Part shown: one piece after another, positions 1-64,000 of the stretch | Layout of the letters: every line of letters begins with the position of its first letter | Numbering within the stretch: position 1 is the stretch's first letter | Origin: Devosia sp. | GTDB taxonomy: Bacteria; Pseudomonadota; Alphaproteobacteria; Rhizobiales; Devosiaceae | Direction: 5' to 3' | Assembly (NCBI RefSeq): GCF_028290435.1 | Contig: NZ_JAQGJV010000009.1 | Coordinates: forward strand, 124,001-188,000 | DNA: 64,000 bases | Program-made: the position numbers and the translations under genes | The notes under the pieces: model-generated | What the model saw: the letters and a program-made list of their open reading frames with translations, nothing else | Databases searched by the model: none | What the model was told of the DNA's origin: nothing

Positions 1-87
1 ACTGAAATCAATGGCGTGGCGATACGTGCCGCTTGCGGGCCGATCGATCGCATAGTCTCACCATTTTGTTTGTCGGCCCAGCGTCCG

Positions 88-453
88 CTAAGCCGCGGTA
101 TCGCTCATGATGCGGTCGAACTCGATCAGCATAGTGCCGAGTTTGACGATCTGGGCGTCGATCTGGCCAATCCGGACAGTGGCGACGGCGGCCTGCGCCT
201 CGGCGTCGCGGATCGACTGCTCGTCCTCCTGGCTGCGCTGGCCATAGTCGCCCGAATTGTCGAGCAGGTTGGTGGCCTGGGCGTAGTAGACGTCCACGCG
301 GAGCTGCAGGCCCTGCCGTTCCTGCTCGGCATCCGCAATGGCGGCGGCGAAGGCTCGGCGCACAGTCATCAGCCGATCGAGGTCCGTATTGCTGTCACGG
401 GCGGGATTGCGGGTGCGGAACAGCTTGGGTCTCAGTGAAAGCATGGATGCCAT
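88..453 (-). CDS. Small coiled-coil protein downstream of exoY, unknown function
   Basis: A 121-residue soluble protein with no signal peptide or membrane segment. From about residue 20 to the end it is rich in Ala, Gln, Glu, Asp and Leu with heptad-like spacing, so it is probably one or two long helices forming a coiled coil. The ATG follows a clear AGGAG at good distance and lies 10 nt after the exoY stop, so the two are almost certainly co-transcribed. Its place suggests a role in exopolysaccharide assembly, for example as an adaptor, but no family was recognised and no function is claimed. Confidence 0.7.
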   Translation of the reverse strand: MASMLSLRPKLFRTRNPARDSNTDLDRLMTVRRAFAAAIADAEQERQGLQLRVDVYYAQATNLLDNSGDYGQRSQEDEQSIRDAEAQAAVATVRIGQIDAQIVKLGTMLIEFDRIMSDTAA

Positions 454-463
454 ATTGGGCTCC

Positions 464-1135
464 TCAGCGGCTGCCTGTTCGTGCGATCACGACTTTGACG
501 GTCTTGACCAGAATGAGCAGATCGCCGGCAAAAGTCCATTCCCGCACATATTGGCTGTCGAGCCGGACGCGATGGTCATAATCGACATCGCTGCGACCGC
601 CGACTTGCCAGAGGCCGGTAATCCCCGGGCGCGTCGCCGTATAGTGCTCGATCTCGGCGGCGTAGCGAATGACTTCGTCCTGCACGATGGGGCGTGGCCC
701 AACCAGGCTCATCTCGCCGCGGATGACGTTGATCAGCTGCGGCAGCTCATCAAGGCTGGTAACCCGCAGGAAATTGCCGATACCGGTGATGCGCGGATCG
801 TCGCGCAGTTTCTGGCTGGCTTCCCACTCAGCGCGCGCCAGGGGAAACAATTCGAGATGCCGCGCCAGCGCTGCCTGGGAGTCCACCACCATGGAGCGGA
901 ATTTCAGGCAGCGGAAACGCTTGCCGTTGTGGCCGATGCGTTCGTGGCCGAACAGGATCGGACCGCGATCGGTGGAGAACATGATGACGGCGATGAAGAA
1001 CATCGCCGGCAAGGCAAACAGGAGCATGGTCGATGCGACAAGCACATCGAAGACCCGTTTGGACACCCCCCCTTTGGGCACTTTCGTCTTGGATGACTGG
1101 CTCGATAGATCAAGTTCAGCATTTACGATCGACAT
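464..1135 (-). CDS. exoY: Undecaprenyl-phosphate sugar phosphotransferase, ExoY type
   Basis: 223 residues, typical of the short ExoY form of the polyprenyl-phosphate hexose-1-phosphate transferases. Members transfer a sugar phosphate (galactose-1-P in succinoglycan) from UDP-sugar to undecaprenyl phosphate at the inner membrane, priming the repeat unit. Visible are KRVFDV and one N-terminal hydrophobic segment (about 27-52), CLKFRSM, the active-site stretch DELPQLINVIRGEMSLVGPR and then RPGITGLWQVGGR. It heads a two-gene leftward unit. It is separated from the glycosyltransferase operon by galU, unlike a compact exo cluster. The family is certain; the exact sugar is inferred. Confidence 0.9.
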   Translation of the reverse strand: MSIVNAELDLSSQSSKTKVPKGGVSKRVFDVLVASTMLLFALPAMFFIAVIMFSTDRGPILFGHERIGHNGKRFRCLKFRSMVVDSQAALARHLELFPLARAEWEASQKLRDDPRITGIGNFLRVTSLDELPQLINVIRGEMSLVGPRPIVQDEVIRYAAEIEHYTATRPGITGLWQVGGRSDVDYDHRVRLDSQYVREWTFAGDLLILVKTVKVVIARTGSR

Positions 1136-1602
1136 GGCGCTATCTCGCTAAATGGAAGGTAGAGTGGCCGGCGGATTAGGCCTTCGAACCGTTCTTTCTT
1201 GGCGCTTCAGTACAGTTTACCGAGAATTTTACCTCTCGCGCACAACACCAGTAACAGACGCAATTGTTCGACGTATTTTGATCAATACGTCTTGACGAAT
1301 ACCGGGATTGGTCTTGCTCCAGTGCGCCGCAAGGCGAAGCAAAACGAGGTGGTGTTCCGTCATCACCCGAATGGGACCATGATTGCCGATGAGTGGCAAC
1401 CCTTAGGCTGCATAGCTGCAATGCACTGTAGCTGCCGCAAAATTGGCCAAATTGGCACCGGCAGCGAACATGTGGCGCCTCGCTTACGGATCGCGACGGG
1501 CGAGAAACAGTCGATCTTCAATAGACCAAACGGGCTATGAGACTAAGGAGCCACAGTTGCAGTCAACCGGGCAAGACTGTAATTATTCTTTGCGAGAGCC
1601 AA
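1136..1602. other. Intergenic region upstream of exoY
   Basis: 467 nt without a convincing gene. It is less GC-rich than its surroundings. Open frames across it have no plausible ribosome site or recognisable protein. It must hold the exoY promoter and probably the end of the small-protein transcript; no clear hairpin or operator stood out. Confidence 0.4.
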
Positions 1603-1776
1603 CTATAGCTGTGACAGGAACACAAAGCCGTTCCACAGCAGATAGACCCCCACCCAGGCCAGCGCGAGCACACCCAGGGCGATGATCCCCCAGGGCCAGC
1701 GTATGGCTGCGCGTTCGATCGGCAAAGGCTTGCTGGCCTTGTCCACGACCGGCTCGTCTGGCCCGTCCTTCTGCAT
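1603..1776 (-). CDS. 57-residue single-pass membrane protein
   Basis: A short gene easily missed. The ATG follows a strong GGGGAGG ribosome site. Its product has a charged, Pro-containing N-terminal tail (begins MQKDGPDEPVVDKASKPLPI), a basic patch with Trp-Pro-Trp (about 22-29), and one hydrophobic segment at about 30-56 (IIALGVLALAWVGVYLLW) running to the C-terminus. The tail is predicted to face the cytoplasm by the positive-inside rule. It stands alone between exoY and galU. The composition is that of a real membrane protein and the other frames over it are not. Function unknown; a link to polysaccharide export is only positional. Confidence 0.65.
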   Translation of the reverse strand: MQKDGPDEPVVDKASKPLPIERAAIRWPWGIIALGVLALAWVGVYLLWNGFVFLSQL

Positions 1777-2330
1777 GTCTGGCCTCCCCGGAGGCTTCTG
1801 CCTCGTTGCTGCAATAGGCGTAGACTGTCGTCCTAAAAGCTTAATTCGAGGTCACGCCAAAGGCGCGATTTTCAATCCGCTGCGGTCCCCAACGGAGATG
1901 CGCCCCATATAGTCACGAAACTGTGAAAACCATTCCGTCGATAAATTTCAAGTGTCCAAAGCGGACAAGCATTGCCTGTTGGAGCGTCAATACAGTGTTG
2001 AGGGCACTGGCACAATGCGCCAACTATCACGGTTTTTTGCGAACCGCCTCAATCGGCTAAAAGGCGAAGTAGAATTCGAAGATACACTCGACCATATGAC
2101 CCCATGAAATTGAAGGACAAGCAAAGTAGAAATAAAAACCCTGGGCAATCGCGTCAATAGATAGCTTCAAATTGGGCGGGTTTATGACGGTTTTATAGGC
2201 CTTTAGCCTAATTAAAACTCTGCCCTGAGCGCAACATAGCCATGCGTTTCGTTTGGGCATTTTGGGTGGACTTGTGGGGCCTGCCTGTGTTGCCCTTTGG
2301 GTGTTTCCAATGCTCAATCAGGAGTTTGCC
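1777..2330. other. AT-richer intergenic region before galU
   Basis: About 550 nt of lower GC content than the neighbouring genes, lying between the divergent small membrane protein and galU. It probably holds both promoters. The frames crossing it look non-coding. The stretch 2080-2220 is the most AT-rich. No operator could be named with confidence. Confidence 0.4.
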
Positions 2331-3242
2331 GTGGTTAAGCGCGTTAGAACAGCAGTGTTTCCGGTAGCGGGGCTCGGAACGAGGTTCCTGCCGGCAACCA
2401 AGGCCATGCCCAAGGAGATGCTGACGGTCGTGGACCGTCCTCTCATCCAATATGCGGTCGATGAGGCCCGCGAGGCGGGTATCGACCATTTCGTCTTCGT
2501 CACCGGACGCAACAAGGGTGTCATCGAAGACCATTTCGACCGTCAGTTCGAACTGGAGACGACGCTCGAGGCGCGAGGCAAGGACAAGGCCTTGTCCGAA
2601 TTGCGCCGCGACCTGCCCTCAGCGGGCCGAACCAGCTTCACGCGCCAGCAGGAGCCGCTGGGGCTGGGGCACGCCGTATGGTGCGCCCGCGAGATCGTGG
2701 GCAACGAACCATTCGCCCTGTTGCTCCCCGATATGCTGTTCCAGGCCCGCCGCGGCGTGCTCAAGCAGATGATGGAGACCTATGAGGAGACCGGCGGCAA
2801 TGTGATTGCCGTGGAGCAGGTGCCGCCTGCGGAGGTCTCCTCCTATGGGGTCATCGCGCGGGGCGAGGGCCCCGATGCGGGCTTCCGCGTCACCGGCATG
2901 GTGGAAAAGCCAAAGCGGGACGAAGCCCCCTCCAACCTGATCATTTCGGGCCGCTACATTCTGCAGCCGGAAATCTTCAATCTCCTGGCCGACCAGCCCA
3001 AGGGCGCAGGCGGGGAAATCCAGCTCACCGACGCCATGCAGACGCTGATGCACGAGCAGCCCTTCGTGGGCGTGCAATATGAGGGCCAGTCCTTCGATTG
3101 CGGCTCCAAGATCGGCTTCCTGACCGCCAACGTGGCCTATGCGCTCGACCGCGAGGACATTGCCGACGATTTCCTCGTCGCCCTGACCAAGCTGCAGCTT
3201 GATTCGGCGCTGTCGGAAGGTTTTCGCAACGCCGCCGAATAG
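2331..3242 (+). CDS. galU: UTP-glucose-1-phosphate uridylyltransferase
   Basis: Makes UDP-glucose from UTP and glucose-1-phosphate in the cytoplasm, the donor for exopolysaccharide glucose and, by epimerisation, galactose. The N-terminus has the nucleotidyltransferase signature [20 protein letters not shown], followed by [12 protein letters not shown]; the C-terminal half has VEKP and GEIQLTDA. The frame is open further upstream, but GTG 2331 is preferred: an AGGAG sits 7 nt before it and the 303-residue product matches the family. It is equivalent to ExoN of succinoglycan clusters. It is on the opposite strand to the exo genes on both sides and ends in a strong hairpin. Confidence 0.93.
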
Positions 3243-3262
3243 GCACTAATCGCACCAACACA

Positions 3263-3294
3263 AACGGCGCGCTCCGATCCTGGAGCGCGCCGTT
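3263..3294. terminator. Perfect 13-bp hairpin after galU
   Basis: AACGGCGCGCTCC and GGAGCGCGCCGTT pair perfectly around a 6-nt loop (GATCCT), 20 nt after the galU stop. There is no long T tract, but its position after galU, with a leftward operon end 190 nt on, fits a transcription terminator. Confidence 0.75.
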
Positions 3295-3364
3295 GTGCTG
3301 TCTGGGGTTTGGGGGCCGGCTGGTCTTGAACCGCGGGGTCCGCGTGTATCCAAACCCAAATCCA

Positions 3365-3443
3365 CCGTCATTGCCGGGCTTGTCCCGGCAATCCACCTGC
3401 GGGTGGACAAGATGGACCACCGGGACAAGCCCGGTGGTGACGG
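3365..3443. repeat. REP-like interspersed palindromic element
   Basis: A 79-nt imperfect palindrome running from CCGTCATTGCCGGGCTTGTC to a complementary arm ending CCGGTGGTGACGG, in the gap between the convergent galU and exoP genes. Each arm has its own smaller dyad (GCCGGGCTTGTCCCGGC and CCGGGACAAGCCCGG). This form, with TTGCCGGGCTTGTCCCGGCAA cores, is common as a dispersed intergenic repeat in alphaproteobacterial chromosomes. Only one copy lies here. Confidence 0.65.
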
Positions 3444-3480
3444 CACGGAGGGAACTGGGTTCGGTTAGAACTCCGATGCT

Positions 3481-5790
3481 CTAACGCGTCGCCGGCTCCA
3501 CCTCGGTCTCGACCTGATAATAGCGCTGATACACGTCGACGAACCGCTCGACGCCGCCCGCTTCGCTGTAGCGCGGCAGTTTCTTGAAATCGACCTTGTT
3601 GAGCACGACGCCCAGCAGTTCTCCCGATAGCTCGGGCTCCCGCCCAATAATGGCGCGCACCAGCCGGCGCGGGGTCTTGCCCCATTCGGTGACGAGGATG
3701 AAGCCGTCCGTCCAGGGCAGGACCGACATGGCATCGACCACCGGGCCGAGCGGCGGCAGGTCGATCACCACGTAGTCGAATTCGCGGCGCGCTTCGGCAA
3801 GGAAAGTCTGCATCGCCGGCGAAGACAGGAAGTCATTGGTACGCCCGACCACGCCCGACGTATTGGCCGGCACGCTGACGAGGCCGGTCTCGGCATCGGT
3901 TTGCGCAATCTGGCGCCAGCTCTTGCCTTCGGCCAGATCCATCAGGCCAAATTCGGCTTCACTGGAAATCAGGCGGCTAGCGCCGGGCTGGCGCAGATCG
4001 GCGTCGACCAGCAACACCTTGCTGCCACTGCCCACCAGCATTTCGGCAAACGCCACGGCGAACGTGGTCTTGCCCTCGCCCGGCAGGGCCGACACCACGC
4101 CGACCACGCCGCCGCCATCCTTGCGGGCTGAGCGCAGGGCCAGCTTGCCCGACTTCAGCGTTTCGAGGAACGGCGTCGTCGGCGTATTGCTGCCGCGACG
4201 GACCACCTGATTGCGCAGGAAGCGGTGAATGAGATTGGCCCGCTGCTTGGGATCGCGGCTGGCCTTGCCCAGTTCGAGCTGCGGCAGGTAGCCGAGGAAC
4301 CGCACGCCCAGCTCGTTGCTGACCTGCGCTCCGGTGCGGAAGGCCCGCTCGCGCAACTCGTTGAACGTGCCAAAGGCCAGGCCCATGAACAGGCCGGCGA
4401 TGAAGGCCGCCGCCAGCACAATCAGTGTCCGCGGGCTCGACGGGCTATCCGGCAGCAGCGCCTCGGTGATTACCCGGACGGCGGGGATCGGGAAGGATTG
4501 CTGCTGGATGGCCTCCTCATAGCGGCCAAGGAAGGTATTGTAGAGCAGGCCCAAAGCCGTCGAGCGCTGCTGCAGTTCGTTGAGCTGAATCTGCGCCTGG
4601 TTGGCGTCGTTATCCGCAGTGCCCTCAGTGTCGATATCCCGACGCAGGCCCACTTCCTGCTGTTCGGCGATCTGCAACTGGGTCAGGTATTGCTCGTTGA
4701 GGCCCTGGAGCTGGGCGAAAATCTGTCCGTTCAGCGCCGCCTTCTGCGCATTGAGCGCCACCAGTTGCGGATGATCGGGCCCAAAGGCGCTGGTCACCTC
4801 GGCAATCCGGCTGACCAGATTGGCATATTGGGTGCGCACGGTGGCGATTTGCGGATTGGTGGTTGTGTTCTCCGACTGCGCCAGCAGACCCACATTATTG
4901 GCAGCCGCCTCGGGGCCGGCGGCGATCACCGCCTGCACCTGATTGGACAGGGCGCGCATGCGGCCGGTTTCGGCCTGGGCGGTCGCCAACTGCTCCGACA
5001 GCGCCTCGACACGCTTGTCGCTCAGGGTGCGGTCCTGGTCCACCGACAGTCCACTATCCTGGCGGAACTTCTGGATCGCCAGATTGGCCTCGCGCTGGCT
5101 GGCGCCGATTTCGGTCAGGCGCTGCTGCATCCAGTCGCCCGCCGCCTTGGTGGCGTCGAGATCGGCATTGAGCTGGTCCTGCACCACCGCATTGCCATAG
5201 GCGCGGGCGATGCGTTGCGCCAATTCGGGGGAGGCGGCTTCATAGCTGACGCGAATGATGGCGCTGCGCCCCATGCGGTCGATCTGCACGTTGGAGCGCA
5301 ACATGCCCGCCACATCGTCGATACTGGCCTGAGGGGGCGCCGCGTCAACCACCGCGCCATGACCCAGGAAGGGCGACAGCAGGCTGCTGAAAGCCCCGCG
5401 TATCCGGCCGGTAAAGGACGGCGGCGGGCTCAGGAATTTGCGGTCGGTAGTGAGGTGTTCGGCTTCGGCGACAGCCATGGCGATCCGGCTCGAGCGCAGC
5501 ACTTCGATCTGGTTGAGCACCTGGGCTTCCAGATCGACAGCGCTGACGGACACCGTTGTGCCATCCGCCACCTGTTCGAGATTCTTGTCGATCAGGATTT
5601 GTCCCGCCGATACATAGCTGCGCGGGGCGAGCATCAGGTAGATCAATCCCAGCGCCAGCATGATGGCGACGCATAGTCCGATGACCCGCATTTGCCGCCG
5701 CAGGACGGAAAAGATCCGATCGAGGTCGATGAATTTCAAATCCATCGGCTGCGGCGCCAGGGTTTCTGGATAATTGCCTCGTTCAAGCAT
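3481..5790 (-). CDS. exoP: Exopolysaccharide chain-length protein / tyrosine autokinase (Wzc/ExoP type)
   Basis: 769 residues from an ATG behind GGAGG. The Wzz domain is flanked by membrane segments at about 36-55 and near 440-465, with long periplasmic coiled coils between (Gln/Ala/Glu-rich). The C-terminal cytoplasmic domain is a BY-kinase: Walker A SALPGEGKTT (about 566-576), Walker A' VLLVDADLRQP (about 592-602), Walker B VVIDLPP (about 674-680). The C-terminal tyrosine cluster is small (Tyr754, 757, 758). The family controls polymer length and export through phosphorylation cycles. It is last in the exoL-A-M-P operon, 20 nt after exoM. Confidence 0.9.
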   Translation of the reverse strand: MLERGNYPETLAPQPMDLKFIDLDRIFSVLRRQMRVIGLCVAIMLALGLIYLMLAPRSYVSAGQILIDKNLEQVADGTTVSVSAVDLEAQVLNQIEVLRSSRIAMAVAEAEHLTTDRKFLSPPPSFTGRIRGAFSSLLSPFLGHGAVVDAAPPQASIDDVAGMLRSNVQIDRMGRSAIIRVSYEAASPELAQRIARAYGNAVVQDQLNADLDATKAAGDWMQQRLTEIGASQREANLAIQKFRQDSGLSVDQDRTLSDKRVEALSEQLATAQAETGRMRALSNQVQAVIAAGPEAAANNVGLLAQSENTTTNPQIATVRTQYANLVSRIAEVTSAFGPDHPQLVALNAQKAALNGQIFAQLQGLNEQYLTQLQIAEQQEVGLRRDIDTEGTADNDANQAQIQLNELQQRSTALGLLYNTFLGRYEEAIQQQSFPIPAVRVITEALLPDSPSSPRTLIVLAAAFIAGLFMGLAFGTFNELRERAFRTGAQVSNELGVRFLGYLPQLELGKASRDPKQRANLIHRFLRNQVVRRGSNTPTTPFLETLKSGKLALRSARKDGGGVVGVVSALPGEGKTTFAVAFAEMLVGSGSKVLLVDADLRQPGASRLISSEAEFGLMDLAEGKSWRQIAQTDAETGLVSVPANTSGVVGRTNDFLSSPAMQTFLAEARREFDYVVIDLPPLGPVVDAMSVLPWTDGFILVTEWGKTPRRLVRAIIGREPELSGELLGVVLNKVDFKKLPRYSEAGGVERFVDVYQRYYQVETEVEPATR

Positions 5791-5810
5791 GTTTGCCTCC
5801 GGGGGCAGGT

Positions 5811-6722
5811 CTAGTGAGTGGGGTTGTGTGCGCTGGGCGCAGCGCCGTCGCCATAATGGACGGCAGGGCGAATGCCCAAAATGCCGCCGATCACCCCCAT
5901 GTGGAGCACGGCGCGCAAAAAGTTCTTGCGCCGCGCAATGGGCGAAAATGCGGTCAAGCCGGTCATCGCGACGCAAAAGCTGGCTTTTGCGCTGGCCACG
6001 GCGGCGGCCGTAACTCGCGAGCCGCCGAGCAGCTTGCCATGGGTCTGGCCCATGCGCAGCCGCCGGCGGACCAGCCAAGCCATAGCGGCGCGATCGGCAG
6101 GAACCGGCTCATAGACCAGTGCCTCGGGGGCCTCGGCGATGGTGCCGCCCAAAGAGGTCAGGCGGTAAAAATAGTCGGTGTCCTCGCCGCCCGACTTGCC
6201 CAGCGACAGATCGAAACGCAAGGCCGCGAAGGGTTCGGCGCGCCGAATCAGGACGTTACAGGTGTAGCCCGTGCGAATGGCGCCGTTGACGGTGACGGGC
6301 AGTGTCGAATGGAAATCGCCCTGCACCATCCAGTCGGGTGTTTGGGGATCGTAGACGGCGCGGACGGGTCCGAGCACCGCATCGGCTTGGGTTTCCTGTG
6401 CGGTAGCCAGCAGCGCGCCGAGCCATTGTGGTGCGACGGTTTCGTCGTCGTCGATGAAGGCAACGTAGTCGGCCGAAGCCGCATCGAGGCAAGCATTGCG
6501 CGCGATGCAGATATTGGCCGAAGGCGCATGCACATAGGTGATGGCGTGGGGAAAGCCGTCCCGCAGGGCGTCAACGAGCCTTTGAGCGGACGGAACGGTG
6601 TCATTGTCGGCGATGATGACGCGTACATCGACGTTCTCGATCGCCAGTGCCGCAACCGAGGCCAGCGTTTCGGCCAGGAATGGGCGGCGGAACGTACAGA
6701 TGCAGATATCAACGGAAACCAT
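5811..6722 (-). CDS. exoM: Family 2 glycosyltransferase, ExoM-like
   Basis: 303 residues. The N-terminus VSVDICICTFRRPFLAETLA is typical of ExoM-type GT2 enzymes; the GT-A fold is supported by DNDTVPSAQ near residue 40 and the metal-binding FIDDDE near 90. ExoM adds a glucose in succinoglycan repeat-unit synthesis on the cytoplasmic face. A hydrophobic C-terminal helix (about 270-290) could anchor it. The gene lies 9 nt after exoA and 20 nt before exoP. GT2 assignment is firm; the ExoM name rests on resemblance and context. Confidence 0.75.
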   Translation of the reverse strand: MVSVDICICTFRRPFLAETLASVAALAIENVDVRVIIADNDTVPSAQRLVDALRDGFPHAITYVHAPSANICIARNACLDAASADYVAFIDDDETVAPQWLGALLATAQETQADAVLGPVRAVYDPQTPDWMVQGDFHSTLPVTVNGAIRTGYTCNVLIRRAEPFAALRFDLSLGKSGGEDTDYFYRLTSLGGTIAEAPEALVYEPVPADRAAMAWLVRRRLRMGQTHGKLLGGSRVTAAAVASAKASFCVAMTGLTAFSPIARRKNFLRAVLHMGVIGGILGIRPAVHYGDGAAPSAHNPTH

Positions 6723-6731
6723 GGCGCCCTC

Positions 6732-7733
6732 CTATGCTGTGCCGGGACGCGCAGTGGCGGTGCGGACCAGATGCAGCCAAAAGCCCGACGACCAGGCAAA
6801 ATGCATGATCATGGCCGCCACGCCGACCAGCGGCACCTGGACCAGGCGCAGCCCATATTCCTTCACATGCTGCCGCGCCGCCACGGCGCCCAGCGCGAAA
6901 CAGGCCAGTCCCCAGGCCAGCAGCGGGATCAGAAAGCCCCAATGGACGATGGACAGCACCGCCAGCAGCACCGTCGGCAGGATCACCAACGGCACCATCT
7001 GGCGGATGCGCGGCTTCATGCGGTGTTTGACGATATTGCGCGCCCTGCCCCCACCATAGCCGAAATACTGCTTGAACAGGCCCGAGGCCGTGGAGCGTGG
7101 GAAATAAGTCATCGATGTCGCATCGGTCAGCCAGACGCGATAACCGGCCTGGCCCAGCCGATAGTCGAGTTCGGCATCCTCGTTGAAACGAAAACTCTCG
7201 TCATAGCCGCCAACCGCACGATAGGCAGGAATGCTCATCAGGGCATGATGGCCATGATCGACCTGTTGCGCGCTCTTGCCGGTGCGATGCGCCGAACCGC
7301 CGGTGCCGACCAGCGAATTCTGCGCCGTCGCCACCGCGCGCTGGAACGTGCTGCGCCCCACCGTAGTCATCGGCACCACGATGCTATCGACACCAAGCCG
7401 TTCAGCCTCCGCCAGCAGCTTGCGGCAATAGTCAGCCGGATATTTGCCATGCGCATCGATGCGGATGACGAAATCGGTATCGTCACCAAATTCCGCCACC
7501 GCCAGGTTCATCGCCGCGCTCTGGATGCGCTTGGGATTGTGGATCAGCGTTACCCGCTTCTGGGTCGCGGCTATGTCGGTCACGATGGCAGGCGTCCCAT
7601 CGGTGCTGCCACCGTCGGCGACGACGATCCGCGCATCCATCGCTTCGGCTTCGACCAAAAGGTCATGCAACAGCGGTCCGATATGACGCGCTTCGTTGAG
7701 GGTGGGCACGACGATCAGGCAGGATTGGCTCAT
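6732..7733 (-). CDS. exoA: Family 2 glycosyltransferase, ExoA-like
   Basis: 333 residues when started at ATG 7733, which overlaps the exoL stop as ATGA. It starts SCLIVVPTLNEARHIGPLL, has ADGGSTDGT (about 39-47), IRIDAH, NEDAELDYRLGQAGY and C-terminal hydrophobic segments (about 235-305), the layout of ExoA, which transfers a glucose in a beta-1,3 linkage in succinoglycan. The frame is open for 22 more codons upstream, but those lie inside exoL and have no ribosome site. Product family is firm; linkage specificity is inferred. Confidence 0.78.
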   Translation of the reverse strand: MSQSCLIVVPTLNEARHIGPLLHDLLVEAEAMDARIVVADGGSTDGTPAIVTDIAATQKRVTLIHNPKRIQSAAMNLAVAEFGDDTDFVIRIDAHGKYPADYCRKLLAEAERLGVDSIVVPMTTVGRSTFQRAVATAQNSLVGTGGSAHRTGKSAQQVDHGHHALMSIPAYRAVGGYDESFRFNEDAELDYRLGQAGYRVWLTDATSMTYFPRSTASGLFKQYFGYGGGRARNIVKHRMKPRIRQMVPLVILPTVLLAVLSIVHWGFLIPLLAWGLACFALGAVAARQHVKEYGLRLVQVPLVGVAAMIMHFAWSSGFWLHLVRTATARPGTA

Positions 7734-8887
7734 GCGGCCTCCGTCAGTCTGGTTGGAGCAGCAAGAAGTCCAGCAAGCTTGTTCACCAAGGCCACGCAAT
7801 CGGTCGCGTTGACGGCAAAGCGGGCCGTGTCCTGCGCCGCCACCGCCGCCGCCAATTGCACCAACCGCTCCCGTGTCAGCCCACCAATCATAGTGCGCAA
7901 AGTCTGCGGCTCGATGTCCGGCAGGACGATGCCAATGCCGTTGCGCTCAAGAAAAGCCCCGGTTTCCGTGCCTTTCAGCGCCACCGGCACGGCGCCGTGC
8001 AGGCATCCCTCGTAAAGCCGGTTGGGCAGCAGCCACTTGGAATTCTGGCCCTCTTCGAAGAAGTCGATGGCCCATGCCAGGTGCACATCCGAGTAGATCG
8101 CCGCGAGATCATCCGGATTGCGATAGGGCCCGGCAAAGCGCAGATGCTCCTGACCGGCCACTATCGCATTGAAATCATTGAACTCCGTCAGCGCCGGCCG
8201 GCCGCGAAGCACCACTTCGACATCGCCATCCATGGCATCGGCAAGGCCGCTCAGAGCCTCAAGCGAGCGCGCACACCGCAGCGCGCCGAACCAGCCGATG
8301 CGCAGCGGACCATTGGTCTCGGCCGCAAGTGCCGGATTGCGCCCGCGCTCGCCGCCGTCCCAAATGACTTTGTTTTCAACGACTTCCGTCGGCAACGAAC
8401 CGTGCACATCGAAATAATTGCGCGAAAACGCCGGCGAACTGGTCAGCAGCAACGCCGCCTGCTTGCTCCAATGCCGCTCGGCCCCCCGCATGGCGCGGCC
8501 AATCGCATCCTCGCGCAGCATCAGCCGATGAATGTCGAGGCACTCATAAACCACCGACGGCCGACTGGGCCAAAACCCTTGTAACCTATTGGCCAGCCCC
8601 AACATTTCCAGATTGCGCGCGATGATCAGATCAGGCTGCGGCAGGCCGCCCGCCCATTTCCTCGCGCCCGACATGGCCTTGGCGGTCGCCAGCAGCCGCT
8701 GGGCAAAGCGCGCATCGAAGGTTTGGTCGAGTTCCAGATAGGTGTCGACATCGAGACTAGGCACTGCGGTGCCGGCGCGGCGAAAGCCAGCGACGTGGAT
8801 TTGCGCGCCGCCAAGGCGCAGCATATCCACGCGCCGCGCGACGGCCGGATCTGCAAGATTGGGGACGAGATAGAGAATCTTCAGCAA
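7730..8887 (-). CDS. exoL: Glycosyltransferase, ExoL-like
   Basis: The product opens LLKILYLVPNLADPAVARRV and resembles ExoL-type glycosyltransferases, with a GT-B-like layout: the C-terminal half has RIGWFGALRCARSLEAL, LRFAGPYRN and LLPNRLYEGCLHGAVPVALK, a donor-binding region. The frame is open to 9001, but a TTG at 8887 with AGGAG 8 nt ahead gives a natural N-terminus (385 residues); the upstream residues are low-complexity and unlike a protein start. It is the first gene of exoL-A-M-P. The start is moderately sure and the ExoL name is by resemblance. Confidence 0.72.
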   Translation of the reverse strand: MLKILYLVPNLADPAVARRVDMLRLGGAQIHVAGFRRAGTAVPSLDVDTYLELDQTFDARFAQRLLATAKAMSGARKWAGGLPQPDLIIARNLEMLGLANRLQGFWPSRPSVVYECLDIHRLMLREDAIGRAMRGAERHWSKQAALLLTSSPAFSRNYFDVHGSLPTEVVENKVIWDGGERGRNPALAAETNGPLRIGWFGALRCARSLEALSGLADAMDGDVEVVLRGRPALTEFNDFNAIVAGQEHLRFAGPYRNPDDLAAIYSDVHLAWAIDFFEEGQNSKWLLPNRLYEGCLHGAVPVALKGTETGAFLERNGIGIVLPDIEPQTLRTMIGGLTRERLVQLAAAVAAQDTARFAVNATDCVALVNKLAGLLAAPTRLTEAA

Positions 8888-9281
8888 CGACGCGTCTCCT
8901 GTCGCAAGCGGTGGCCGGGCTTGTGGCGGTGTGGGCGGTTGCTCGCAATTTCTCGCGAACAGAGGCAGCCAGCGGGCTGTTGAATATCGCGGCACTCCCA
9001 TTCAGGAGCCCCGCTAGATCATTTGATGGAGTAGGAACCGATGCCGCCGCAGGGTCAATGAGGGCAGGCGGGCAACTGAAATGCGGTCAGCGCATGCCTG
9101 AAAAAGGGCTCATTCGTCTGCAGACCGGGGGTTACGGCAAGGCAAACAGCCGCCGTAATGAGGGCTTGAGGCGCGTCATGGAACGCGGCGCTGCCAGCGG
9201 GATGGTATTGGCAATGCTAGATAAAGTCGTCGCGCAGCGGGGCCGCGCGAGCATACTGGCGTCAGGCGAAGGATTGCGGCA
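8888..9281. other. Intergenic region between exoL and rirA
   Basis: About 390 nt between the exoL start and the rirA stop, both on the minus strand. It should contain the exo operon promoter. Frames across it have no recognisable product and no good ribosome sites. No clear operator was found. Confidence 0.4.
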
Positions 9282-9746
9282 TCAATGAGCGACGGCGAGT
9301 TCCGGCTCGGGCAGGAGCAAGCCCAGGCGTTCGCGCAACGAGCGCTTTTTCTGCGCAAGGTCGGCAATGGTGTAGCCTTCGAGCACCGAGAAGAAGGCGC
9401 CGAGCGCCTCGCGCAGGGCCGAGTTCAGATCGCATTCGCCGATCAGCGGGCAATCAGCACCGCCATCCTCGAAGCACTCCGCCAGGGCAAAATTTTCTTC
9501 GGTCAGCATGATGGTTTCGAGCAGGGTGATCTCATTGGCCGGCTTGCCGAGGCGCACGCCGCCATGGCGGCCGCGCACGGTTTCCAGCAGGCCGTTTTCG
9601 ACCAAAGGCTTGATCAGCTTGAACAGGAACAGTTCGGAAATGGCGTAAGCCTTGGCGATATCGGCCACGCGGCTCAGGCCGGGCTGGTTGACAGCGCAAT
9701 AAACCAGGGCCCGAATTGCGTAATTGGACTGGCGCGTGAGTCTCAC
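9282..9746 (-). CDS. rirA: Rrf2-family iron-responsive repressor RirA
   Basis: An Fe-S-sensing global iron repressor, the functional counterpart of Fur in rhizobia. Started at GTG 9746 the protein is 154 residues and opens VRLTRQSNYAIRALVYCAVN, the standard Rrf2 winged-helix start. The three cluster ligands are Cys91, Cys99 and Cys105 (AECF...DCPLIGECD), the same numbering as in RirA of Rhizobium leguminosarum. An upstream start at 9812 is possible but adds unconserved residues. A RirA-type site lies between hemP and hmuR in this window, so this gene probably controls that locus. Confidence 0.9.
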   Translation of the reverse strand: MRLTRQSNYAIRALVYCAVNQPGLSRVADIAKAYAISELFLFKLIKPLVENGLLETVRGRHGGVRLGKPANEITLLETIMLTEENFALAECFEDGGADCPLIGECDLNSALREALGAFFSVLEGYTIADLAQKKRSLRERLGLLLPEPELAVAH

Positions 9747-9877
9747 TGGGGACCTTTTCTCGGGGCTTGCCCGCCGATTCGTCTGCTTGAGCGGAGCCGA
9801 CAGCTCCAGCAATTCCAGGGCTTTGGCCCTTGGAACGCCTTATAGAATGCTCGCCAGCTTATAACCATTCTAAAATA

Positions 9878-9896
9878 TGTCAACTTAACTTGAACA
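9878..9896. promoter_or_regulatory. Dyad in the rirA / HU divergent region
   Basis: TGTCAACTTAACTTGAACA is an interrupted inverted repeat (TGT-CAA and TTG-ACA halves). Another separated pair, TAGAATG (9843-9849) and CATTCTA (9866-9872), lies next to it toward rirA and faintly resembles iron-control-element halves, but with too long a gap. The binding protein is unknown. Confidence 0.4.
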
Positions 9897-9919
9897 GATT
9901 CGTCATGTTTTTAAAAGTG

Positions 9920-9933
9920 ATCGGCGCGCCGAT
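9920..9933. promoter_or_regulatory. Perfect 14-bp palindrome upstream of the HU-family gene
   Basis: ATCGGCGCGCCGAT is a perfect palindrome about 55 nt before the HU-family start. It is flanked by two copies of GTTTTTAAA (9907 and 9940, 33 bp or about three helical turns apart). The symmetry suggests an operator for that gene. The protein that binds is not known. Confidence 0.4.
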
Positions 9934-9986
9934 AGACACGTTTTTAAATTCCTCGTATGAACTTAACTGAATGAGGAGGTAAGATC

Positions 9987-10310
9987 GTGACTGAAACGAT
10001 CACCAAGGCGATGTTGTGCGCAGCCGTCGCTCGGCGGACGGGCTTGCCCAAGGCCGATGTAGCGGCCATCAGCGACGCCATGTTCGCCGCCATGAGCACG
10101 GCTCTGACGGCGGGCGACTATGTGAAATTAAGTGCCTTCGGGACGCTTGCGGTACGGCCCCGTGCCGAGCGCGTGGGCCGCAATCCCCGCACCGGCGAAC
10201 AACACCGGATCGCCCCGCGTCATACCGTGACGTTCATCCCCAGCGGGCAACTGCGCGAGGCCCTGTGCGAGCTGACCGAGACCAAAACGCTGGTTTCAGC
10301 GGAAGTCTAG
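9987..10310 (+). CDS. HU/IHF-family DNA-binding protein
   Basis: 107 residues from GTG behind GAGGAGG. It shows the HU/IHF fold: N-terminal helices to about residue 45, then VKLSAFGTLAVRPRAERVGR, NPRTGE and IAPRHTVTFIPSGQLRE, the beta arms that bend DNA. The sequence GRNPRTGE is the family signature. Ala/Cys-rich helices and several Cys (about 11 and 92) make it diverge from a housekeeping HU, so it is likely an accessory paralogue. It is divergent from rirA; whether it belongs to that regulon is unknown. Confidence 0.85.
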   Translation: MTETITKAMLCAAVARRTGLPKADVAAISDAMFAAMSTALTAGDYVKLSAFGTLAVRPRAERVGRNPRTGEQHRIAPRHTVTFIPSGQLREALCELTETKTLVSAEV

Positions 10311-10468
10311 GCGGCGTGGCGAGCAAGAGGATCGCCCGATCCAGCCTTTGCCGAGGCCACGGCGGCGGTGCCCTTTTTATGCCGGGCTGATTTTCCTCGA
10401 GGCGCGGGCGCGACGCCATCAATGGATGCCGAACTTGCGAGCTGTTCAGCTAAGCGTCGCGCCAGAGG

Positions 10469-11398
10469 TTAGTCCAGCGCCTTGACCAGTTCGGGAACCA
10501 GCGTGAACAGGTCCCCAACGAGGCCGAAATCGGCGACCTGGAAAATCGGCGCGTCGGCGTCCTTGTTGATGGCGACGACGATCCGGGAATCCTTCATGCC
10601 GGCCAGATGCTGGATGGCGCCGGAAATGCCGATGGCGATGTAAAGCTCGGGCGCGACCACCTTGCCGGTCTGGCCGACCTGCATGTCGTTGGCAGCGTAG
10701 CCGGCATCGACCGCGGCGCGCGAAGCGCCGATGGCAGCATTAAGCTTGTCGGCCAGCGGGGCCAATACAGCCTCGAATTGTTCGGCCGAGCCGAGAGCGC
10801 GGCCACCCGACACGACGACGCGCGCGCCGGCCAGTTCAGGACGGACCGAGGCCGAGAGCTCAGCACCGAGCCATTGCGACGTGCCCGGGTCGGCAGGAAC
10901 GCTCACAGTTTCGACCTGGGCATTGGCGCCTTCGCCGGTGGCGGTGAAGGCCGAAATGCGGATGGTGAGCACCAGCTTGCCGGTTGCCTGTACGGTTTCG
11001 ATGGCGTTTCCGGCGTAGATCGGGCGCTCGAAGGTGTCGGGCGCGAGGACCTTGCTGACTTCGGAAACCTGCATCACGTCAAGCAGCGCCGCAACACGCG
11101 GCAGCGTGTTCTTGCCGGTCGAGGTGGCGGCCGCGACAATGGCGTCATAGCCACCGGCCAGCGAGACCACCAGGGCAGCCAGCGGCTCGGCCAGTTGATG
11201 GGCCAGGCTTTCGGCGTCGGCGCTCAGCACCTTGGCGACGCCGTCCAGCCTGGTGGCGGCGGCAGCCACGGCACTGATACTGTGGCCGGCGACGAGGATA
11301 TGCACCGGCGCGCCTAGCGCTTTGGCAGCGGTCAGGGCCTTGGCGGTGGCTTCGTTGAGGGTTTTGCCATCGTGTTCGGCCAGGATCAGGGTTGTCAT
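10469..11398 (-). CDS. etfA: Electron transfer flavoprotein alpha subunit
   Basis: 309 residues; opens [20 protein letters not shown]. The C-terminal FAD domain shows [56 protein letters not shown] and [20 protein letters not shown], the diagnostic series. With EtfB it carries electrons from acyl-CoA and other flavin dehydrogenases to ETF-ubiquinone oxidoreductase. It starts 1 nt after the etfB stop, so it is the last gene of etfQO-etfB-etfA. Confidence 0.95.
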
Positions 11399-11399
11399 G

Positions 11400-12149
11400 T
11401 CAGAGCACTCCCGCCTGCTTGAGCTTGGCCGCCAATTCTTCGGCGGAGGCGACGATGATGCCGGCGGTGCGACCGGCGGGCTCGGTGGTTTTGAGTACGG
11501 TCAGGCGCGGCGCGATGTCGACACCCAGGGTTTCGGGGCTGGTTTCGTCAAGCGGTTTCTTCTTGGCCTTCATGATATTGGGCAGGGAGGCATAGCGCGG
11601 CTCGTTGAGGCGCAGGTCGGCGGTGACGAGGGCCGGGAGCGCCAGGCGCAGGGTTTCGTGACCACCGTCCACTTCGCGGGTCACGTCGATAGTGCCGGCA
11701 CCGATAACGATTTTGGAGGCAAACGTTGCCTGGGGCCAACCCAGAAGAGCGGAGAGCATCTGACCGGTCTGGTTGTTGTCGTCGTCGATGGCCTGCTTGC
11801 CCAGGATCACCAGGTCCGGCGCTTCGCTGGCGATCACGGCCTTGAGCACTTTGGCGACGGCCAGCGGCTCGATGCGCGGGGCCTCGGTCTTTACATGGAT
11901 GGCGCGGTCGGCGCCCATGGCAAGGCCAGCGCGCAGGGTTTCGGCGGACTTTTCAGAGCCCACGGTGACGATGACAACCTCGGTGGCCGTGCCGGCTTCC
12001 CTGAGGCGCAAAGCCTCTTCTAGGGCGTTTTCATCGAAGGGATTCATCGACATTTTGACATTGGCGGTGTCGACGCCCGACCCGTCGGGTTTGACGCGAA
12101 TCTTGACGTTGGCGTCGACGACCCGTTTGACGGGCACGAGAATCTTCAT
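11400..12149 (-). CDS. etfB: Electron transfer flavoprotein beta subunit
   Basis: 249 residues, opening [20 protein letters not shown], with [31 protein letters not shown] signature ([20 protein letters not shown]) and [20 protein letters not shown], all standard for EtfB, which binds AMP and forms the heterodimer with EtfA. It lies about 80 nt downstream of etfQO and directly before etfA. Confidence 0.95.
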
Positions 12150-12228
12150 GTCGAAAAGTCCTCCGCAAGCGTTGCGCGCTTAAAGCAGGACGAGGCGGGG
12201 CGCGCAAGTTTTTGCGCCTTTTGCGCCG

Positions 12229-13860
12229 CTACATATTGATGTAGTTCGGCCCGCCACCGCCTTCGGGGGGGACCCAATCGATGTTCTGGTTAGGGTCCTT
12301 GATGTCGCAGGTCTTGCAGTGGACGCAATTTTGCGCGTTGATGACGTAGCTGCCGTCCACCCATTCGTAGACGCCGGCGGGGCAATAGCGGGTCGATGGA
12401 CCGGCGAAAATGTCCAGCTCGCTGGATTTCTGCAAGGCCAGATCGGCGACATGCAGGTGGGGCGGCTGGTTTTCCTCGTGATTGGTGCCGGAGATGAACA
12501 CCGAGGAGAGGCGATCGAAGGTGAGGACGCCATCGCGCTTGGGGTAGTCGATGGGTTGATGCTGGGCGGCGGGTTCGAGCGTGGCGTAATCGGGTTTGCC
12601 ATGGCGGAGCGTACCGAAGAGCGAGGCGCCGAGCAGAGTGTTGCACCACATATCGAAGCCGGCGAGGCCCATGCCGAGCAGCGTGCCGAAGCGCGACAGC
12701 AGCGGCTTGACGTTGCGGACCTTGTGCAGGTCCTTGCCGATGGGGCCGGCGCGCAGGGCGGCGTCGAGATCGGCCAGGGTATCGCCGGAGCGACCGGCGG
12801 CGAGGGCCGCAGCGACGTGCTCGGCGGTGACGATGCCCGAGAGCACGGCGTTGTGGCTACCCTTGATGCGCGGCAGATTGACGAAGCCGGCTGCATCACC
12901 AACCAGCGCGCCACCGGGGAAGGCCAACTGGGGGATGGACTGGTAGCCGCCCTCGGAAATGGCGCGGGCACCGTAGGACAGGCGCTTGGCGCCTTCGAAG
13001 GTTCCCTTGATGGCGGGATGGGTCTTGAGGCGCTGAAATTCGTCGAAGGGGGAGAGGTAGGGATTTTTGTAGTTGAGGTGGACGACGAAGCCGATGGCGA
13101 CCTGGTTGTCTTCGAGGTGGTAGATGTAGGAGCCGCCGCCCACTGAATCCTGCAAGGGCCAGCCGAGCGTATGCTGCACGAGGCCGGGCTTGTGGTTGGC
13201 GTCGGTGACCTGCCAGATTTCCTTGAAGCCGATGCCGTATTTCTGGAAATCGGACTCTTTGGCCAAGCCGAATTCGGCAATGGCGCGCTTGGTGAGCGAA
13301 CCCCGCACGCCTTCGGCGAGGAGCACATATTTGCCCTTGAGGGCCATGCCGCGGGCGAAATTGGGGCCAGGCTCGCCGGATTTTTCGATGCCCATGTCGC
13401 CGGTGGCGACGCCGACGACCTTGCCGTCCTCGATCAACAGTTCGGCGCCGGCAAAGCCGGGATAAATGTCGACGCCCAAAGCCTCAGCCTCGGTGGCGAG
13501 CCATTTGCAGACGTTGGCGAGCGAGACGATGTAATTGCCGTGATTGCTCATCAGCGGCGGCATGATGAAGCCGGGCAACGGGAAGGCGGATTTTTCCGTT
13601 AGCCAGAGGAAGCGGTCATCGGTGACGGCAGTTTTGATAGGGGTTTCGCGCTCACGCCAGTCAGGGACAAGCGCATCGAGGCCGCTCGGATCGATGACGG
13701 CCCCGGAAATGACGTGCGAGCCGACTTCGGCGCCTTTTTCGACGATGAGGACGCTGAGGTCAGGTGAAATCTGTTTGAGGCGAATGGCGGCGGACAGGCC
13801 GGCCGGGCCGGCGCCGACGATGACGACGTCGAATTCCATCTCTTCGCGCGGTTCGGTCAT
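12229..13860 (-). CDS. Electron transfer flavoprotein-ubiquinone oxidoreductase
   Basis: 543 residues. The N-terminal FAD-binding motif is VVIVGAGPAGLSAAIRLKQ (about 11-29). The middle has the ubiquinone and membrane-surface region, and the C-terminus has a 4Fe-4S site with the cysteines of YCPAGVYEW and NCVHCKTCDIKDPNQNI. The enzyme passes electrons from ETF to ubiquinone at the inner membrane. It is first in the unit with etfB and etfA, so donor and acceptor of the pathway are made together. Full length, no defects. Confidence 0.95.
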   Translation of the reverse strand: MTEPREEMEFDVVIVGAGPAGLSAAIRLKQISPDLSVLIVEKGAEVGSHVISGAVIDPSGLDALVPDWRERETPIKTAVTDDRFLWLTEKSAFPLPGFIMPPLMSNHGNYIVSLANVCKWLATEAEALGVDIYPGFAGAELLIEDGKVVGVATGDMGIEKSGEPGPNFARGMALKGKYVLLAEGVRGSLTKRAIAEFGLAKESDFQKYGIGFKEIWQVTDANHKPGLVQHTLGWPLQDSVGGGSYIYHLEDNQVAIGFVVHLNYKNPYLSPFDEFQRLKTHPAIKGTFEGAKRLSYGARAISEGGYQSIPQLAFPGGALVGDAAGFVNLPRIKGSHNAVLSGIVTAEHVAAALAAGRSGDTLADLDAALRAGPIGKDLHKVRNVKPLLSRFGTLLGMGLAGFDMWCNTLLGASLFGTLRHGKPDYATLEPAAQHQPIDYPKRDGVLTFDRLSSVFISGTNHEENQPPHLHVADLALQKSSELDIFAGPSTRYCPAGVYEWVDGSYVINAQNCVHCKTCDIKDPNQNIDWVPPEGGGGPNYINM

Positions 13861-13932
13861 GATCTGTCTCGCTGGGAACGCGAGGTGGCCTTAGCACCGG
13901 CGTTTCGGCCACCGCAAGCGCCCATTTGGTGC

Positions 13933-13950
13933 GGCGAAACACTTTTCGCC
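13933..13950 (-). terminator. Hairpin after tonB
   Basis: GGCGAAA and TTTCGCC pair around CACT, 33 nt past the tonB stop. It could end the long heme operon transcript. The stem is short and has no strong T tract. Confidence 0.45.
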
Positions 13951-13983
13951 CTATGGGGCGGGCCAAAGGACGCCTGTGCTTGA

Positions 13984-15087
13984 TTATCCGCGCACGAAGG
14001 CCAGCGGTACGGTGAAGGCCCAGCTGTTGCGATTGGCGCCTGCGGGGATCGGCGGAAACGGGGCGGCGCGGGTCACGGTATCGATGCCGGCCTGGTCGAT
14101 GGCGGCGTTGCCCGACGACTGGACGACGCGGATGCCCGAGGGCTGGCCGCCGGCCGAGACTGTGAACTGCACATGCACCTCGCCCGCAGTGCCGCCACCC
14201 CCGCGGGGATAGCGCAAGGCGCGGCGCAGTTTTGAGACGACCTGGGTGGGATAGCGCGCCACCTCGGCATCGCCACCCGAACCGGAATTGCCCTGCTGGC
14301 CAGCCGAGGGCTTGGCGGCGACGGTGTCGGCTTGGTTCTGGCCGCCATTGCCGGCGGGAGCGGAGGGACGCGGCTGCGCCTGTTGCTGCACTGGCGGCTT
14401 GGGTGTAGCGCGGGGTGGCGGGGCAGCGGCCACCTGCTGGCGGGGCCGCTGCGCCGGCTCGGATGGACGGGGACGGCTGAGGGTGTGCGGAACCGGCGCG
14501 ACCTTGAGGTCGGTGACCTCGATGGGCTGCAAGCTTTCCTGCTGTACCGGCTGGATCGGGGTTGCGGTTTCGGCTGGCGCTGCGGTCGGGATGACCGGCG
14601 CGACCGCTTCGGCTTCCAGCGGCTCGGGCGAGATGGCACTCAATAGGGCCACCTCCATGCGGTCGGGTTCGGCTTCGGTCACCTCGACCGGCTCCTCCGG
14701 GGTCACCGGGGTGGCGCTGGTGGCTTCGACCGGCTCGATCTCGGTGGGCTCAAGGGGCTTGGCCTCAGTGGGCTTGATCGGCTCGGGTGGTGGCGGTTCG
14801 GCGGATTCGTGCTCCACCGGCGGCTCAAGCGTTTCCCGCTCGATGGCCTCGATGGTCTCGGGCACGGTCGGCGGCAGCGCTTCCGCACCGGCGGATACCA
14901 GGGTTTCGGTGGCGTCGCTTTCGATGGTGATGGTCTGGTTGGCGGAGACCGAGGCGATGGAGATGACCTCGACCGACACCGACTGGGCGGCGGGCGCGTC
15001 GTCGGGCTCGGGCCAGGCGAACATCAGGAGGCCCATGCCCAGCACGGCCGCATGCACCAGCGCTGATCCGGGCAGAGCAAAGTGCAT
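13984..15087 (-). CDS. tonB: TonB energy-transducing protein
   Basis: 367 residues. One N-terminal membrane segment (about 5-24), a very long Pro/Glu/Val-rich spacer (about 65-270) that spans the periplasm, and a C-terminal TonB domain (about 275-367: YPTQVVSKLRRALRYPRG, GEVHVQFTVSAGGQPSGIRV, PFPPIP). It transmits proton-motive energy from ExbBD to outer-membrane receptors such as HmuR. It starts 1 nt after the exbD stop, as the last gene of the heme operon. The spacer is longer than in E. coli TonB (239 aa in total there). Confidence 0.92.
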   Translation of the reverse strand: MHFALPGSALVHAAVLGMGLLMFAWPEPDDAPAAQSVSVEVISIASVSANQTITIESDATETLVSAGAEALPPTVPETIEAIERETLEPPVEHESAEPPPPEPIKPTEAKPLEPTEIEPVEATSATPVTPEEPVEVTEAEPDRMEVALLSAISPEPLEAEAVAPVIPTAAPAETATPIQPVQQESLQPIEVTDLKVAPVPHTLSRPRPSEPAQRPRQQVAAAPPPRATPKPPVQQQAQPRPSAPAGNGGQNQADTVAAKPSAGQQGNSGSGGDAEVARYPTQVVSKLRRALRYPRGGGGTAGEVHVQFTVSAGGQPSGIRVVQSSGNAAIDQAGIDTVTRAAPFPPIPAGANRNSWAFTVPLAFVRG

Positions 15088-15088
15088 T

Positions 15089-15538
15089 TCAGGGCGCCTG
15101 CTGCTGTTCGGTGATGAGGCCGATCTTGTCGAAACCGGCGCCGGACAGCGCGCCCATGACCTGCATGATCATGCCGTATTGGGCGGTGGAATCGCCGCGC
15201 ACGTAGAGGCGTTCGTCGGTGCCCTGGGTGGCCAGGGACTGCACCGTTGAGACAAGCGCGTCGATGGCGACCGGCTCGTTGTCGATGGAAATGGCGCCAT
15301 CGGGGGTGACGGTGACGGTGATCGGCTTTGCATCGACCGGCATGGCCTTGGCGCGGGTCTGGGGCAGATCGACCGGCACGCCCATGGTCATCAGCGGGGC
15401 GGCCACCATGAAGACGATCAGCAACACCAGCATGACGTCGACCAATGGGGTAACGTTGATCTCGCTGATCGGGCTATTGCCACGACCGCGGCGGCCGCGC
15501 CGGCCGCCGGATTTGGCGCTGCCTGCCGACATGCCCAT
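15089..15538 (-). CDS. exbD: Biopolymer transport protein ExbD
   Basis: 149 residues. A Gly/Arg-rich cytoplasmic N-terminus, then ISEINVTPLVDVMLVLLIVF: the Asp in PLVDV is the essential proton-path residue of the ExbD/TolR family. The rest is a periplasmic domain. The ATG overlaps the exbB stop by one base; a second ATG six codons in (MSAGSAKSG) is also possible. It forms the Ton motor with ExbB and TonB here; context argues for ExbD rather than TolR. Confidence 0.92.
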   Translation of the reverse strand: MGMSAGSAKSGGRRGRRGRGNSPISEINVTPLVDVMLVLLIVFMVAAPLMTMGVPVDLPQTRAKAMPVDAKPITVTVTPDGAISIDNEPVAIDALVSTVQSLATQGTDERLYVRGDSTAQYGMIMQVMGALSGAGFDKIGLITEQQQAP

Positions 15539-16233
15539 CAGAGAGCCCTGCCCGCATCGATCTGGCGCGACAGCAGCGCGACGAGGCGATCGGCGAAGCC
15601 TTCCAGCCGCGAGATCAGCTTGCCGGCATCGGCGCTGAGCTTGTTATAGGCAATGACGGCGGGGATGGCGGCGAGCAGGCCAAGGGCGGTGGCCAACAGG
15701 GCCTCGGCAATACCGGGCGCGACGACGGCGAGGCTCGTGTTCTCGGCATTGGCGATGGCGGTGAAGGCATTCATGATGCCCCAGACGGTGCCGAACAGGC
15801 CGACGAACGGACCGGCGCTGCCGATGGTGGCGAGGAAGCCGAGGCGCTGTTCGAGCTTGGCGCTTTGTTCGGTGACGGCCAGATCCAACGCGATTTCGAG
15901 GCGGCTTTGCAGGCCACCGGCAGCGGCCTGGGCGGCATGGCTTTTATCCCATTCATCCATAGCGGCGACGAATACGGCGGAGAGGCCGCTTTGGGTCTTG
16001 CCGGCATAATCCTGGCGCAGATCGGCCAGGGGGCGGCCGGCGGCAAAGGCCTTGTCGAAGGCGGCCATATCGCGGCGCGCCTTGGCATAGGCGGCGATGC
16101 GGTTGGCAATGATGGCCCAGCACCAGATGGAGGCGACCAGGAGGCCGATCATGACGCCCTTGACCACCCAATCGGCCTGCAGGAACAGGGCCAGCATGGA
16201 GAAATCATGGGCGGGGGCGGCGGCGGTTTCCAT
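15538..16233 (-). CDS. exbB: Proton channel subunit ExbB
   Basis: 231 residues from ATG 16233 (a TTG one codon earlier is less likely). Three membrane segments: about 23-45, 125-150 and 165-190, with the MotA/TolQ/ExbB core FLATIGSAGPFVGLFGTVWG and IAEALLATALGLLAAIPAVI. It forms the proton-conducting pentamer that powers TonB. It starts 11 nt after the small secreted protein gene, inside the heme operon. Confidence 0.92.
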   Translation of the reverse strand: METAAAPAHDFSMLALFLQADWVVKGVMIGLLVASIWCWAIIANRIAAYAKARRDMAAFDKAFAAGRPLADLRQDYAGKTQSGLSAVFVAAMDEWDKSHAAQAAAGGLQSRLEIALDLAVTEQSAKLEQRLGFLATIGSAGPFVGLFGTVWGIMNAFTAIANAENTSLAVVAPGIAEALLATALGLLAAIPAVIAYNKLSADAGKLISRLEGFADRLVALLSRQIDAGRAL

Positions 16234-16244
16234 CAAAGCTATCC

Positions 16245-16667
16245 TTAGAGGCCGAAGGTGATGCTTGGTCTTGTCGTGGTCTTGAGATTGTCGAGGCAGG
16301 CGGCGGGTGCGAGCCCGGTGCCCTCGCAGGCCGAGACAGTGTTGATCAGCACGCGGCCGATACCGTCACAGGGCAGGTCGGCGAGTTCGAATTGCAGGAC
16401 CTTGGTCTTGCCTTCGGTCAGGCCCTTGAAATCCAAGTTGACGATGCGGTCGATGGCGCCATCGGCATCGAAGAGAGCGGTCTCGATGGCGGCTCGATCA
16501 AGGGGAGCGCCCAGCTTATTGGTCGCGAGGAAGGTGACCTTGCACCCCTTCTCGGTGGGCTGGAGCGCGTTCAGTTCCAGATCGAGCGAGAGGGGCGCGC
16601 TCGCCTGTGCGAAGGCGGGAGCGGAGAAGGCGAGGACCAGCGCGATGGCTTTGAACAATGGGGACAT
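16245..16667 (-). CDS. Secreted 140-residue protein of the heme operon, unknown function
   Basis: Started at ATG 16667, which overlaps the hmuV stop as TGATG, the product has a signal peptide (SPLFKAIALVLAFSAPAFAQA, cut after about residue 20) and a mature part of about 120 residues with four cysteines (GCKVTF, LPCDG, SACEG, AACLD), enough for two disulfides. It reads like an all-beta periplasmic domain. No heme-binding motif is evident. Its position between hmuV and exbB, with no gaps, strongly suggests a role in heme uptake or Ton function; no family was recognised. Confidence 0.8.
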   Translation of the reverse strand: MSPLFKAIALVLAFSAPAFAQASAPLSLDLELNALQPTEKGCKVTFLATNKLGAPLDRAAIETALFDADGAIDRIVNLDFKGLTEGKTKVLQFELADLPCDGIGRVLINTVSACEGTGLAPAACLDNLKTTTRPSITFGL

Positions 16668-17485
16668 CAGGCGACCTTGGTTTGAATTGCGTCGCGACGG
16701 GCGGCGGATTGGGGGAGGACGAAGGGCATGCCGGGGGCCGGGGTATGATTGACCTGCATGGGGCAATCGAAGACGTCAGCCAGGAGGCTATCGGTCAGCA
16801 CTTCGGAGGGCGTGCCGAAGCCGGCGACGCGGCCCTGGCGCAGGGCCAGGATCTGGTCGGCATACATGGCGGCCAGGTTGAGATCGTGCAGGATGGCGAT
16901 GACGCCACCGCCCGCATTGGCGAAGGAACGGGCCACATCCATGATCATCAACTGATGCTTGATATCGAGGCTGGAGACCGGCTCGTCGAGGAACAGGTAG
17001 CGCGGGACGCCATCGAGCACCGGAATCCAGACCTGGCAGAGCACGCGGGCGAGCTGGACGCGCTGCTGTTCGCCGCCGGAGAGTTCGCCATAGAAGCGAC
17101 CGGCGAAACCATCGAGATCGACGCGGGCCAGAGCCAGTTCGGGCAGGCGCTTGCGGGCGGAAAGAGGCACGCCTGAGAGGCCGGCAGTCAGGCCGAGCGC
17201 AACCACTTCGCGCACGGTGAAGGGAAAGGGCAGAGCGCTTTGCTGCGGCAGCACGGCGCGCAGGGTGGCGGCTTCGATGGGGCGCAGCAATTGCAGGTCG
17301 CGACCATTGATCGAGATCAGGCCATCATAGGCGTAATCGCGGCAGAGCGCCTTCATCAGCGTGGTCTTGCCCGAGCCGTTGGGGCCGATGACGGCGGTCA
17401 GTTGGCCCGGTTTGGCGGTGAGGCTAACGCCTTCGAGGATGCGGCGGCCGGATATTGCCACGCTGACATCGTAAGCTTCGATCAT
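16667..17485 (-). CDS. hmuV: Heme ABC transporter ATP-binding protein
   Basis: 272 residues from ATG 17485 (GGTGA ahead; an ATG 21 nt earlier would overlap hmuU). Walker A VIGPNGSGKTTLM (about 33-45), signature LSGGEQQRVQLARVL, Walker B YLFLDEPVSSLD and the switch His in IAILHDLNLAAMYAD. It powers heme import through HmuU. The FecE/HmuV subgroup is supported by the flanking hmuU and hmuT genes. Confidence 0.93.
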   Translation of the reverse strand: MIEAYDVSVAISGRRILEGVSLTAKPGQLTAVIGPNGSGKTTLMKALCRDYAYDGLISINGRDLQLLRPIEAATLRAVLPQQSALPFPFTVREVVALGLTAGLSGVPLSARKRLPELALARVDLDGFAGRFYGELSGGEQQRVQLARVLCQVWIPVLDGVPRYLFLDEPVSSLDIKHQLMIMDVARSFANAGGGVIAILHDLNLAAMYADQILALRQGRVAGFGTPSEVLTDSLLADVFDCPMQVNHTPAPGMPFVLPQSAARRDAIQTKVA

Positions 17486-17489
17486 GGCA

Positions 17490-18590
17490 TCACCAGGCGA
17501 TGGCATTGCGGCGGCGCAGCAATATCCAGAGGAAGAAGGGGCCGCCGACGGCCGCCGTTACGATGCCGATGGGCAGTTCGGCCGGGGCGACGACGAGGCG
17601 GCTGACGGCATCGGCCATCAAGAGGAACGAGGCGCCGAGCAGGGCCGAAGCCGGCAGCAGGTAGCGGTGATCGGGCCCGATGACGAGACGCAGCAGATGG
17701 GGCACGACGATGCCGACGAAACCGATGCCGCCCGAGACGGCAACAGAAGCGCCGGTTGCAGCAGCGACGGCCACGATGGCGGCGAGCTTGAAGCGCTGCA
17801 CCGGTAGGCCGAGGTGACCGGCGGTCGCCTCGCCCAGGGTCAGGGCATTGAGGCCCTTGGCGAGGAAGGCCGAGGCGGTCAGCGCCACGACAATGATCGG
17901 GCCGGAGGCCATGATCTTGGTCCAGTTGGCGCCCGAGAGTGAGCCGAGGCCCCAGAACGTCAGGTCGCGGAGCTGGCTGTCAGTGGCGACATAGACCAGC
18001 ACGCCGGTGATGGCGCCAGCCAGCGCGCCAATGGCGATGCCGGCGAGCAGCATCGTGGCGATGGCGGTCTGGCCGGCCTTGGTGGCGACGCGGTAAAGAA
18101 TGAAGGTGGTGATCAGGCCGCCGATGAAGGAGGCGATCTGGAGGGCGTAGATGCCGAGGAAGGCGGTCAGCGGCGCCAGCATGGTGGTGCCCAGCACGAT
18201 GATCCCGACGGCGCCAAGACCCGCGCCGGCCGAGACGCCGACGAGGCCCGGATCGGCCAGGGGATTGCGGAACAGGCCTTGCATGAGCAGGCCCGAGGTG
18301 GCGAGCGCGGCGCCGACCAGGACGCCCAGGATCATGCGTGGCAGGCGGATATTATAGATGACGGTCTGGTCGCGCAGCAGCGCGGCCGGATCGGCGGTGG
18401 TCCCGCCGAACCAGGAGCCGACCAGATTGAGCGCGGAAGCGCCCGAGGCGCCGGTGGTCATCGAGATGACCATGGTGACCAGAAGCAGGATGACCAGGAC
18501 GGCGATGGCCAGCCGGCCGAGCGCTGAGCGGTCACCCGCCAGGCGCTCGGCGCGGCGGGGCGCGTCGGACATGGAGAGTGCCGCGGTCAT
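17490..18590 (-). CDS. hmuU: Heme ABC transporter permease
   Basis: 366 residues with about ten hydrophobic segments, of the BtuC/FecCD type: RLPRMILGVLVGAALATSGL, NPLADPGLVGVSAGAG, FWGLGSLSGANW and VGIVVPHLLRLVIGPDHRYL. It forms the inner-membrane heme channel. Its ATG overlaps the hmuT stop (ATGA) and it ends 4 nt before hmuV. Confidence 0.94.
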   Translation of the reverse strand: MTAALSMSDAPRRAERLAGDRSALGRLAIAVLVILLLVTMVISMTTGASGASALNLVGSWFGGTTADPAALLRDQTVIYNIRLPRMILGVLVGAALATSGLLMQGLFRNPLADPGLVGVSAGAGLGAVGIIVLGTTMLAPLTAFLGIYALQIASFIGGLITTFILYRVATKAGQTAIATMLLAGIAIGALAGAITGVLVYVATDSQLRDLTFWGLGSLSGANWTKIMASGPIIVVALTASAFLAKGLNALTLGEATAGHLGLPVQRFKLAAIVAVAAATGASVAVSGGIGFVGIVVPHLLRLVIGPDHRYLLPASALLGASFLLMADAVSRLVVAPAELPIGIVTAAVGGPFFLWILLRRRNAIAW

Positions 18591-19459
18591 GGTGCCTTGC
18601 CGTAAAGGGCATCGACAAGTTCACCCACAGCGCTGGCGGTGCGGGGGCCGAAGCCGAGCAAGTAGGCGCCGTCGAGACGGACGATGGCGTGGTTCTTGCC
18701 CGCATTGGTGAGGGCGATGGCGGGGTGGGCGAGCAGTTCGGCATCGGTGCCGCCATGGTCGCCGCCGCGGTCCATCATCAGGATGACGTCGGGATTGGCG
18801 TCGATGATTGCTTCTTCGGTCAGCGCCTTATAGCCGGAATAATCGGTGATGGCGTTGAGCGCGCCGGCCAGTTCGATGATGCCGTTTGCGGCTGTATCGG
18901 TGCCCGAAGCCTGGATCTTGCCGCCCTGTGTGGAGAGGATGAAGAGGATTTTCTTGCGCTCGGGAATGGCGGCGGTGCGGGCTTCGACGGCCTTGAGGGC
19001 GGCGTCCAACTCGGTGGCGAGCGCCTCGGCCTTCTCGGGCACGCCGAGAGCCTGACCGACCGCGCGGACCTTGGTGAGGATGCCTTCGTGGGAGAAGCCT
19101 TCGGGCACGGTCTGGTAGTCGACGCCAGCATGGGCAAGGACGTCGAGCGCTTCGGGCGGGCCGCTGCCGTCGATGACGAGGAGCGCGGTCGGGGTGACCG
19201 ACAGCACGCCTTCGGGGGCGAGGGCGCGCATGTAGCCGACATCGGGGAGGGCCAGCGCCGCCTCGGGGAAAGTGGCGGTCTGGTCGCGGGCGACGAGGCG
19301 CTTTTCTTCGCCAAGGGCGTAGATGATCTCGGTCAGCGAACCGCCGATGGAGACGAGGCGCGAGGTATCGGCGAAGGGTTTGAGGTCCTGCGCAAACGAG
19401 GCCGTCGAGAGGGCCAGCGCAATGCTAATCGCGGCGATGACTTTAGGGACGAAACGCAT
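18587..19459 (-). CDS. hmuT: Periplasmic heme-binding protein
   Basis: 290 residues from ATG 19459 behind GAGGA. Signal peptide about 1-24 (VIAAISIALALSTASFAQ). The class III binding-protein fold shows in RLVSIGGSLTEIIYALGEEK, LVARDQTATFPEAALALPDV and GYMRALAPEGVLSVTPTALL, the HmuT-type N-terminus. It hands heme from HmuR to HmuUV. Gap to hmuS is 9 nt. Confidence 0.93.
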   Translation of the reverse strand: MRFVPKVIAAISIALALSTASFAQDLKPFADTSRLVSIGGSLTEIIYALGEEKRLVARDQTATFPEAALALPDVGYMRALAPEGVLSVTPTALLVIDGSGPPEALDVLAHAGVDYQTVPEGFSHEGILTKVRAVGQALGVPEKAEALATELDAALKAVEARTAAIPERKKILFILSTQGGKIQASGTDTAANGIIELAGALNAITDYSGYKALTEEAIIDANPDVILMMDRGGDHGGTDAELLAHPAIALTNAGKNHAIVRLDGAYLLGFGPRTASAVGELVDALYGKAP

Positions 19460-19468
19460 CACAAATCC

Positions 19469-20524
19469 TCAGGCGGCGTTGGTCTGGGCGTAAAGCGGCA
19501 GGTTTTGCACCAGATCGCGCCAGGCGCTGCGCTCGTCGGAGCCTTCGATGCGCTTGCCGAAGAACTGGATGATCAGTTCGCGGTTTTCGTCATAGACCTC
19601 GACCGAGGTGACGTGGCCATCGGAAGTGGGCTTGCGCACGCCCCAGACGGACGCAATCTGATCGAGCCGCAGGTGCAGGTGGAAGGTGTCATCGAGCACG
19701 TTGAGCCAGGGGCCCATGGTCTTGATGTTCTGGATCGGGCCGGAATGGATCTGGATGCAGCCGTGATTGCCGACGAACGCCATGACAGGGAGGGTCTGAT
19801 CGGCGGCGGCGGCGTTGAACAGGCCGGCGACGGCGCTGTGGTCGAGCTGCCAGGCGTAGTCCTCGCCAACCGTTTCGAGCGCGGTCAGGCGAGGGTAGTT
19901 GAGCTTCTTGAGCAGGCCGAAGAACTGGTGCGTATCGGTCAGGGCCGACCAGCCGGCGCGCAATTCGTCGAGCGGTGCGGGCGTGCCGAGCGGCTCGGGC
20001 GCCGGCTTGGGCTGGGTGGCGATGGGCGCCTGTTCGGGCGAGCGCAGATTGGCGACGAGGACAGCCCAGGCCTCCATATTGGTGGCCGGGCGGGCGTGGA
20101 CCTTGAACACGGCGTCGCCCTGGGCATCGAAGAACTGCACCGAATGGCGGATGGTGCCGTCGTCATTGGCTTTTTCGACGGCGAAGCCGAACGCCCATTT
20201 GGACGGGAAAATGCGCAGGTCGATCTGCTCGCCCAGAACCATTGAGGCATGGGGGCCGATGACGACTTTTTCCACCGGGCCGATCTTTTCGTGCACGGCG
20301 CTTTCGTTGCGGGTCAGGGCCATGACTTCGCCGCAGGCGGTGAGGCCATTGAGCAGCAGGTCCAGATTGGGCTCGATGCGGGTGACGTTGAGGCCCACAT
20401 AGGCGGCGACCAATTCGGCTTCGGAAATGGCGTGGATGCGGGCGAAATCGCGCTCGCGCATCTCGGGGTGCAGGGCGCGCAGGTCGCGGATTTCGACGGG
20501 GGTCTTGGTCTTGGAATTGGTCAC
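19469..20524 (-). CDS. hmuS: Hemin-degrading / heme-trafficking protein
   Basis: 351 residues, with the duplicated HemS/ChuS half-domains (about 25-170 and 195-345). Visible are VMALTRNESAVHEKIGPVEK, HASMVLGEQIDLRIFPSKWA and, in the second half, AFVGNHGCIQIHSGPIQNIK and WLNVLDDTFHLHLRLDQI. These proteins bind or break down heme in the cytoplasm to free iron. The start is GTG 20524, 11 nt after hemP. No ATG upstream in frame fits better. Confidence 0.93.
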   Translation of the reverse strand: MTNSKTKTPVEIRDLRALHPEMRERDFARIHAISEAELVAAYVGLNVTRIEPNLDLLLNGLTACGEVMALTRNESAVHEKIGPVEKVVIGPHASMVLGEQIDLRIFPSKWAFGFAVEKANDDGTIRHSVQFFDAQGDAVFKVHARPATNMEAWAVLVANLRSPEQAPIATQPKPAPEPLGTPAPLDELRAGWSALTDTHQFFGLLKKLNYPRLTALETVGEDYAWQLDHSAVAGLFNAAAADQTLPVMAFVGNHGCIQIHSGPIQNIKTMGPWLNVLDDTFHLHLRLDQIASVWGVRKPTSDGHVTSVEVYDENRELIIQFFGKRIEGSDERSAWRDLVQNLPLYAQTNAA

Positions 20525-20535
20525 TGGATCGGGCC

Positions 20536-20697
20536 CTATTTGGTCAGAATGAGTTTGTCCTGGCGCGTGATGCGCAGGCGGTACGGGCTGCCATTGTGAA
20601 TGATGATCAATTCATTGCCGCCAGTGAACAAGGCGGCTGAATCGATCGAACGTGGCGCAATCTGGGCGCTCTGTGCGGTCTTGTCGCTGTCGTCCAT
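20536..20697 (-). CDS. hemP: Hemin uptake protein HemP/HmuP
   Basis: A 53-residue protein that ends IIIHNGSPYRLRITRQDKLI plus LTK, preceded by ALFTGGNEL: the HemP/HmuP signature. The ATG at 20697 has GGAAG ahead; two earlier in-frame ATGs lack one. In Bradyrhizobium, HmuP is needed for expression of the receptor gene hmuR. Here it is the first gene of the nine-gene heme operon and divergent from hmuR, so a regulatory role across the shared promoter region is plausible. Confidence 0.9.
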   Translation of the reverse strand: MDDSDKTAQSAQIAPRSIDSAALFTGGNELIIIHNGSPYRLRITRQDKLILTK

Positions 20698-20789
20698 CGC
20701 TGTTGCTTCCATCCACATAGGCACAAGAGTCTCGTCTTTTCAGGACGTTACCGCGTGGCGGATGGCTGGCGGGTCATGTCGTTATTAGT

Positions 20790-20804
20790 TGACTCTCATA
20801 ATCA
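20790..20804. promoter_or_regulatory. Candidate RirA operator (TGA-N9-TCA)
   Basis: TGACTCTCATAATCA matches the iron-responsive operator form TGA-N9-TCA exactly, in the middle of the hemP-hmuR divergent region. It overlaps a TTGACT that could be the hmuR -35 element. With rirA in the same window, repression of both units under iron sufficiency is the natural reading. Confidence 0.65.
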
Positions 20805-20835
20805 GCTTATTTACCAAGCGCAATAGGTGATTTTC

Positions 20836-20856
20836 TGGGTCATGTTTCATGACCCA
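20836..20856. promoter_or_regulatory. Perfect dyad upstream of hmuR
   Basis: TGGGTCATG and CATGACCCA are perfect 9-bp inverted arms around TTT, 56 nt before the hmuR start. It could be an operator for a second regulator (HmuP-dependent activation is known in Bradyrhizobium) or an mRNA leader hairpin. Confidence 0.5.
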
Positions 20857-20912
20857 TCACAGCCAGCCAGCCTCCGCCAGCCAGCGCACACAAGAACAAT
20901 CAGGAGTTTTGA

Positions 20913-23087
20913 ATGGGGCTGGTAAAGTCGAGCGCGGCTGTGCTGATGTGCGGCGTGGCTTTGAGCGCGATCGGGTTGCAGGGGGCTGCTGGCCAATCAA
21001 CGAAGCCGACGAATGTGAATACCACCAATATCACGCTGCTGGAGCGGCTGGTAATCGGCGCCGGCGCGCCCAAGGTGGCGATCAACACGCCGCAGGCCGT
21101 GACGGTGATCAACCAGGCCGATATCGACCAGGTGCAGGCATCAACGACGGGCGAACTGTTCGAAAGCGTGCCGGGCGTAACCATGGTGGGCAGCGAGCGC
21201 CAGTTTGGCGAGGCGTTCAACATTCGCGGTATCGGTACGACGGAAAATTCTTCGGACGGCTCCCGCGTCATCGTCAATATCGATGGCACGCCCAAGTTCA
21301 ACGAACAGTACCGCATGGGCTCGTTCTTCTCCGACCCCGAACTCTACAAGCAGGTCGAAGTGCTGCGCGGGCCGGCCTCGTCGACGCTCTATGGCGCGGG
21401 CGCGCTGGGCGGCGTGATCAACTTCACCACCAAGGATGCTTCGGACTTCATCCAGGACGGCTATTCGGGCGCGGCGCGCCTCAAGACCAGCTTCTCCAGC
21501 AATGGCCTGCAGACGTTGACCTCGGCGCTGGTGGCCCAGCAAGTCACCGACAGTTTTGAAGTGCTGGCGACGGCGAATTGGCGCCGGTCGGAAAATCTGG
21601 ACCTGGCTAAGGGCGCAGAACTGGCCGGTTCGGGCTTTGACACCCTGTCGGGCCTGGTCAAGGGCACCTACCACTTTGGCGACAACAATGAGCAGACGCT
21701 GCGCGCGTCCTATCAGCGCTGGTATAGCGACGCCAAGGACCAGCCTTATGCGCAGACCTCGACGCAGGCCGCGTTCGGCGTGACCGACCGCACCGTGGTC
21801 GACCAGACGGCGGTGCTGACCTGGGAAAATCCGGCGACGGACAATCCCTGGGTCGATCTGAAGGTGTCGCTGAGCTATTCGGACACCACCAACGAGCAGA
21901 CCAACCATCGATATGCGTTGGGTGCGCCGCGCACGGTCGTCGGCCCGGTCTTGCCGGCTTTTCCGCAGAACGTGACGGCCGACAGCATCCTGCTCGACAC
22001 CACCTATGGCTACAAGACCTGGCAGCTCAAGGCCGACAATACGGTCGAGTGGATCGGCGACGACTTCGAGAATTACTTCACCTTCGGTTTCCAGGGCAGC
22101 ACGCTGGAGCGCACGGCAACGCGGCCGGGCGGCACGCCATTGCCGGCCCATCCGCAGGGCACCGAGGACAAGCTGGGGATTTTCGCCCAGAACGAATATA
22201 TCTGGGATGAGAAGCTGACGCTGATCGCCGGCGCCCGCGCCGACTTCCATTGGGTCGATCCGACCACCACCGGCGTGCCGGATATCGATGGCGCGGCCGT
22301 CTCGCCCAAGCTGGCGGCGCTCTATGAAATCAACGACAATGTCGGCGTGTTCGGCTCGATTGCCCATACGGAACGGCTGCCTACGATCGACGAGCTTTAT
22401 TCGGTGGCAGCGCCGGCACGCGGCGCGACCGCCAAGGTGGCGAGCCTCGACTTGCGCAAGGAGCAGGCCAATACAATCGAGGGCGGCTTCACCCTCAGCA
22501 ATGACGACATCTTCCAGCCGGGCGACACTGCCAGCATCAAGACCACGGCGTTTTATAGCGACCTGACCGACCTGATCGCCTCCAACACGGCGCCGCGGCT
22601 GCCGGCGGCACCGGTGCCGTATTATGGCAATATCGGCAAGGCGCGGATCTACGGCCTGGAAGTGGAAGGCGCCTATGACAGCGAGGTCTTCTTTGCCAGC
22701 CTGGCCTATTCGATCACGGTGGGGGATAACCTCGTGACCAATACCCCGCTGACCACAGTGCCGCAGAGCCGGCTGGTAGCGACGCTGGGCGCCCATCAGT
22801 CCGAATGGGACCTGGATTACGGCGCGCGGGTGACGCTGGCGCAAGTGGGCCGCTATGTGGCTCCGGCGATCCAGCAGGGCCAGGTCGTCGCCGACGGCGA
22901 GGCCGAGGCCTTTGCCACGGTTGATCTGTTTGCCAGCTGGAAGCCCAAGCATGGGCAGTTCAAGGGGCTGGAACTCACAGGCGGCATCGATAATCTGTTC
23001 GATGCGGACTATCGCGAGAACCTGTCGGGCGACCGCTCGATCGGCCGCACCTTCAAGGTCACGCTGGCCAAGCAGTTCGACTACTAG
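20913..23087 (+). CDS. hmuR: TonB-dependent heme receptor
   Basis: 724 residues with a signal peptide (about 1-28, cut near GAAGQS). The plug domain has TVINQADIDQVQASTTGELF, ESVPGVTMVGS, FNIRGIGTTE and VLRGPASSTLYGAGALGGVI; the barrel closes with NLFDADYRENLSGDRSIGR and ends in Phe-Asp-Tyr. This is the HmuR/BhuR/ShmR receptor type, taking heme across the outer membrane with TonB energy. It is alone on its strand, divergent from the hemP operon. Overlapping frames on the other strand are shadows. Confidence 0.94.
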   Translation: MGLVKSSAAVLMCGVALSAIGLQGAAGQSTKPTNVNTTNITLLERLVIGAGAPKVAINTPQAVTVINQADIDQVQASTTGELFESVPGVTMVGSERQFGEAFNIRGIGTTENSSDGSRVIVNIDGTPKFNEQYRMGSFFSDPELYKQVEVLRGPASSTLYGAGALGGVINFTTKDASDFIQDGYSGAARLKTSFSSNGLQTLTSALVAQQVTDSFEVLATANWRRSENLDLAKGAELAGSGFDTLSGLVKGTYHFGDNNEQTLRASYQRWYSDAKDQPYAQTSTQAAFGVTDRTVVDQTAVLTWENPATDNPWVDLKVSLSYSDTTNEQTNHRYALGAPRTVVGPVLPAFPQNVTADSILLDTTYGYKTWQLKADNTVEWIGDDFENYFTFGFQGSTLERTATRPGGTPLPAHPQGTEDKLGIFAQNEYIWDEKLTLIAGARADFHWVDPTTTGVPDIDGAAVSPKLAALYEINDNVGVFGSIAHTERLPTIDELYSVAAPARGATAKVASLDLRKEQANTIEGGFTLSNDDIFQPGDTASIKTTAFYSDLTDLIASNTAPRLPAAPVPYYGNIGKARIYGLEVEGAYDSEVFFASLAYSITVGDNLVTNTPLTTVPQSRLVATLGAHQSEWDLDYGARVTLAQVGRYVAPAIQQGQVVADGEAEAFATVDLFASWKPKHGQFKGLELTGGIDNLFDADYRENLSGDRSIGRTFKVTLAKQFDY

Positions 23088-23111
23088 ATCAAGCTGGATC
23101 GTTTAGAGTGA

Positions 23112-23135
23112 GCGCGGTGGGGAAACCTGCCGCGC
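23112..23135 (+). terminator. Weak hairpin after hmuR
   Basis: GCGCGG and CCGCGC pair around a 12-nt loop, 25 nt past the hmuR stop. There is no T tract. It may help end or stabilise the hmuR transcript. Confidence 0.35.
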
Positions 23136-23238
23136 CGCTTGTTATCAAAGGCGATCTGTCTGGCATCGTACGAGGAACCGAAGCGCGCCTGGGCCGTTGT
23201 GCTGGGGCTACAGTTTTTTGACGCTAAAAGCTGGAGCT

Positions 23239-23271
23239 GCCCTGGTCCTCTCACGAGGGTCAGGGCTTTTT
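23239..23271 (+). terminator. Strong terminator-like hairpin in the leader of the iron permease gene
   Basis: GCCCTGGTCCTC and GAGGGTCAGGGC form a 12-bp stem (two G-U pairs) around TCAC, followed directly by TTTTT. It is only 22 nt before the next start codon, so any promoter for that gene upstream of it would be read through a terminator. It could end hmuR, end a small RNA, or act as an attenuator. Confidence 0.75.
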
Positions 23272-23293
23272 CGTCCTATGGCGAGGGCGCGAC

Positions 23294-23668
23294 ATGACCG
23301 ATACGAGCCTCTTCACTAAATTTTCCCACCATGTGGCCCATGCGGCGGGACGGCCGCAGACATTTGCGTTGGCTTGCGCGGGGATCGTCGTCTGGGCGGT
23401 CAGCGGCCCGGTCTTCGGGTATTCCGAGACCTGGCAACTCGTGGTCAATACAGCGACGACGATCATCACCTTCCTGATGGTGTTCGTGGTGCAGAATACC
23501 CAGAACCGTGACGGCGAGGCGATTCAGGCCAAGCTGGACGAGCTGATTAGGGCCAGCCAAGCGGAAAACCGGTTTATCGGCGCCGAGCAGTTGACCGAAA
23601 AAGAACTGCATCAGTTGCGTGAGATCTGCGTCGATCATGCGAGCCGAAAGGCCGCTGCGAAACACTAG
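23294..23668 (+). CDS. Low-affinity iron permease-family protein
   Basis: 124 residues. Two membrane segments at about 25-45 and 50-72, with ETWQLVVNTATTIITFLMVF then VVQNTQNRDGEAIQAKLDEL, the conserved core of the bacterial low-affinity iron permease (Fet4-like) family; the C-terminus is helical and soluble. Transport in bacteria is not well proven for this family. Its place after hmuR supports an iron link. The ribosome site is weak (GCGAGG about 8 nt ahead) and a terminator-like hairpin precedes it. Confidence 0.8.
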   Translation: MTDTSLFTKFSHHVAHAAGRPQTFALACAGIVVWAVSGPVFGYSETWQLVVNTATTIITFLMVFVVQNTQNRDGEAIQAKLDELIRASQAENRFIGAEQLTEKELHQLREICVDHASRKAAAKH

Positions 23669-23696
23669 GCCCAGGACAGGTCCTCACCGTCCAGCT

Positions 23697-23713
23697 TGTC
23701 ATCGTGGATGACA
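23697..23713. terminator. Hairpin between convergent genes
   Basis: TGTCATC and GATGACA pair perfectly around GTG, between the stop of the iron permease-like gene and the stop of the Crp-type gene. The position fits a shared terminator; it has no T tract. Confidence 0.4.
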
Positions 23714-23728
23714 GGCCACCCGCCTGCC

Positions 23729-24505
23729 TCAGTTCTGTTCGAGCTCATCAGCCAAGGTTGCCGCCAGGAGCGGGCGGCGGGGGCGTTGACGGAAATCCTG
23801 GCCAAGCAGGCGGGCATATTCGACCTCGGCCAGGCCATAGGAGCCGTTGGCCGCCTGTTCCAGGCCCTCGCGGTCCAGAATGATGATGTGACCGCGATTG
23901 GAGCGTATCAGGCCCTTTCCCTCGATCAGATGAAGCGTGACGGTGACGCCAGGACGCCGGCAGGCCAGCATGGTGGCCAGCAATTCGTGGGTCACGTCGA
24001 GCCGGTCGCCGGTGAGGCGATCATGAGTCATCAGCAGCCAGCGGGCCAGACGCTCTTCGAGCTTGGCGCGGCCATTGGCCGAGGCGGTGGAGGCGGTCTG
24101 GATTTCGGCGGCGCGCACGAAGCGCAGCAGATGATCGTGCAGTCCTCGGCTGGTGCGTAGAGCCTGTTTCAGCACATCGGCCGGCAGGCGCTGGGCGTAG
24201 CCTGCGACCTGGACATTGGTGGCATAGGTGGACCGGCCGTCATTGAGCAGCAGGGGCGTGCCTGACATTCCCTCGCGGCCGATGACACCCACCTCGACAT
24301 CGCGGCTGGTTTCGAAGCGGGAAATAACCGAGAGCATGCCTTCATCGGGGAAATAAACGAAATCGATGGGCTCGCCGGGGCGTTCGAGAACGGTTTTGGC
24401 TTCGAGTTGCACCGGCTCCAGCAGGGAGCCGATCAGCGCGAAGTCTTCAGGGTCCATACCGTTCAGGAGCAAGTTTCGCGATCGGTCGCCAAGTGATGCG
24501 GACAC
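23729..24505 (-). CDS. Crp/Fnr-family transcriptional regulator
   Basis: 258 residues from GTG 24505 (AAGGGA ahead); a TTG eight codons upstream is also open. The N-terminal cyclic-nucleotide-binding fold shows FPDEGMLSVISRFETSRDVE and VGVIGREGMSG; the C-terminal winged helix is about 185-235 (HELLATMLACRRPGVTVTLH, LIEGKGLIRSNRGHIIILDR). It has no FNR-type N-terminal cysteine cluster, so it is more likely a general stress or nutrient member. Its targets are unknown; the divergent hydrolase gene is a candidate. Confidence 0.88.
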   Translation of the reverse strand: MSASLGDRSRNLLLNGMDPEDFALIGSLLEPVQLEAKTVLERPGEPIDFVYFPDEGMLSVISRFETSRDVEVGVIGREGMSGTPLLLNDGRSTYATNVQVAGYAQRLPADVLKQALRTSRGLHDHLLRFVRAAEIQTASTASANGRAKLEERLARWLLMTHDRLTGDRLDVTHELLATMLACRRPGVTVTLHLIEGKGLIRSNRGHIIILDREGLEQAANGSYGLAEVEYARLLGQDFRQRPRRPLLAATLADELEQN

Positions 24506-24640
24506 AGCTCTTCCCTTGGGCAAGAGCAATTATCTCCCAGCCGTCCGCGCCCGAAAAGACGTGCAGACGATGGGGTTAAGGGTATGCGCCATTCGGCTCA
24601 ATAGACAGTAAAATATGTACATTTGGGTGAGATCGCCGAA

Positions 24641-24667
24641 ACCAATTGTACAATTTGGACAATTGGT
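24641..24667. promoter_or_regulatory. Long palindromic operator upstream of the phosphotriesterase-like gene
   Basis: ACCAATTGT and ACAATTGGT are perfect 9-bp inverted half-sites with a 9-nt spacer, and the inner TTGTACAA (24647-24654) is a second palindrome. The site is 130 nt before the hydrolase start in an AT-rich gap of about 290 nt shared with the divergent Crp-type gene. It looks like a real operator; the regulator is unknown. Confidence 0.6.
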
Positions 24668-24796
24668 CTGATATTTCTATATTGAGCGATCTTCTTGGTT
24701 GCGGCGTCGGCTTGTGTCCAGTTGCATGGCGACGGCGGATGGGTTGCCAAGCGGGCGGGCTTGGGCGAGCTTGCGGCAAAGCTTGGAGGAGCGCGC

Positions 24797-25711
24797 ATGA
24801 AGCATCTGATCACCACATTGGGACCCTACCGCAAGGATCAGCTCGGCATGATCCTGCCGCATGAGCATGTGTTCGTGGATTTGCGGACGCCCGACCAGCC
24901 AGGCTATGCGCAGGGGACTGCCGAAGACGTGGTGGCGTTGATGGCGCCGCAGATTTCCGCGATCCAGAAGCAGGGCATTACTGCGCTGGTGGAATGCACC
25001 ACGGGCGGGGTCGGGCGGCGCGCCGATATCGACAAGGCGGTGTCGGTGGCGACAGGGCTGCCGATCGTAGTGCCAACGGGGAACTATCGCGAGCCGTGGA
25101 TTCCCGATTGGGTGGGCAAGGCCAGCGGCGCCGAACTGGAAGACTGGATGGTGGGCGAACTCACCGGGCAGATCGAGGACAGCGGCGTCATGGCGGCGTG
25201 GATCAAGGTCAGTGCCGGCGACGATGGGATCACGCCAATGGAGGAACGGATTTTGCGCGCGGCGGCCCGGGCGGGGATACGGACCGACGCGGTGATTGGC
25301 TCGCATACGATCCGTGGGCGCGTGGTGATGGACCAGCTCGATATCATCGAAAACGAGGGCTATCGGGCCGAGCGGTTTATCTCGATCCACACGCAGGCTG
25401 AGCCGGATTTCGAGTTGCACAAGGCCGTGGCGGCGCGGGGGGCTTGGATCGAATACGACCATATCGGGCGCGAGCCGGACGACGAAGTCTGCGGGTTGAT
25501 CCTGCGGGCGCTGGAGGCGGGGCTGGGGCCGCAATTGCTGCTGAGCCACGATCTTGGGTGGTTCGATCCCGCTTTGCCGGGTGGCGGCACCCCGCGGCCC
25601 TATACGCATCTGGTGGATGTGATGCTGCCGATGCTGCGGGCAGCGGGGGTGAGCGAGGAGACGATCGTGCGATTGACGCAAGACAATCCGTTTGAGGCGT
25701 TTGCGCGGTAG
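24797..25711 (+). CDS. Phosphotriesterase-family metal-dependent hydrolase
   Basis: 304 residues from ATG 24797, behind GGAGGA. Binuclear metal ligands of the PTE/PLL family are all visible: His22 and His24 (PHEHV), bridging Lys137 (AWIKVSAG), His170 (GSHT), His198 (SIHTQ) and Asp252 (SHDLGW). Known members are lactonases, aryldialkylphosphatases and amidohydrolase-like enzymes of unknown substrate; the family often hydrolyses a lactone or phosphoester in catabolism. It is monocistronic behind a strong palindrome, so probably induced by its substrate, which cannot be named from sequence. Confidence 0.88.
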   Translation: MKHLITTLGPYRKDQLGMILPHEHVFVDLRTPDQPGYAQGTAEDVVALMAPQISAIQKQGITALVECTTGGVGRRADIDKAVSVATGLPIVVPTGNYREPWIPDWVGKASGAELEDWMVGELTGQIEDSGVMAAWIKVSAGDDGITPMEERILRAAARAGIRTDAVIGSHTIRGRVVMDQLDIIENEGYRAERFISIHTQAEPDFELHKAVAARGAWIEYDHIGREPDDEVCGLILRALEAGLGPQLLLSHDLGWFDPALPGGGTPRPYTHLVDVMLPMLRAAGVSEETIVRLTQDNPFEAFAR

Positions 25712-25719
25712 GGACAGCC

Positions 25720-25965
25720 CTACCGGTCCACGTCCGTCACATTGCCGCGCTCGGTGATGGCGAAGTTGTGCAGCGCCATGCTGGCCTCGATATCCTTGTC
25801 GGCGGCGGTGATCAGGGACGAGAAGGCGGCGCGGATGATGTCCTTCTTGGACGCCTTGGGGTGCAACTTCTTGGCCTGGCGCAGCATGTCCTTGGGGGAA
25901 ATGTTGGGTGTCGCCAGCTTGAGCAGAGTGGTTTCGAGAGTGTCGGAATTTTCAAGATTGTGCAT
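25720..25965 (-). CDS. Small helical protein, unknown function
   Basis: 81 residues from the second of two adjacent ATGs behind AGGAG. The sequence (LETTLLKLATPNISPKDMLR, QAKKLHPKASKKDIIRAAFS) looks like a three- or four-helix soluble domain, with charged, Lys-rich helices. It is convergent with the hydrolase gene and tail-separated by 8 nt. Small proteins of this look recur in Hyphomicrobiales, but no function is known to me. Confidence 0.7.
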   Translation of the reverse strand: MHNLENSDTLETTLLKLATPNISPKDMLRQAKKLHPKASKKDIIRAAFSSLITAADKDIEASMALHNFAITERGNVTDVDR

Positions 25966-26065
25966 CATTCGCTCCTGACGTTTTGCGACAAAATGCACAG
26001 TCGACTGTCACAAACCAGAATAATCTCTGAGTCAGGACTGCTGCGGTTTGGCAATGTATCGGCTT

Positions 26066-27394
26066 TCAGTGCTGCGCCTTGCCGATCAGGCGAGTGCGTA
26101 GAGCGTTGGAAATATTATCGAAAATGAACACTACTGCCAAGATCAGCAGCACCATGTAGAACACGTTCGACCAGTTGGAATTGGTGCGCATGGATTCCCA
26201 CAGCTTGAGGCCAATACCGCCGGCCCCGACCGCTCCGATAATGCTGGCGGAGCGGGTGTTGGACTCCCACTGATAGAGTGTCTGCGAGATCATTACCGGC
26301 AGCACCTGTGGCAACACGCCATAACGCTGGGTGGTGATGACGCCGGCACCGGTCGAGGCAATGCCCTCGCGCTGCTTGTCGTCGATATTTTCCAGGCCCT
26401 CGGAATAGAGCTTGCCCAAGGTGCCGGTTTCGGTGAGGGCGATGGCGCCGATGCCCGCGAGCGGGCCGGGGCCGAAAGCGCGGGTGAAGAACAGCGCCCA
26501 GATCAGCATATCCACCGAACGGAAGAAGTCGAACAGGCGCTTGATGACCTGGTTGACGGGCTTATTGGGCGTGATGTTGCGGGCGGCAAAGAAGGCCAGC
26601 GGGAACGACACCATGGCGCCGATCAGCGTGCCCGCAAATGCCATGACGATGGTCTGCAGCAACTTGGTCCAGACGTCGCCATGCTGCCATTGGGCGTTGA
26701 ACCAGATATTGTCCCAGGCCAGGGCGTAGTTGGGCGTGTCCGCCACCAGATCCGGGCCGGAGACGATCAGCGACGTCACTTCGCCAGGCGATTTGCCAAA
26801 GAAGGGCGAATTGATGTCGAACAGGAAATTGGGCCAGCCAAAGGCACGCTTGCGGAACTTGACGCGATCGGTGCTGACCCGCACGTCGCCGACAAAGCCC
26901 ATATCGGCAACGGCCTCGCCGCTCTTGACCACGAACCAGGACGGCGGGTCCTGGGTCAGCACGCGCACTTCGGGGCCGGTCAGATCGAGATCGACGCTCG
27001 CTCCGGCATTGGTCAGCGTGGCGGCGGTCTGGGTGAAGGTGACCGATTGGCCGGCGCCACCCAGTTCGATGGAATAGCCGCCCTCGCGGGGGATCAGCCA
27101 ATCGGGATGCGGATCCTTGCCGAGGACCGAAAAGCGCGGATATTTGCCGACGATGGTGGGCCCATCGAGCCGGTATTCGGCATTGACGTCATAGGCGATC
27201 CACTGCTGCATGTAATCGCCGAGACGATCCCATTTGCCCTGGCTGATGACCGTGGGCAGCGCGAAAAACCAGATCGCGTAAAGCAGATAAAGCACAACCG
27301 CTATCAAGCCGAATAGCGGGGCGAAGCGCTTGAGCGCAGATTGCTTGAAAACCGCCGGGTAGCGCTGTTCGAGGGTGAGGGTCATATCGGTCAT
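26066..27394 (-). CDS. phnE: Phosphonate ABC transporter permease, long form
   Basis: 442 residues, about 150 longer than a typical PhnE. A first membrane helix (about 25-50) is followed by a large hydrophilic insert (about 55-225), likely periplasmic, and then a normal permease core with the EAA-type loop (GALTETGTLGKLYSEGLENI is close to the observed AIALTETGTLGKLYSEGLEN) and SIIGAVGAGGIGLKLWESM. Pairs of short and long PhnE are usual in rhizobial phn clusters. It is last in the phosphonate operon, 9 nt after the other phnE. Confidence 0.9.
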   Translation of the reverse strand: MTDMTLTLEQRYPAVFKQSALKRFAPLFGLIAVVLYLLYAIWFFALPTVISQGKWDRLGDYMQQWIAYDVNAEYRLDGPTIVGKYPRFSVLGKDPHPDWLIPREGGYSIELGGAGQSVTFTQTAATLTNAGASVDLDLTGPEVRVLTQDPPSWFVVKSGEAVADMGFVGDVRVSTDRVKFRKRAFGWPNFLFDINSPFFGKSPGEVTSLIVSGPDLVADTPNYALAWDNIWFNAQWQHGDVWTKLLQTIVMAFAGTLIGAMVSFPLAFFAARNITPNKPVNQVIKRLFDFFRSVDMLIWALFFTRAFGPGPLAGIGAIALTETGTLGKLYSEGLENIDDKQREGIASTGAGVITTQRYGVLPQVLPVMISQTLYQWESNTRSASIIGAVGAGGIGLKLWESMRTNSNWSNVFYMVLLILAVVFIFDNISNALRTRLIGKAQH

Positions 27395-27403
27395 GGGAGC
27401 ACC

Positions 27404-28360
27404 TCAGCCGTGGATCAGGAAGGCGGCGTCACCCACCAGCTTGCGGCGCACATAGGCGGAAATCTGGTCGACGATGATGATCGTGGTCAGCAGCAGGATG
27501 ATCAGTGCGATGGTCTTGGCGCCAAAGCCGCGCGAAATGGAAAGCTTCAGCTCCTCCCCGATACCGCCGCCGCCGACGGCGCCGATAATGGTGGAGGCGC
27601 GCACGTTGATCTCCAGCCGCAGCATCGCATAGGAGACGAAATTGGGCATGACCTGCGGCAGCGCGCCGAAGCGCACGCGCTCGATCCAGTTGGCGCCGAC
27701 GGCCTTGAGACCCTCATCGGGCTTCATGTCGATGTTTTCGATGACCTCGAAATAAAGCTTTCCGAGCGCGCCGATGGTGTGCAGGCCCACCGCGATAATG
27801 GCGGCGACAGGGCCAATGGAGAGCACGGCGGCGAACAAGCCGGCGATGACGATTTCGGGGAAGGCGCGCAGCACTTCCATGATGCGGCGAACGACCGAGC
27901 GCACGAGGAATGACGGCATCATGTTGCGTGCGGCGAGGAAACACAGAGCCAAGCCACCGGTGAAGCCCACAATGGTGGACACCATGGCGACGTTGATGGT
28001 GATCAGCATCAGGTAGAAATATTCGGGCAGGTAGAAGCCGGCGCCGAGATCGACCCGGCCCTCGGGGAAGTTGAATTCCTGGGTGCCGTTATCGGCGGGA
28101 GTGGGCAGATCGAACAGCGCACGGGGAACATCCATCCAGTCGTGCGGGATCAGCCAGGAGAGAAAATCGAACAGATGGGGCAGCCGCTCCATGAAGTGGC
28201 CGGCATTGCTTTCGTCAGCGAAAATCAGCGACCAGACCAGAGCCAGAGCCAGGCCGCCAAAGCCGAGGAGGGAATAGAGTCGTCGCTGCCGCGCCAGATG
28301 GCGCCAGGCTAAATCGACGGTGCGGACGGCCTCGGAGGCGGATGGAGCGAGCGCGGTCAT
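27404..28360 (-). CDS. phnE: Phosphonate ABC transporter permease, short form
   Basis: 318 residues from ATG 28360; an upstream start is open but lacks support. Membrane helices at about 30-48 and through 120-310; the permease signature is HTIGALGKLYFEVIENIDMK and STIIGAVGGGGIGEELKLSI. With the longer paralogue it forms the inner-membrane channel for phosphonates. It lies about 60 nt after phnD. Confidence 0.9.
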   Translation of the reverse strand: MTALAPSASEAVRTVDLAWRHLARQRRLYSLLGFGGLALALVWSLIFADESNAGHFMERLPHLFDFLSWLIPHDWMDVPRALFDLPTPADNGTQEFNFPEGRVDLGAGFYLPEYFYLMLITINVAMVSTIVGFTGGLALCFLAARNMMPSFLVRSVVRRIMEVLRAFPEIVIAGLFAAVLSIGPVAAIIAVGLHTIGALGKLYFEVIENIDMKPDEGLKAVGANWIERVRFGALPQVMPNFVSYAMLRLEINVRASTIIGAVGGGGIGEELKLSISRGFGAKTIALIILLLTTIIIVDQISAYVRRKLVGDAAFLIHG

Positions 28361-28422
28361 GGAGCAATGTCCCGATAGACGAAGGGCACCAGCCAACCTG
28401 GCCGGTGCCCCTCAAGGCTAAA

Positions 28423-29340
28423 TTAGCCGCCGATAGTGGCTTTGCGGATGTCGATGATGGGCTGGTAGAATTCAGCCTTGACCGGGACGTAACCCTTGAA
28501 GTCGCCGCCTTCGATAGCCGAGAAGCAAGCCGCGTCTTCGGTGGGCAGGTTCAGGTAGAAGTCGGTGATCTTCTTGATTGAGTCAGCGCCAAGGGCGTTG
28601 CGAACGACGGTCGGGCCGTTCGGGATCAGCGGCGAGCGCCAGACTTCGACGAAATCTGCGGGATCGACGGCGCCCTTGTCGACGAGCTTGCGGAAGGTGC
28701 CCGAGGTGTAGCCGTCTGCGAACTCGCCGATACCCGAGGAGTCGTCGACCGAGACGTCCGACTTGCCATCGAGCAGGGCCAGGACGTTGTTTTCGTGGCC
28801 GCCGTTGAAATCGGCCGACGCGAAGAATTCCTTGTTCGGGACGCCAGTGGTAACCGGGATCTGGGTCAGCGGGACGAGGTAGCCCGAGGTCGAGTCGGGA
28901 TCAGCATAGCCGAGCTTCTTGCCCTTGGCAGACATGATGTCGGTGATGCCCGAGGACTTGAGGGCCAGGCCGATCGAGTAGTAACCGGTCGAACCGTCTT
29001 CCTGCTGGGTGGTCAGCACGGGGGTCACGGCATCGGGATTTTCAATGGCGATGGCCGCATAGCCCGAAGCGCCGAGGCCGGCAACGTCGAGGGTGCCGCC
29101 GAGGAGGCCCTGGATCACGCCATCATAGTCAGCAGCGGGGAACAGCGAGACCTTCTCGAAGCCTAGATCGGTCTTGAGGTGATCGGCGAGGCACGCGTAA
29201 TTGCGCAGGCGGTCGGCTTCGTTTTCGCCGCCTAGGATGCCGATACGGAGTTCCTTTGGCATTTCCTGAGCAAAGGTAGCGACAGCGCCGTTACCGAGAG
29301 CGACGAGCGCGACAGCGCCCATGAGCATAGATTTCAGCAT
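28423..29340 (-). CDS. phnD: Phosphonate ABC transporter substrate-binding protein
   Basis: 305 residues from ATG 29340 behind AGGAG; signal peptide about 1-24 (GAVALVALGNGAVATFAQE). The mature part has ELRIGILGGENEADRLRNYA, the PhnD start, DVAGLGASGYAAIAIENPDA and KKLGYADPDSTSGYLVPLTQ, lining the phosphonate pocket. It delivers phosphonates to PhnE1E2 with PhnC as ATPase. The open frame continues upstream, but only into unlikely sequence. Confidence 0.93.
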   Translation of the reverse strand: MLKSMLMGAVALVALGNGAVATFAQEMPKELRIGILGGENEADRLRNYACLADHLKTDLGFEKVSLFPAADYDGVIQGLLGGTLDVAGLGASGYAAIAIENPDAVTPVLTTQQEDGSTGYYSIGLALKSSGITDIMSAKGKKLGYADPDSTSGYLVPLTQIPVTTGVPNKEFFASADFNGGHENNVLALLDGKSDVSVDDSSGIGEFADGYTSGTFRKLVDKGAVDPADFVEVWRSPLIPNGPTVVRNALGADSIKKITDFYLNLPTEDAACFSAIEGGDFKGYVPVKAEFYQPIIDIRKATIGG

Positions 29341-29365
29341 GGTTTTCTCCTGGGTCTGAGATCCG

Positions 29366-29384
29366 CCCCGCTTTTGCCGCGGGG
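29366..29384 (-). other. Hairpin between phnC and phnD
   Basis: CCCCGC and GCGGGG pair around a 7-nt loop in the 65-nt gap between the phnC stop and the phnD start. In such operons, a hairpin just before the binding-protein gene often protects its mRNA so that more binding protein than ATPase is made. That role is inferred here. Confidence 0.45.
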
Positions 29385-29405
29385 TTGGATGGGGTGCGCA
29401 CAACT

Positions 29406-30242
<837 letters not shown>

Positions 30243-30370
30243 CCCTGCCCTCCGGTGTTGAGCCGGGGGATGCGTACGGGGTGCAGATAAACCTGCGATG
30301 TCGGTTGGGTGACAGAACGATGACGATGCACCGTCGGTTTCGTGAGCGCCTCCGAGGCAGCGGCCCCGTC

Positions 30371-30494
30371 GTCCCCTCCCCCTTGAGGGGAGGGCTAGGG
30401 TGGGGGGAAGCCGAAGCGGGAGTGAAGTCTGGTGGGGCGTGGTATGCGGAGAGCTCCCCCCACCCCTAACCCCTCCCCTCAAGGGGGAGGGGGA
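30371..30494. repeat. Large interspersed inverted repeat inside the phn operon
   Basis: A left arm 30371-30408 (starts GTCCCCTCCCCCTTGAGGGG) and right arm 30451-30494 (ends CTCAAGGGGGAGGGGGAC) are complementary over about 35-40 nt with few mismatches, around a 42-nt centre. C/G-rich repeats of this CCCTCCCCCTTGAGGGG type are dispersed between genes in many Hyphomicrobiales. It lies in the 269-nt gap between the acetyltransferase and phnC, and could act as a strong RNA hairpin that splits the phn operon. Confidence 0.7.
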
Positions 30495-30511
30495 CTGGCT
30501 CCGTGGTCGTT

Positions 30512-31126
30512 TTAGCCCTCGTACTTGTCGAGGAAAGCTTCGGTCGACAGCGACCGGAAATCCTGCAGCCCCAGCCGCAAGCGGTCATGATCCCAGTCCC
30601 ACCATGCCAGCGCATCCAGCCGGCTGGCGATCAGATCGGTGAAACGCTGCTTGATGGCCTTGGCCGGCACGCCAACGGCAATGGCGAAGGCGGCAACATC
30701 TTTCGTCACCACGGCATTGGAGCCGATGATGGCGCCGTTGCCGATGGTGACGCCGGGCATGATCACCGCACCGTGGCCGATCCAGGTATCGTGGCCGATG
30801 GTGATGGGGGTGCTGGCGCGCCAGTCGAAGAAGGATTGGTCATCCTCGGCACCATCGAAATACCAGGACGAGCGATAGGTGAAGTGATGCAGGGACGCGC
30901 GTTCCATTGGATGCATGCTGGCATAGATGCGCACGTGGCTGGCGATATTGGCGAACTTGCCGATGGTGGAATAGGCGATCTGGGTGCCTTCGACGCAGTA
31001 TGAATAGTCGCCGAGAGTCGAATGATTGATGTGGCTGCCGGCACCGACTTCGGTATAGCGGCCGAGCGTCGAGTTCTTGACGCTGGCCGTGGGATGGATG
31101 GTGGGCGTTTCGCAGAGCTTGGTCAT
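30512..31126 (-). CDS. Phosphonate-cluster hexapeptide-repeat acetyltransferase
   Basis: 204 residues of left-handed beta-helix: repeated hexapeptides such as [18 protein letters not shown] and [19 protein letters not shown], then [27 protein letters not shown]. The insert with [17 protein letters not shown] is typical of the phosphonate-metabolism transferases in C-P lyase operons (TIGR03308 type). The substrate is not established; acetylation of aminophosphonates has been proposed for other acetyltransferases in phn operons. Its start overlaps the phnL stop (ATGA). Confidence 0.88.
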
Positions 31127-31824
31127 GCGGCGATCCTCGGCGCAAAAGCGGTGACGTCGACGATGCGATCGGCGACTTGCGTGCGGACATCCTCATCGTG
31201 GAAGATGCCGAGCAGGGCGGTGCCGGCGGCTTTTTTCTCGGCGATCATGGAGACGACGACGGCGCGATTGGTGGCGTCGAGCGAGGCTGTGGGTTCGTCG
31301 AGCAGCAGCACCTTATGATCGGTGATGAAGCCGCGGGCGATGTTGACGCGCTGCTGCTCGCCGCCCGAGAAGGTGGCGGGTGGCAGGCTCCATAGCCGTT
31401 CGGGCAGGTTGAGCTGCGCCAGGAGCGTTCGGGCGCGATCCTGCGCCTCGGCCTTGTCGGCGCCGCGGATGACAAGTGGTTCGGCGACCACGTCGAGCGC
31501 CGAAACGCGGGGGACGGTGCGCAGGAACTGGCTCACATAGGCGATGGTGTCGCGGCGCAGCGTCAGTACCAGGCGGGGATCGGCGGTAGCGAGATCGATG
31601 TCGGCCCCGTCATGAGTGAGCCAGATATGGCCTGCATCGACGCCGTAATTGCCATAGACCATCTTGAGGATGGAGCTTTTGCCGGCGCCCGAGGGGCCAC
31701 CTAGCACGACGCATTCGCCGGCGGCGACCTCGAAATCGACGTTGTCGACGACAGGGAGGACGACGCCATCGCGCAGGTGCATGGTGAAGGTCTTGGCGAG
31801 AGATTGGACGCGGAGAGGGGTCAC
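31123..31824 (-). CDS. phnL: C-P lyase complex protein PhnL
   Basis: 233 residues from GTG 31824. ABC-ATPase fold: Walker A VLGGPSGAGKSSILKMVYG (about 35-53), signature FSGGEQQRVNIARGF, Walker B VLLLDEPTASLD, AIFHD-like switch in GIFHDEDV. PhnL binds the C-P lyase core complex with PhnK and is needed for phosphonate breakdown rather than transport. It starts 1 nt after phnK. Confidence 0.93.
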   Translation of the reverse strand: MTPLRVQSLAKTFTMHLRDGVVLPVVDNVDFEVAAGECVVLGGPSGAGKSSILKMVYGNYGVDAGHIWLTHDGADIDLATADPRLVLTLRRDTIAYVSQFLRTVPRVSALDVVAEPLVIRGADKAEAQDRARTLLAQLNLPERLWSLPPATFSGGEQQRVNIARGFITDHKVLLLDEPTASLDATNRAVVVSMIAEKKAAGTALLGIFHDEDVRTQVADRIVDVTAFAPRIAA

Positions 31825-31825
31825 A

Positions 31826-32602
31826 TCACACCTGCAGGATCGAGGAAACGAGAAGCTGGGTATAGGGCTCGCGGGGATCGTCGAGGACGCGATCGGTGAG
31901 GCCGGATTCGATGACGCGGCCGTCCTTCATCACCATCATGCGGTGGGAAAGGAGACGCGCCACCGCCAGATCGTGGGTGACGATGACGGCGGCGAGGCCG
32001 AGTTCACCGACGAGGCCCCGCAGCAGATCGAGGAGGCGCGCCTGCACCGAAACGTCGAGGCCACCGGTCGGCTCGTCCATGAAGACGAGGCGCGGGGAGG
32101 TGACGAGATTGCGGGCGATCTGCAGGCGTTGGCGCATGCCGCCCGAGAAGGAGCGCGGCTGGTCGTCGACGCGGTCTTCGTTGATCTCGACGCGGCCGAG
32201 CCAATCGACGGCGCTGGCGCGGATATTGCCGTAGTGGCGATCGCCGATGGCCATCAGGCGTTCGCCCACATTGGCGCCGGCCGAGACGGTCATGCGCAGT
32301 CCGTCGGCGGGGTTCTGGTGCACAAAACCCCAATCGGTGCGCATAAGGAAGCGGCGCTCGGCTTCGCTGAGGTCATAGATATTGCGCCACACATCGTCGC
32401 GCATGCGGTATTCGGCGCGGCCCGAAGTGGGTTCGAGATTGGTCGAGAGGCAATTGAGCAAAGTGGTTTTGCCCGAGCCGCTTTCGCCCACCACGGCGAG
32501 GACTTCGCCGGGGTAGAGCTCGAAATTGACATCGGTGCAGCCGAGGCGAGCGCCGTAATACTTGGAGAGATTGGAAACGCGCAGCAGGGGGCTATCGGTC
32601 AT
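31826..32602 (-). CDS. phnK: C-P lyase complex ATPase PhnK
   Basis: 258 residues from ATG 32602, which overlaps the phnJ stop. Walker A VVGESGSGKTTLLNCLSTNL, YRMRDDVWRNIYDLSEAERR and DWGFVHQNPADGLRMTVSAG (PhnK-specific), signature FSGGMRQRLQIARNLV, Walker B VFMDEPTGGLDVS. PhnK docks on PhnJ of the core complex and couples ATP use to the reaction. The open frame runs further upstream inside phnJ, where no start fits. Confidence 0.94.
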   Translation of the reverse strand: MTDSPLLRVSNLSKYYGARLGCTDVNFELYPGEVLAVVGESGSGKTTLLNCLSTNLEPTSGRAEYRMRDDVWRNIYDLSEAERRFLMRTDWGFVHQNPADGLRMTVSAGANVGERLMAIGDRHYGNIRASAVDWLGRVEINEDRVDDQPRSFSGGMRQRLQIARNLVTSPRLVFMDEPTGGLDVSVQARLLDLLRGLVGELGLAAVIVTHDLAVARLLSHRMMVMKDGRVIESGLTDRVLDDPREPYTQLLVSSILQV

Positions 32603-33480
32603 TCGGCGGCCTCCAAAACTTCGCCGCTGAGGGCACCACGATGGCCAGCGGCGCGGCGGTCTTCGCAATTGTCGGTGTCGGAACAGACGAACATGTGGCC
32701 GCCGTGGTCATCGAGAATAACCTCGTCGAGATAGACGCCAGTGGCGGCGCAGAGCGCACAGGGCTCGCTGAAGTGCTGAATTTCGAAGGGATGATCTTCG
32801 AAGTCGAGGCTGACGACCTTGGTGAAGGGCGGCACGGCATAGATGCGCATTTCGCGGCCGGCGCCGAAGAGTTGCAGCGCGGCGGACATGTGCATCTTGG
32901 GATTGTCGAATTTCGGCGTCGGCGAGGGGGACATGACGTAGCGGTCTTCGACCATGACAGGGTAGCCATAGGTGGTGGCGATGCGGCCGTGGGTGGCGAT
33001 GTCCTCGTAGAGCTTGACGTGCATCAGGCCGTATTCCTTGAGCGCGTGCATGACGCGAGTCTCGGTTTCGCGCGGCTCCAGCAGGCGCAGGGGTTCGGGG
33101 ATCGGCACTTGATAGACCAGGGTCTGGCCGGCCTGAAGCTGCTTTTCGGGAATGCGATGGCGGGTCTGGATGATGGTCGCATCGCCCGTATGCGTCGTCG
33201 TCTTCACATTGGCGACCTTGGCGAAGAAGGCGCGGATGGAGACTGCGTTGGTGGTGTCGTCGGCGCCCTGGTCGATGACCTTGAGCACGTCAGTGGGGCC
33301 GACGATGGCCGCCGTCACCTGCACGCCGCCGGTGCCCCAGCCATAAGGCATGGGCATTTCGCGGCTGGCGAAAGGCACCTGATAGCCGGGGATGGCGATG
33401 GCCTTGAGGATGGCGCGGCGGATCATCCGCTTGGTCTGTTCGTCGAGATAGGCGAAGTTATAGCTGGGGGTGGCGCTCAT
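32599..33480 (-). CDS. phnJ: C-P lyase, radical SAM subunit PhnJ
   Basis: 293 residues. The iron-sulfur and catalytic cysteines fall at Cys241, Cys244, Cys266 and Cys272 (CALC...CSDTDNC), the same positions as in E. coli PhnJ, and the glycyl-radical site is Gly32 (PGYQVPFASREMP). PhnJ cleaves the carbon-phosphorus bond of ribose-1-phosphonate-5-phosphate, giving an alkane and the cyclic phosphate. It starts inside the phnI stop (ATGA) and ends in the phnK start, so translation of the core is coupled. Confidence 0.96.
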   Translation of the reverse strand: MSATPSYNFAYLDEQTKRMIRRAILKAIAIPGYQVPFASREMPMPYGWGTGGVQVTAAIVGPTDVLKVIDQGADDTTNAVSIRAFFAKVANVKTTTHTGDATIIQTRHRIPEKQLQAGQTLVYQVPIPEPLRLLEPRETETRVMHALKEYGLMHVKLYEDIATHGRIATTYGYPVMVEDRYVMSPSPTPKFDNPKMHMSAALQLFGAGREMRIYAVPPFTKVVSLDFEDHPFEIQHFSEPCALCAATGVYLDEVILDDHGGHMFVCSDTDNCEDRRAAGHRGALSGEVLEAAE

Positions 33481-34577
33481 TCGGCGGCCTCCTGGACAGA
33501 ATTTTCGGCGGCGTGCTTGGCGTGCATGGTGCGGATCATGTCGAGTTCGGCCTGGAAATCGACATAGTGCGGCAGCTTCAAATGCTCGACGAAGCCGGTG
33601 GACTGCACGTTGTCGAGGTGGGAGATGACGAATTCCTCGTCCTGCGCCGGGGCGGTGATGTCCTCGCCCAGCTCGCGGGCGCGGAGAGCCCGGTCGCAGA
33701 GGGACATCGACATGGCCTTGCGTTCGGACTGGCCGAAAACCAGGCCATAGCCGCGGGTGAACTGGGGCGGCACTTTGGACGAGCCCTTGAACTGGTTGAC
33801 CATCTGGCACTCGGTGACGCGGACGCGGCCGAGGCTGACGGGGAAACCAAGCTCGGGAATATCGAGTTCGACCTCGACTTCGCCGATGCGGATTTCGCCC
33901 ACGAAGGGGTGCGAGCGGGCGTAGCCGCGCTGGGTGGAATAGCCGAGCGCGAGGAGAAAGCCTTCGTCGCCACGGGCGAGCGCTTGCAGGCGCAGATCGC
34001 GGTCGAGCGGGTATTGCAGCGGCTCGCGGGTGAGGTCGCCGACCTCATCCTGGGGGACATGGTTGAAGCCGAGATCGGGCTCCATCAGGCCCTGATGGCC
34101 GAGCATGTCGGTGACGCGCGGGGCGCGATCATGATCGGCCTCGGCGGTCAGTGGCTCGGCGACGTCGTTACCTTGCGCAATCGAGGGATCGAGCAGGCGA
34201 TGGGTGTAGTCGAAGGTGGGGCCAAGCAATTGGCCGCCAGGAAGGTCCTTGAAGGTCGCGGAAATGCGGCGCTCGATCAGCATATCGGCAGTATCGATGG
34301 GGCGTGAATAGCCGAAGCGGGGCAAGGTGGTGCGATAGGCGCGGACGAGGAAGATGGCCTCGATCAGGTCGCCGCGCGATTGCAGGATGGCGAGGGCGGC
34401 CAGTTCACGGTCGTAGAGCGAGCCCTCGGCCATGCAGCGATCGACGGCGAGGCCGAGCTGTTCGATGATCTGTTCGGTGCGCAAAGCCGGCACCGAGCGG
34501 TCGCCACGGCGGCGGTCGGCGAGCAGAGCGTGGGCATTGGCGATGGCAGCTTCCCCGCCTTTGACGGCAACGTACAT
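33477..34577 (-). CDS. phnI: C-P lyase core subunit PhnI
   Basis: 366 residues opening MYVAVKGGEAAIANAHALL, with RSVPALRTEQIIEQLGLAVD, ELAALAILQSRGDLIEAIFL, RISATFKDLPGGQLLGPTFD and YTHRLLD, standard PhnI. With PhnG, PhnH and PhnL it transfers the phosphonate to the C1 of ribose from ATP, releasing adenine. It lies 3 nt after phnH and overlaps phnJ. Confidence 0.95.
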   Translation of the reverse strand: MYVAVKGGEAAIANAHALLADRRRGDRSVPALRTEQIIEQLGLAVDRCMAEGSLYDRELAALAILQSRGDLIEAIFLVRAYRTTLPRFGYSRPIDTADMLIERRISATFKDLPGGQLLGPTFDYTHRLLDPSIAQGNDVAEPLTAEADHDRAPRVTDMLGHQGLMEPDLGFNHVPQDEVGDLTREPLQYPLDRDLRLQALARGDEGFLLALGYSTQRGYARSHPFVGEIRIGEVEVELDIPELGFPVSLGRVRVTECQMVNQFKGSSKVPPQFTRGYGLVFGQSERKAMSMSLCDRALRARELGEDITAPAQDEEFVISHLDNVQSTGFVEHLKLPHYVDFQAELDMIRTMHAKHAAENSVQEAAE

Positions 34578-34580
34578 GGG

Positions 34581-35171
34581 TCAGGCCTCCTTGATACGAG
34601 TGGTACGGGGCAGGCCGATCAACTGGCCATCGGCAACGAGCAGCAGGTCGACGCCACGCGGGAACTGCGCCCCGTTCTCGGCCCATTGGGCGAGGAAATC
34701 TTCGGGCAGGCCCTGGGGCGCGATGGTGATTGAACCCTCGATACCGGGGCCGGTCAGCGTCAGGGTTTTGCCGCCGGAGACCGATTGGATGGCCAGGGCC
34801 ACGGTGGTGGAGCGGTCCGGATAGAGGTCGGTGCCCTGGTCGAAATCGGCCAGCAGGACGGCCGGATCGCGGGTGAGGGCGAATTGGGCCTGGGCGCGCT
34901 CGGAGGTGATCGGGGCGCTGGTGTGGAAGCGCAACCAGCCGAGAACGGCGTCAGTGGCGAGATCGCGATCCAGCCAGAGGGTGGTGTCGTGATCGCACAG
35001 GGTCAGCGCGATGGCGGCGAGTTCGGGCGACAGCGACGACGGCGGGGTGAGACCGAGGGTCAGTGCCTGCACGGTGCCTGGATTGGCAAGGCTATCCATG
35101 ACGGCACGGAATGCGGTCTGGGATTGCATGACGGGATCGGCGAAGCCGCCGTCCAGGGTATTGGTGTCCAT
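34581..35171 (-). CDS. phnH: C-P lyase core subunit PhnH
   Basis: 196 residues from ATG 35171, overlapping the phnG stop (TGATG). The N-terminus has GGFADPVMQSQTAFRAVMDS and LANPG; later RGVDLLLVADGQLIGLPRTT. PhnH is a core subunit with PhnG, PhnI and PhnJ. Length matches the family (about 195). Confidence 0.94.
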   Translation of the reverse strand: MDTNTLDGGFADPVMQSQTAFRAVMDSLANPGTVQALTLGLTPPSSLSPELAAIALTLCDHDTTLWLDRDLATDAVLGWLRFHTSAPITSERAQAQFALTRDPAVLLADFDQGTDLYPDRSTTVALAIQSVSGGKTLTLTGPGIEGSITIAPQGLPEDFLAQWAENGAQFPRGVDLLLVADGQLIGLPRTTRIKEA

Positions 35172-35626
35172 CAATTATCTCCCCGGACCATGGTGAAGAA
35201 GTTGACCTTGGTGGCGGCGGTTTCCTGTTTGCGCTTGAGGTCGGCGGCGGTGGCGCCGGCGCGCAGCGGGGTCAGGATTTGGGCTTCGACCGTGGCCGGA
35301 TCGCGCTGGAACAGGGCGTCGAACACGGCGATCAGGCGCGCCTTGTCGAGATCGCGGCCAAGGCAATAGCCATGGCCGATCTCGCCGCTGTCGAGCCGCA
35401 CGGTAGCGCGGCTGACGCTGGCTTCGCCGAGGTTGAACGGGGCACCGCCACCCCCTGCCCTGCCGCGCACCATGACGAGGCCGGTTTCGGGACCACGGAC
35501 GGGTTTGAAGTCGGGCTTGTCGGCCCAGTTGGACCAGGCGGCGGCGAGAGCTTCGGCGTCAGCGGCGGCCAGGGCATTGAGCGCCAGGCGGCGCGGATCG
35601 GTATCGGAAACGGGTTGCACGGTCAT
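35171..35626 (-). CDS. phnG: C-P lyase core subunit PhnG
   Basis: 151 residues, with RGPETGLVMVRGRAGGGGAP, FNLGEASVSRATVRLDSGEI, GHGYCLGRDLDKARLIAVFD and C-terminal ETAATKVNFFTMVRGD, all PhnG. It is the first gene of the leftward phn operon, divergent from phnF, with a palindromic site 16-35 nt ahead of its start. Confidence 0.94.
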   Translation of the reverse strand: MTVQPVSDTDPRRLALNALAAADAEALAAAWSNWADKPDFKPVRGPETGLVMVRGRAGGGGAPFNLGEASVSRATVRLDSGEIGHGYCLGRDLDKARLIAVFDALFQRDPATVEAQILTPLRAGATAADLKRKQETAATKVNFFTMVRGDN

Positions 35627-35641
35627 TTTGCTTGCCTCAAC

Positions 35642-35661
35642 TTGTCTAATGAACTAGACAA
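35642..35661. promoter_or_regulatory. Candidate PhnF operator
   Basis: TTGTCTA and TAGACAA are perfect 7-bp inverted half-sites with a 6-nt spacer (ATGAAC), in the 79-nt gap between phnG and phnF. One site can serve both promoters. The half-sites share TAGAC with the PhnF site known from mycobacteria. Its position close to the phnG start favours repression. Confidence 0.65.
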
Positions 35662-35705
35662 CTTAGAACGTAATTTCGGTCTTAGGCCTCTCGTGTGAAT
35701 TTGCA

Positions 35706-36443
35706 ATGACAAAAGTGACGGCGACTTCAGATTCCCATTTGAGTGGGGTCGCGATCTGGCGGCGGATCGCCGACGCGGTCCGGCTGGACATTGTCGGCGG
35801 CAAGCTGGCGCGGGGCGACAAGCTGGCTGGGGAGATGGAGCTGGCCGAACGGTTCGGGGCCAACCGGCACACAGTGCGGCGGGCCTTGCAGGCGCTGGCG
35901 GCGGAGGGGGTGATCCGCACCGAGCAGGGGCGGGGCAGCTTTGTGGATTCCGCCAAGCGGCTGAGCTATCCCATCGGCCGGCGGACGCGGTTTTCCGAAG
36001 GGCTGGCCGGACAGGCGAGCGAATTGCGCCGACAGGTATTGGGGACGCGGCTGGAGAATGCCAGCGCCAGCGTGGCGGCGGCACTCGGGCTGGTCAGCGG
36101 CGCCAAGGTGACGCGGCTCGATACGGTGTCGCTGGCCGATGGGCGGCCGATATCGCGGGCCACGAGCTGGGTGGTGTATCGCGATTTTCCAGATTTTGCG
36201 GCGCGGTTTGCGGGGGAGCAATCGACCACGGCGGTGTTCGCGGGGCTGGGCGTTTCCGACTATGTGCGGGCGAGTACGCGGATTTCGGCGCGGCATGCCG
36301 ATGCCGAGGAGACGGCGCTGTTGAAGCTGGCGCCGGGGGCGATATTGCTGGTGTCCGAAGGGGTGGACGCCGATGTGAACGGGCGGCCGATATTGTATGG
36401 GCTGAGCCGGTTTCCGGCGGATTTGATGGAGCTGGTGGTTTGA
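35706..36443 (+). CDS. phnF: GntR/HutC-family phosphonate regulator PhnF
   Basis: 245 residues. GntR winged helix at about 15-80 (GVAIWRRIADAVRLDIVGGK, LAERFGANRHTVRRALQALA, AEGVIRTEQGRGSFV) and a HutC/UTRA effector domain after about 95 (FSEGLAGQASELRRQVLGTR, DTVSLADGRPISRATSWVVY). It probably represses phnG and the rest until a phosphonate-derived ligand binds. Divergent from phnG, convergent with phnN. Confidence 0.92.
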   Translation: MTKVTATSDSHLSGVAIWRRIADAVRLDIVGGKLARGDKLAGEMELAERFGANRHTVRRALQALAAEGVIRTEQGRGSFVDSAKRLSYPIGRRTRFSEGLAGQASELRRQVLGTRLENASASVAAALGLVSGAKVTRLDTVSLADGRPISRATSWVVYRDFPDFAARFAGEQSTTAVFAGLGVSDYVRASTRISARHADAEETALLKLAPGAILLVSEGVDADVNGRPILYGLSRFPADLMELVV

Positions 36444-36450
36444 GGAACTT

Positions 36451-36472
36451 CACCTCTCCCTAGGGGGAGGTG
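36451..36472. terminator. Hairpin between phnF and phnN
   Basis: A near-perfect palindrome (CACCTCTCCC, TA, GGGGGAGGTG) directly after the phnF stop and before the convergent phnN stop. It fits a shared terminator and belongs to the same C/G-rich repeat style as the element near 30.4 kb. Confidence 0.5.
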
Positions 36473-36488
36473 CAGGGAGGCCCACCTA

Positions 36489-37064
36489 TCAGACCCTTGC
36501 GGGCCAGACCTGGCGCTGGGCGGCTTCTGTGAGGATATCCACCAGGCGTTCGCCTGCCAGCACCAGCGGGCCGGAATTGTCGAGGCGCACTGTGGTCGGG
36601 CCAAGCGCGTCCGCGTCGACCATGCGGGCGAGGCGGGCGGTGATGGCGGTTGCGTCTTCGCGGCCGCGGGCGGCGAGGCGGCTGGCGATGATGTCGGGGG
36701 TGGCGGAGAGCGCGACCACGGTGGTGCGCGCATAGCGGCGCTCGATTTCGGCGACGATCTGGCGCGAGACATTGGCGATGACCACGCGGCCCGCATCGAT
36801 ATCGGCATCGATGGAGGCAGGCAGGCCATAGCGCAGGCCGTGGGCGGGCCAGGCCAGCGCAAAGCCGCCGGAGCGTTCCAGCGTGGCGAATTCGGCTTCG
36901 CCCAGGCTGTCATGGTCCTCGCTCTTGCGATCGGCGGGGCGGGTGACGACGCGGCGGACGAAGACGAATTCGGCCCGGTCGGCAAGCCGCTCGCGGGCGA
37001 AATTGATCAGCGTGTCCTTGCCGGAACCGCTGGGGCCGACAATGGCGACGAAAACCCCACTCAT
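36489..37064 (-). CDS. phnN: Ribose 1,5-bisphosphokinase PhnN
   Basis: 191 residues; P-loop VAIVGPSGSGKDTLINFARE (about 6-25), RRVVTRPADRKSEDHDSLGE and WPAHGLRYGLPASI are PhnN hallmarks. It phosphorylates ribose 1,5-bisphosphate to PRPP, the last step recycling ribose after C-P cleavage. Its ATG overlaps the phnM stop (ATGA). Confidence 0.94.
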   Translation of the reverse strand: MSGVFVAIVGPSGSGKDTLINFARERLADRAEFVFVRRVVTRPADRKSEDHDSLGEAEFATLERSGGFALAWPAHGLRYGLPASIDADIDAGRVVIANVSRQIVAEIERRYARTTVVALSATPDIIASRLAARGREDATAITARLARMVDADALGPTTVRLDNSGPLVLAGERLVDILTEAAQRQVWPARV

Positions 37065-38203
37065 ATGACGCGCTGGCCTTCGCGCCAGACGGTGCGCACG
37101 ATCGGGATGCCGTCGCTGAGCCGGACGCGCACAAGGTCGGCGCGCTTGCCGGCGGCAATCTCGCCGCGATCGTCGAGACCGCCAGCGGTCGCCGGGTGCT
37201 TGGTGACGAGGCGGACGGCGTGGGGCAGCGAGATGGAATCCACCGAGTCGCCCAGCGTGAAGGCGGCCTGGATCAGGCTGAAGGGGATGTAATCGGAGGA
37301 CAGGATATCGAGAATGCCTGCTTCGGCCAGGGTGCGGGCGGAGACATTGCCGGAATGGGAGGAGCCGCGCACAACGTTTGGCGCCCCCATCAGCACGGCG
37401 AGGCCGGCATCGTGGGAGGCGCGAGCGGCTTCGATGGTGGTGGGGAACTCGGCGACGTCGATGCCCTGGGCGATGGCTTCATCGACATGGCCCAAAGTGG
37501 CGTCGTCGTGGCTAGCCAGCACGATGCCGTTGTCGCGGCAGAAGGCGGCGATGGCGGCGCGGTGGGGACCCGCATAGGTTTCGGAATCGTGGGTGCGGCG
37601 GGCGGAGAATTCGGCCAGCGCGGCGTCGCTCATCTTGAGCTTGCCTTGATAGTAGATCTTGTAGGCGTCGAAGCTGGCGAACTGGCGCTGGTTGGGCGCG
37701 TGGTCCATCAGCGAGGCCAGGCGCACCAGCGGATCGTGCTGCAGGGCGGTGAAGTTTTCGAGGCAATCGGGCGCCGAGACTTCGCAGCGCAGGTGGATGA
37801 AATGATCAGCGCGCAGCCGGTTGGCGGCCTTGCCCGCGGTGATCGCCTCGGCCAGCACCCGCATTTCGGCGCTGCCCATATCGGCCTGCTCATCGGTGCC
37901 AACGCGCAGGGCATCGAACACCGTGGTGATACCGGAGGCGGCGACCTGAGCGTCATGCGCCTGCACCGAAGCGATGGGGTTCCAGCGCACGCGGGGGCGC
38001 GGCGCATAGTGGTTTTCCAGATGATCGGTATGCAGTTCGACGAGGCCCGGAATGATGTAATCGCCATCCATGTCCTCCCCGGTGGCGGAGCTGTCGCCGA
38101 TTTCGACGATTTTTCCGTCCCGCAGGACGATGGAGCCGGTGATGACGTCGTCGGCTAGGACAATGCGGGCATTGGTGAGGACGGTTTCGGCGGTATGGGT
38201 CAT
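37061..38203 (-). CDS. phnM: Alkylphosphonate ribose triphosphate diphosphatase PhnM
   Basis: 380 residues, amidohydrolase fold. Metal motif ELHTDHLENH (His58, His61), then GITTVFDALRVG, IVLASHDDATLGHVDEAIAQ, EFPTTIEAARASHDAG and SDYIPFSLIQAAF. It removes diphosphate from ribose-1-phosphonate-5-triphosphate before PhnJ acts. It starts 4 nt after the DUF1045 gene. Confidence 0.95.
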   Translation of the reverse strand: MTHTAETVLTNARIVLADDVITGSIVLRDGKIVEIGDSSATGEDMDGDYIIPGLVELHTDHLENHYAPRPRVRWNPIASVQAHDAQVAASGITTVFDALRVGTDEQADMGSAEMRVLAEAITAGKAANRLRADHFIHLRCEVSAPDCLENFTALQHDPLVRLASLMDHAPNQRQFASFDAYKIYYQGKLKMSDAALAEFSARRTHDSETYAGPHRAAIAAFCRDNGIVLASHDDATLGHVDEAIAQGIDVAEFPTTIEAARASHDAGLAVLMGAPNVVRGSSHSGNVSARTLAEAGILDILSSDYIPFSLIQAAFTLGDSVDSISLPHAVRLVTKHPATAGGLDDRGEIAAGKRADLVRVRLSDGIPIVRTVWREGQRVI

Positions 38204-38207
38204 GGGA

Positions 38208-38912
38208 TCAGGCAGTCTTGCGTTGGTGTTGGGCGGTGAAGCGGTGGATGGAATCGATCAGGAAGGGCGCATTAGGCTCCGGTTCGACGAACAGCGCTAC
38301 CTGGGAAATGCAGAGCGGCTCATCCGCAAGGGGGCCAAAATGGCGGTGCAGCATTTGGGCGACATAGTCGCGCTCCAGCTCGTCGATAGGACCGGTCAGG
38401 GTCATGTGGAAGCGGAACTGGTCCAGCACATAGGGATGGCCCCAGGCCATCAGGTTGGCAAACTGGCGGCCATTGAGGCGGCCGATATCCCCGCGCGCCA
38501 GATCGAGATCGGAGGTGGGGCTGCGGTATTGGTCGAAGACGGTGACGAAATCGGTCGCGAGTTCATGCAGTTCGGGGTTCGGCTCGGTGGGAACCAGCGC
38601 AAAAAAGTTTTCGATCAGGACGATGCGCATGGCGTCAACCGTGATGGGCGGGACGCGGCGGCAGAACTTGGCGAGCGCTGCCTGCACATCGCTCAGCCCA
38701 TGCTCGGTGGCGATGCGGAACGGCGCCTTGAGCGAGCCGTGAAAGCCAATGCGGCGGGGCGCGGCGGTGAGGAAAGCATGGTCGGTTTCCACCAGGCCCT
38801 CGACCGGCCAGGCGATGCGCGCGCCCGTATAGGGGTCGCGCCGCAGCCACCGCGCGGCCGCGATCGTCAAGGCATCGTCGGCCGGCGGGGTGAAACAGAT
38901 GGCGCAGCGCAT
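38208..38912 (-). CDS. DUF1045 phosphonate-cluster protein, 2H phosphoesterase type
   Basis: 234 residues of a family found only near C-P lyase genes (DUF1045, TIGR03223). Two His-x-Ser/Thr motifs, HGSLK (58-62) and HMTLT (169-173), are the catalytic pair of 2H phosphoesterases, which open cyclic phosphates. The window has no phnP, the metallo-hydrolase that opens 5-phosphoribosyl 1,2-cyclic phosphate, the product of PhnJ. It is therefore a candidate replacement, made with PhnM and PhnN on one mRNA. That function is inference from motifs and context. Confidence 0.85.
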   Translation of the reverse strand: MRCAICFTPPADDALTIAAARWLRRDPYTGARIAWPVEGLVETDHAFLTAAPRRIGFHGSLKAPFRIATEHGLSDVQAALAKFCRRVPPITVDAMRIVLIENFFALVPTEPNPELHELATDFVTVFDQYRSPTSDLDLARGDIGRLNGRQFANLMAWGHPYVLDQFRFHMTLTGPIDELERDYVAQMLHRHFGPLADEPLCISQVALFVEPEPNAPFLIDSIHRFTAQHQRKTA

Positions 38913-39096
38913 GGGGGCGTCCGTTGAGTCGATCCGCAGGCGCTAGTTGATTTATGTGACAGTAGAGCGAATTGGCCGTCTCTCCTGCCACCCGGCAGAT
39001 GAAAGGGCGATGAACGCGGCGCTCAGGCAACATGAAGGCTGCCCCCATTAGCAAGGCGGCCAAGCGGTGATCACGCCGCATTCATGGAGAATTCAA
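38913..39096. promoter_or_regulatory. Promoter region of the phnM operon and the first secreted protein gene
   Basis: A 184-nt divergent gap. On the minus strand, CTGTCACATAAAT (about 38949-38961) resembles one half of a Pho box, which would fit phosphate control of the phn genes, but the second half is poor. Nothing firmer was seen. Confidence 0.3.
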
Positions 39097-39465
39097 ATGA
39101 AACTGTCCCGTCGCGTCGCCCTCGGCGCCACTCTTGCCGCAATGGTTCTGACCGGTGCTTCGAGCGCTTTCGCCGCCGATAGCGATATGGTGCTGTTCAA
39201 GGTCGTCACCACCGACAAAGACGATGTCATCATCGGGCTGACCGAGAGCCAGTTGGCGGCAGCGGGCGGTCTCGATGCCGGCACCGTTGGCAAGATGCTG
39301 GTGGCGAGCGGCGAACTGGCGGCCTGGCAGTATGTCGTGGCACACAATGATGCCGGGGACCTCGTGGAAGCTCCGACCAACAAGATCAGCATCATTGCCA
39401 ATGCGGCCGTGCGCATCGAGCCCTACCAGGCCGAATGGCCGGTGACGCTGCCGACCGCCGAATAG
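39097..39465 (+). CDS. Secreted small protein, unknown function
   Basis: 122 residues from ATG 39097 (GGAG 8 nt ahead). Signal peptide about 1-26 (RRVALGATLAAMVLTGASSA, cut after FAA). The mature protein is acidic, without cysteines (MVLFKVVTTDKDDVIIGLTE, LAAWQYVVAHND, AVRIEPYQAEWPVTLPTAE). No family recognised. A strong hairpin separates it from a second secreted protein gene. Confidence 0.7.
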   Translation: MKLSRRVALGATLAAMVLTGASSAFAADSDMVLFKVVTTDKDDVIIGLTESQLAAAGGLDAGTVGKMLVASGELAAWQYVVAHNDAGDLVEAPTNKISIIANAAVRIEPYQAEWPVTLPTAE

Positions 39466-39475
39466 CCGATCGGGA

Positions 39476-39505
39476 CGGGAGCGCTGTCACATGACAGTGC
39501 TCCCG
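39476..39505 (+). terminator. 14-bp hairpin between two secreted-protein genes
   Basis: CGGGAGCGCTGTCA and TGACAGTGCTCCCG pair with one G-T step around CA, just after the first stop and 27 nt before the next start. It could terminate, or regulate the level of the second gene. There is no T tract. Confidence 0.55.
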
Positions 39506-39531
39506 CTTGCGCCGAACCTTGGGAGATTTTC

Positions 39532-39987
39532 ATGCGCCTGCCCGTTCTCGCCAGCCTGATCGTCGTGCTTGGCGCCGCGCCGGCCTTTGCGAGCGGCGGC
39601 GTGTCCTGCAATTCTGGGGCGGGCCCGGCGCGGTTCGACCTGTCCGTCAGCATGGGACGCGATTTCGGAGCCGGAATATTGGACATCGCCGGCGAGCTGG
39701 TGGCACAGCTTCCGAACGTCGCCCCCGACCTGCGGCAATTGCATTTTGCGCGGGAGAATCCCAACCAGATATGGATCGACCGCGACGTGGTGTATTTCGA
39801 AATCTCGGTGCCGCACCGGGGCGACGGGCCTTACGGCTATGCCGACCTGACGATCAAGACCCAGGCGGTCGACGAAGGCAGCTATGTGGGCACTTATATC
39901 TTGGACATTTACGACGTCGGCGTGGAAGTGAACGGCGTGCCGCAGAGCATCACGGTGAATGGCGTCGTCAGTTGCACGACGGATTAG
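39532..39987 (+). CDS. Secreted protein, unknown function
   Basis: 151 residues from ATG 39532 (GGGAG ahead). Signal peptide about 1-20 (RLPVLASLIVVLGAAPAFA). The mature part has only two cysteines, near the two ends (GVSCN, VVSCTTD), which could form one bridge closing the domain. The sequence looks like an all-beta fold (VVYFEISVPHRG, YADLTIKTQ). No family recognised. Confidence 0.75.
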   Translation: MRLPVLASLIVVLGAAPAFASGGVSCNSGAGPARFDLSVSMGRDFGAGILDIAGELVAQLPNVAPDLRQLHFARENPNQIWIDRDVVYFEISVPHRGDGPYGYADLTIKTQAVDEGSYVGTYILDIYDVGVEVNGVPQSITVNGVVSCTTD

Positions 39988-40046
39988 CCAAGCGGTTTCG
40001 GCCAATCGGGGCGGAAAGCCTTGCCACCGAGGTAATCGATAAGAGA

Positions 40047-40068
40047 CCGGCGGGCTGATCCCCGCCGG
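40047..40068. terminator. Perfect 8-bp hairpin after the MFS gene
   Basis: CCGGCGGG and CCCGCCGG around CTGATC, between the convergent secreted-protein and MFS genes; likely a shared terminator. Confidence 0.6.
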
Positions 40069-40076
40069 CCCGATTG

Positions 40077-41798
40077 TCAGGCGGCCTGTTCGGTCACGAC
40101 CATACGGCGTTCTTCGGCGACTTCCTGCTTGCGGGTCGAACCGCCCCACCACGAAGCCCAGGCCGCGGCAAGGTACAGCACCAGCGAGATCGAGAAGGCG
40201 ATCTTGATGCCCACCATGAACGGGCCCGACAGCAATTCGGGGAAGAAATGCTGGCCGGTGATGACCGCCACCTGATCGGCCGACAGCGCGTGGAGTGCGG
40301 CGGCGGGGATCAGTTCGCCCATCGGATTATAGCCCAGGAACGCCGCGAATAGGCTGGCGACTGGAGGCGCCGAGGCGACCTGTGCAGCGACATCGGCGGG
40401 CAGACCCTGGGCGATCAGCCGGGCTTCCATCACCCCGGGCAGGCTCCAGGCCAGACCGATAATCATCAGGGTGAAGAACACGCCGATGGAGAGCACCTGC
40501 CCCGCATTCATGGTGGTGGCGCGCACCCCAGAAGCTTGGCCACGCTCGGAAGCGGGAACCGCATTCATGATCTGGGTGCCGTTGGGCGCGCTGAACAGGC
40601 CCGAGGCGACGCCGTTGACGAAGAGCAATGCGGCGAACACCGGGTAGGGGAAATCGGCGCCCAGCAGCATCAGGCCGAGAAAAGTGGCGGCGCCCAGCAC
40701 CATGCCGCCGGCGGCGAAACGGTGCGAGCCGTAGCGGTCCGACAGAATGCCGGCGGCGGGACCCGACAGCAGCACGCCAACGGTCAGCGGCAGCATGAAG
40801 ATGCCGGCCCAGAGCGGCGTGGATTCAAAGCTATAGCCATGCAGCGGCAGCCAAATGCCCTGCAGCCAAATAATCAGCATGAACTGCAGCCCGCCGCGGG
40901 CGATGGAGGTGAGCAGGCTCGCCGAAATGCCGGCGGCGAAGGGGCGGATGCGTAAGAGGTTCAGATCGAACATGGGCAGCTTGACACGGCGCTCGATGAT
41001 GTAGAACGCCACCAAAAAGGCGATGCCGATGAGCAATTCGGCCAGCACTTTGGGGCTGCCCCAAGCCATCAGATCGCTGCCATGCGGCTGGATGCCGTCA
41101 TTGACGCCGACCAGGACCAGCACGAGGCCGATGGCGAAGGTGATATTGCCCCACCAGTCCAAGCCGCCGCGCTTTTGCGGTGCGGCTTTGTCGCGCAGGC
41201 TGAGGAAGCCCCAGATGGTGCCGATGACGCCAACGGGGACATTGACCCAGAAGATCAGCCGCCAGTTGATATCGGCCAAAAGGCCCCCGGCGATCAGGCC
41301 GATGAACTGGCCCCCGATGATGGCCATGGTGTTGATGCCCAGCGCCAGACCCCGCTGATGGGGCGGAAAGGCATCGACCAGGATGGCGGTGGAGGTGGCG
41401 GTGAGCATGGCGCCGCCAATGCCCTGGATGATGCGCATCCAGACGAGATAACTGGCGGCGAAATCGCCGGTGGGCATGAAGCTCAGCGCGACCGAGGCCA
41501 GGGTGAAAATCAGGAAGCCCAGATTGTAAATCTTGGCGCGGCCGAAGATGTCGCCGAGCCGCCCGAAGGTGACGACCAGCACGGCAGTGGCCACCATATA
41601 GCCCATGATGGTCCAGAGCAGGGTATTGGTATTGCCAGGATCGAGCGGCTGCAGGCCAATGCCGCGGAAGATCGCCGGCAGGCTGATCAGGATGATCGAT
41701 CCGGTGACCGAAGCGGCAAAAACGCCGAGTGTGGTATTGCTCAGCACGATCCACTTGTGGCGATCGCCATGGGCGGCACTTGTATCTGGGTTCGACAT
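40077..41798 (-). CDS. MFS multidrug exporter, DHA2 (14-helix) type
   Basis: 573 residues with about 14 hydrophobic helices. Motif A VTFGRLGDIFGRAKIYNLGF, helix 4 region RIIQGIGGAMLTATSTAILV, motif C-like GLALGINTMAIIGGQFIGLI and INWRLIFWVNVPVGVIG place it in the EmrB/QacA drug-proton antiporters. No membrane-fusion partner gene is next to it. It is divergent from a MarR-type gene, which probably represses it and responds to a compound it exports. Confidence 0.9.
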   Translation of the reverse strand: MSNPDTSAAHGDRHKWIVLSNTTLGVFAASVTGSIILISLPAIFRGIGLQPLDPGNTNTLLWTIMGYMVATAVLVVTFGRLGDIFGRAKIYNLGFLIFTLASVALSFMPTGDFAASYLVWMRIIQGIGGAMLTATSTAILVDAFPPHQRGLALGINTMAIIGGQFIGLIAGGLLADINWRLIFWVNVPVGVIGTIWGFLSLRDKAAPQKRGGLDWWGNITFAIGLVLVLVGVNDGIQPHGSDLMAWGSPKVLAELLIGIAFLVAFYIIERRVKLPMFDLNLLRIRPFAAGISASLLTSIARGGLQFMLIIWLQGIWLPLHGYSFESTPLWAGIFMLPLTVGVLLSGPAAGILSDRYGSHRFAAGGMVLGAATFLGLMLLGADFPYPVFAALLFVNGVASGLFSAPNGTQIMNAVPASERGQASGVRATTMNAGQVLSIGVFFTLMIIGLAWSLPGVMEARLIAQGLPADVAAQVASAPPVASLFAAFLGYNPMGELIPAAALHALSADQVAVITGQHFFPELLSGPFMVGIKIAFSISLVLYLAAAWASWWGGSTRKQEVAEERRMVVTEQAA

Positions 41799-41896
41799 GA
41801 TTTCAACATGGATGGCGTGTCGCGTCCGGTCGGGCCGTTCTATCCTTATGATGGCAGCCGCGGACGTGCGTCGGTATGATAACGTGACACCGTATA

Positions 41897-41910
41897 TAGC
41901 TAGGATGCTA
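41897..41910. promoter_or_regulatory. Candidate MarR operator
   Basis: TAGC and GCTA flank TAGGAT, close to the marR-type start in the 122-nt divergent region, followed by an AT-rich ACTAATTAAC. Short AT-rich dyads at this place are typical MarR sites. Confidence 0.4.
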
Positions 41911-41920
41911 ACTAATTAAC

Positions 41921-42382
41921 ATGAGCGATTTTGCAGAGCTGCTGCGCATTTTTACCGCCGACATGGTCGTGGCTGCCCGACTGTGGCGCAAGCTGGCCCG
42001 GGAACAGGTTGCCCGCTATGGGGTGGCCGAGGCGGGCGCCGGGCCGCTGCTGTGGATCGGGCGGCTGGGCGGCAAGGTGCGCCAGAACGTGCTGGCGGAA
42101 TATTGCGGCATGGAAGGCGCCTCGCTGGTGCGCATTCTGGATGAATTGCAGGCCGCAGGGCTGGTGGTGCGGGTGCCCGATCCGACGGACAGGCGGGCCA
42201 ATCTGCTGGACCTGACGGAGGCGGGCGCGATCAAGCTCAAGGAAATCGAGGTCGAGCTGGCTGCGTTCCGGCTGCAGACTTTCGAGGGGCTCAGCACGGC
42301 GGAGATCGAGGCGGCGCTCAAGGTGTTTGCGGCCGTCAAGGCGGCAGCGGCGCGGGACGATGAGGGCAAAGAGCCAGGCTAA
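41921..42382 (+). CDS. MarR-family transcriptional regulator
   Basis: 153 residues. Winged helix about 45-115 with KVRQNVLAEYCGMEGASLVR, ILDELQAAGLVVRVPDPTDR and RANLLDLTEAG, the MarR DNA-binding region and wing. It is divergent from the MFS exporter, so local control is likely. No Shine-Dalgarno sequence precedes ATG 41921 (the leader is AT-rich), so translation may be weak or leaderless. It overlaps the next, convergent gene by 4 nt. Confidence 0.9.
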   Translation: MSDFAELLRIFTADMVVAARLWRKLAREQVARYGVAEAGAGPLLWIGRLGGKVRQNVLAEYCGMEGASLVRILDELQAAGLVVRVPDPTDRRANLLDLTEAGAIKLKEIEVELAAFRLQTFEGLSTAEIEAALKVFAAVKAAAARDDEGKEPG

Positions 42383-42582
42383 CTTGGGTCTTCCAGGTCT
42401 TCGGGATCGTCGGGCTGGCGCTCGATATGGCCCTGTTCGGTGAGCCATTCGCGCAGGATGGCATTGATGGCGTCATTGCGGCTCAGATGGCCAGCCCCGT
42501 CCTGGGCGCGATGGGCAATGAAGCGATCGAGGCCATTGATGAGGTCTTCGTCGAGATCGGGTATCGGGCTGAGATCGCTCAC
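42379..42582 (-). CDS. Small ribbon-helix-helix-like protein
   Basis: 67 residues. The middle (HLSRNDAINAILREWLTEQG) looks like the helix-helix part of a CopG/Arc-type DNA-binding fold, with an acidic tail (DDPEDLEDPS). No toxin or partner gene is adjacent. Convergent overlap with the MarR-type gene. Family assignment is tentative. Confidence 0.65.
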   Translation of the reverse strand: MSDLSPIPDLDEDLINGLDRFIAHRAQDGAGHLSRNDAINAILREWLTEQGHIERQPDDPEDLEDPS

Positions 42583-42649
42583 GATGGGCTCCGGGTTATC
42601 GCCGGAGCAACACTAGCCCGCGCCGTTGGTTCCCAGAAGGGCAAATGCA

Positions 42650-42671
42650 AACGGCGCCCGAAGGCGCCGTT
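42650..42671 (-). terminator. Terminator of the cold-shock gene
   Basis: AACGGCGCC and GGCGCCGTT pair perfectly around CGAA (a TTCG tetraloop when read leftward), 43 nt past the cold-shock gene stop, and followed by TGCATTTG. Confidence 0.75.
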
Positions 42672-42713
42672 CTTGTTCAATGTGCCGGCGCTGAAAAGCG
42701 CGGCGTCTCGTAT

Positions 42714-42929
42714 TTACTGAACGAGGGTCAGGTTGGTTGCCGAGATCTTGCCGTCGCGGCCGGTCTCGAGTTCGTAGGTGACCTTGTCGCCTTCATACAG
42801 GCCCTGCAGGCCCGAACGCTCGACAGCGGAGATGTGGACGAATGCGTCCTTGTCGCCGCCTTCAGGCGAAATAAAGCCGAAGCCCTTGGTGGTGTTGAAG
42901 AACTTGACGGTACCGTTGATGGTGGCCAT
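42714..42929 (-). CDS. Cold-shock domain protein
   Basis: 71 residues from ATG 42929 (AGGA ahead), with both RNA-binding motifs: KGFGFI (RNP1, about 15-20) and DAFVHIS (RNP2, about 28-34). CspA-type single-domain proteins bind single-stranded nucleic acids and melt RNA structure. The frame is open upstream but lacks other likely starts. Good terminator follows. Confidence 0.94.
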   Translation of the reverse strand: MATINGTVKFFNTTKGFGFISPEGGDKDAFVHISAVERSGLQGLYEGDKVTYELETGRDGKISATNLTLVQ

Positions 42930-43218
42930 GATTTTAATCCTGATAGCCCGAAGCAGAAGCGAACGAGCGAATGCCCAATGGCAACATGCCAAAGGGGTCT
43001 AAACGTTCGCAAAATAAGAAGGGAGCCGGGGGCCGGCGAACCGGCGATCAGGCAGCCGACGATGGCTGAAAACGTGAGAATGCTTATCTGCCCCTTTTGC
43101 GGCGAAGTAAAGGCGTTTGCGAAAACGGGCTATGACGGTGATGCAACGGGGCGCAACATTGCCTCTTGCCTCGGACCACCGATGCGCTGAAATGGCGGGG
43201 TCAACAGGGGAGACGGCA

Positions 43219-43623
43219 ATGGGCGCTTTGACGGTCGGTATCGATCACGTGGGGCTGACGGTCTCGGATTTGCAGGCTTCGGTAGCGTTCTTCACCGGCT
43301 GCCTGGGCTGGAATGTGATCGGGGGCAAGCCCGACTATCCGGCGGCCTTCGTCAGCGACGGAACCAGCAGGATCACGCTGTGGCAGGTTGCCGATGGCGA
43401 CAGATACGTCACGTTCGACCGGCAACATAATGTCGGGCTGCACCACTTGGCGCTGAAACTGGCGAGCGAGGCGGAGTTGGAGAGGCTGTTCGCGCTCGTA
43501 TCGGACTGGGACGGTGTCGTGGTGGAATTTTCGCCCGAGCCATCCGGCGGGGGGCCCAAGATCCATTGCATGATCCGCGAGCCCGGCGGATGCCGGATCG
43601 AGTTCGCCTGGGACCCACGCTAG
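43219..43623 (+). CDS. VOC-family (glyoxalase-like) protein
   Basis: 134 residues from ATG 43219 behind GGGGAG. The paired beta-alpha-beta-beta-beta modules show GIDHVGLTVSDLQASVAFFT (His at about 10) and VGLHHLALKLASEAELERLF, with a C-terminal REPGGCRIEFAW containing the metal Glu. Likely metal sites are His10, the His in LHHLAL and Glu near 129. Members isomerise, open rings or bind drugs; the substrate is unknown. Its TAG stop is the first base triplet of the adjacent MITE-like element, so its C-terminus may have been set by the insertion. Confidence 0.88.
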   Translation: MGALTVGIDHVGLTVSDLQASVAFFTGCLGWNVIGGKPDYPAAFVSDGTSRITLWQVADGDRYVTFDRQHNVGLHHLALKLASEAELERLFALVSDWDGVVVEFSPEPSGGGPKIHCMIREPGGCRIEFAWDPR

Positions 43624-43764
43624 GTCGTGTGGACAGTTGGTGATGCCGGGCTGCAAATGGCAGTTTTCTGCGCTTCCGGTGCTCACGTACAAACGTACGC
43701 TGCGCTCCGGTTCTCGAAAACCACCATTTTCGCTCCGGCCTGACGCAACTGTCCACACAACCTA
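43621..43764. mobile_element. 144-bp MITE-like element with 19-bp terminal inverted repeats
   Basis: TAGGTCGTGTGGACAGTTG (43621-43639) and CAACTGTCCACACAACCTA (43746-43764) match as inverted repeats with one mismatch. The ends start and finish with TA, as with Tc1/mariner-IS630 type elements that duplicate TA. The inside has no gene but has internal symmetry (CACGTACAAACGTACG region) and a pair of CGCTCCGGTTCTCG/CGCTCCGGCC-like blocks. Too short to encode a transposase. No IS630 gene is in the window. Confidence 0.7.
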
Positions 43765-43862
43765 CGTCTTGCTGTGCGATGTGGGCATGCGCCGGCAGAC
43801 GGAATAGTTTTCCGCCATTGTCCACCGACCGGGCAAAAGCGAACCCTGTCTGTATATTGAGT

Positions 43863-43884
43863 AAGTTGGTAGACTAACTAACTT
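43863..43884. promoter_or_regulatory. Dyad upstream of the flavin monooxygenase
   Basis: AAGTT and AACTT, extending to AGTTGGT and ACTAACT with one mismatch, sit 56 nt before the gene start. The spacing and closeness fit an operator for a TetR- or GntR-like repressor, none of which is adjacent. Confidence 0.4.
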
Positions 43885-43939
43885 GATGCGTCCGACGCGG
43901 CGCAGGCCGCTCCTTCGCCAAATCAGCCAAGAGCGTGCC

Positions 43940-45283
43940 ATGACCCATCAGCGTAGCCTCAACCTCAATGTTGGCATCAACACCACCGGCTATCTGGGCA
44001 ATGCCTGGCGCTACCGCAGCGGCAGCCGGGCGGACATCAACGACCCGGCATATTACACGCGGCTGACGCAACTCGCCCATCGCGGCCGGTTCGACGCGGT
44101 GTTCTTCTCGGACCACCCCGCCCTGATGACCGACCCCAAGGCGCGCCCGTTCCACACGCTCGATCCGCTGATCCTCTCGGCGGTGTTGACCGCGCAGGTG
44201 CCCGATATCGGCGTCGTGGTGACGGCTTCCTCGACCTACAATTCGCCCTACAATTTCGCGCGCCGCACCCAGAGCGTCGACATCACCTCCGGCGGTCGGC
44301 TGATCATCAATATCGTGTCGTCGTTCAATCCGGCCGTCGCCGCCAATTTCGGCAATGCACCGCTGCCGCCGCGCCACGAGCGCTATGCCAAGGCGCAGGA
44401 ATTCCTCGATGTGTGCAAGGCGCTGTGGAACAGCTGGGACGAGGAGCGCGACGGCGAGGTGCCGCCCGAGCTGTTCTGGGACGCTTCGAGCGCCCATGCG
44501 ATCGACCATGAAGGCGCGTTCTATTCGGTCAAGGGACCGCTCAATGTGCCGCGCGGACCGCAGGGCCACCCGGTGATCGCCCAGGCCGGCGCCTCGGAGG
44601 GCGGCATCGACCTCGCCGGCCGGCATGGCGAGATCATCTATTGCAACGTGCTGTCGCGCTCGGCCGGCCAGGCCTTCGGCAAGAAGGTGCGCGACCGGGC
44701 AGCGACCTATGGGCGCGACCCGAACAGCATCAAGATCGTACCGGGGCTGGTGCCGATCATCGCCGATAGCCGCGAGGAAGCGCTGCGCAAGCATGAGTTG
44801 TTCAGCGGCGCCGGCTCGGAGGATGGGCTGCTCAAGCGGTTCGCTACCGACCACGGTTTTGATCTGACGACATTCGATCCCGACGCAGTGCTCGATGCCG
44901 AACGGTTCGTGCCCGATCCGAACCGGGTGTTGGCCGTGGGCATGGGCCTTGGCCTGTCGGACCTGCTCGGCCACGAAAAGCTGACGGCGCGCGAGGCGGT
45001 GCGGCGCTCGGAAGGGGCGCACCGGCTGCTGCTCGGCACGCCGGAGGAGATTGCCGACGGGCTGATCGACCTGTGGGCCGATGGCACGGTGGACGGCTAT
45101 ACGATCCAGCCACCGCGGGCGCCGGACGATATCGAGCTGTTCGTCGACAAGGTGGTGCCGATCCTGCAGGACCGCGGCGTCTATCGCCGGGACTATGCCG
45201 GCGACACCGTGCGCGAGCGCTACGGCCTGCCCTTGCCGCCCGCGGAGGCGGCGCCGTCAGGCCTGAAGCGCGGCGCCGCTTGA
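43940..45283 (+). CDS. NtaA/SnaA/DszA-family flavin-dependent monooxygenase
   Basis: 447 residues from ATG 43940; a start 57 nt earlier is possible but less natural. It shows the LLM-fold family features: LNLNVGINTTGYLGNAWRY, AHRGRFDAVFFSDHPALM, TYNSPYNFARRTQSVDITSG, GRLIINIVSSFNP, VIAQAGASEGGIDLAGRHGE. Members use FMNH2 supplied by a separate reductase to oxidise nitrilotriacetate, EDTA, sulfones or other xenobiotics. No reductase gene lies nearby. Its tail overlaps the convergent ABC ATPase gene by 27 nt. Confidence 0.9.
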   Translation: MTHQRSLNLNVGINTTGYLGNAWRYRSGSRADINDPAYYTRLTQLAHRGRFDAVFFSDHPALMTDPKARPFHTLDPLILSAVLTAQVPDIGVVVTASSTYNSPYNFARRTQSVDITSGGRLIINIVSSFNPAVAANFGNAPLPPRHERYAKAQEFLDVCKALWNSWDEERDGEVPPELFWDASSAHAIDHEGAFYSVKGPLNVPRGPQGHPVIAQAGASEGGIDLAGRHGEIIYCNVLSRSAGQAFGKKVRDRAATYGRDPNSIKIVPGLVPIIADSREEALRKHELFSGAGSEDGLLKRFATDHGFDLTTFDPDAVLDAERFVPDPNRVLAVGMGLGLSDLLGHEKLTAREAVRRSEGAHRLLLGTPEEIADGLIDLWADGTVDGYTIQPPRAPDDIELFVDKVVPILQDRGVYRRDYAGDTVRERYGLPLPPAEAAPSGLKRGAA

Positions 45284-46315
45284 GGCGTCGAACAGGCGAA
45301 CCTGCTCGGGATCGACCGCCAGCGTCAGCGTCTCGCCTGGCCGGGGCGCGACGCGCTCGCGGAACAGGCAGGTGAGATCCTTGCTGCCGAGGCGCACGAC
45401 AATCTGGGTTTCCGAACCCATCGGCTCGACCACCTGCACCCGTACGGCAAAGCCGTTGGGATCGACACGGAAATGTTCGGGCCGGATACCGTAGGTGACG
45501 GCAGTGCCCTCGGCGAGCTTGGCCGATCCGGGTAGCGGCAGGTTGGTGCCATCGGCGGTCAGGAACAGGCCATTGGTCACCTTGCCATCGATGAAGTTCA
45601 TCGCTGGACTGCCGATGAAGCCGGCGACGAACTTGTTGGCCGGATTGTCATAGAGATCGAGCGGACGACCGATCTGCTCGACCCGCCCGTCGCGCATGAC
45701 GACGATGCGATCGGCCATGGTCATGGCCTCGACCTGATCGTGGGTGACATAGATGATGGTGGTCTGCAGCCGCTGATGCAGTTCCTTGATTTCGGCGCGC
45801 ATCTGTACGCGCAGCTTAGCATCGAGGTTGGATAGCGGCTCGTCGAACAGAAACACTTTTGGATCGCGCACGATGGCGCGCCCCATGGCAACGCGTTGGC
45901 GCTGGCCGCCGGAGAGCTGCTTGGGAAAGCGCTGCAGCAGCGGCTCGAGATCGAGGATGCGGGCGGCTTCCTGCACCGCCTTGGCGGTCTCCTCCTTGCT
46001 GGCGCGACGCAGTTTCATCGAGTAGCCCATGTTCTGGGCCACGGTCATGTGCGGATAGAGCGCGTAGTTCTGGAACACCATGGCGATATCGCGCGCCTTG
46101 GGCGGCAGTTCGTTGACGGTCTGGTCGCCGATGCTGATCTCGCCGCTGGTAATGTCCTCAAGGCCGGCGATCATGCGCAACAGCGTGGACTTGCCGCAGC
46201 CCGAGGGGCCGACCAGGGTGACGAACTCGCCATCGGCGACATCGATGTTGATGCCGTGCAGCACCTGGGCGGTGCCATAGGCTTTGCGCACGTCCGCGAT
46301 TGTTACCGAAGCCAT
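45257..46315 (-). CDS. Sugar ABC transporter ATP-binding protein, MalK/UgpC type
   Basis: 352 residues. Walker [15 protein letters not shown] (about 36-49), signature LSGGQRQRVAMGRAIV, Walker B VFLFDEPLSNLDA, switch YVTHDQVEAMTMADRI, then the C-terminal OB-type regulatory domain with YGIRPEHFRVDP. It powers the two permeases encoded just upstream. Last gene of the rhamnoside operon. Confidence 0.92.
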   Translation of the reverse strand: MASVTIADVRKAYGTAQVLHGINIDVADGEFVTLVGPSGCGKSTLLRMIAGLEDITSGEISIGDQTVNELPPKARDIAMVFQNYALYPHMTVAQNMGYSMKLRRASKEETAKAVQEAARILDLEPLLQRFPKQLSGGQRQRVAMGRAIVRDPKVFLFDEPLSNLDAKLRVQMRAEIKELHQRLQTTIIYVTHDQVEAMTMADRIVVMRDGRVEQIGRPLDLYDNPANKFVAGFIGSPAMNFIDGKVTNGLFLTADGTNLPLPGSAKLAEGTAVTYGIRPEHFRVDPNGFAVRVQVVEPMGSETQIVVRLGSKDLTCLFRERVAPRPGETLTLAVDPEQVRLFDASSGAALQA

Positions 46316-46349
46316 TGTGCGGTCTCTCCTTGCGAGAACTTGCGAGCGC

Positions 46350-47177
46350 TCATCCCTTCACCGCGCCAGCCGTCATGCCCGCCACGATCTGGCGGTTGAA
46401 GAACAGGAAGACGATCAGCGGCGGAATGGTGATGAGCAGGATATTGGTGAACAGCAGGTTGTAGGACGTGTTGTACTGGCTCTGGAAATTGTAGAGCGTC
46501 AGCTGCACCGTCACGTTCTTGGTGCCCGGCAGGTAGTAGAGCGGATTGGTGAAATCGTTGAAGATCGCCACCGATTGGACGAGGATCACCGTGATCACCA
46601 CCGGCCGGAGCAGCGGCAGCACGATCTCGAAGAACAGCCGCAGCGGGCTGGCCCCATCGATGATTGCCGCCTCATCCAGTTCGCGCGGAATGGTGACGAC
46701 GAAGGCCTTGAACAGCAGCACGCAGAAGCTGAGCCCATAGGCCACTTCGATGAAGATCAGGCCATGCAGCGTCTTGAACAGACCCAGCCCCTGCAGCACC
46801 CAGATGGTGGGCACTACGGCAGGCGGAATGATCAGCCCGGCGAGGACGAGAAAATTGACGAGGCCCGTCCATGCCGATGGCTTGCGCTGCAGCACGAAGC
46901 CCACCATGGCGGCGAAGATCACCAGCAGCGTGACGCTGGCGACGGTGAGGATGGCGCTGTTCACGAAGGCGGTCAGCACCATGTAATTGCGGGTCTGGAT
47001 CACCTCGACCAGATTATCCCAGAGGTGAAAGCCGTTCGGCAGCGAGAACTCACGTAAGGACGATTGCCGTTTGTCCTTGAGCGCGGTCAGCACGATGAAG
47101 GCGAAAGGGACGAGGAAAACCACGGTGGAGACGAGGATGGCGAGGAGGCCGATCCAGTTGCGGCGCAGATAGGTCAC
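46350..47177 (-). CDS. Carbohydrate ABC permease, MalG type
   Basis: 275 residues from GTG 47177 (overlaps the stop of the other permease as GTGA). Six hydrophobic helices; EAA loop RELDEAAIIDGASPLRLFFE and C-terminal NRQIVAGMTAGAVKG, the MalG mark. It forms the sugar channel with the MalF-type partner. Confidence 0.92.
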   Translation of the reverse strand: MTYLRRNWIGLLAILVSTVVFLVPFAFIVLTALKDKRQSSLREFSLPNGFHLWDNLVEVIQTRNYMVLTAFVNSAILTVASVTLLVIFAAMVGFVLQRKPSAWTGLVNFLVLAGLIIPPAVVPTIWVLQGLGLFKTLHGLIFIEVAYGLSFCVLLFKAFVVTIPRELDEAAIIDGASPLRLFFEIVLPLLRPVVITVILVQSVAIFNDFTNPLYYLPGTKNVTVQLTLYNFQSQYNTSYNLLFTNILLITIPPLIVFLFFNRQIVAGMTAGAVKG

Positions 47178-48070
47178 TGGCCGTCCCCCTGGCGATTGAG
47201 GAAGCCCGAAAGCGGGATGATGATGATGGCGACCATGATGAACAGCACCACATTGCCGGCGGTGGAGAGCCCATAGAAACCGGCTTGGTATTGCTTGTAG
47301 ATCACCGAGGCGATGACGTCGGAGGTGAAGCCGGGCCCGCCCTTGGTCATGGCCCAGATCAGATCGAAACTACGCAACCCGCCGATCAGGCTGAGGATGA
47401 TGACGGTGACCGTGGCAGGCTTGGCCAGCGGCAGGGTGATGTTCCAGAAATTGTCCCAGGCACTGGCGCCGTCGATCAGCGAGGCCTCGTAATATTCCTG
47501 CGGAATGGAGACGATGCCCGCGATGTAGATGACGGTGGCGAGGCCGACGCCCTTCCACACATCCACCAGGGCCACCGAGAACAGCGCCAGGTTGGGATCG
47601 GTCAGCCAGCCCGGCCCCTTGATGCCGAACAGGCCCAGCGTCTCGTTGATGACGCCAGTCGTCGGATGCATCATCACCGTGAAGGTGATGCCGACGCCCA
47701 CGGTCGACACCAGTACCGGGAAGAACAGCACGGATCGCAGGTAGCCGCGCGCCATGATCTGGCTGGTCAGCAGCACGGCGAGCAGGAAGCCCAGCACGAC
47801 CTTGAGGCCGGAGGTCATCACCGCATAGATCAGCGTGTTGATCAGGCCCTTGACCAGGAACGGCTCGCGGAAAAACTGCGCGAAATTGTCGAAGCCGATG
47901 AAGGTGGCGTCGAACAGCGTCCAGCGGGTCAGGCTGAAGAACAGCGAGGCCACGGTGGGGAACAGGAACAAAGCTGCATAAACCAAGGCAGCCGGCAGGT
48001 AGAACCAACTCGGATAGGCCGAATTGGCGCGCCGCTTGGCTCGCGGCGCGGCGACTGTCGCCTCACTCAT
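47174..48070 (-). CDS. Carbohydrate ABC permease, MalF type
   Basis: 298 residues, six or seven membrane helices, EAA loop EYYEASLIDGASAWDNFWNI, and the C-terminal LRSFDLIWAMTKGGPG that marks sugar permeases. It overlaps the following permease gene by 4 nt and lies 86 nt after the binding protein. Confidence 0.92.
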   Translation of the reverse strand: MSEATVAAPRAKRRANSAYPSWFYLPAALVYAALFLFPTVASLFFSLTRWTLFDATFIGFDNFAQFFREPFLVKGLINTLIYAVMTSGLKVVLGFLLAVLLTSQIMARGYLRSVLFFPVLVSTVGVGITFTVMMHPTTGVINETLGLFGIKGPGWLTDPNLALFSVALVDVWKGVGLATVIYIAGIVSIPQEYYEASLIDGASAWDNFWNITLPLAKPATVTVIILSLIGGLRSFDLIWAMTKGGPGFTSDVIASVIYKQYQAGFYGLSTAGNVVLFIMVAIIIIPLSGFLNRQGDGQ

Positions 48071-48156
48071 GCATCACTCCTCCCGGTCGCCGAAGCTCGG
48101 CCCCATATCACCATGGGGTCGAGCCTCGATCTGCATCAAGTCAATGTTCTGGTGGC

Positions 48157-49455
48157 TTACCAGCCGGCCAGACCAAGCTGCTGGGCCTGCTTCTTGACGT
48201 CTTCGTCGTAGAGCGCGGCGCCGTCGGCGGCGGAGCGGATGCCCGAGCCCACTTCAACGGTGATCTGCTCGAGCGCCGGCCCCTTGATCGGGGAGAGGAA
48301 TTCAAGAGCGGGCGCGGTGCCCCCGTCGCGCTGGAAGTAGGGCAAGAGGTCGGCCACCACGGCCGGAACGTCGGCCGGCAGGGTGCAGTCCTTGATCAGG
48401 TATGGGCCGGTGACGCCCACGGCCTTGGTCTGCACGTCGCAGCCTTCGGTGGAAGCGACGAAGGCAAGGAATGCCTTGGCCTGGTCGGCATGCTCGGTGG
48501 TCTTGGGGATATAGAGGCTCGACGGCATCCAGGCGGTCAGGCCGTTCTTGGTAGCATCGTCGCCCGGAAGGGCAAAGAAGCCGACATCGGCCTGGTTTTC
48601 GGGATAGTTGGACACCACGCTACCGGCCGCGAAGCTCAGCATCGGGTAATGCGCGCCTTCGCCGGTGGCGAGCATGCGGATGGCGTCGTCGAACTTGGCG
48701 GCGGCAAAATCTTCGTTGAGATAGCCGGCCTTGAACACGGCCTCCTGGCGCTCGAAGCCCTTGATGGCGGCTGGATCGGTCGCATACTTGGCCTGGTTGC
48801 CGGTATACTTCTCGGCAAAGTCGGGCTCGGCGGTGACGACGTTGTAGAAATCGCCCAGCACGAAGAGCTGGCTGGTCCAGGTATCGGCAAAGCTCTGGAT
48901 CACGGCGACCTTGCCGGCAGCCTTGATCTTTTCGTTATTGGCCATGAACTCGTCCCAGGTCTTGGGAACGGAAAGGCCCAGATCGGCATAGATCTTCTTG
49001 TTGTACATGACGCCGCCGCCCATGGCGGTAGCGAAGGGCACGCCAAAGACTTCGCCGCCGGCAGTGACGGTTTTCTGGAAGGTGTCGATGACATTGGCCT
49101 CGAAGGGCTCGGCGGTCAGCGGCATCAGGTTCTGCTGCGGATTGATCGCCTGGAACAGCGAGCCGGCATTGTAGAGGAATACGTCGGCCATTTCGCCGGT
49201 GGCGAGGCGGGTCTTGACGATATTGTCGCCTTCGCCGCCGCCCGGACGGGTTTCCAGCTCGATGGCGATGTCGGGGTTCTTTTCCATGAACGCATCGGCC
49301 AGTGCCTGAGCGACCGTGACGGTCGAGGCATCGGTATTGTCGACCAGGAACGACAGGGTGACGTCCTGCGCCATGGCGGCGCCGACGAAGCTTGCCGAGA
49401 GCATCAGGCCAGCCGCAAGGCCGCCAAGCAGAGTGCCGGTGAATTTAGAGCGCAT
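48157..49455 (-). CDS. Sugar ABC substrate-binding protein
   Basis: 432 residues from ATG 49455 (GGGAGGAAA ahead). Signal peptide about 1-29 (GLAAGLMLSASFVGAAMA). Family 1 solute-binding fold: VTLSFLVDNTDASTVTVAQA, EMADVFLYNAGSLFQAINP, SVPKTWDEFMANNEKIKAAG. It binds the imported sugar; the operon context points to a rhamnose-containing oligosaccharide, not shown by sequence. Confidence 0.9.
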   Translation of the reverse strand: MRSKFTGTLLGGLAAGLMLSASFVGAAMAQDVTLSFLVDNTDASTVTVAQALADAFMEKNPDIAIELETRPGGGEGDNIVKTRLATGEMADVFLYNAGSLFQAINPQQNLMPLTAEPFEANVIDTFQKTVTAGGEVFGVPFATAMGGGVMYNKKIYADLGLSVPKTWDEFMANNEKIKAAGKVAVIQSFADTWTSQLFVLGDFYNVVTAEPDFAEKYTGNQAKYATDPAAIKGFERQEAVFKAGYLNEDFAAAKFDDAIRMLATGEGAHYPMLSFAAGSVVSNYPENQADVGFFALPGDDATKNGLTAWMPSSLYIPKTTEHADQAKAFLAFVASTEGCDVQTKAVGVTGPYLIKDCTLPADVPAVVADLLPYFQRDGGTAPALEFLSPIKGPALEQITVEVGSGIRSAADGAALYDEDVKKQAQQLGLAGW

Positions 49456-49513
49456 AAAGTTTCCTCCCATTTGGCCCGCTTTTTTTTTGCGGGCAACTTC
49501 GATTGTGCCGCCG

Positions 49514-51895
49514 TTATGGCGTGCGTGAGTGACCCATCGGGCCGCCGTGAACCTCCCGCGGCGGCACCGAATATGTGAAATCGACGATATGTTCGCCGGC
49601 CGTGGCGCGGACATCCTCGCCCGAGCCAACCGCCGTGCCGTCGAGCACCGCGTCGCGGTATTCGGGGCGCAGGCGCAGCGTAGCCGTAGCGCCGGCCGGC
49701 ACCACGAAGCGGTAGCGGATGCGGTCGCCATCGACGGTCCAGCCCGCCTCAATCCGCCCGTTGGGGCTATCGTGATGTGCCGCCACGGGCGACAGTCCAT
49801 CGAGGATAGTCGGCTCGAACACGATATGGGCAAAGCCCGGCATTGCGGGATCGGGACGGAACCCGGCCACGCCTTCGAGCAGCCACTGGCAGACCGCGCC
49901 ATAGGCGTAGTGATTGTAGGAATTCATCTGCGGATTGTAGATCGAGCCGTCTTCCTGGATGGCGTCCCAGCGCTCCCAGATCGTGGTCGCGCCCTTGCGC
50001 ACCTGATAGAGCCAGCCCGGCACGTTTTCCTGCAGGAACACCTCGGACGCGAGCCCGATCTCGCCGATCTGCACCAAAGCCGGCAGCAGCGCCGGGGTGC
50101 CGATGAAACCGGTGCCGATCCGCCCGTCGGTGCGGTCGATGGCGTTCCTGAAATAGGCCTTGGCGGCGTCCTGGCTCTCCTGTGGGATCAGCCCGTGCAC
50201 AAAGGCCAGCGCATAGGAGGTCTGGTCGTCGCCGGCCACGCGCCCCTTGGGGGTAATGAACTCGCCGGCAAACGCGGCCTTCACCTGGCCGGCGATATCG
50301 GCCATGCGGGACGCCGTCGCCTCGTCGCCCACGATGCCGGCAATCTGGGCGACCATGCTGGAGGTCTTGAACAAATATATGGTCGCCGCAGCATCGTCGC
50401 TGATGGTGGGCAGCGGCTTGGCCGAGGGTCCACTGGGCTGCAGCCAGTCGCCGAAGGTGAAACCGCGACCGCCCCAGGCCCGCGGCGGCTTGACGATGGG
50501 GCCATTGCTGATCGACCAGACAAAGTCGACCCACTTGACCATGGCGGGCAGGGTTTCGGCCAGGAACTCGGTGTCGCCATAATGCAGGTAGACCTGCCAC
50601 GGCACCATGGCGATGGCATCGCCCCAGCCGGTCGAGCCGTAAAAGCCCGGATAATCCTTGGGCTTGAGCCTTGTGGGATCGGGCACCACATGGGGCACCG
50701 CGCCGTCTTCGCGCTGGTCGGCCATGACGTCGCGGACCCACTTGCGGAAGAAGCCCTGCACTTCGCCCAGATAGCACGCCGTGCCGGCAAACACCTGCGC
50801 GTCGCCGGTCCAGCCCAGGCGCTCGTCGCGCTGCGGGCAATCGGTGGGCACTTCGATGAAGTTGGCGCGCTGCGACCAGACGGTATTGAGGAACAGCCGG
50901 TTCACCAGCGCATTGCCGGAGGTGAACCCGGCCTTGAGCTCATGCACCGAACTGATCGGCACCGAGACGATATCGACCAGTTCGGCCTGCCCTTCGATGG
51001 TTACGCGAGCGTAGCGGAAACCCTGGAAGGTGAAGGTGGGGCGATAGCTCTCTTCGCCCTTGCCGCTCAGCGTGTATTCGATGCGCGCGGCGGCGGTGCG
51101 CAGGTTGCCGTTATAAAACTGGCCGTCCTTGTCGAGAATTTCGGCGTGCTCGACGATGATGCGCGCACCGGCCTGGCCGCGCACCGTGAAGGCCACATAG
51201 CCACCGCTGTTCTGGCCGAAATCGTAGACCCGGCGGCCGGCATCGTCGGTATGGTTGGCGACCGGCTCCAGCACAGCGAGCTCGCGCACCGGGGGCGCCT
51301 CATAGGCCACCAGCCGCACCTGGTCGAACGGCACGACTTCGCTGCCGGCGGTCACCGTGGGGGTGAAACCGGCATCGTAGATTTCGCCGAAATAGATGCC
51401 CGACTTGCGGATCGGCAGCGCGCCGCTCTGCCAGCTCGCATCGGTGCTCAGCAGCAGCTTGCCGTCGCCGCCGCGCAATTCGGCAATCGCCGCAATCGTA
51501 TCGCCCCAGGTATTATAGATCGGCGCCTCGCCCCACATCATCTGCGAGCGGAACCAGCCATCGGCCAGCCAGATCTCGATGACATTATCACCAGCCTGCA
51601 GTAGCGCGCCGACATCATAGGTCTGGTAGGACAGGCGCTGGTCATAGGCGGTCCAGCCGGGCGTCAGCAGGTCATGGCCCACGCGCTGGCCATTGATGAA
51701 GGCGCGATAGAGCCCCTGCGCGCTGATGCGCAGCACGGCATCGCCGGCGCCATCCACGATAAAGCTCTTGCGCAGGAACGATGCCGGCGTCTCGACACCC
51801 CCATCGGACAGCGGTCGGACCATCTGCGCCGTCCAGTTAACCTGCGGACGTGCGGACAAGGCGGCTGCAGCCCGGACGGGCGTCGCGTCGTTCAT
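49514..51895 (-). CDS. Alpha-L-rhamnosidase, GH78
   Basis: 793 residues from ATG 51895 (GGGAGG ahead). N-terminal beta domains (about 10-320; RAFINGQRVGHDLLTPGWTA), then the alpha/alpha barrel with the GH78 block DCPQRDERLGWTGDAQVF (352-369), TGWGDAIAMVPWQVYLHYGD and a C-terminal beta domain (WERWDAIQEDGSIYNPQMNS, NHYAYGAVCQWL). It has no signal peptide, so it acts in the cytoplasm on imported rhamnosides, releasing L-rhamnose. First gene of the operon with a complete sugar ABC importer downstream; divergent from a LacI gene. Confidence 0.93.
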   Translation of the reverse strand: MNDATPVRAAAALSARPQVNWTAQMVRPLSDGGVETPASFLRKSFIVDGAGDAVLRISAQGLYRAFINGQRVGHDLLTPGWTAYDQRLSYQTYDVGALLQAGDNVIEIWLADGWFRSQMMWGEAPIYNTWGDTIAAIAELRGGDGKLLLSTDASWQSGALPIRKSGIYFGEIYDAGFTPTVTAGSEVVPFDQVRLVAYEAPPVRELAVLEPVANHTDDAGRRVYDFGQNSGGYVAFTVRGQAGARIIVEHAEILDKDGQFYNGNLRTAAARIEYTLSGKGEESYRPTFTFQGFRYARVTIEGQAELVDIVSVPISSVHELKAGFTSGNALVNRLFLNTVWSQRANFIEVPTDCPQRDERLGWTGDAQVFAGTACYLGEVQGFFRKWVRDVMADQREDGAVPHVVPDPTRLKPKDYPGFYGSTGWGDAIAMVPWQVYLHYGDTEFLAETLPAMVKWVDFVWSISNGPIVKPPRAWGGRGFTFGDWLQPSGPSAKPLPTISDDAAATIYLFKTSSMVAQIAGIVGDEATASRMADIAGQVKAAFAGEFITPKGRVAGDDQTSYALAFVHGLIPQESQDAAKAYFRNAIDRTDGRIGTGFIGTPALLPALVQIGEIGLASEVFLQENVPGWLYQVRKGATTIWERWDAIQEDGSIYNPQMNSYNHYAYGAVCQWLLEGVAGFRPDPAMPGFAHIVFEPTILDGLSPVAAHHDSPNGRIEAGWTVDGDRIRYRFVVPAGATATLRLRPEYRDAVLDGTAVGSGEDVRATAGEHIVDFTYSVPPREVHGGPMGHSRTP

Positions 51896-51978
51896 CGGTA
51901 ATCCTCCCTGGCAGACGAGCCGTAAGCCGGCTTCTCCTGCGGCACCCGGCGAGCCGGAATGCTTATCATTGCGTGTGC

Positions 51979-52002
51979 ATCGTTCTACGTATATCGTTCT
52001 AC
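51979..52002. promoter_or_regulatory. Direct repeat in the rhamnosidase / lacI promoter region
   Basis: Two copies of ATCGTTCTAC with a 14-bp period (51979-51988 and 51993-52002) lie in the divergent gap, about 85 nt before the rhamnosidase start and 117 nt before the LacI start. The likely binding protein is the LacI regulator, although LacI sites are usually palindromic. Confidence 0.5.
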
Positions 52003-52118
52003 ACAATCTAAGCACGACGTCAAATTCGCCACAAGAGAAAAAATGCGGAGGGCGAAGTGTTGGAATCGACCATGGGGATAGGCCCTGCTAGTTGTGGCGG
52101 CGCAAGGATGGACGGGAC

Positions 52119-53207
52119 ATGGCGCCGAGACAGAAAAGCGAGCGGGTAACGATCAGGACCGTGGCCGAGGATGCCGGGGTGTCGGTCGCCGCGGTGTCCA
52201 AAGTGCTGCGCGACGCCTATGGGGTCAGCGACGCGATGCGCCTCAAGGTGCGCCAGTCGATGGACAAGCTCAGCTACCGCCCACATTCGGCCGCTCGCGG
52301 CATGCGCGGGCAGACCTACACGGTCGGTGTGCTGATGGCCGATATCAAGAACCCGTTCTTCCCCGATATCATCGACGGCATCGATGATGGTCTGGCGGGG
52401 ACGCAATATTTGCCGCTGTTCGGTATTGGCCGGGGATCGTCATCGGTGGAACGCGCCATCGTCCACGCAATGGTGGATCGGCAGATCGACGGCCTGATCA
52501 TGATCGGCCAGCGCATGGCCACCGCCGATCTCGACGCCATCGCCAGCGAAGTTCCGATCGTGGTCATCGGCCACCATGCGCCCGAGGCGCAGTCGTTCGA
52601 CTCCGCCAATAATGACGACGTGCGGGGCGGTGCCATCGTGGCCGAACACATGCTGGCGCAGGGCTACCGGCGCCCCGCCATGATCACGCTGGGGCGCAAC
52701 GACCTGATGTCGGCGGACGTGTCGCAAAAGCGCGAACGCGGCTTTGCCGATGCCCTGCGGGGAGCCGGCTTTGCCGAGCACGACATACGCATCGCCTCGG
52801 CCGATGACGGGCTGGACGATGTGACGGCGACGGTCCGCGCCCTGCTCGAAAGCCCGGAGCCGCCCGACGCCATCTTCGGCTGGGCCGATTATTATGCGCT
52901 CGAAGTGCTCAGTGCCGTACGCGCGCTGGGCTTCCGGGTGCCCGACGATATCGGCATTATCGGCTACGATAATGCAGCGCCCTGCGCCTTCACCCAGAAC
53001 AACCTGACCAGCGTCGACCAGTTTGGCCGCGAAATCGGCCGCCAGGCGACGCGGCTTTTGATCGAGCGCATCAAAGGCCGCACCCAGGCCGAGCATTTTG
53101 TGGTTACGCCCCGCCTCGTGGCGCGCGGCAGTTCGATGGCGCCGCGCGTCAAGGCGGGTGACACCCTGCCATCGCCTAGCGCTCAACCCGATGTGGCGCA
53201 TAAATAA
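52119..53207 (+). CDS. LacI-family transcriptional regulator
   Basis: 362 residues from ATG 52119. HTH VTIRTVAEDAGVSVAAVSKV (about 10-30), hinge helix YRPHSAARGMRGQ, and a periplasmic-binding-type effector domain (YTVGVLMADIKNPFFPDIID; C-terminal DDIGIIGYDNAAPCAFTQNN, LTSVDQFGREIGRQA). It probably represses the divergent rhamnosidase-importer operon and is released by a sugar. A TTG start 27 nt upstream is possible. Its end overlaps the GH43 remnant by 32 nt. Confidence 0.92.
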   Translation: MAPRQKSERVTIRTVAEDAGVSVAAVSKVLRDAYGVSDAMRLKVRQSMDKLSYRPHSAARGMRGQTYTVGVLMADIKNPFFPDIIDGIDDGLAGTQYLPLFGIGRGSSSVERAIVHAMVDRQIDGLIMIGQRMATADLDAIASEVPIVVIGHHAPEAQSFDSANNDDVRGGAIVAEHMLAQGYRRPAMITLGRNDLMSADVSQKRERGFADALRGAGFAEHDIRIASADDGLDDVTATVRALLESPEPPDAIFGWADYYALEVLSAVRALGFRVPDDIGIIGYDNAAPCAFTQNNLTSVDQFGREIGRQATRLLIERIKGRTQAEHFVVTPRLVARGSSMAPRVKAGDTLPSPSAQPDVAHK

Positions 53208-54523
53208 AGTAGCTGAAGTCAGCGGGCGTGATCGCGCCGTTGAGATCATTGGCGGCGACCCCGACGAAAGCGCCCGTAAAGCTGCCGTCGACGCCATATG
53301 CGCCACCTCGTCGGACAGGAGCGAGGCGTCGAGCTGGGGCCCCACCGGAACGAGATCGCCATCGAGCCCAAGGCCGTAGGAGAATTGCAACCTTCCATTG
53401 CGGATCGACAGCGCCAGACGAACAAAACCCGCCTGGGGCAGCCGGACTGGTTCGGCGGGAAAGCGAAGATTGCCATCGGGGAAACTGCTTTCCGAGCTCA
53501 TGACCAGCAGTTCGCGATGGCCGTCGGCATCGGCGGTGACCGCGAGATAGTGAAGGTTGTAGCGCTGGTAATAGGCCACGAGGCCCGCCATCACCTCCTC
53601 GTCGGTCGGCGACACATCGACCAAGGTTTCCGCGTCTGGCGCCGGGCGACCAGGGCCTGCTCGAACCATGAGCCGATCGATTCACGCGGCCCAGCACGCA
53701 ACGCCGTTTCTGGGTGATGGGCCGTCCGGCCAGATGGACAATGGAGTGACGGTCATCGGGGGTCTCGACCCAATCGCCATGCCCGGTGCGCTGCAGGGGA
53801 TGAAGCGGCGCGTCCTTGGCGGTGAAGATATGCTGCTGTGGATGGGTTTCGTAGGGACCCTCGATCTGGCGCGACCGCGCCAGCAACACCGCATGATCGT
53901 AGCCGGTGCCGCCTTCGGCGGTCAGCAGTTAGTACCAGCCGTTGCGCTTGTAGAGATGGGGCCCTCGGTCAGTCCCAGCTCGGTGCCGTGCCAGATCGTC
54001 TTCATCGGTCCTACGAGGACCTGCGCTGTCGGATCGTATTCCTGCAGGCGGATGCCGGCGAACATGTTGGGCCGGCTGCGGTGATCCCACAGCATGTTGA
54101 CGAACCATTTGCGGCCGTCATCGTCGTGGAACAGGCTGGGATCGAAGCCGGAGGAATTGATGTGGACCGGATCGGACCACGCCCCGTCGATCTCGTCGGC
54201 CCAGACAATATAGTTATGCGTGTCCTTGAACGAGCCGTCCTTGCGCTTGACGTCGGTATAGACCAGCCAGAACTTTCCCCCGTCATGGCTGAGGCAGGGC
54301 GCCCATACGCCGCAACTGTCCGGGTTGCCCCGCATGTCGAGCTGGCTCTTGCGGCTGAGGGGCCGCGTCAGCAGCGTCCAGTTCGCCAGGTCCCGGCTGT
54401 GATGGATCTGCACGCCCGATACCATTCGAAGGTGGAGGTGGCGATGTAATAGTCATTATCCACCCGCAGGATGGATGGATCCGGATTGAAGCCCGGCAGG
54501 ATGGGATTGGCGACCAGTGGCAT
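53176..54523 (-). pseudogene. Degraded GH43 glycosidase (beta-xylosidase/arabinosidase type)
   Basis: Pieces in three frames make one GH43 protein: [80 protein letters not shown]; and a C-terminal jelly-roll part (MAGLVAYYQRYNLHYLAVTA). Lesions: one base lost near 54418 (TGG TAT C-GGG), one near 53960, a TAA codon at 53929-53931, an internal deletion joining about 53690 (RRCVLGR) to RESIGSWFEQALVARRQ with a further frameshift near 53650, and one base lost near 53300. It cannot make an enzyme. Three of the changes remove a C from CC, so assembly errors should be excluded. Confidence 0.85.
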
Positions 54524-54586
54524 GGGGACCCTCAGGCTGTCACGAGGCGATTGGGGCGAGACTACGCGTCGACATCGGGTCCCGAG

Positions 54587-55621
54587 TCATGGCTCGACCT
54601 GGACCTTGATGACGCCATCCTTGCCGATGGCGCGATCCATGGCGCCGGCCATTTCGGCCAGAGGCATCACCAGATTGACCAGCGGGGCGACATTGACGCG
54701 GCCCGAGGCCATCAAATCCAGAGCGATCCCGAAGACATTGGCGAAGCGGAACGAGCCCAGGTAGCTCAGTTCACGCGCCATGATGGTGTTGAGCGGGGCG
54801 GTGACCTCGGCCGGGAGCGTGCCGATCTGCACGATGGTTGCGCCACGCCGCGCCAGCGCGATGGCGAGCGACACGGCCTGCGGCGCGCCGGAGGCTTCGA
54901 GCACCACGTGGAAGCCGCTGGGCACCAGGGCCAAGCCCTGTTCGACCACGCCGGGGTCAGCCGCGTTGAGACTAGCGTCGGCGCCGAGCTGGACCGCCAG
55001 GTCCCGCGGAAAGGCTGCGATATCGGCCAGCACCACCGTGGAGGCGCCGAATGCCCGTGCCGCCAGGGCCGTCAACTGCCCTATGGCGCCGCCGCCGGTG
55101 ACGAGCACGCTTTTGCCAGCCACGCCGCCGGAGCGCATCACCGCATGGACGGCGACCGAGAGGGGCTCGGTCATTGCGGCTTCCGCCCAGCCGAGCCCAT
55201 CGGGCAGGACATGACAGTTGGCGGCCGGGGCAAGCACATATTCGGCAAAGCCGCCGTCGACATGGGGATCGGCGCTGGCCGAGCCGTAGAAGCGCATGTT
55301 GATACAGAGGTTGTAGCGCCCCTCGCGGCAGAACGCGCAGGCGCCGCAGGGGATCGATGGATCAACCGCTACGCGCTTGCCGCCAAGCGCCGGATCGACG
55401 CCCGGGCCGAGTTCGGCCACCTCGCCGGCAATCTCATGGCCCAGGATGAAGGGGCGCTTGGGCACGAAGCTGCCAACGCGGCCATGCACGAAATAGTGGA
55501 TGTCCGAGCCGCAGATACCTGCCCGTCTTACCCGCACGAGAACCTCGCCGGGGCCCGGTATCGGGGTGGGGACCAGTTCGGCGCGAAGGTCCCGCTGGCC
55601 GTGAAGGACGAAGGCTTTCAT
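54587..55621 (-). CDS. Zinc-dependent alcohol dehydrogenase, L-idonate 5-dehydrogenase type
   Basis: 344 residues. Catalytic zinc: Cys37 (GICGSD), His62-Glu63 (GHE); structural zinc: Cys92, Cys95, Cys98, Cys106; Rossmann motif VLVTGGGAIGQLTALAARAF. The sequence fits the medium-chain L-idonate/sorbitol/xylitol dehydrogenases that oxidise sugar acids or polyols with NAD(P). It is the only intact gene in the decay island, between a dead GH43 gene and a truncated ABC ATPase. Substrate uncertain. Confidence 0.88.
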   Translation of the reverse strand: MKAFVLHGQRDLRAELVPTPIPGPGEVLVRVRRAGICGSDIHYFVHGRVGSFVPKRPFILGHEIAGEVAELGPGVDPALGGKRVAVDPSIPCGACAFCREGRYNLCINMRFYGSASADPHVDGGFAEYVLAPAANCHVLPDGLGWAEAAMTEPLSVAVHAVMRSGGVAGKSVLVTGGGAIGQLTALAARAFGASTVVLADIAAFPRDLAVQLGADASLNAADPGVVEQGLALVPSGFHVVLEASGAPQAVSLAIALARRGATIVQIGTLPAEVTAPLNTIMARELSYLGSFRFANVFGIALDLMASGRVNVAPLVNLVMPLAEMAGAMDRAIGKDGVIKVQVEP

Positions 55622-55636
55622 AGGTCTACTTTCGGT

Positions 55637-55942
55637 TCAGATTGCTGCCTGCGCGCTGGCGGGACGCAGAGTATTGCCATCAGCGCCAAAAAGATGCAGC
55701 CGGCTTTGCGGCGCGGAGAGCGCCACAGTATCGCCCTGCCGCAAGGCGCTGTCGCCCGGCAATTTGACGATGAGCGGTTCGGCTCCACCGACATCCACAT
55801 AGGCGATGGCTAGTTCACCCAGGTTTTCGATTATGGATGCCGTACACCGCACCAGTGCGGGGCCGGTGGTCAGCACCAGATCCTCGGGTCGGACGCCGAG
55901 CATGAGGGACCCGGAGGCCTGGAAGGCAAATGGAAGGGCCAC
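55637..55942 (-). pseudogene. C-terminal remnant of a sugar ABC ATP-binding protein
   Basis: About 100 residues matching the regulatory domain of a MalK/UgpC-type ATPase: LMLGVRPEDLVLTTGPALVR, VDVGGAEPLIVKLPGDSALR, SAPQSRLHLFGADG. The whole ATPase domain (Walker A, signature, Walker B; about 250 residues) is missing. Its upstream edge falls exactly where a truncated oxidoreductase begins on the other strand. It lies 15 nt from the dehydrogenase start and once shared its operon. Confidence 0.85.
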
Positions 55943-56925
55943 CGGATCGCCCGAGCCCGCAGGCTATCGAGGCGTTCCTGCAGAAGGAGCCGGAAGCCAC
56001 GGTCCACAACAATATCGAGAACTTGCTGGCCGCGCCGGCGCTGCCCGACGACATCGTGGTGGTTGCCACGCCCCCGCGGACCCACGCCGAACTGGCCATC
56101 CGCGCCTTCGCGTCGGGCCGCCATGTCCTGTCGGAAAAGCCGCTCGGCATCAGCAGTGACGAAGCCGAGCAGATGCTGGCGGCCGCACGCAGGGCTGGAA
56201 AGCATCTGGGCGATTGCAGCATGCGGTTTCTTGGCTAAGAGGCGGAAACCTTCATCCGGCAGACATTGGCGGCCGGTGCGCTGGGCGAGTTGTACCATGT
56301 CACCTGCCGTCATCGCACGCAGCGCGGTCGCAGCGGCATCGAATACCAGCCGGAAGGTCGCTGGTTTCTCGACCGAGCGAAAAGCGGCGGCGGCGTGCTG
56401 ATGGATTGGAGCGTTTATGACCTGGCGACGCTGTTCGAGCCCACCCGCGTCGAAATTCGTGACGCCTGGACCGCGCAACCGCGCACCGGCGCCGATCCGG
56501 CCGATCCATATTCGACGTCGAAACCCATGCGGGTGCCGCCATGCGGCTGACCTTGGCCCGTGGCGCCACGGTGGCGCTGAGCTACGAGCGGGCGAGTTGC
56601 ACGCATGGCGAGGCCAATGCGAGCCTTGAAATCGAGGGGCGAGACGGCGCCGTGAGCTGGCAAGGGCTACCCTATCTCGACAACAGCACCGCCGCGATCA
56701 TGCGCACGGACGTGGCCGGCTCGGTCGTTGAGCAGATGAGCCGCTTCGGCATCGAAGGCGCGCTCAACACCGCTCGCTGATCTTTTTCCACACAATGGTG
56801 CGCAATGCCCCGGCTCCGATTGTCGCCAACGCCCGCGCAGTGTTCAACTTTGCCGTTCTTTAGGCATCTACGAGGCGGCAGCAACCGGGGCTGCCCAGAC
56901 GGTGACGCTCGCCGATTTCGGCTGA
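55943..56925 (+). pseudogene. Truncated and frameshifted Gfo/Idh/MocA oxidoreductase
   Basis: Remnants: NNIENLLAAPALPDDIVVVA, TPPRTHAELAIRAFASGRHV, LSEKPLGISSDEAEQM (the catalytic EKP), RWFLDRAKSGGGVLMDWSVY and GIYEAAATGA near the end. The N-terminal Rossmann part is gone. A TAA at 56236-56238 interrupts it; the frame changes near 56510, near 56776 and near 56861. The family oxidises sugars with NAD(P). The 5' cut coincides with the cut of the neighbouring ABC ATPase remnant. Confidence 0.85.
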
Positions 56926-56949
56926 CGGCTCCGAGGACGGGGACGGCGC

Positions 56950-57258
56950 TCAGTCCTCGGGAATGTTCTCGCGGCAGATGATCTGGATGCGGAGCGGGTG
57001 GGAGTTCCACTCCTGTCCGTTCACGCCGCGGAACAATTGCTGATAGGCCTCGCGCACCTGAACCCGGGGATTCTGGTCGATAATGATGTCGACGGTGCCC
57101 TGTAGCAGCGCTTCCTTGGTATGATCGGTCAAGTCGTGTCCGACGAAAACGATCGAACCGGCCTTGCCCGAGTCGGGCACTGCCCGGACAATCTCGCGAT
57201 TGCCACTGGACATATTGTAGATCACCGCAAGGTCGGGATGGCGGGTCAGCAGGTCACG
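56950..57258 (-). pseudogene. C-terminal fragment of a LacI-family regulator
   Basis: About 100 residues of the effector domain end: LLTRHPDLAVIYNMSSGNRE, SIVFVGHDLTDHTKEALLQG, VDIIIDQNPRVQVREAYQQL. No HTH or N-terminal two thirds; an in-frame stop precedes it. It points to a sugar-control gene once belonging to the decayed operon. Confidence 0.8.
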
Positions 57259-57382
57259 GCGTCATGGCCAGCTTCGGGCCGCCGGCCCGCCATTCAACCG
57301 CGGCACGATAGGGCCTTCAGAAAGCGCGTGATGCGCGACCGGCCGAGGCCGGAACGTCAATGAACTCCCCGTCAGGATTGAT

Positions 57383-57906
57383 ATGCGCCGCCCGCGTCAT
57401 TCGCCATTACGGTCGCTCGTTTGCGTGGGCTGGCTCCTGCTCGGTGGCGCGACCATCGCGGCCGAATGCCCGCTCGATCACGGCATCTATACCGAGGCCA
57501 GTTCCGGGGCGGTCCTGGCATTCCATCCCAAGACCGCCCAGCATGGCATCATGACCTCCGGCGTGTTCGAGCTGACACTCCCCAACCTCAAGCAGGGCCT
57601 TGCCGGCGAGATCACCTGGACCGCCGGGCGAAATTCACGGCCCTATGGTTCATTGACAAGACATGTGCGGAGAAGGCGACCGCTGAGAACCCCGGGGCCC
57701 GCCGGCTGTGGTACGGCAATGTCTATTCCGTGGGCAATGGCACTGTCGGCCTGATCGAGGACGATGAGATGATGGCCCCACGGGCGCTTCTGCTGGCCGA
57801 TTTCGGCCACGCGCTGCTTTGGGACCAGGCGTTTCTTGCAGCCAATCCGGGGGCTCTGGCCATTGACCTCTTTACGCTGAGCGGTTGCTCGCCGGGCCAG
57901 CCCTAG
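57383..57906 (+). pseudogene. Frameshifted secreted protein
   Basis: The first frame from ATG 57383 (AGGA ahead) gives a signal peptide (about 1-27, LVCVGWLLLGGATIAAECP) and then AVLAFHPKTAQHGIMTSGVF and LAGEITWTAGRN; near 57630 the natural sequence continues in another frame with FTALWFIDKTCAEKATAENP, LWYGNVYSVGNGTVGL and ends LDLFTLSGCSPGQP-like. One small indel restores about 175 residues with paired cysteines. No family recognised. The end overlaps the BTAD regulator by 4 nt. Confidence 0.7.
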
Positions 57907-60900
57907 GCCCCAAAGGCATTGCGGACAGTCACATCGTCGGCAGGTTCCGGCCGGCGGTCATGACCCGCGGCATCGGCTGCATCGGCTGCCTGCTGTTCGG
58001 TCCATCGGGCGCCTTCTTCCAACAAGCCGCGCAGGCGATCGACCGAAAGGCGCCGCTTGAGCTCCGCGGTCAAACGCTGGTTGACGATCTGCTCCGTCAG
58101 CTCCCGGCTTGCGGTGCCTCTCGCGTAAAACGCGTCCACAAAACCCAGAAGGCGGGCGGCCAGATCGGGATCGTTACCCAGGGCCGCCACCAGCGCCATG
58201 TCTTCGGCGGCACGCACGATTGCGGCGGACCAGCCCAGGGCCCTGGCTCCCGTCAGGCTCTCACGCGCTGCCTGACAAGCCTGCTCAATGTTACCGGCAA
58301 CCAGCAGGTAAGCCGCCAGATTGCCGAAGCCCAGGGTTGCCTGACGACGGTTGTGGCCCCGACCGCCCAACATGCGCCGAATACCATCGATGGCGTTTTC
58401 GACGTCGCCGGCACCGAAATCCAGTTCCGCCAACGCTATCTGCGCGCTGGCGGCGCCTCTGGTGTCGCCAACGCTGCCGCACACCGCCATGGACCGGCCA
58501 ATCAAGGTGCGCGCCGTGGCGAAATCACCGCCCAGATAGGCGGCCACGCCGGTGGAGCGCAGGCAGTTGGCCAGGGGTTTGGTCGGTCCAAGCGGCTCCA
58601 GGATCGCCAGTGCATCCTGGAGGTAGGGGATCGACTTGCCGATTGTCTCCAGCGTCAGCAGCGTAGCGCCGGCCCGCACCAAGGCTTCCCCCAGGTCAAG
58701 CGGACGGTTGGCCGAGCGGAACAGCTGGACCGCTTGATCGGCAAACGAAAAGCCGGAATTGTCGCCATGGGCGCTGTTGGAGGTTCTGGTCAGGCAGAGG
58801 CGTGCGGCAATCACCGGAGGGGTATTTTCATCCTGATTGGCCATGGCGGTTTCGCTCCAGCGACCGCGCTCGCGGAACAGCGAGAGTTCATCCCAAAGGC
58901 GAATGCTGTAGCTGGCGAGTTCCACGCCGAGCACGACATCTCCTCCGGGACCGAAGGACCATTCAAGCGAGGCCCGCAGATTGTCCACTTCGGGTTCATA
59001 GCGGGCCAGCCACGTCACCGTTGGCATGGCGGGCCAGCTCTCGCCCGCCTCGCTCAGGCGGCGAATGAGGTACTCGGCGAGTTCTCGCTGCCGACCCGGT
59101 TCACCGATTTCGCGCAGCTTGTCCATCGCGTAGCCGCGCGTCGTTTCCAAGAGCCGGTAGCGCGGCTCGGCCTCGGAAATGTCCGCGGTCAGCAGCGACT
59201 TCTCCACGAGCGACGACAGCAGGTCGAACACGTCATGTTCGGACACCGGATCGCCACTCGTCACCTGTGTGGCTGACGCCAGCGTGCACCCGCCGGCGAA
59301 AACCGAAAGTCGGCGCAGAAGCGTCTGCTCGTCCGCGCCGAGCAGGTTATAGCTCCAGTCGAGCATGGTTCGCAGGGTCTGGTGATGCGGCGGCGCCGCC
59401 CGGGCCCCGCCGCGCAGGGTCAGAAACGACTCGCTGAGGTTGGCGGCCAGCCAATCGGCGCGCATCATCTTGAGACGGCCGACCGCCAGCTCGATGGCCA
59501 GCGGGATGCCGTCGACCTGCTTGCAGATGCTTGCGACAGCCGGCGCTGTTACCTCATCAAGCGCAAAGCCCTCGACAATGGCAGCGGCGCGCTCCACGAA
59601 CAGTTGAACAGCCGCGTAGGCGAGCGCCGCAGCCGGCGTTATGGCCTCGGTGCGGGACGGAAAAGCCAGGCTTGGCACGCGATAGAGGCTTTCGCCGACA
59701 ACCGACAGGCTCTCACGGCTGGTGGCAAGGATCGAGATCGACGGGCAAGCCCGCAGCAGCGCCTCCGCCAGATGGGCGGACGCGGTTACCAGATGTTCGC
59801 AGTTGTCCAGGATCAGCAGCGCCTCTTTCTGGCTGAGATAGGCGATAGCGCTTTCGAGGGCCGGCCGATCCGCCGCGAGGGGCACTCCCAATGCTGCGCA
59901 CAGGGCCTCCCCAACCAGTTGGGGATCGGTAATCGAGGCCAGTTCGACCAGCCAGACCCCGTCCGCATAGGTGCCAATGAGCCGAAGGCCCGCGTCAAGG
60001 GCAATGCGCGTCTTGCCGGCGCCGCCCGATCCGGTAAGCGTGACCAACTTGTATCGGCGCAGGCGGGACAGGACTTCGCTGGATTCACCGTCCCGTCCCA
60101 CGAGAGAGGTCATTTGCCGCGGAAGGTTGTGCGCCCGGTGCGGCCGGCCGAGGAATTGATCCTGCAGGAAGGGCGATAAATTGTTCAGGTCGTTGGGGGC
60201 CGGCTCCGCGGCGATCCGCATCAGCGCCTTCGTCTCGGCCGCCGGTTCGACCGACAGGTCGCGCGCCAGTATGTCCCGGCACCGTCGGTACTGCCGCAGC
60301 GCCATGGCGCGCTTGCCGGCCGCCAGATAGGCCCGCATCAGCGCACGGTGGCCCTCCTCGGCAAGCGGATCGATAGCAATCAGGCGGGTCGCAATGGGCT
60401 CGGCGCCCGCGTGGTTTCCGGAGCGCGCATGGGCGCCAAGCAACCATTCGAAGCGCTTGATCGTAATACCGCGAAGTTCGGCGCGACCGCTATGTATCCA
60501 TTCCTCGGTGATGGGATCGCGGACGCTCATTCCCTCAAGGAACTCGCCGCCATATTGGGCGACCGAGGCCTCCAACTCTTCAATGGGGCTATCGGCGTCA
60601 AGACGCAGCAGCGTTGCGACATCGGACTGCACCGCGTCGGGGGCAAATGCCACCTTCTCCCGATCGATCTTGAGGATTTCTCCGGCCTGGTCATCCAACG
60701 CCCGCCGAATGATGGCCAGGGTCTGCCGAAGGCTTTGGTGAGCCTGCGCCTCGCTGCGCTCGCTCCACAGCAAGGCGGCGATCTCCTCGCGGCTGCCACT
60801 TTGCCTGGGTCGCAACGCCAGCCAGGCCAGCAGCAAACGGGCTCTTTTGAGATCAAACTCAACCAAGCGACCATCGCGGTGTCGCGCCTCAAATGGTCCT

Positions 60901-60932
60901 AGAAGCCTAAGATTAAGTTGGGGCGAACCCAT
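57903..60932 (-). CDS. BTAD-STAND ATPase-TPR transcriptional regulator
   Basis: 1009 residues. A winged-helix DNA-binding domain (about 5-100, LRLLGPFEARHRDGRLVEFD) with a BTAD helical domain (about 105-240), then a STAND-type ATPase: Walker A LTGSGGAGKTRIALDAG (about 299-315), Walker B LLILDNCEH (372-380), LATSRESL, followed by a winged-helix and TPR-like helical repeats (about 600-950). This is the AfsR/SARP-like layout best known in actinobacteria, also common in rhizobia. It probably activates genes after ligand-induced ATP-dependent oligomerisation. The target is unknown; it is full length, in contrast with its neighbours. Confidence 0.88.
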   Translation of the reverse strand: MGSPQLNLRLLGPFEARHRDGRLVEFDLKRARLLLAWLALRPRQSGSREEIAALLWSERSEAQAHQSLRQTLAIIRRALDDQAGEILKIDREKVAFAPDAVQSDVATLLRLDADSPIEELEASVAQYGGEFLEGMSVRDPITEEWIHSGRAELRGITIKRFEWLLGAHARSGNHAGAEPIATRLIAIDPLAEEGHRALMRAYLAAGKRAMALRQYRRCRDILARDLSVEPAAETKALMRIAAEPAPNDLNNLSPFLQDQFLGRPHRAHNLPRQMTSLVGRDGESSEVLSRLRRYKLVTLTGSGGAGKTRIALDAGLRLIGTYADGVWLVELASITDPQLVGEALCAALGVPLAADRPALESAIAYLSQKEALLILDNCEHLVTASAHLAEALLRACPSISILATSRESLSVVGESLYRVPSLAFPSRTEAITPAAALAYAAVQLFVERAAAIVEGFALDEVTAPAVASICKQVDGIPLAIELAVGRLKMMRADWLAANLSESFLTLRGGARAAPPHHQTLRTMLDWSYNLLGADEQTLLRRLSVFAGGCTLASATQVTSGDPVSEHDVFDLLSSLVEKSLLTADISEAEPRYRLLETTRGYAMDKLREIGEPGRQRELAEYLIRRLSEAGESWPAMPTVTWLARYEPEVDNLRASLEWSFGPGGDVVLGVELASYSIRLWDELSLFRERGRWSETAMANQDENTPPVIAARLCLTRTSNSAHGDNSGFSFADQAVQLFRSANRPLDLGEALVRAGATLLTLETIGKSIPYLQDALAILEPLGPTKPLANCLRSTGVAAYLGGDFATARTLIGRSMAVCGSVGDTRGAASAQIALAELDFGAGDVENAIDGIRRMLGGRGHNRRQATLGFGNLAAYLLVAGNIEQACQAARESLTGARALGWSAAIVRAAEDMALVAALGNDPDLAARLLGFVDAFYARGTASRELTEQIVNQRLTAELKRRLSVDRLRGLLEEGARWTEQQAADAADAAGHDRRPEPADDVTVRNAFGA

Positions 60933-61347
60933 GGCCCGTGGTCGTTTCCTTGTCTAACGACCATGAGGCTAGCAGAAACAAAAAAAAATCACGAGCAAAT
61001 CACGACACAAATCGGCCCGCGTGACGGCATCGTGACGCGTGGGCCCTACGGTGATGAACAATCGCAGCGTCGAACCTCCACGGCGCCAAACTATCGAGGA
61101 AGCGGCCTGTTCGCCGCAAACAGCAGCCGCTTCCTCGACTACTTACGATTGGCGTGCACGCGCCGCGCTGCGACGCCAGTCACTTGCCTGCTGCAAGAGC
61201 CATCAGAAGGGCTCTGGAAGGCCGCAAAATACGGGCCTGCCTGGACCAATCCGATCTCGCCGCAAGCATAGAGCTGCGCCTCATCGGCAAGCATGCGGGC
61301 CTGACAAGATTACACACCAGATAGATCGTTCGCGTCCGAGGATATGA
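60933..61347. other. Intergenic region with a strong stem-loop
   Basis: 415 nt between divergent genes. The first 60 nt before the regulator are AT-rich and likely its promoter. The rest has no convincing gene apart from the stem-loop at 61095-61137. Confidence 0.4.
61095..61137. other. Perfect 12-bp stem-loop
   Basis: CGAGGAAGCGGC and GCCGCTTCCTCG pair perfectly; the loop holds a second inverted pair (CTGTT, AACAG). No T tract follows. It could be a small RNA core, an operator or a repeat. Confidence 0.6.
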
Positions 61348-61608
61348 ATGGCCGATCTCTTTTATACTTTTTTTGTGGCGCGTTACGTCGGCGCCGGTGG
61401 CGGGATCGGTTTCGAGAAACCGGTCAGGACCATCGCTGCCCATCCCATCGCCGCCGCCGAACGCGTTCTGCGCACCAAGCTCTACCTCTTGGGGGAACCG
61501 CAGAACATTTTTGCCGAGGTTTCGTACACGGAACGCGACGGCCAGGAGGGGCGCGTGCTCCTTTACCGCGCCCCGATGCGACAAACGCCATCGGCGCTCC
61601 GCCAGTAA
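61348..61608 (+). CDS. Small protein, unknown function
   Basis: 86 residues; ATG 61348 follows GAGGA by about 8 nt. The start MADLFYTFFVARYVGAGGGI is aromatic but not a true membrane helix; then GEPQNIFAEVSYTERDGQEG, VLLYRAPMR. It looks like a small beta-rich domain. A terminator follows. No family recognised. Confidence 0.5.
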   Translation: MADLFYTFFVARYVGAGGGIGFEKPVRTIAAHPIAAAERVLRTKLYLLGEPQNIFAEVSYTERDGQEGRVLLYRAPMRQTPSALRQ

Positions 61609-61622
61609 GTCGGGGGGATCGA

Positions 61623-61650
61623 AAGGGGAGACCGCAAACGGCCTCCCCTT
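61623..61650. terminator. Bidirectional terminator
   Basis: AAGGGGAG and CTCCCCTT, with an inner CG/CG continuation around CAAA, lie between the stops of the small gene and the convergent binding-protein gene (7 nt from the latter). Confidence 0.7.
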
Positions 61651-61656
61651 CAGAGT

Positions 61657-63582
61657 CTATTGGGCGGCTGGCTTTAGTTTGGCGGCGATGAACTTGAAAT
61701 TGCTCCACCACCACCACGGCCCCTCATAGTAATTTTCGGCCGAGGGATAGTTGGTCCAATAGGTCTCGTTTACCGGCACGAACTTGGAGGTGCCGAACAT
61801 TTCGATCGCCGGCAGGCCCTGCACCAGTTCCTTGAGGATGTCGGTGCCCAGTGGCACGATCTGCGGATCGTCGGCCGGAATGGCGCGCAGCTTGTCGATC
61901 AGGGCGCTGAGTTCATCATCGACATAGCGGGCCTGATTGGACGACGATGGCGTGCCGTTATCGCGCACATAGTCCTTGTGCCACCCTTCCATGCGCACGA
62001 AGAGATCCGGCGTGATGGCGCAGGACGAGCCCCAATAGGAGCCAACTTCATAATCCCCGGTATTTTCGGCGGTGAAGAAGGCACCGGCCTGCATCTGCTG
62101 CACCTGCGTGGGGACGCCGAACTGGGTCCATTCATTGGCCACGGCAAAGGCCAGACGCTGGGATTCCACTTCGAAATCGGCTGGCGCGAGGATGTTGATG
62201 GTGAACGGCGTCCCATCGGGTTTCAGCCAGGGGCCGCCGTCATTGGTGAAACCGGCCGCCTTGAGCAGCTTGGTGGCCTCTTCGGGATCGTGCTTCCACC
62301 AGCCGACGCCGAGCAGGTTGCGCAACGCCTCGGCGTCCTCTGGAATGCCCGCGACGCCCTCCGAGCGCAGGCGCTCCCCAAGGCGCACCGCATAGTCGGG
62401 ATCGAACGGCTTGTAGCCATCTTCGAGCGCAAACTCCGCCAGCCATTGGGCCATCGGCTTGTGATAGGTGTCCATCAGCACCGTGGTGGGCGGGATGGCC
62501 AGCGGGGAGGCGCGCAACATGCCCGAGAACGTGGCGATGCTGGCCTGTTCGGCATTGATGGCCAGAGCCAGGGCCCACCGCGTCTTGGCGTCGTCATAGG
62601 GCGCCTTGGACGTGTTGAAATGCATGCCGCGCTCGCACGGATCATCCAGGTTGGCATAGGGGAAGTCGTTGAACCAGGCGTGGATTTTCGGGTTCTGGTT
62701 GCGCAGGATATCGAGGCTTTCCGGCGAGATGTCGGTCAGGATATCGATGTCGTTGGCGGCCATGGCCAGCACGCGGCGCTCTTCGGTGCCATAGCTGCGG
62801 AACAACACATATTTGGCCGCGGGCTCGCCGACGATCTGGCCGACATCGGAATTCTGCCAGTCCTGGCGCTTCTCCCACAGGAACCAGGTGCCGTTGGGAT
62901 CGCTGTCCTTGTACTTGTAGGCGCTGATGGTGACCGGCGGGAAATTGGTGAAGGTCGCCGGATCTTCCTTTTCCCAGACGTGCTTGGGCACGACGTGGAA
63001 TGGATTGCCGTAGATGACCGAACCCAAAACGATGGCAAGACGTGGCGTTGGCTTGGTGGTGGTGATCTCGACGGTATTGGCGTCCACCTTGGTCACCGAG
63101 GCGATCTGGGCGGCATAGGCCGAACTGTAGGACAGTGCCGGCGTATTGCGGATCATCTGGTCGGTGAACACCACGTCGTCGGCGCTGAACGGCTGCCCGT
63201 CGCTCCACGTCAGGCCCTGGCGCAACGCCACCTTGAAGACGGTGAAATCGGCATTAGCGACCGGCATTTCGGCGGCGAGATCGGGAATCTGGCTCCCCTT
63301 GGCGGTATCGATGTCATAGAGCAGCGCACCCGCCATCTGGTGGTAACCCTGATTGATGGTCACCCCCTGCTGGTACATGTTCATGTTGGTGGGATTGCCG
63401 ACGCGGGCGTTAAGCATATCGACGATGAGCGTTTCGGCACGCGGGGTGCCGACATCGGTCATCTGCTGGGCGAAGCTGGGCATGGTGGCGGTGGTCAGCA
63501 TGGTGCCGCCGAGCGTGATCGCCAGTGCCATGGCCATCAGCGTGCTGCGGCCGCGCCGTTTCGGGAATTGGGTCGTCGTCAT
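61657..63582 (-). CDS. Oligopeptide-type ABC substrate-binding protein (family 5)
   Basis: 641 residues from ATG 63582 (AGGAGG ahead). Signal peptide about 1-39 ([20 protein letters not shown]). SBP_bac_5 features: [29 protein letters not shown]-like region, [20 protein letters not shown], then [20 protein letters not shown]. Long members of this kind import oligopeptides or oligosaccharides (xyloglucan or mannan oligomers in some bacteria). Its ATG overlaps the stop of the ATPase gene (ATGA), so it is the last gene of an importer operon that begins beyond the window. Substrate unknown. Confidence 0.88.
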
Positions 63583-64000
63583 GGTTTCCTCCTGTCGCAT
63601 TGAGCGTTGTGATTGATGGTCTGGTGCGTTGACGCACTCTTTTGCCGCGTGTCGGCGTAGCCGAACTTGCGGTCGATTTCGGCAAGTTCGCCCCAGCGTT
63701 GGCCGACGGTGGGGATCGCCGCCATCAGCTCGCGCGTGTAGGCCTGGGTCGGATTGTCGAGGATGCGGGTGGGCGCGCCGCTTTCCACGACGCGGCCGGT
63801 ATTCATGATCGAGACCTGGTCGGACAGGTAATAGGCCGTGGACAGGTCATGGGTGATGTAGATGAACGACACCCCCTGCTCTTCCACGATCTGGCGGAAC
63901 AGGTTGACGATTGACATGCGCAGCGAAGCGTCGACCATCGACACGGGCTCGTCGGCAACGATCAGCTTCGGCTTGGGGATCAGGGCCCGCGCCACGCTGA
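63579..64000 (-). CDS. Oligopeptide ABC transporter ATP-binding protein, C-terminal part
   Basis: Runs off the right edge; about 140 residues visible. [20 protein letters not shown] then [15 protein letters not shown], the Walker B and D-loop, [20 protein letters not shown] (switch His) and the OppD/F-type C-terminal [16 protein letters not shown]. The P-loop lies outside the window. With the binding protein it belongs to a Dpp/Opp-type importer. Confidence 0.9.

Follow-up and report, generated by a model that had tools for sequence, protein, structure and literature searches.

Background

In E. coli, the known enzyme for the step of the C-P lyase pathway that acts on 5-phosphoribosyl 1,2-cyclic phosphate (PRcP) is PhnP, a metal-dependent metallo-beta-lactamase protein. 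The idea that another protein replaces PhnP in some bacteria is already known, and has been in print since 2013 at the latest: PMC3840354 describes a 2H protein, there called 'RcsF', as likely to fill the PhnP role. The same paper reports a Rhodobacteraceae fosmid, B3_TF_MPn_2, which carries a 2H gene and no phnP, and rescues an E. coli delta-phnHIJKLMNOP strain on methylphosphonate, a growth result which shows only that the whole cluster suffices. Later accounts follow the same line. A SEED survey of 54 operons, citing Podzelinska 2009, found PhnP in 27 and rcsF in 16 lacking PhnP (PMC10574752, 2023); PMC8235418 (2021) follows Hove-Jensen 2014 in presenting DUF1045 as a putative phosphoribosyl cyclic phosphodiesterase; the PhnP analogy is repeated in PMC5649143, and a DUF1045 protein is listed as raised in a phosphorus-stress table in PMC10132767. 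From these published descriptions 'RcsF' and DUF1045 appear to be one family, and the gene studied here shares with them the phnM/phnN neighbourhood, the absence of phnP and the proposed reaction. No enzyme assay of a DUF1045 protein was found in the literature searched, a scope into which subscription papers mostly did not fall; settling a reaction proposed since 2013 could give DUF1045 a functional name, in a class of bacteria that includes rhizobia and marine methylphosphonate users.

To this picture the present analysis adds a counted exclusion between DUF1045 and PhnP, a metal-less PhnP found beside DUF1045, a second DUF1045-phnM-phnN triad in the host genome and the oddness of the DUF1045 copy from which the analysis started. 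The gene probably encodes a metal-independent 2H phosphoesterase that replaces PhnP in the C-P lyase pathway, a replacement that the earlier note had proposed; the genome-wide absence of phnP, the exclusion seen in the survey and the metal-less PhnP in a DUF1045 operon all support this reading.

The phn cluster and its DUF1045 gene

The window, i.e. the whole stretch of 64,000 nucleotides that was analysed, contains the phn cluster reported in Table 1. Curated NCBIfam cut-offs are passed by PhnG, H, K, L, M, N and F, and Pfam cut-offs by PhnI and PhnJ, while no phnP was seen in the cluster: the earlier description of a locus holding phnGHIJKLMN and lacking phnP is thus borne out. The listed phnJ frame begins too early, its domain starting from residue 116, and the real start of phnC probably lies near residue 81 of the listed frame. 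A putative hexapeptide-repeat transferase, such as the one found here between phnL and phnC, is mentioned in marine phn clusters in PMC3840354.

Table 1. Positions of the phn genes, the 2H motifs and the phnP-like frames discussed in the text
Feature	Position	Strand	Basis
DUF1045 (PF06299) 2H phosphoesterase, proposed PRcP phosphodiesterase	38208..38912	-	Pfam, NCBIfam, model
First 2H motif, H58-G59-S60 (Thr in nearly all relatives)	38733..38741	-	sequence, alignments
Second 2H motif, H169-M170-T171	38400..38408	-	sequence, alignments
phnM, 5-triphosphate diphosphatase	37061..38203	-	NF011983 627 bits, TIGR02318 478 bits, both above cut-off
phnN, ribose 1,5-bisphosphokinase	36489..37064	-	TIGR02322 210 bits, cut-off 156
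phnF, GntR/UTRA regulator	35706..36443	+	TIGR02325 273 bits, cut-off 157
phnG	35171..35626	-	Pfam, NCBIfam
phnH	34581..35174	-	Pfam, NCBIfam
phnI	33477..34577	-	PF05861 542 bits
phnJ, C-P lyase radical subunit	32599..33810	-	PF06007 480 bits
phnK	31826..32668	-	TIGR02323 402 bits
phnL	31123..31824	-	TIGR02324 334 bits
Hexapeptide-repeat transferase	30512..31126	-	PF00132
phnC, transporter ATPase	29406..30482	-	TIGR02315 324 bits
phnD, phosphonate-binding protein	28423..29610	-	TIGR03431 281 bits
phnE-type permease	27404..28396	-	PF00528
phnP-like frame (G822, G940)	L249 and L250 1498-2235		

The DUF1045 gene encodes a product of 234 aa, which matches PF06299 with 177 bits (E 2.7e-52), well over the gathering score of 24.3. 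Against TIGR03223 (Phn_opern_protn, a hypothetical equivalog) it scores 229 bits, below the cut-off of 248.95, and the PhnP model, TIGR03307, is not among its NCBIfam matches. The two HxS/T motifs that define the 2H superfamily, attributed to this protein beforehand, are both present, as HGS at residues 58-60 and HMT at 169-171.

The stop codon of DUF1045 is separated by a 4-nt gap from the phnM ATG (38203), and phnM in turn shares 4 nt (ATGA) with phnN, a spacing that suggests co-transcription of the three genes. Upstream of DUF1045 no Pho box was matched at up to 3 mismatches, and a sigma-70 promoter scan of positions 36000-39600 found none. Pho-box-like matches across the window number 3, against 2.07 expected; two overlapping weak ones, at 30298-30326, lie 5' of the likely phnC start, and are not above window-wide chance. 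Fusions of DUF1045 with phnM or phnN are not evident, long open frames being taken as overlapping frames.

An AlphaFold2 model (pLDDT 91.5, pTM 0.87), for which the window protein was aligned to 57 named relatives, predicts the duplicated alpha/beta fold of 2H proteins. Such proteins head the Foldseek list of PDB structures, where a few mitoribosomal chains are interspersed: B. subtilis YjcG (2d4g) comes first, followed by Arabidopsis CPDase (matches 2-3 and 8-10), with E. coli LigT among the others; no solved DUF1045 structure was found by sequence. YjcG and LigT belong to the same superfamily as the window protein, and have putative or known roles in RNA 2',5' chemistry, as also indicated by the titles of the structures. 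The CPDase structures (1fsi, 1jh6, 1jh7) match with E values of 1.4e-5 to 6.4e-5 and TM scores of 0.65-0.70 by target length, but share just 10-11% identity with the window protein. This enzyme, which carries the same paired HxS/T motifs, acts on a similar bond: its substrate, ADP-ribose 1'',2''-cyclic phosphate (Appr>p), contains ADP-ribose rather than 5-phosphoribose, but its ribose bears the same 1,2-cyclic phosphate, which makes a 2H active site chemically apt for PRcP. E. coli PhnP shares with DUF1045 the proposed reaction and the neighbour phnN, but has an unrelated fold.

In the proposed pathway, PhnJ would release PRcP, the H58/S60 and H169/T171 pairs would hold and hydrolyse the cyclic phosphodiester, with the phosphate staying on O1 to give ribose 1,5-bisphosphate, and PhnN would convert the latter into PRPP. 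The conserved R2 and R130, which would be placed in the pocket, may, together with K62, grip the 5-phosphate or the cyclic phosphate. Substrate, regiochemistry and metal independence are what we infer for the window protein.

Search for phnP in the rest of the genome

A functional phnP elsewhere in the genome was the finding that, according to the earlier note, would have spoken against replacement. The host assembly is 99.99% complete, in 99 contigs, and when searched as a whole with TIGR03307 it produced a single match of 27 bits, the cut-off being 272. The match, on contig C63, is a protein of the metallo-beta-lactamase type; its HEHADH motif is intact, and its gene adjoins a TatD-like gene. 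Such a housekeeping-type relative of PhnP might itself open PRcP, leaving DUF1045 with some other role in the pathway, and in favour of this view the motif of the C63 protein is intact and one-piece, near full-length matches to the PhnP model below its cut-off are found, by eye, in 72 out of 113 PhnJ-positive genomes of the class. However, matches of this kind are also found, again by eye, in 36 of 74 PhnJ-negative ones, so that their association with C-P lyase is weak (Fisher p 0.05, uncorrected); none lies, by eye, within 30 kb of PhnJ, and the C63 protein covers the model in part only. We consider this explanation very unlikely.

DUF1045 and PhnP as alternatives

The survey was built on genomes positive for PhnJ. 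Among 385 genomes of the class of the window (Alphaproteobacteria), 65 were positive; 84 positives were found in 398 genomes of the phylum, 10 of them already counted and one, G414, dropped from the counts because its match, containing stops, fell below the cut-off; the class to which G605 belongs (Gammaproteobacteria broadly defined, as judged from named relatives) was sampled with 229 genomes and added 6 new positives out of 7. Of the resulting 144 PhnJ-positive genomes, 113 belong to the class of the window and 31 do not.

DUF1045 was found in 119 of the 144 and PhnP over cut-off in 22, never together, while three (G161 of the window's class, and G720 and G723 from outside it) have neither: in this survey, of the kind that the earlier note had suggested, the two are mutually exclusive and behave as alternatives. 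Within the class, DUF1045 is present in 112 of 113 genomes and PhnP over cut-off in none, so the exclusion is partly a clade effect. It also holds, however, among the 31 genomes from outside, where 7 have DUF1045, 22 PhnP, none both and two neither; the hypergeometric probability of no overlap there is 1.4e-5, uncorrected for kinship among relatives that are not independent. One of the 112, G259, has just a divergent DUF1045 of 50 bits, which also occurs in its PhnJ-negative kin G030 and G337, and should therefore not count for the hypothesis.

Further observations point to repeated exchange. A quick PhnM tree, which has 48 labelled rows out of 52 and covers part of the clusters, requires at least 3 switches between DUF1045 and PhnP. 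One family, f194, contains one genome of each kind (G605 and G713), and both kinds occur on Burkholderiales plasmids, with phnN-phnP in Methylibium PM1 and phnF-DUF1045-phnN in Variovorax PBL-E5. A plasmid collection yielded 146 records with a DUF1045 query and 36 with an intact PhnP query, 21 of the latter being at least 40% identical to the query across 74% or more of its length; among the matches listed, which cover 60 of the 146 DUF1045 records, none appears for both queries. PhnP fragments on plasmids of Pacificitalea and Arcobacter were set aside as stray, the annotation showing no phn genes in their vicinity.

For 21 of the 22 genomes with PhnP, the distance to PhnJ is, by eye, about 5 kb or less. 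In the three genomes with neither gene, either the step proceeds by another route or the pathway is broken. G723 lacks phnP, while its congener G539 has it between phnN and phnC. The phn cluster of G161, a small genome, is without phnN, phnP and DUF1045, and contains a calcineurin-like phosphoesterase gene (L005 5161-6012), ending about 1 nt from the phnG start, which is possibly a third solution to the step.

Divergent second C-P lyase clusters, with PhnJ scores of about 379-397 bits, were also encountered, namely L008 (G022), L079 (G691), L103 (G443) and L076 (G554). No DUF1045 or phnN is found near L008 and L079; G554 contains extra DUF1045 copies broken into pieces.

A metal-less PhnP beside DUF1045

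Two genomes of one genus, G822 and G940, from an order represented by 2 genomes in the surveyed collection, feature operons arranged as phnM-DUF1045-phnN-phnP-like; the cluster of G822 is complete, while that of G940 runs into a contig end. At 142 and 117 bits, the PhnP-like frames stay under the PhnP cut-off. Their products have lost HxHxDH, the histidine that precedes the HS serine, the DT aspartate and the NH histidine, all of which are kept by each of 10 intact PhnPs taken for comparison; N-terminal cysteines and C-terminal histidines are retained. Between the two genomes dN/dS is 0.47 for the PhnP-like frame, 0.42 for PhnN, 0.38 for DUF1045 and 0.20 for PhnM: the frame is still under constraint, comparable to that on PhnN.

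The only PhnP homologue seen inside a DUF1045-bearing phn operon has thus lost its catalytic residues. Where DUF1045 is present, replacement predicts that PhnP chemistry becomes dispensable, and this is what the two genomes display, although they amount to one evolutionary event. A metal-less PhnP beside DUF1045 was not met in the accessible parts of the literature examined.

Linkage to phn genes and copies without C-P lyase

Loci were fetched for 116 PhnJ-positive genomes, and in 101 of them the distance from a DUF1045 copy to a phn gene is 5.5 kb at most; the closest phn gene is mostly a same-strand phnM, or phnN. In the remaining 15 the fetched stretches hold unlinked copies only, some perhaps via contig breaks. 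Out of 80 named related loci, 67 are linked to phn genes; all are alphaproteobacterial by title, but for one titled 'Bacterium'. In the two clusters without phnN that were read, G161 and G259, a linked DUF1045 or PhnP is absent as well, as if phosphodiesterase and kinase came and went together, though two cases prove little.

DUF1045 over cut-off is found in 80 of the 385 class genomes, 16 of them PhnJ-negative. In 4 of these 16 it lies beside phnM without core genes (L145, L149, L152 and L153, in G040, G164, G247 and G262, respectively), loci that are either relics or indicative of another role; in the other 12 no phn gene is found in the fetched stretch, some being short contigs. The motifs are intact in those rows that aligned. 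These copies may have been left behind when C-P lyase was lost, may reflect incomplete assemblies or may point to another substrate. The family could, in principle, act on a different ribose cyclic phosphate, such as the Appr>p of RNA repair, its placement among phn genes being secondary, and both the 12 genomes with no phn gene in view and the fact that the best characterised fold match of the DUF1045 model acts on Appr>p would agree with this. Against it stands the distribution in the class, where 64 of 65 PhnJ-positive genomes have DUF1045 versus 16 of 320 PhnJ-negative ones (Fisher p 1.8e-56, uncorrected); moreover, no RNA-repair families were found among 10 genes flanking PhnJ-negative copies, 4 of which matched nothing. 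We regard this other role as improbable and, at the level of the family, replacement of PhnP as very likely.

A second triad and the divergence of the window copy

For the exact copy in the window we are somewhat less sure. The host genome contains a second DUF1045-phnM-phnN triad, located outside the window, on the same contig and about 50 kb off (C33:108816-111208). Its genes each pass a curated NCBIfam cut-off, with DUF1045, at 108816-109511, scoring 253.9 bits to TIGR03223, above the threshold that the window copy fails to reach. A second phnG-H-I-J run is cut by the end of contig C48 (L003 5333-8047), and the genome probably has two C-P lyase systems.

Conservation was assessed on 224 aligned DUF1045 proteins, pieces shorter than 180 aa (the fragmented copies in G554, for instance) being excluded from alignment, column counts and tree; columns conserved in 93% or more of the proteins were taken as near-invariant. 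The window copy is substituted at 5 out of 20 such columns (Y6C, G24R, Y55I, T60S and Y159H), the highest number among the 224, gaps not counted, against none in the second copy of the same genome. It keeps both catalytic histidines, Ser/Thr at 60 and 171, R2, K62, P64 and R130. Three rows (L021, L023 and L147) were misaligned in one alignment and show intact motifs in another. In a tree of 217 of the 224 rows, 7 short, misaligned or divergent ones having been left out, the window row has a long branch, of 0.97, and falls among rhizobial copies, some linked and others unlinked, with no finer placement. Relative to the published 'RcsF'/DUF1045 systems, both the divergence at near-invariant sites and the second triad set this locus apart, neither being mentioned in the accessible portions of those accounts.

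The window copy might accordingly be a duplicated paralogue, drifting or re-purposed, with the canonical DUF1045 of the second triad as the working PRcP phosphodiesterase. The contrast of five changes with none is in line with this, as are the position of the second copy in a triad of its own and its TIGR03223 score; changes at Y6, T60 and Y159 in other copies, besides, occur mostly in unlinked paralogues, some of which lack the catalytic Thr or His. On the other side, all the residues listed above as kept are retained, and the gene sits in a complete cluster, tightly spaced with phnM and phnN. We hold this possibility to be unlikely, though less so than the other alternatives considered, and replacement of PhnP by the window gene stays the preferred reading; the PRcP job may, however, be shared with, or mainly done by, the more canonical copy.

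A more speculative scheme, which we find rather doubtful, would combine several of these observations: the module was duplicated, the five changes at near-invariant sites adapted the window enzyme to some other cyclic ribosyl phosphate, the canonical copy kept PRcP and, more widely, PhnP can survive as a non-catalytic partner where DUF1045 took over, as in G822 and G940.

Six unlinked paralogues (L106, L113, L135 and L196-L198) either lack the catalytic Thr or carry H169Q, and, on the basis of these residues, are probably no longer enzymes of this kind; L196-L198 come from Agrobacterium and Rhizobium rhizogenes.
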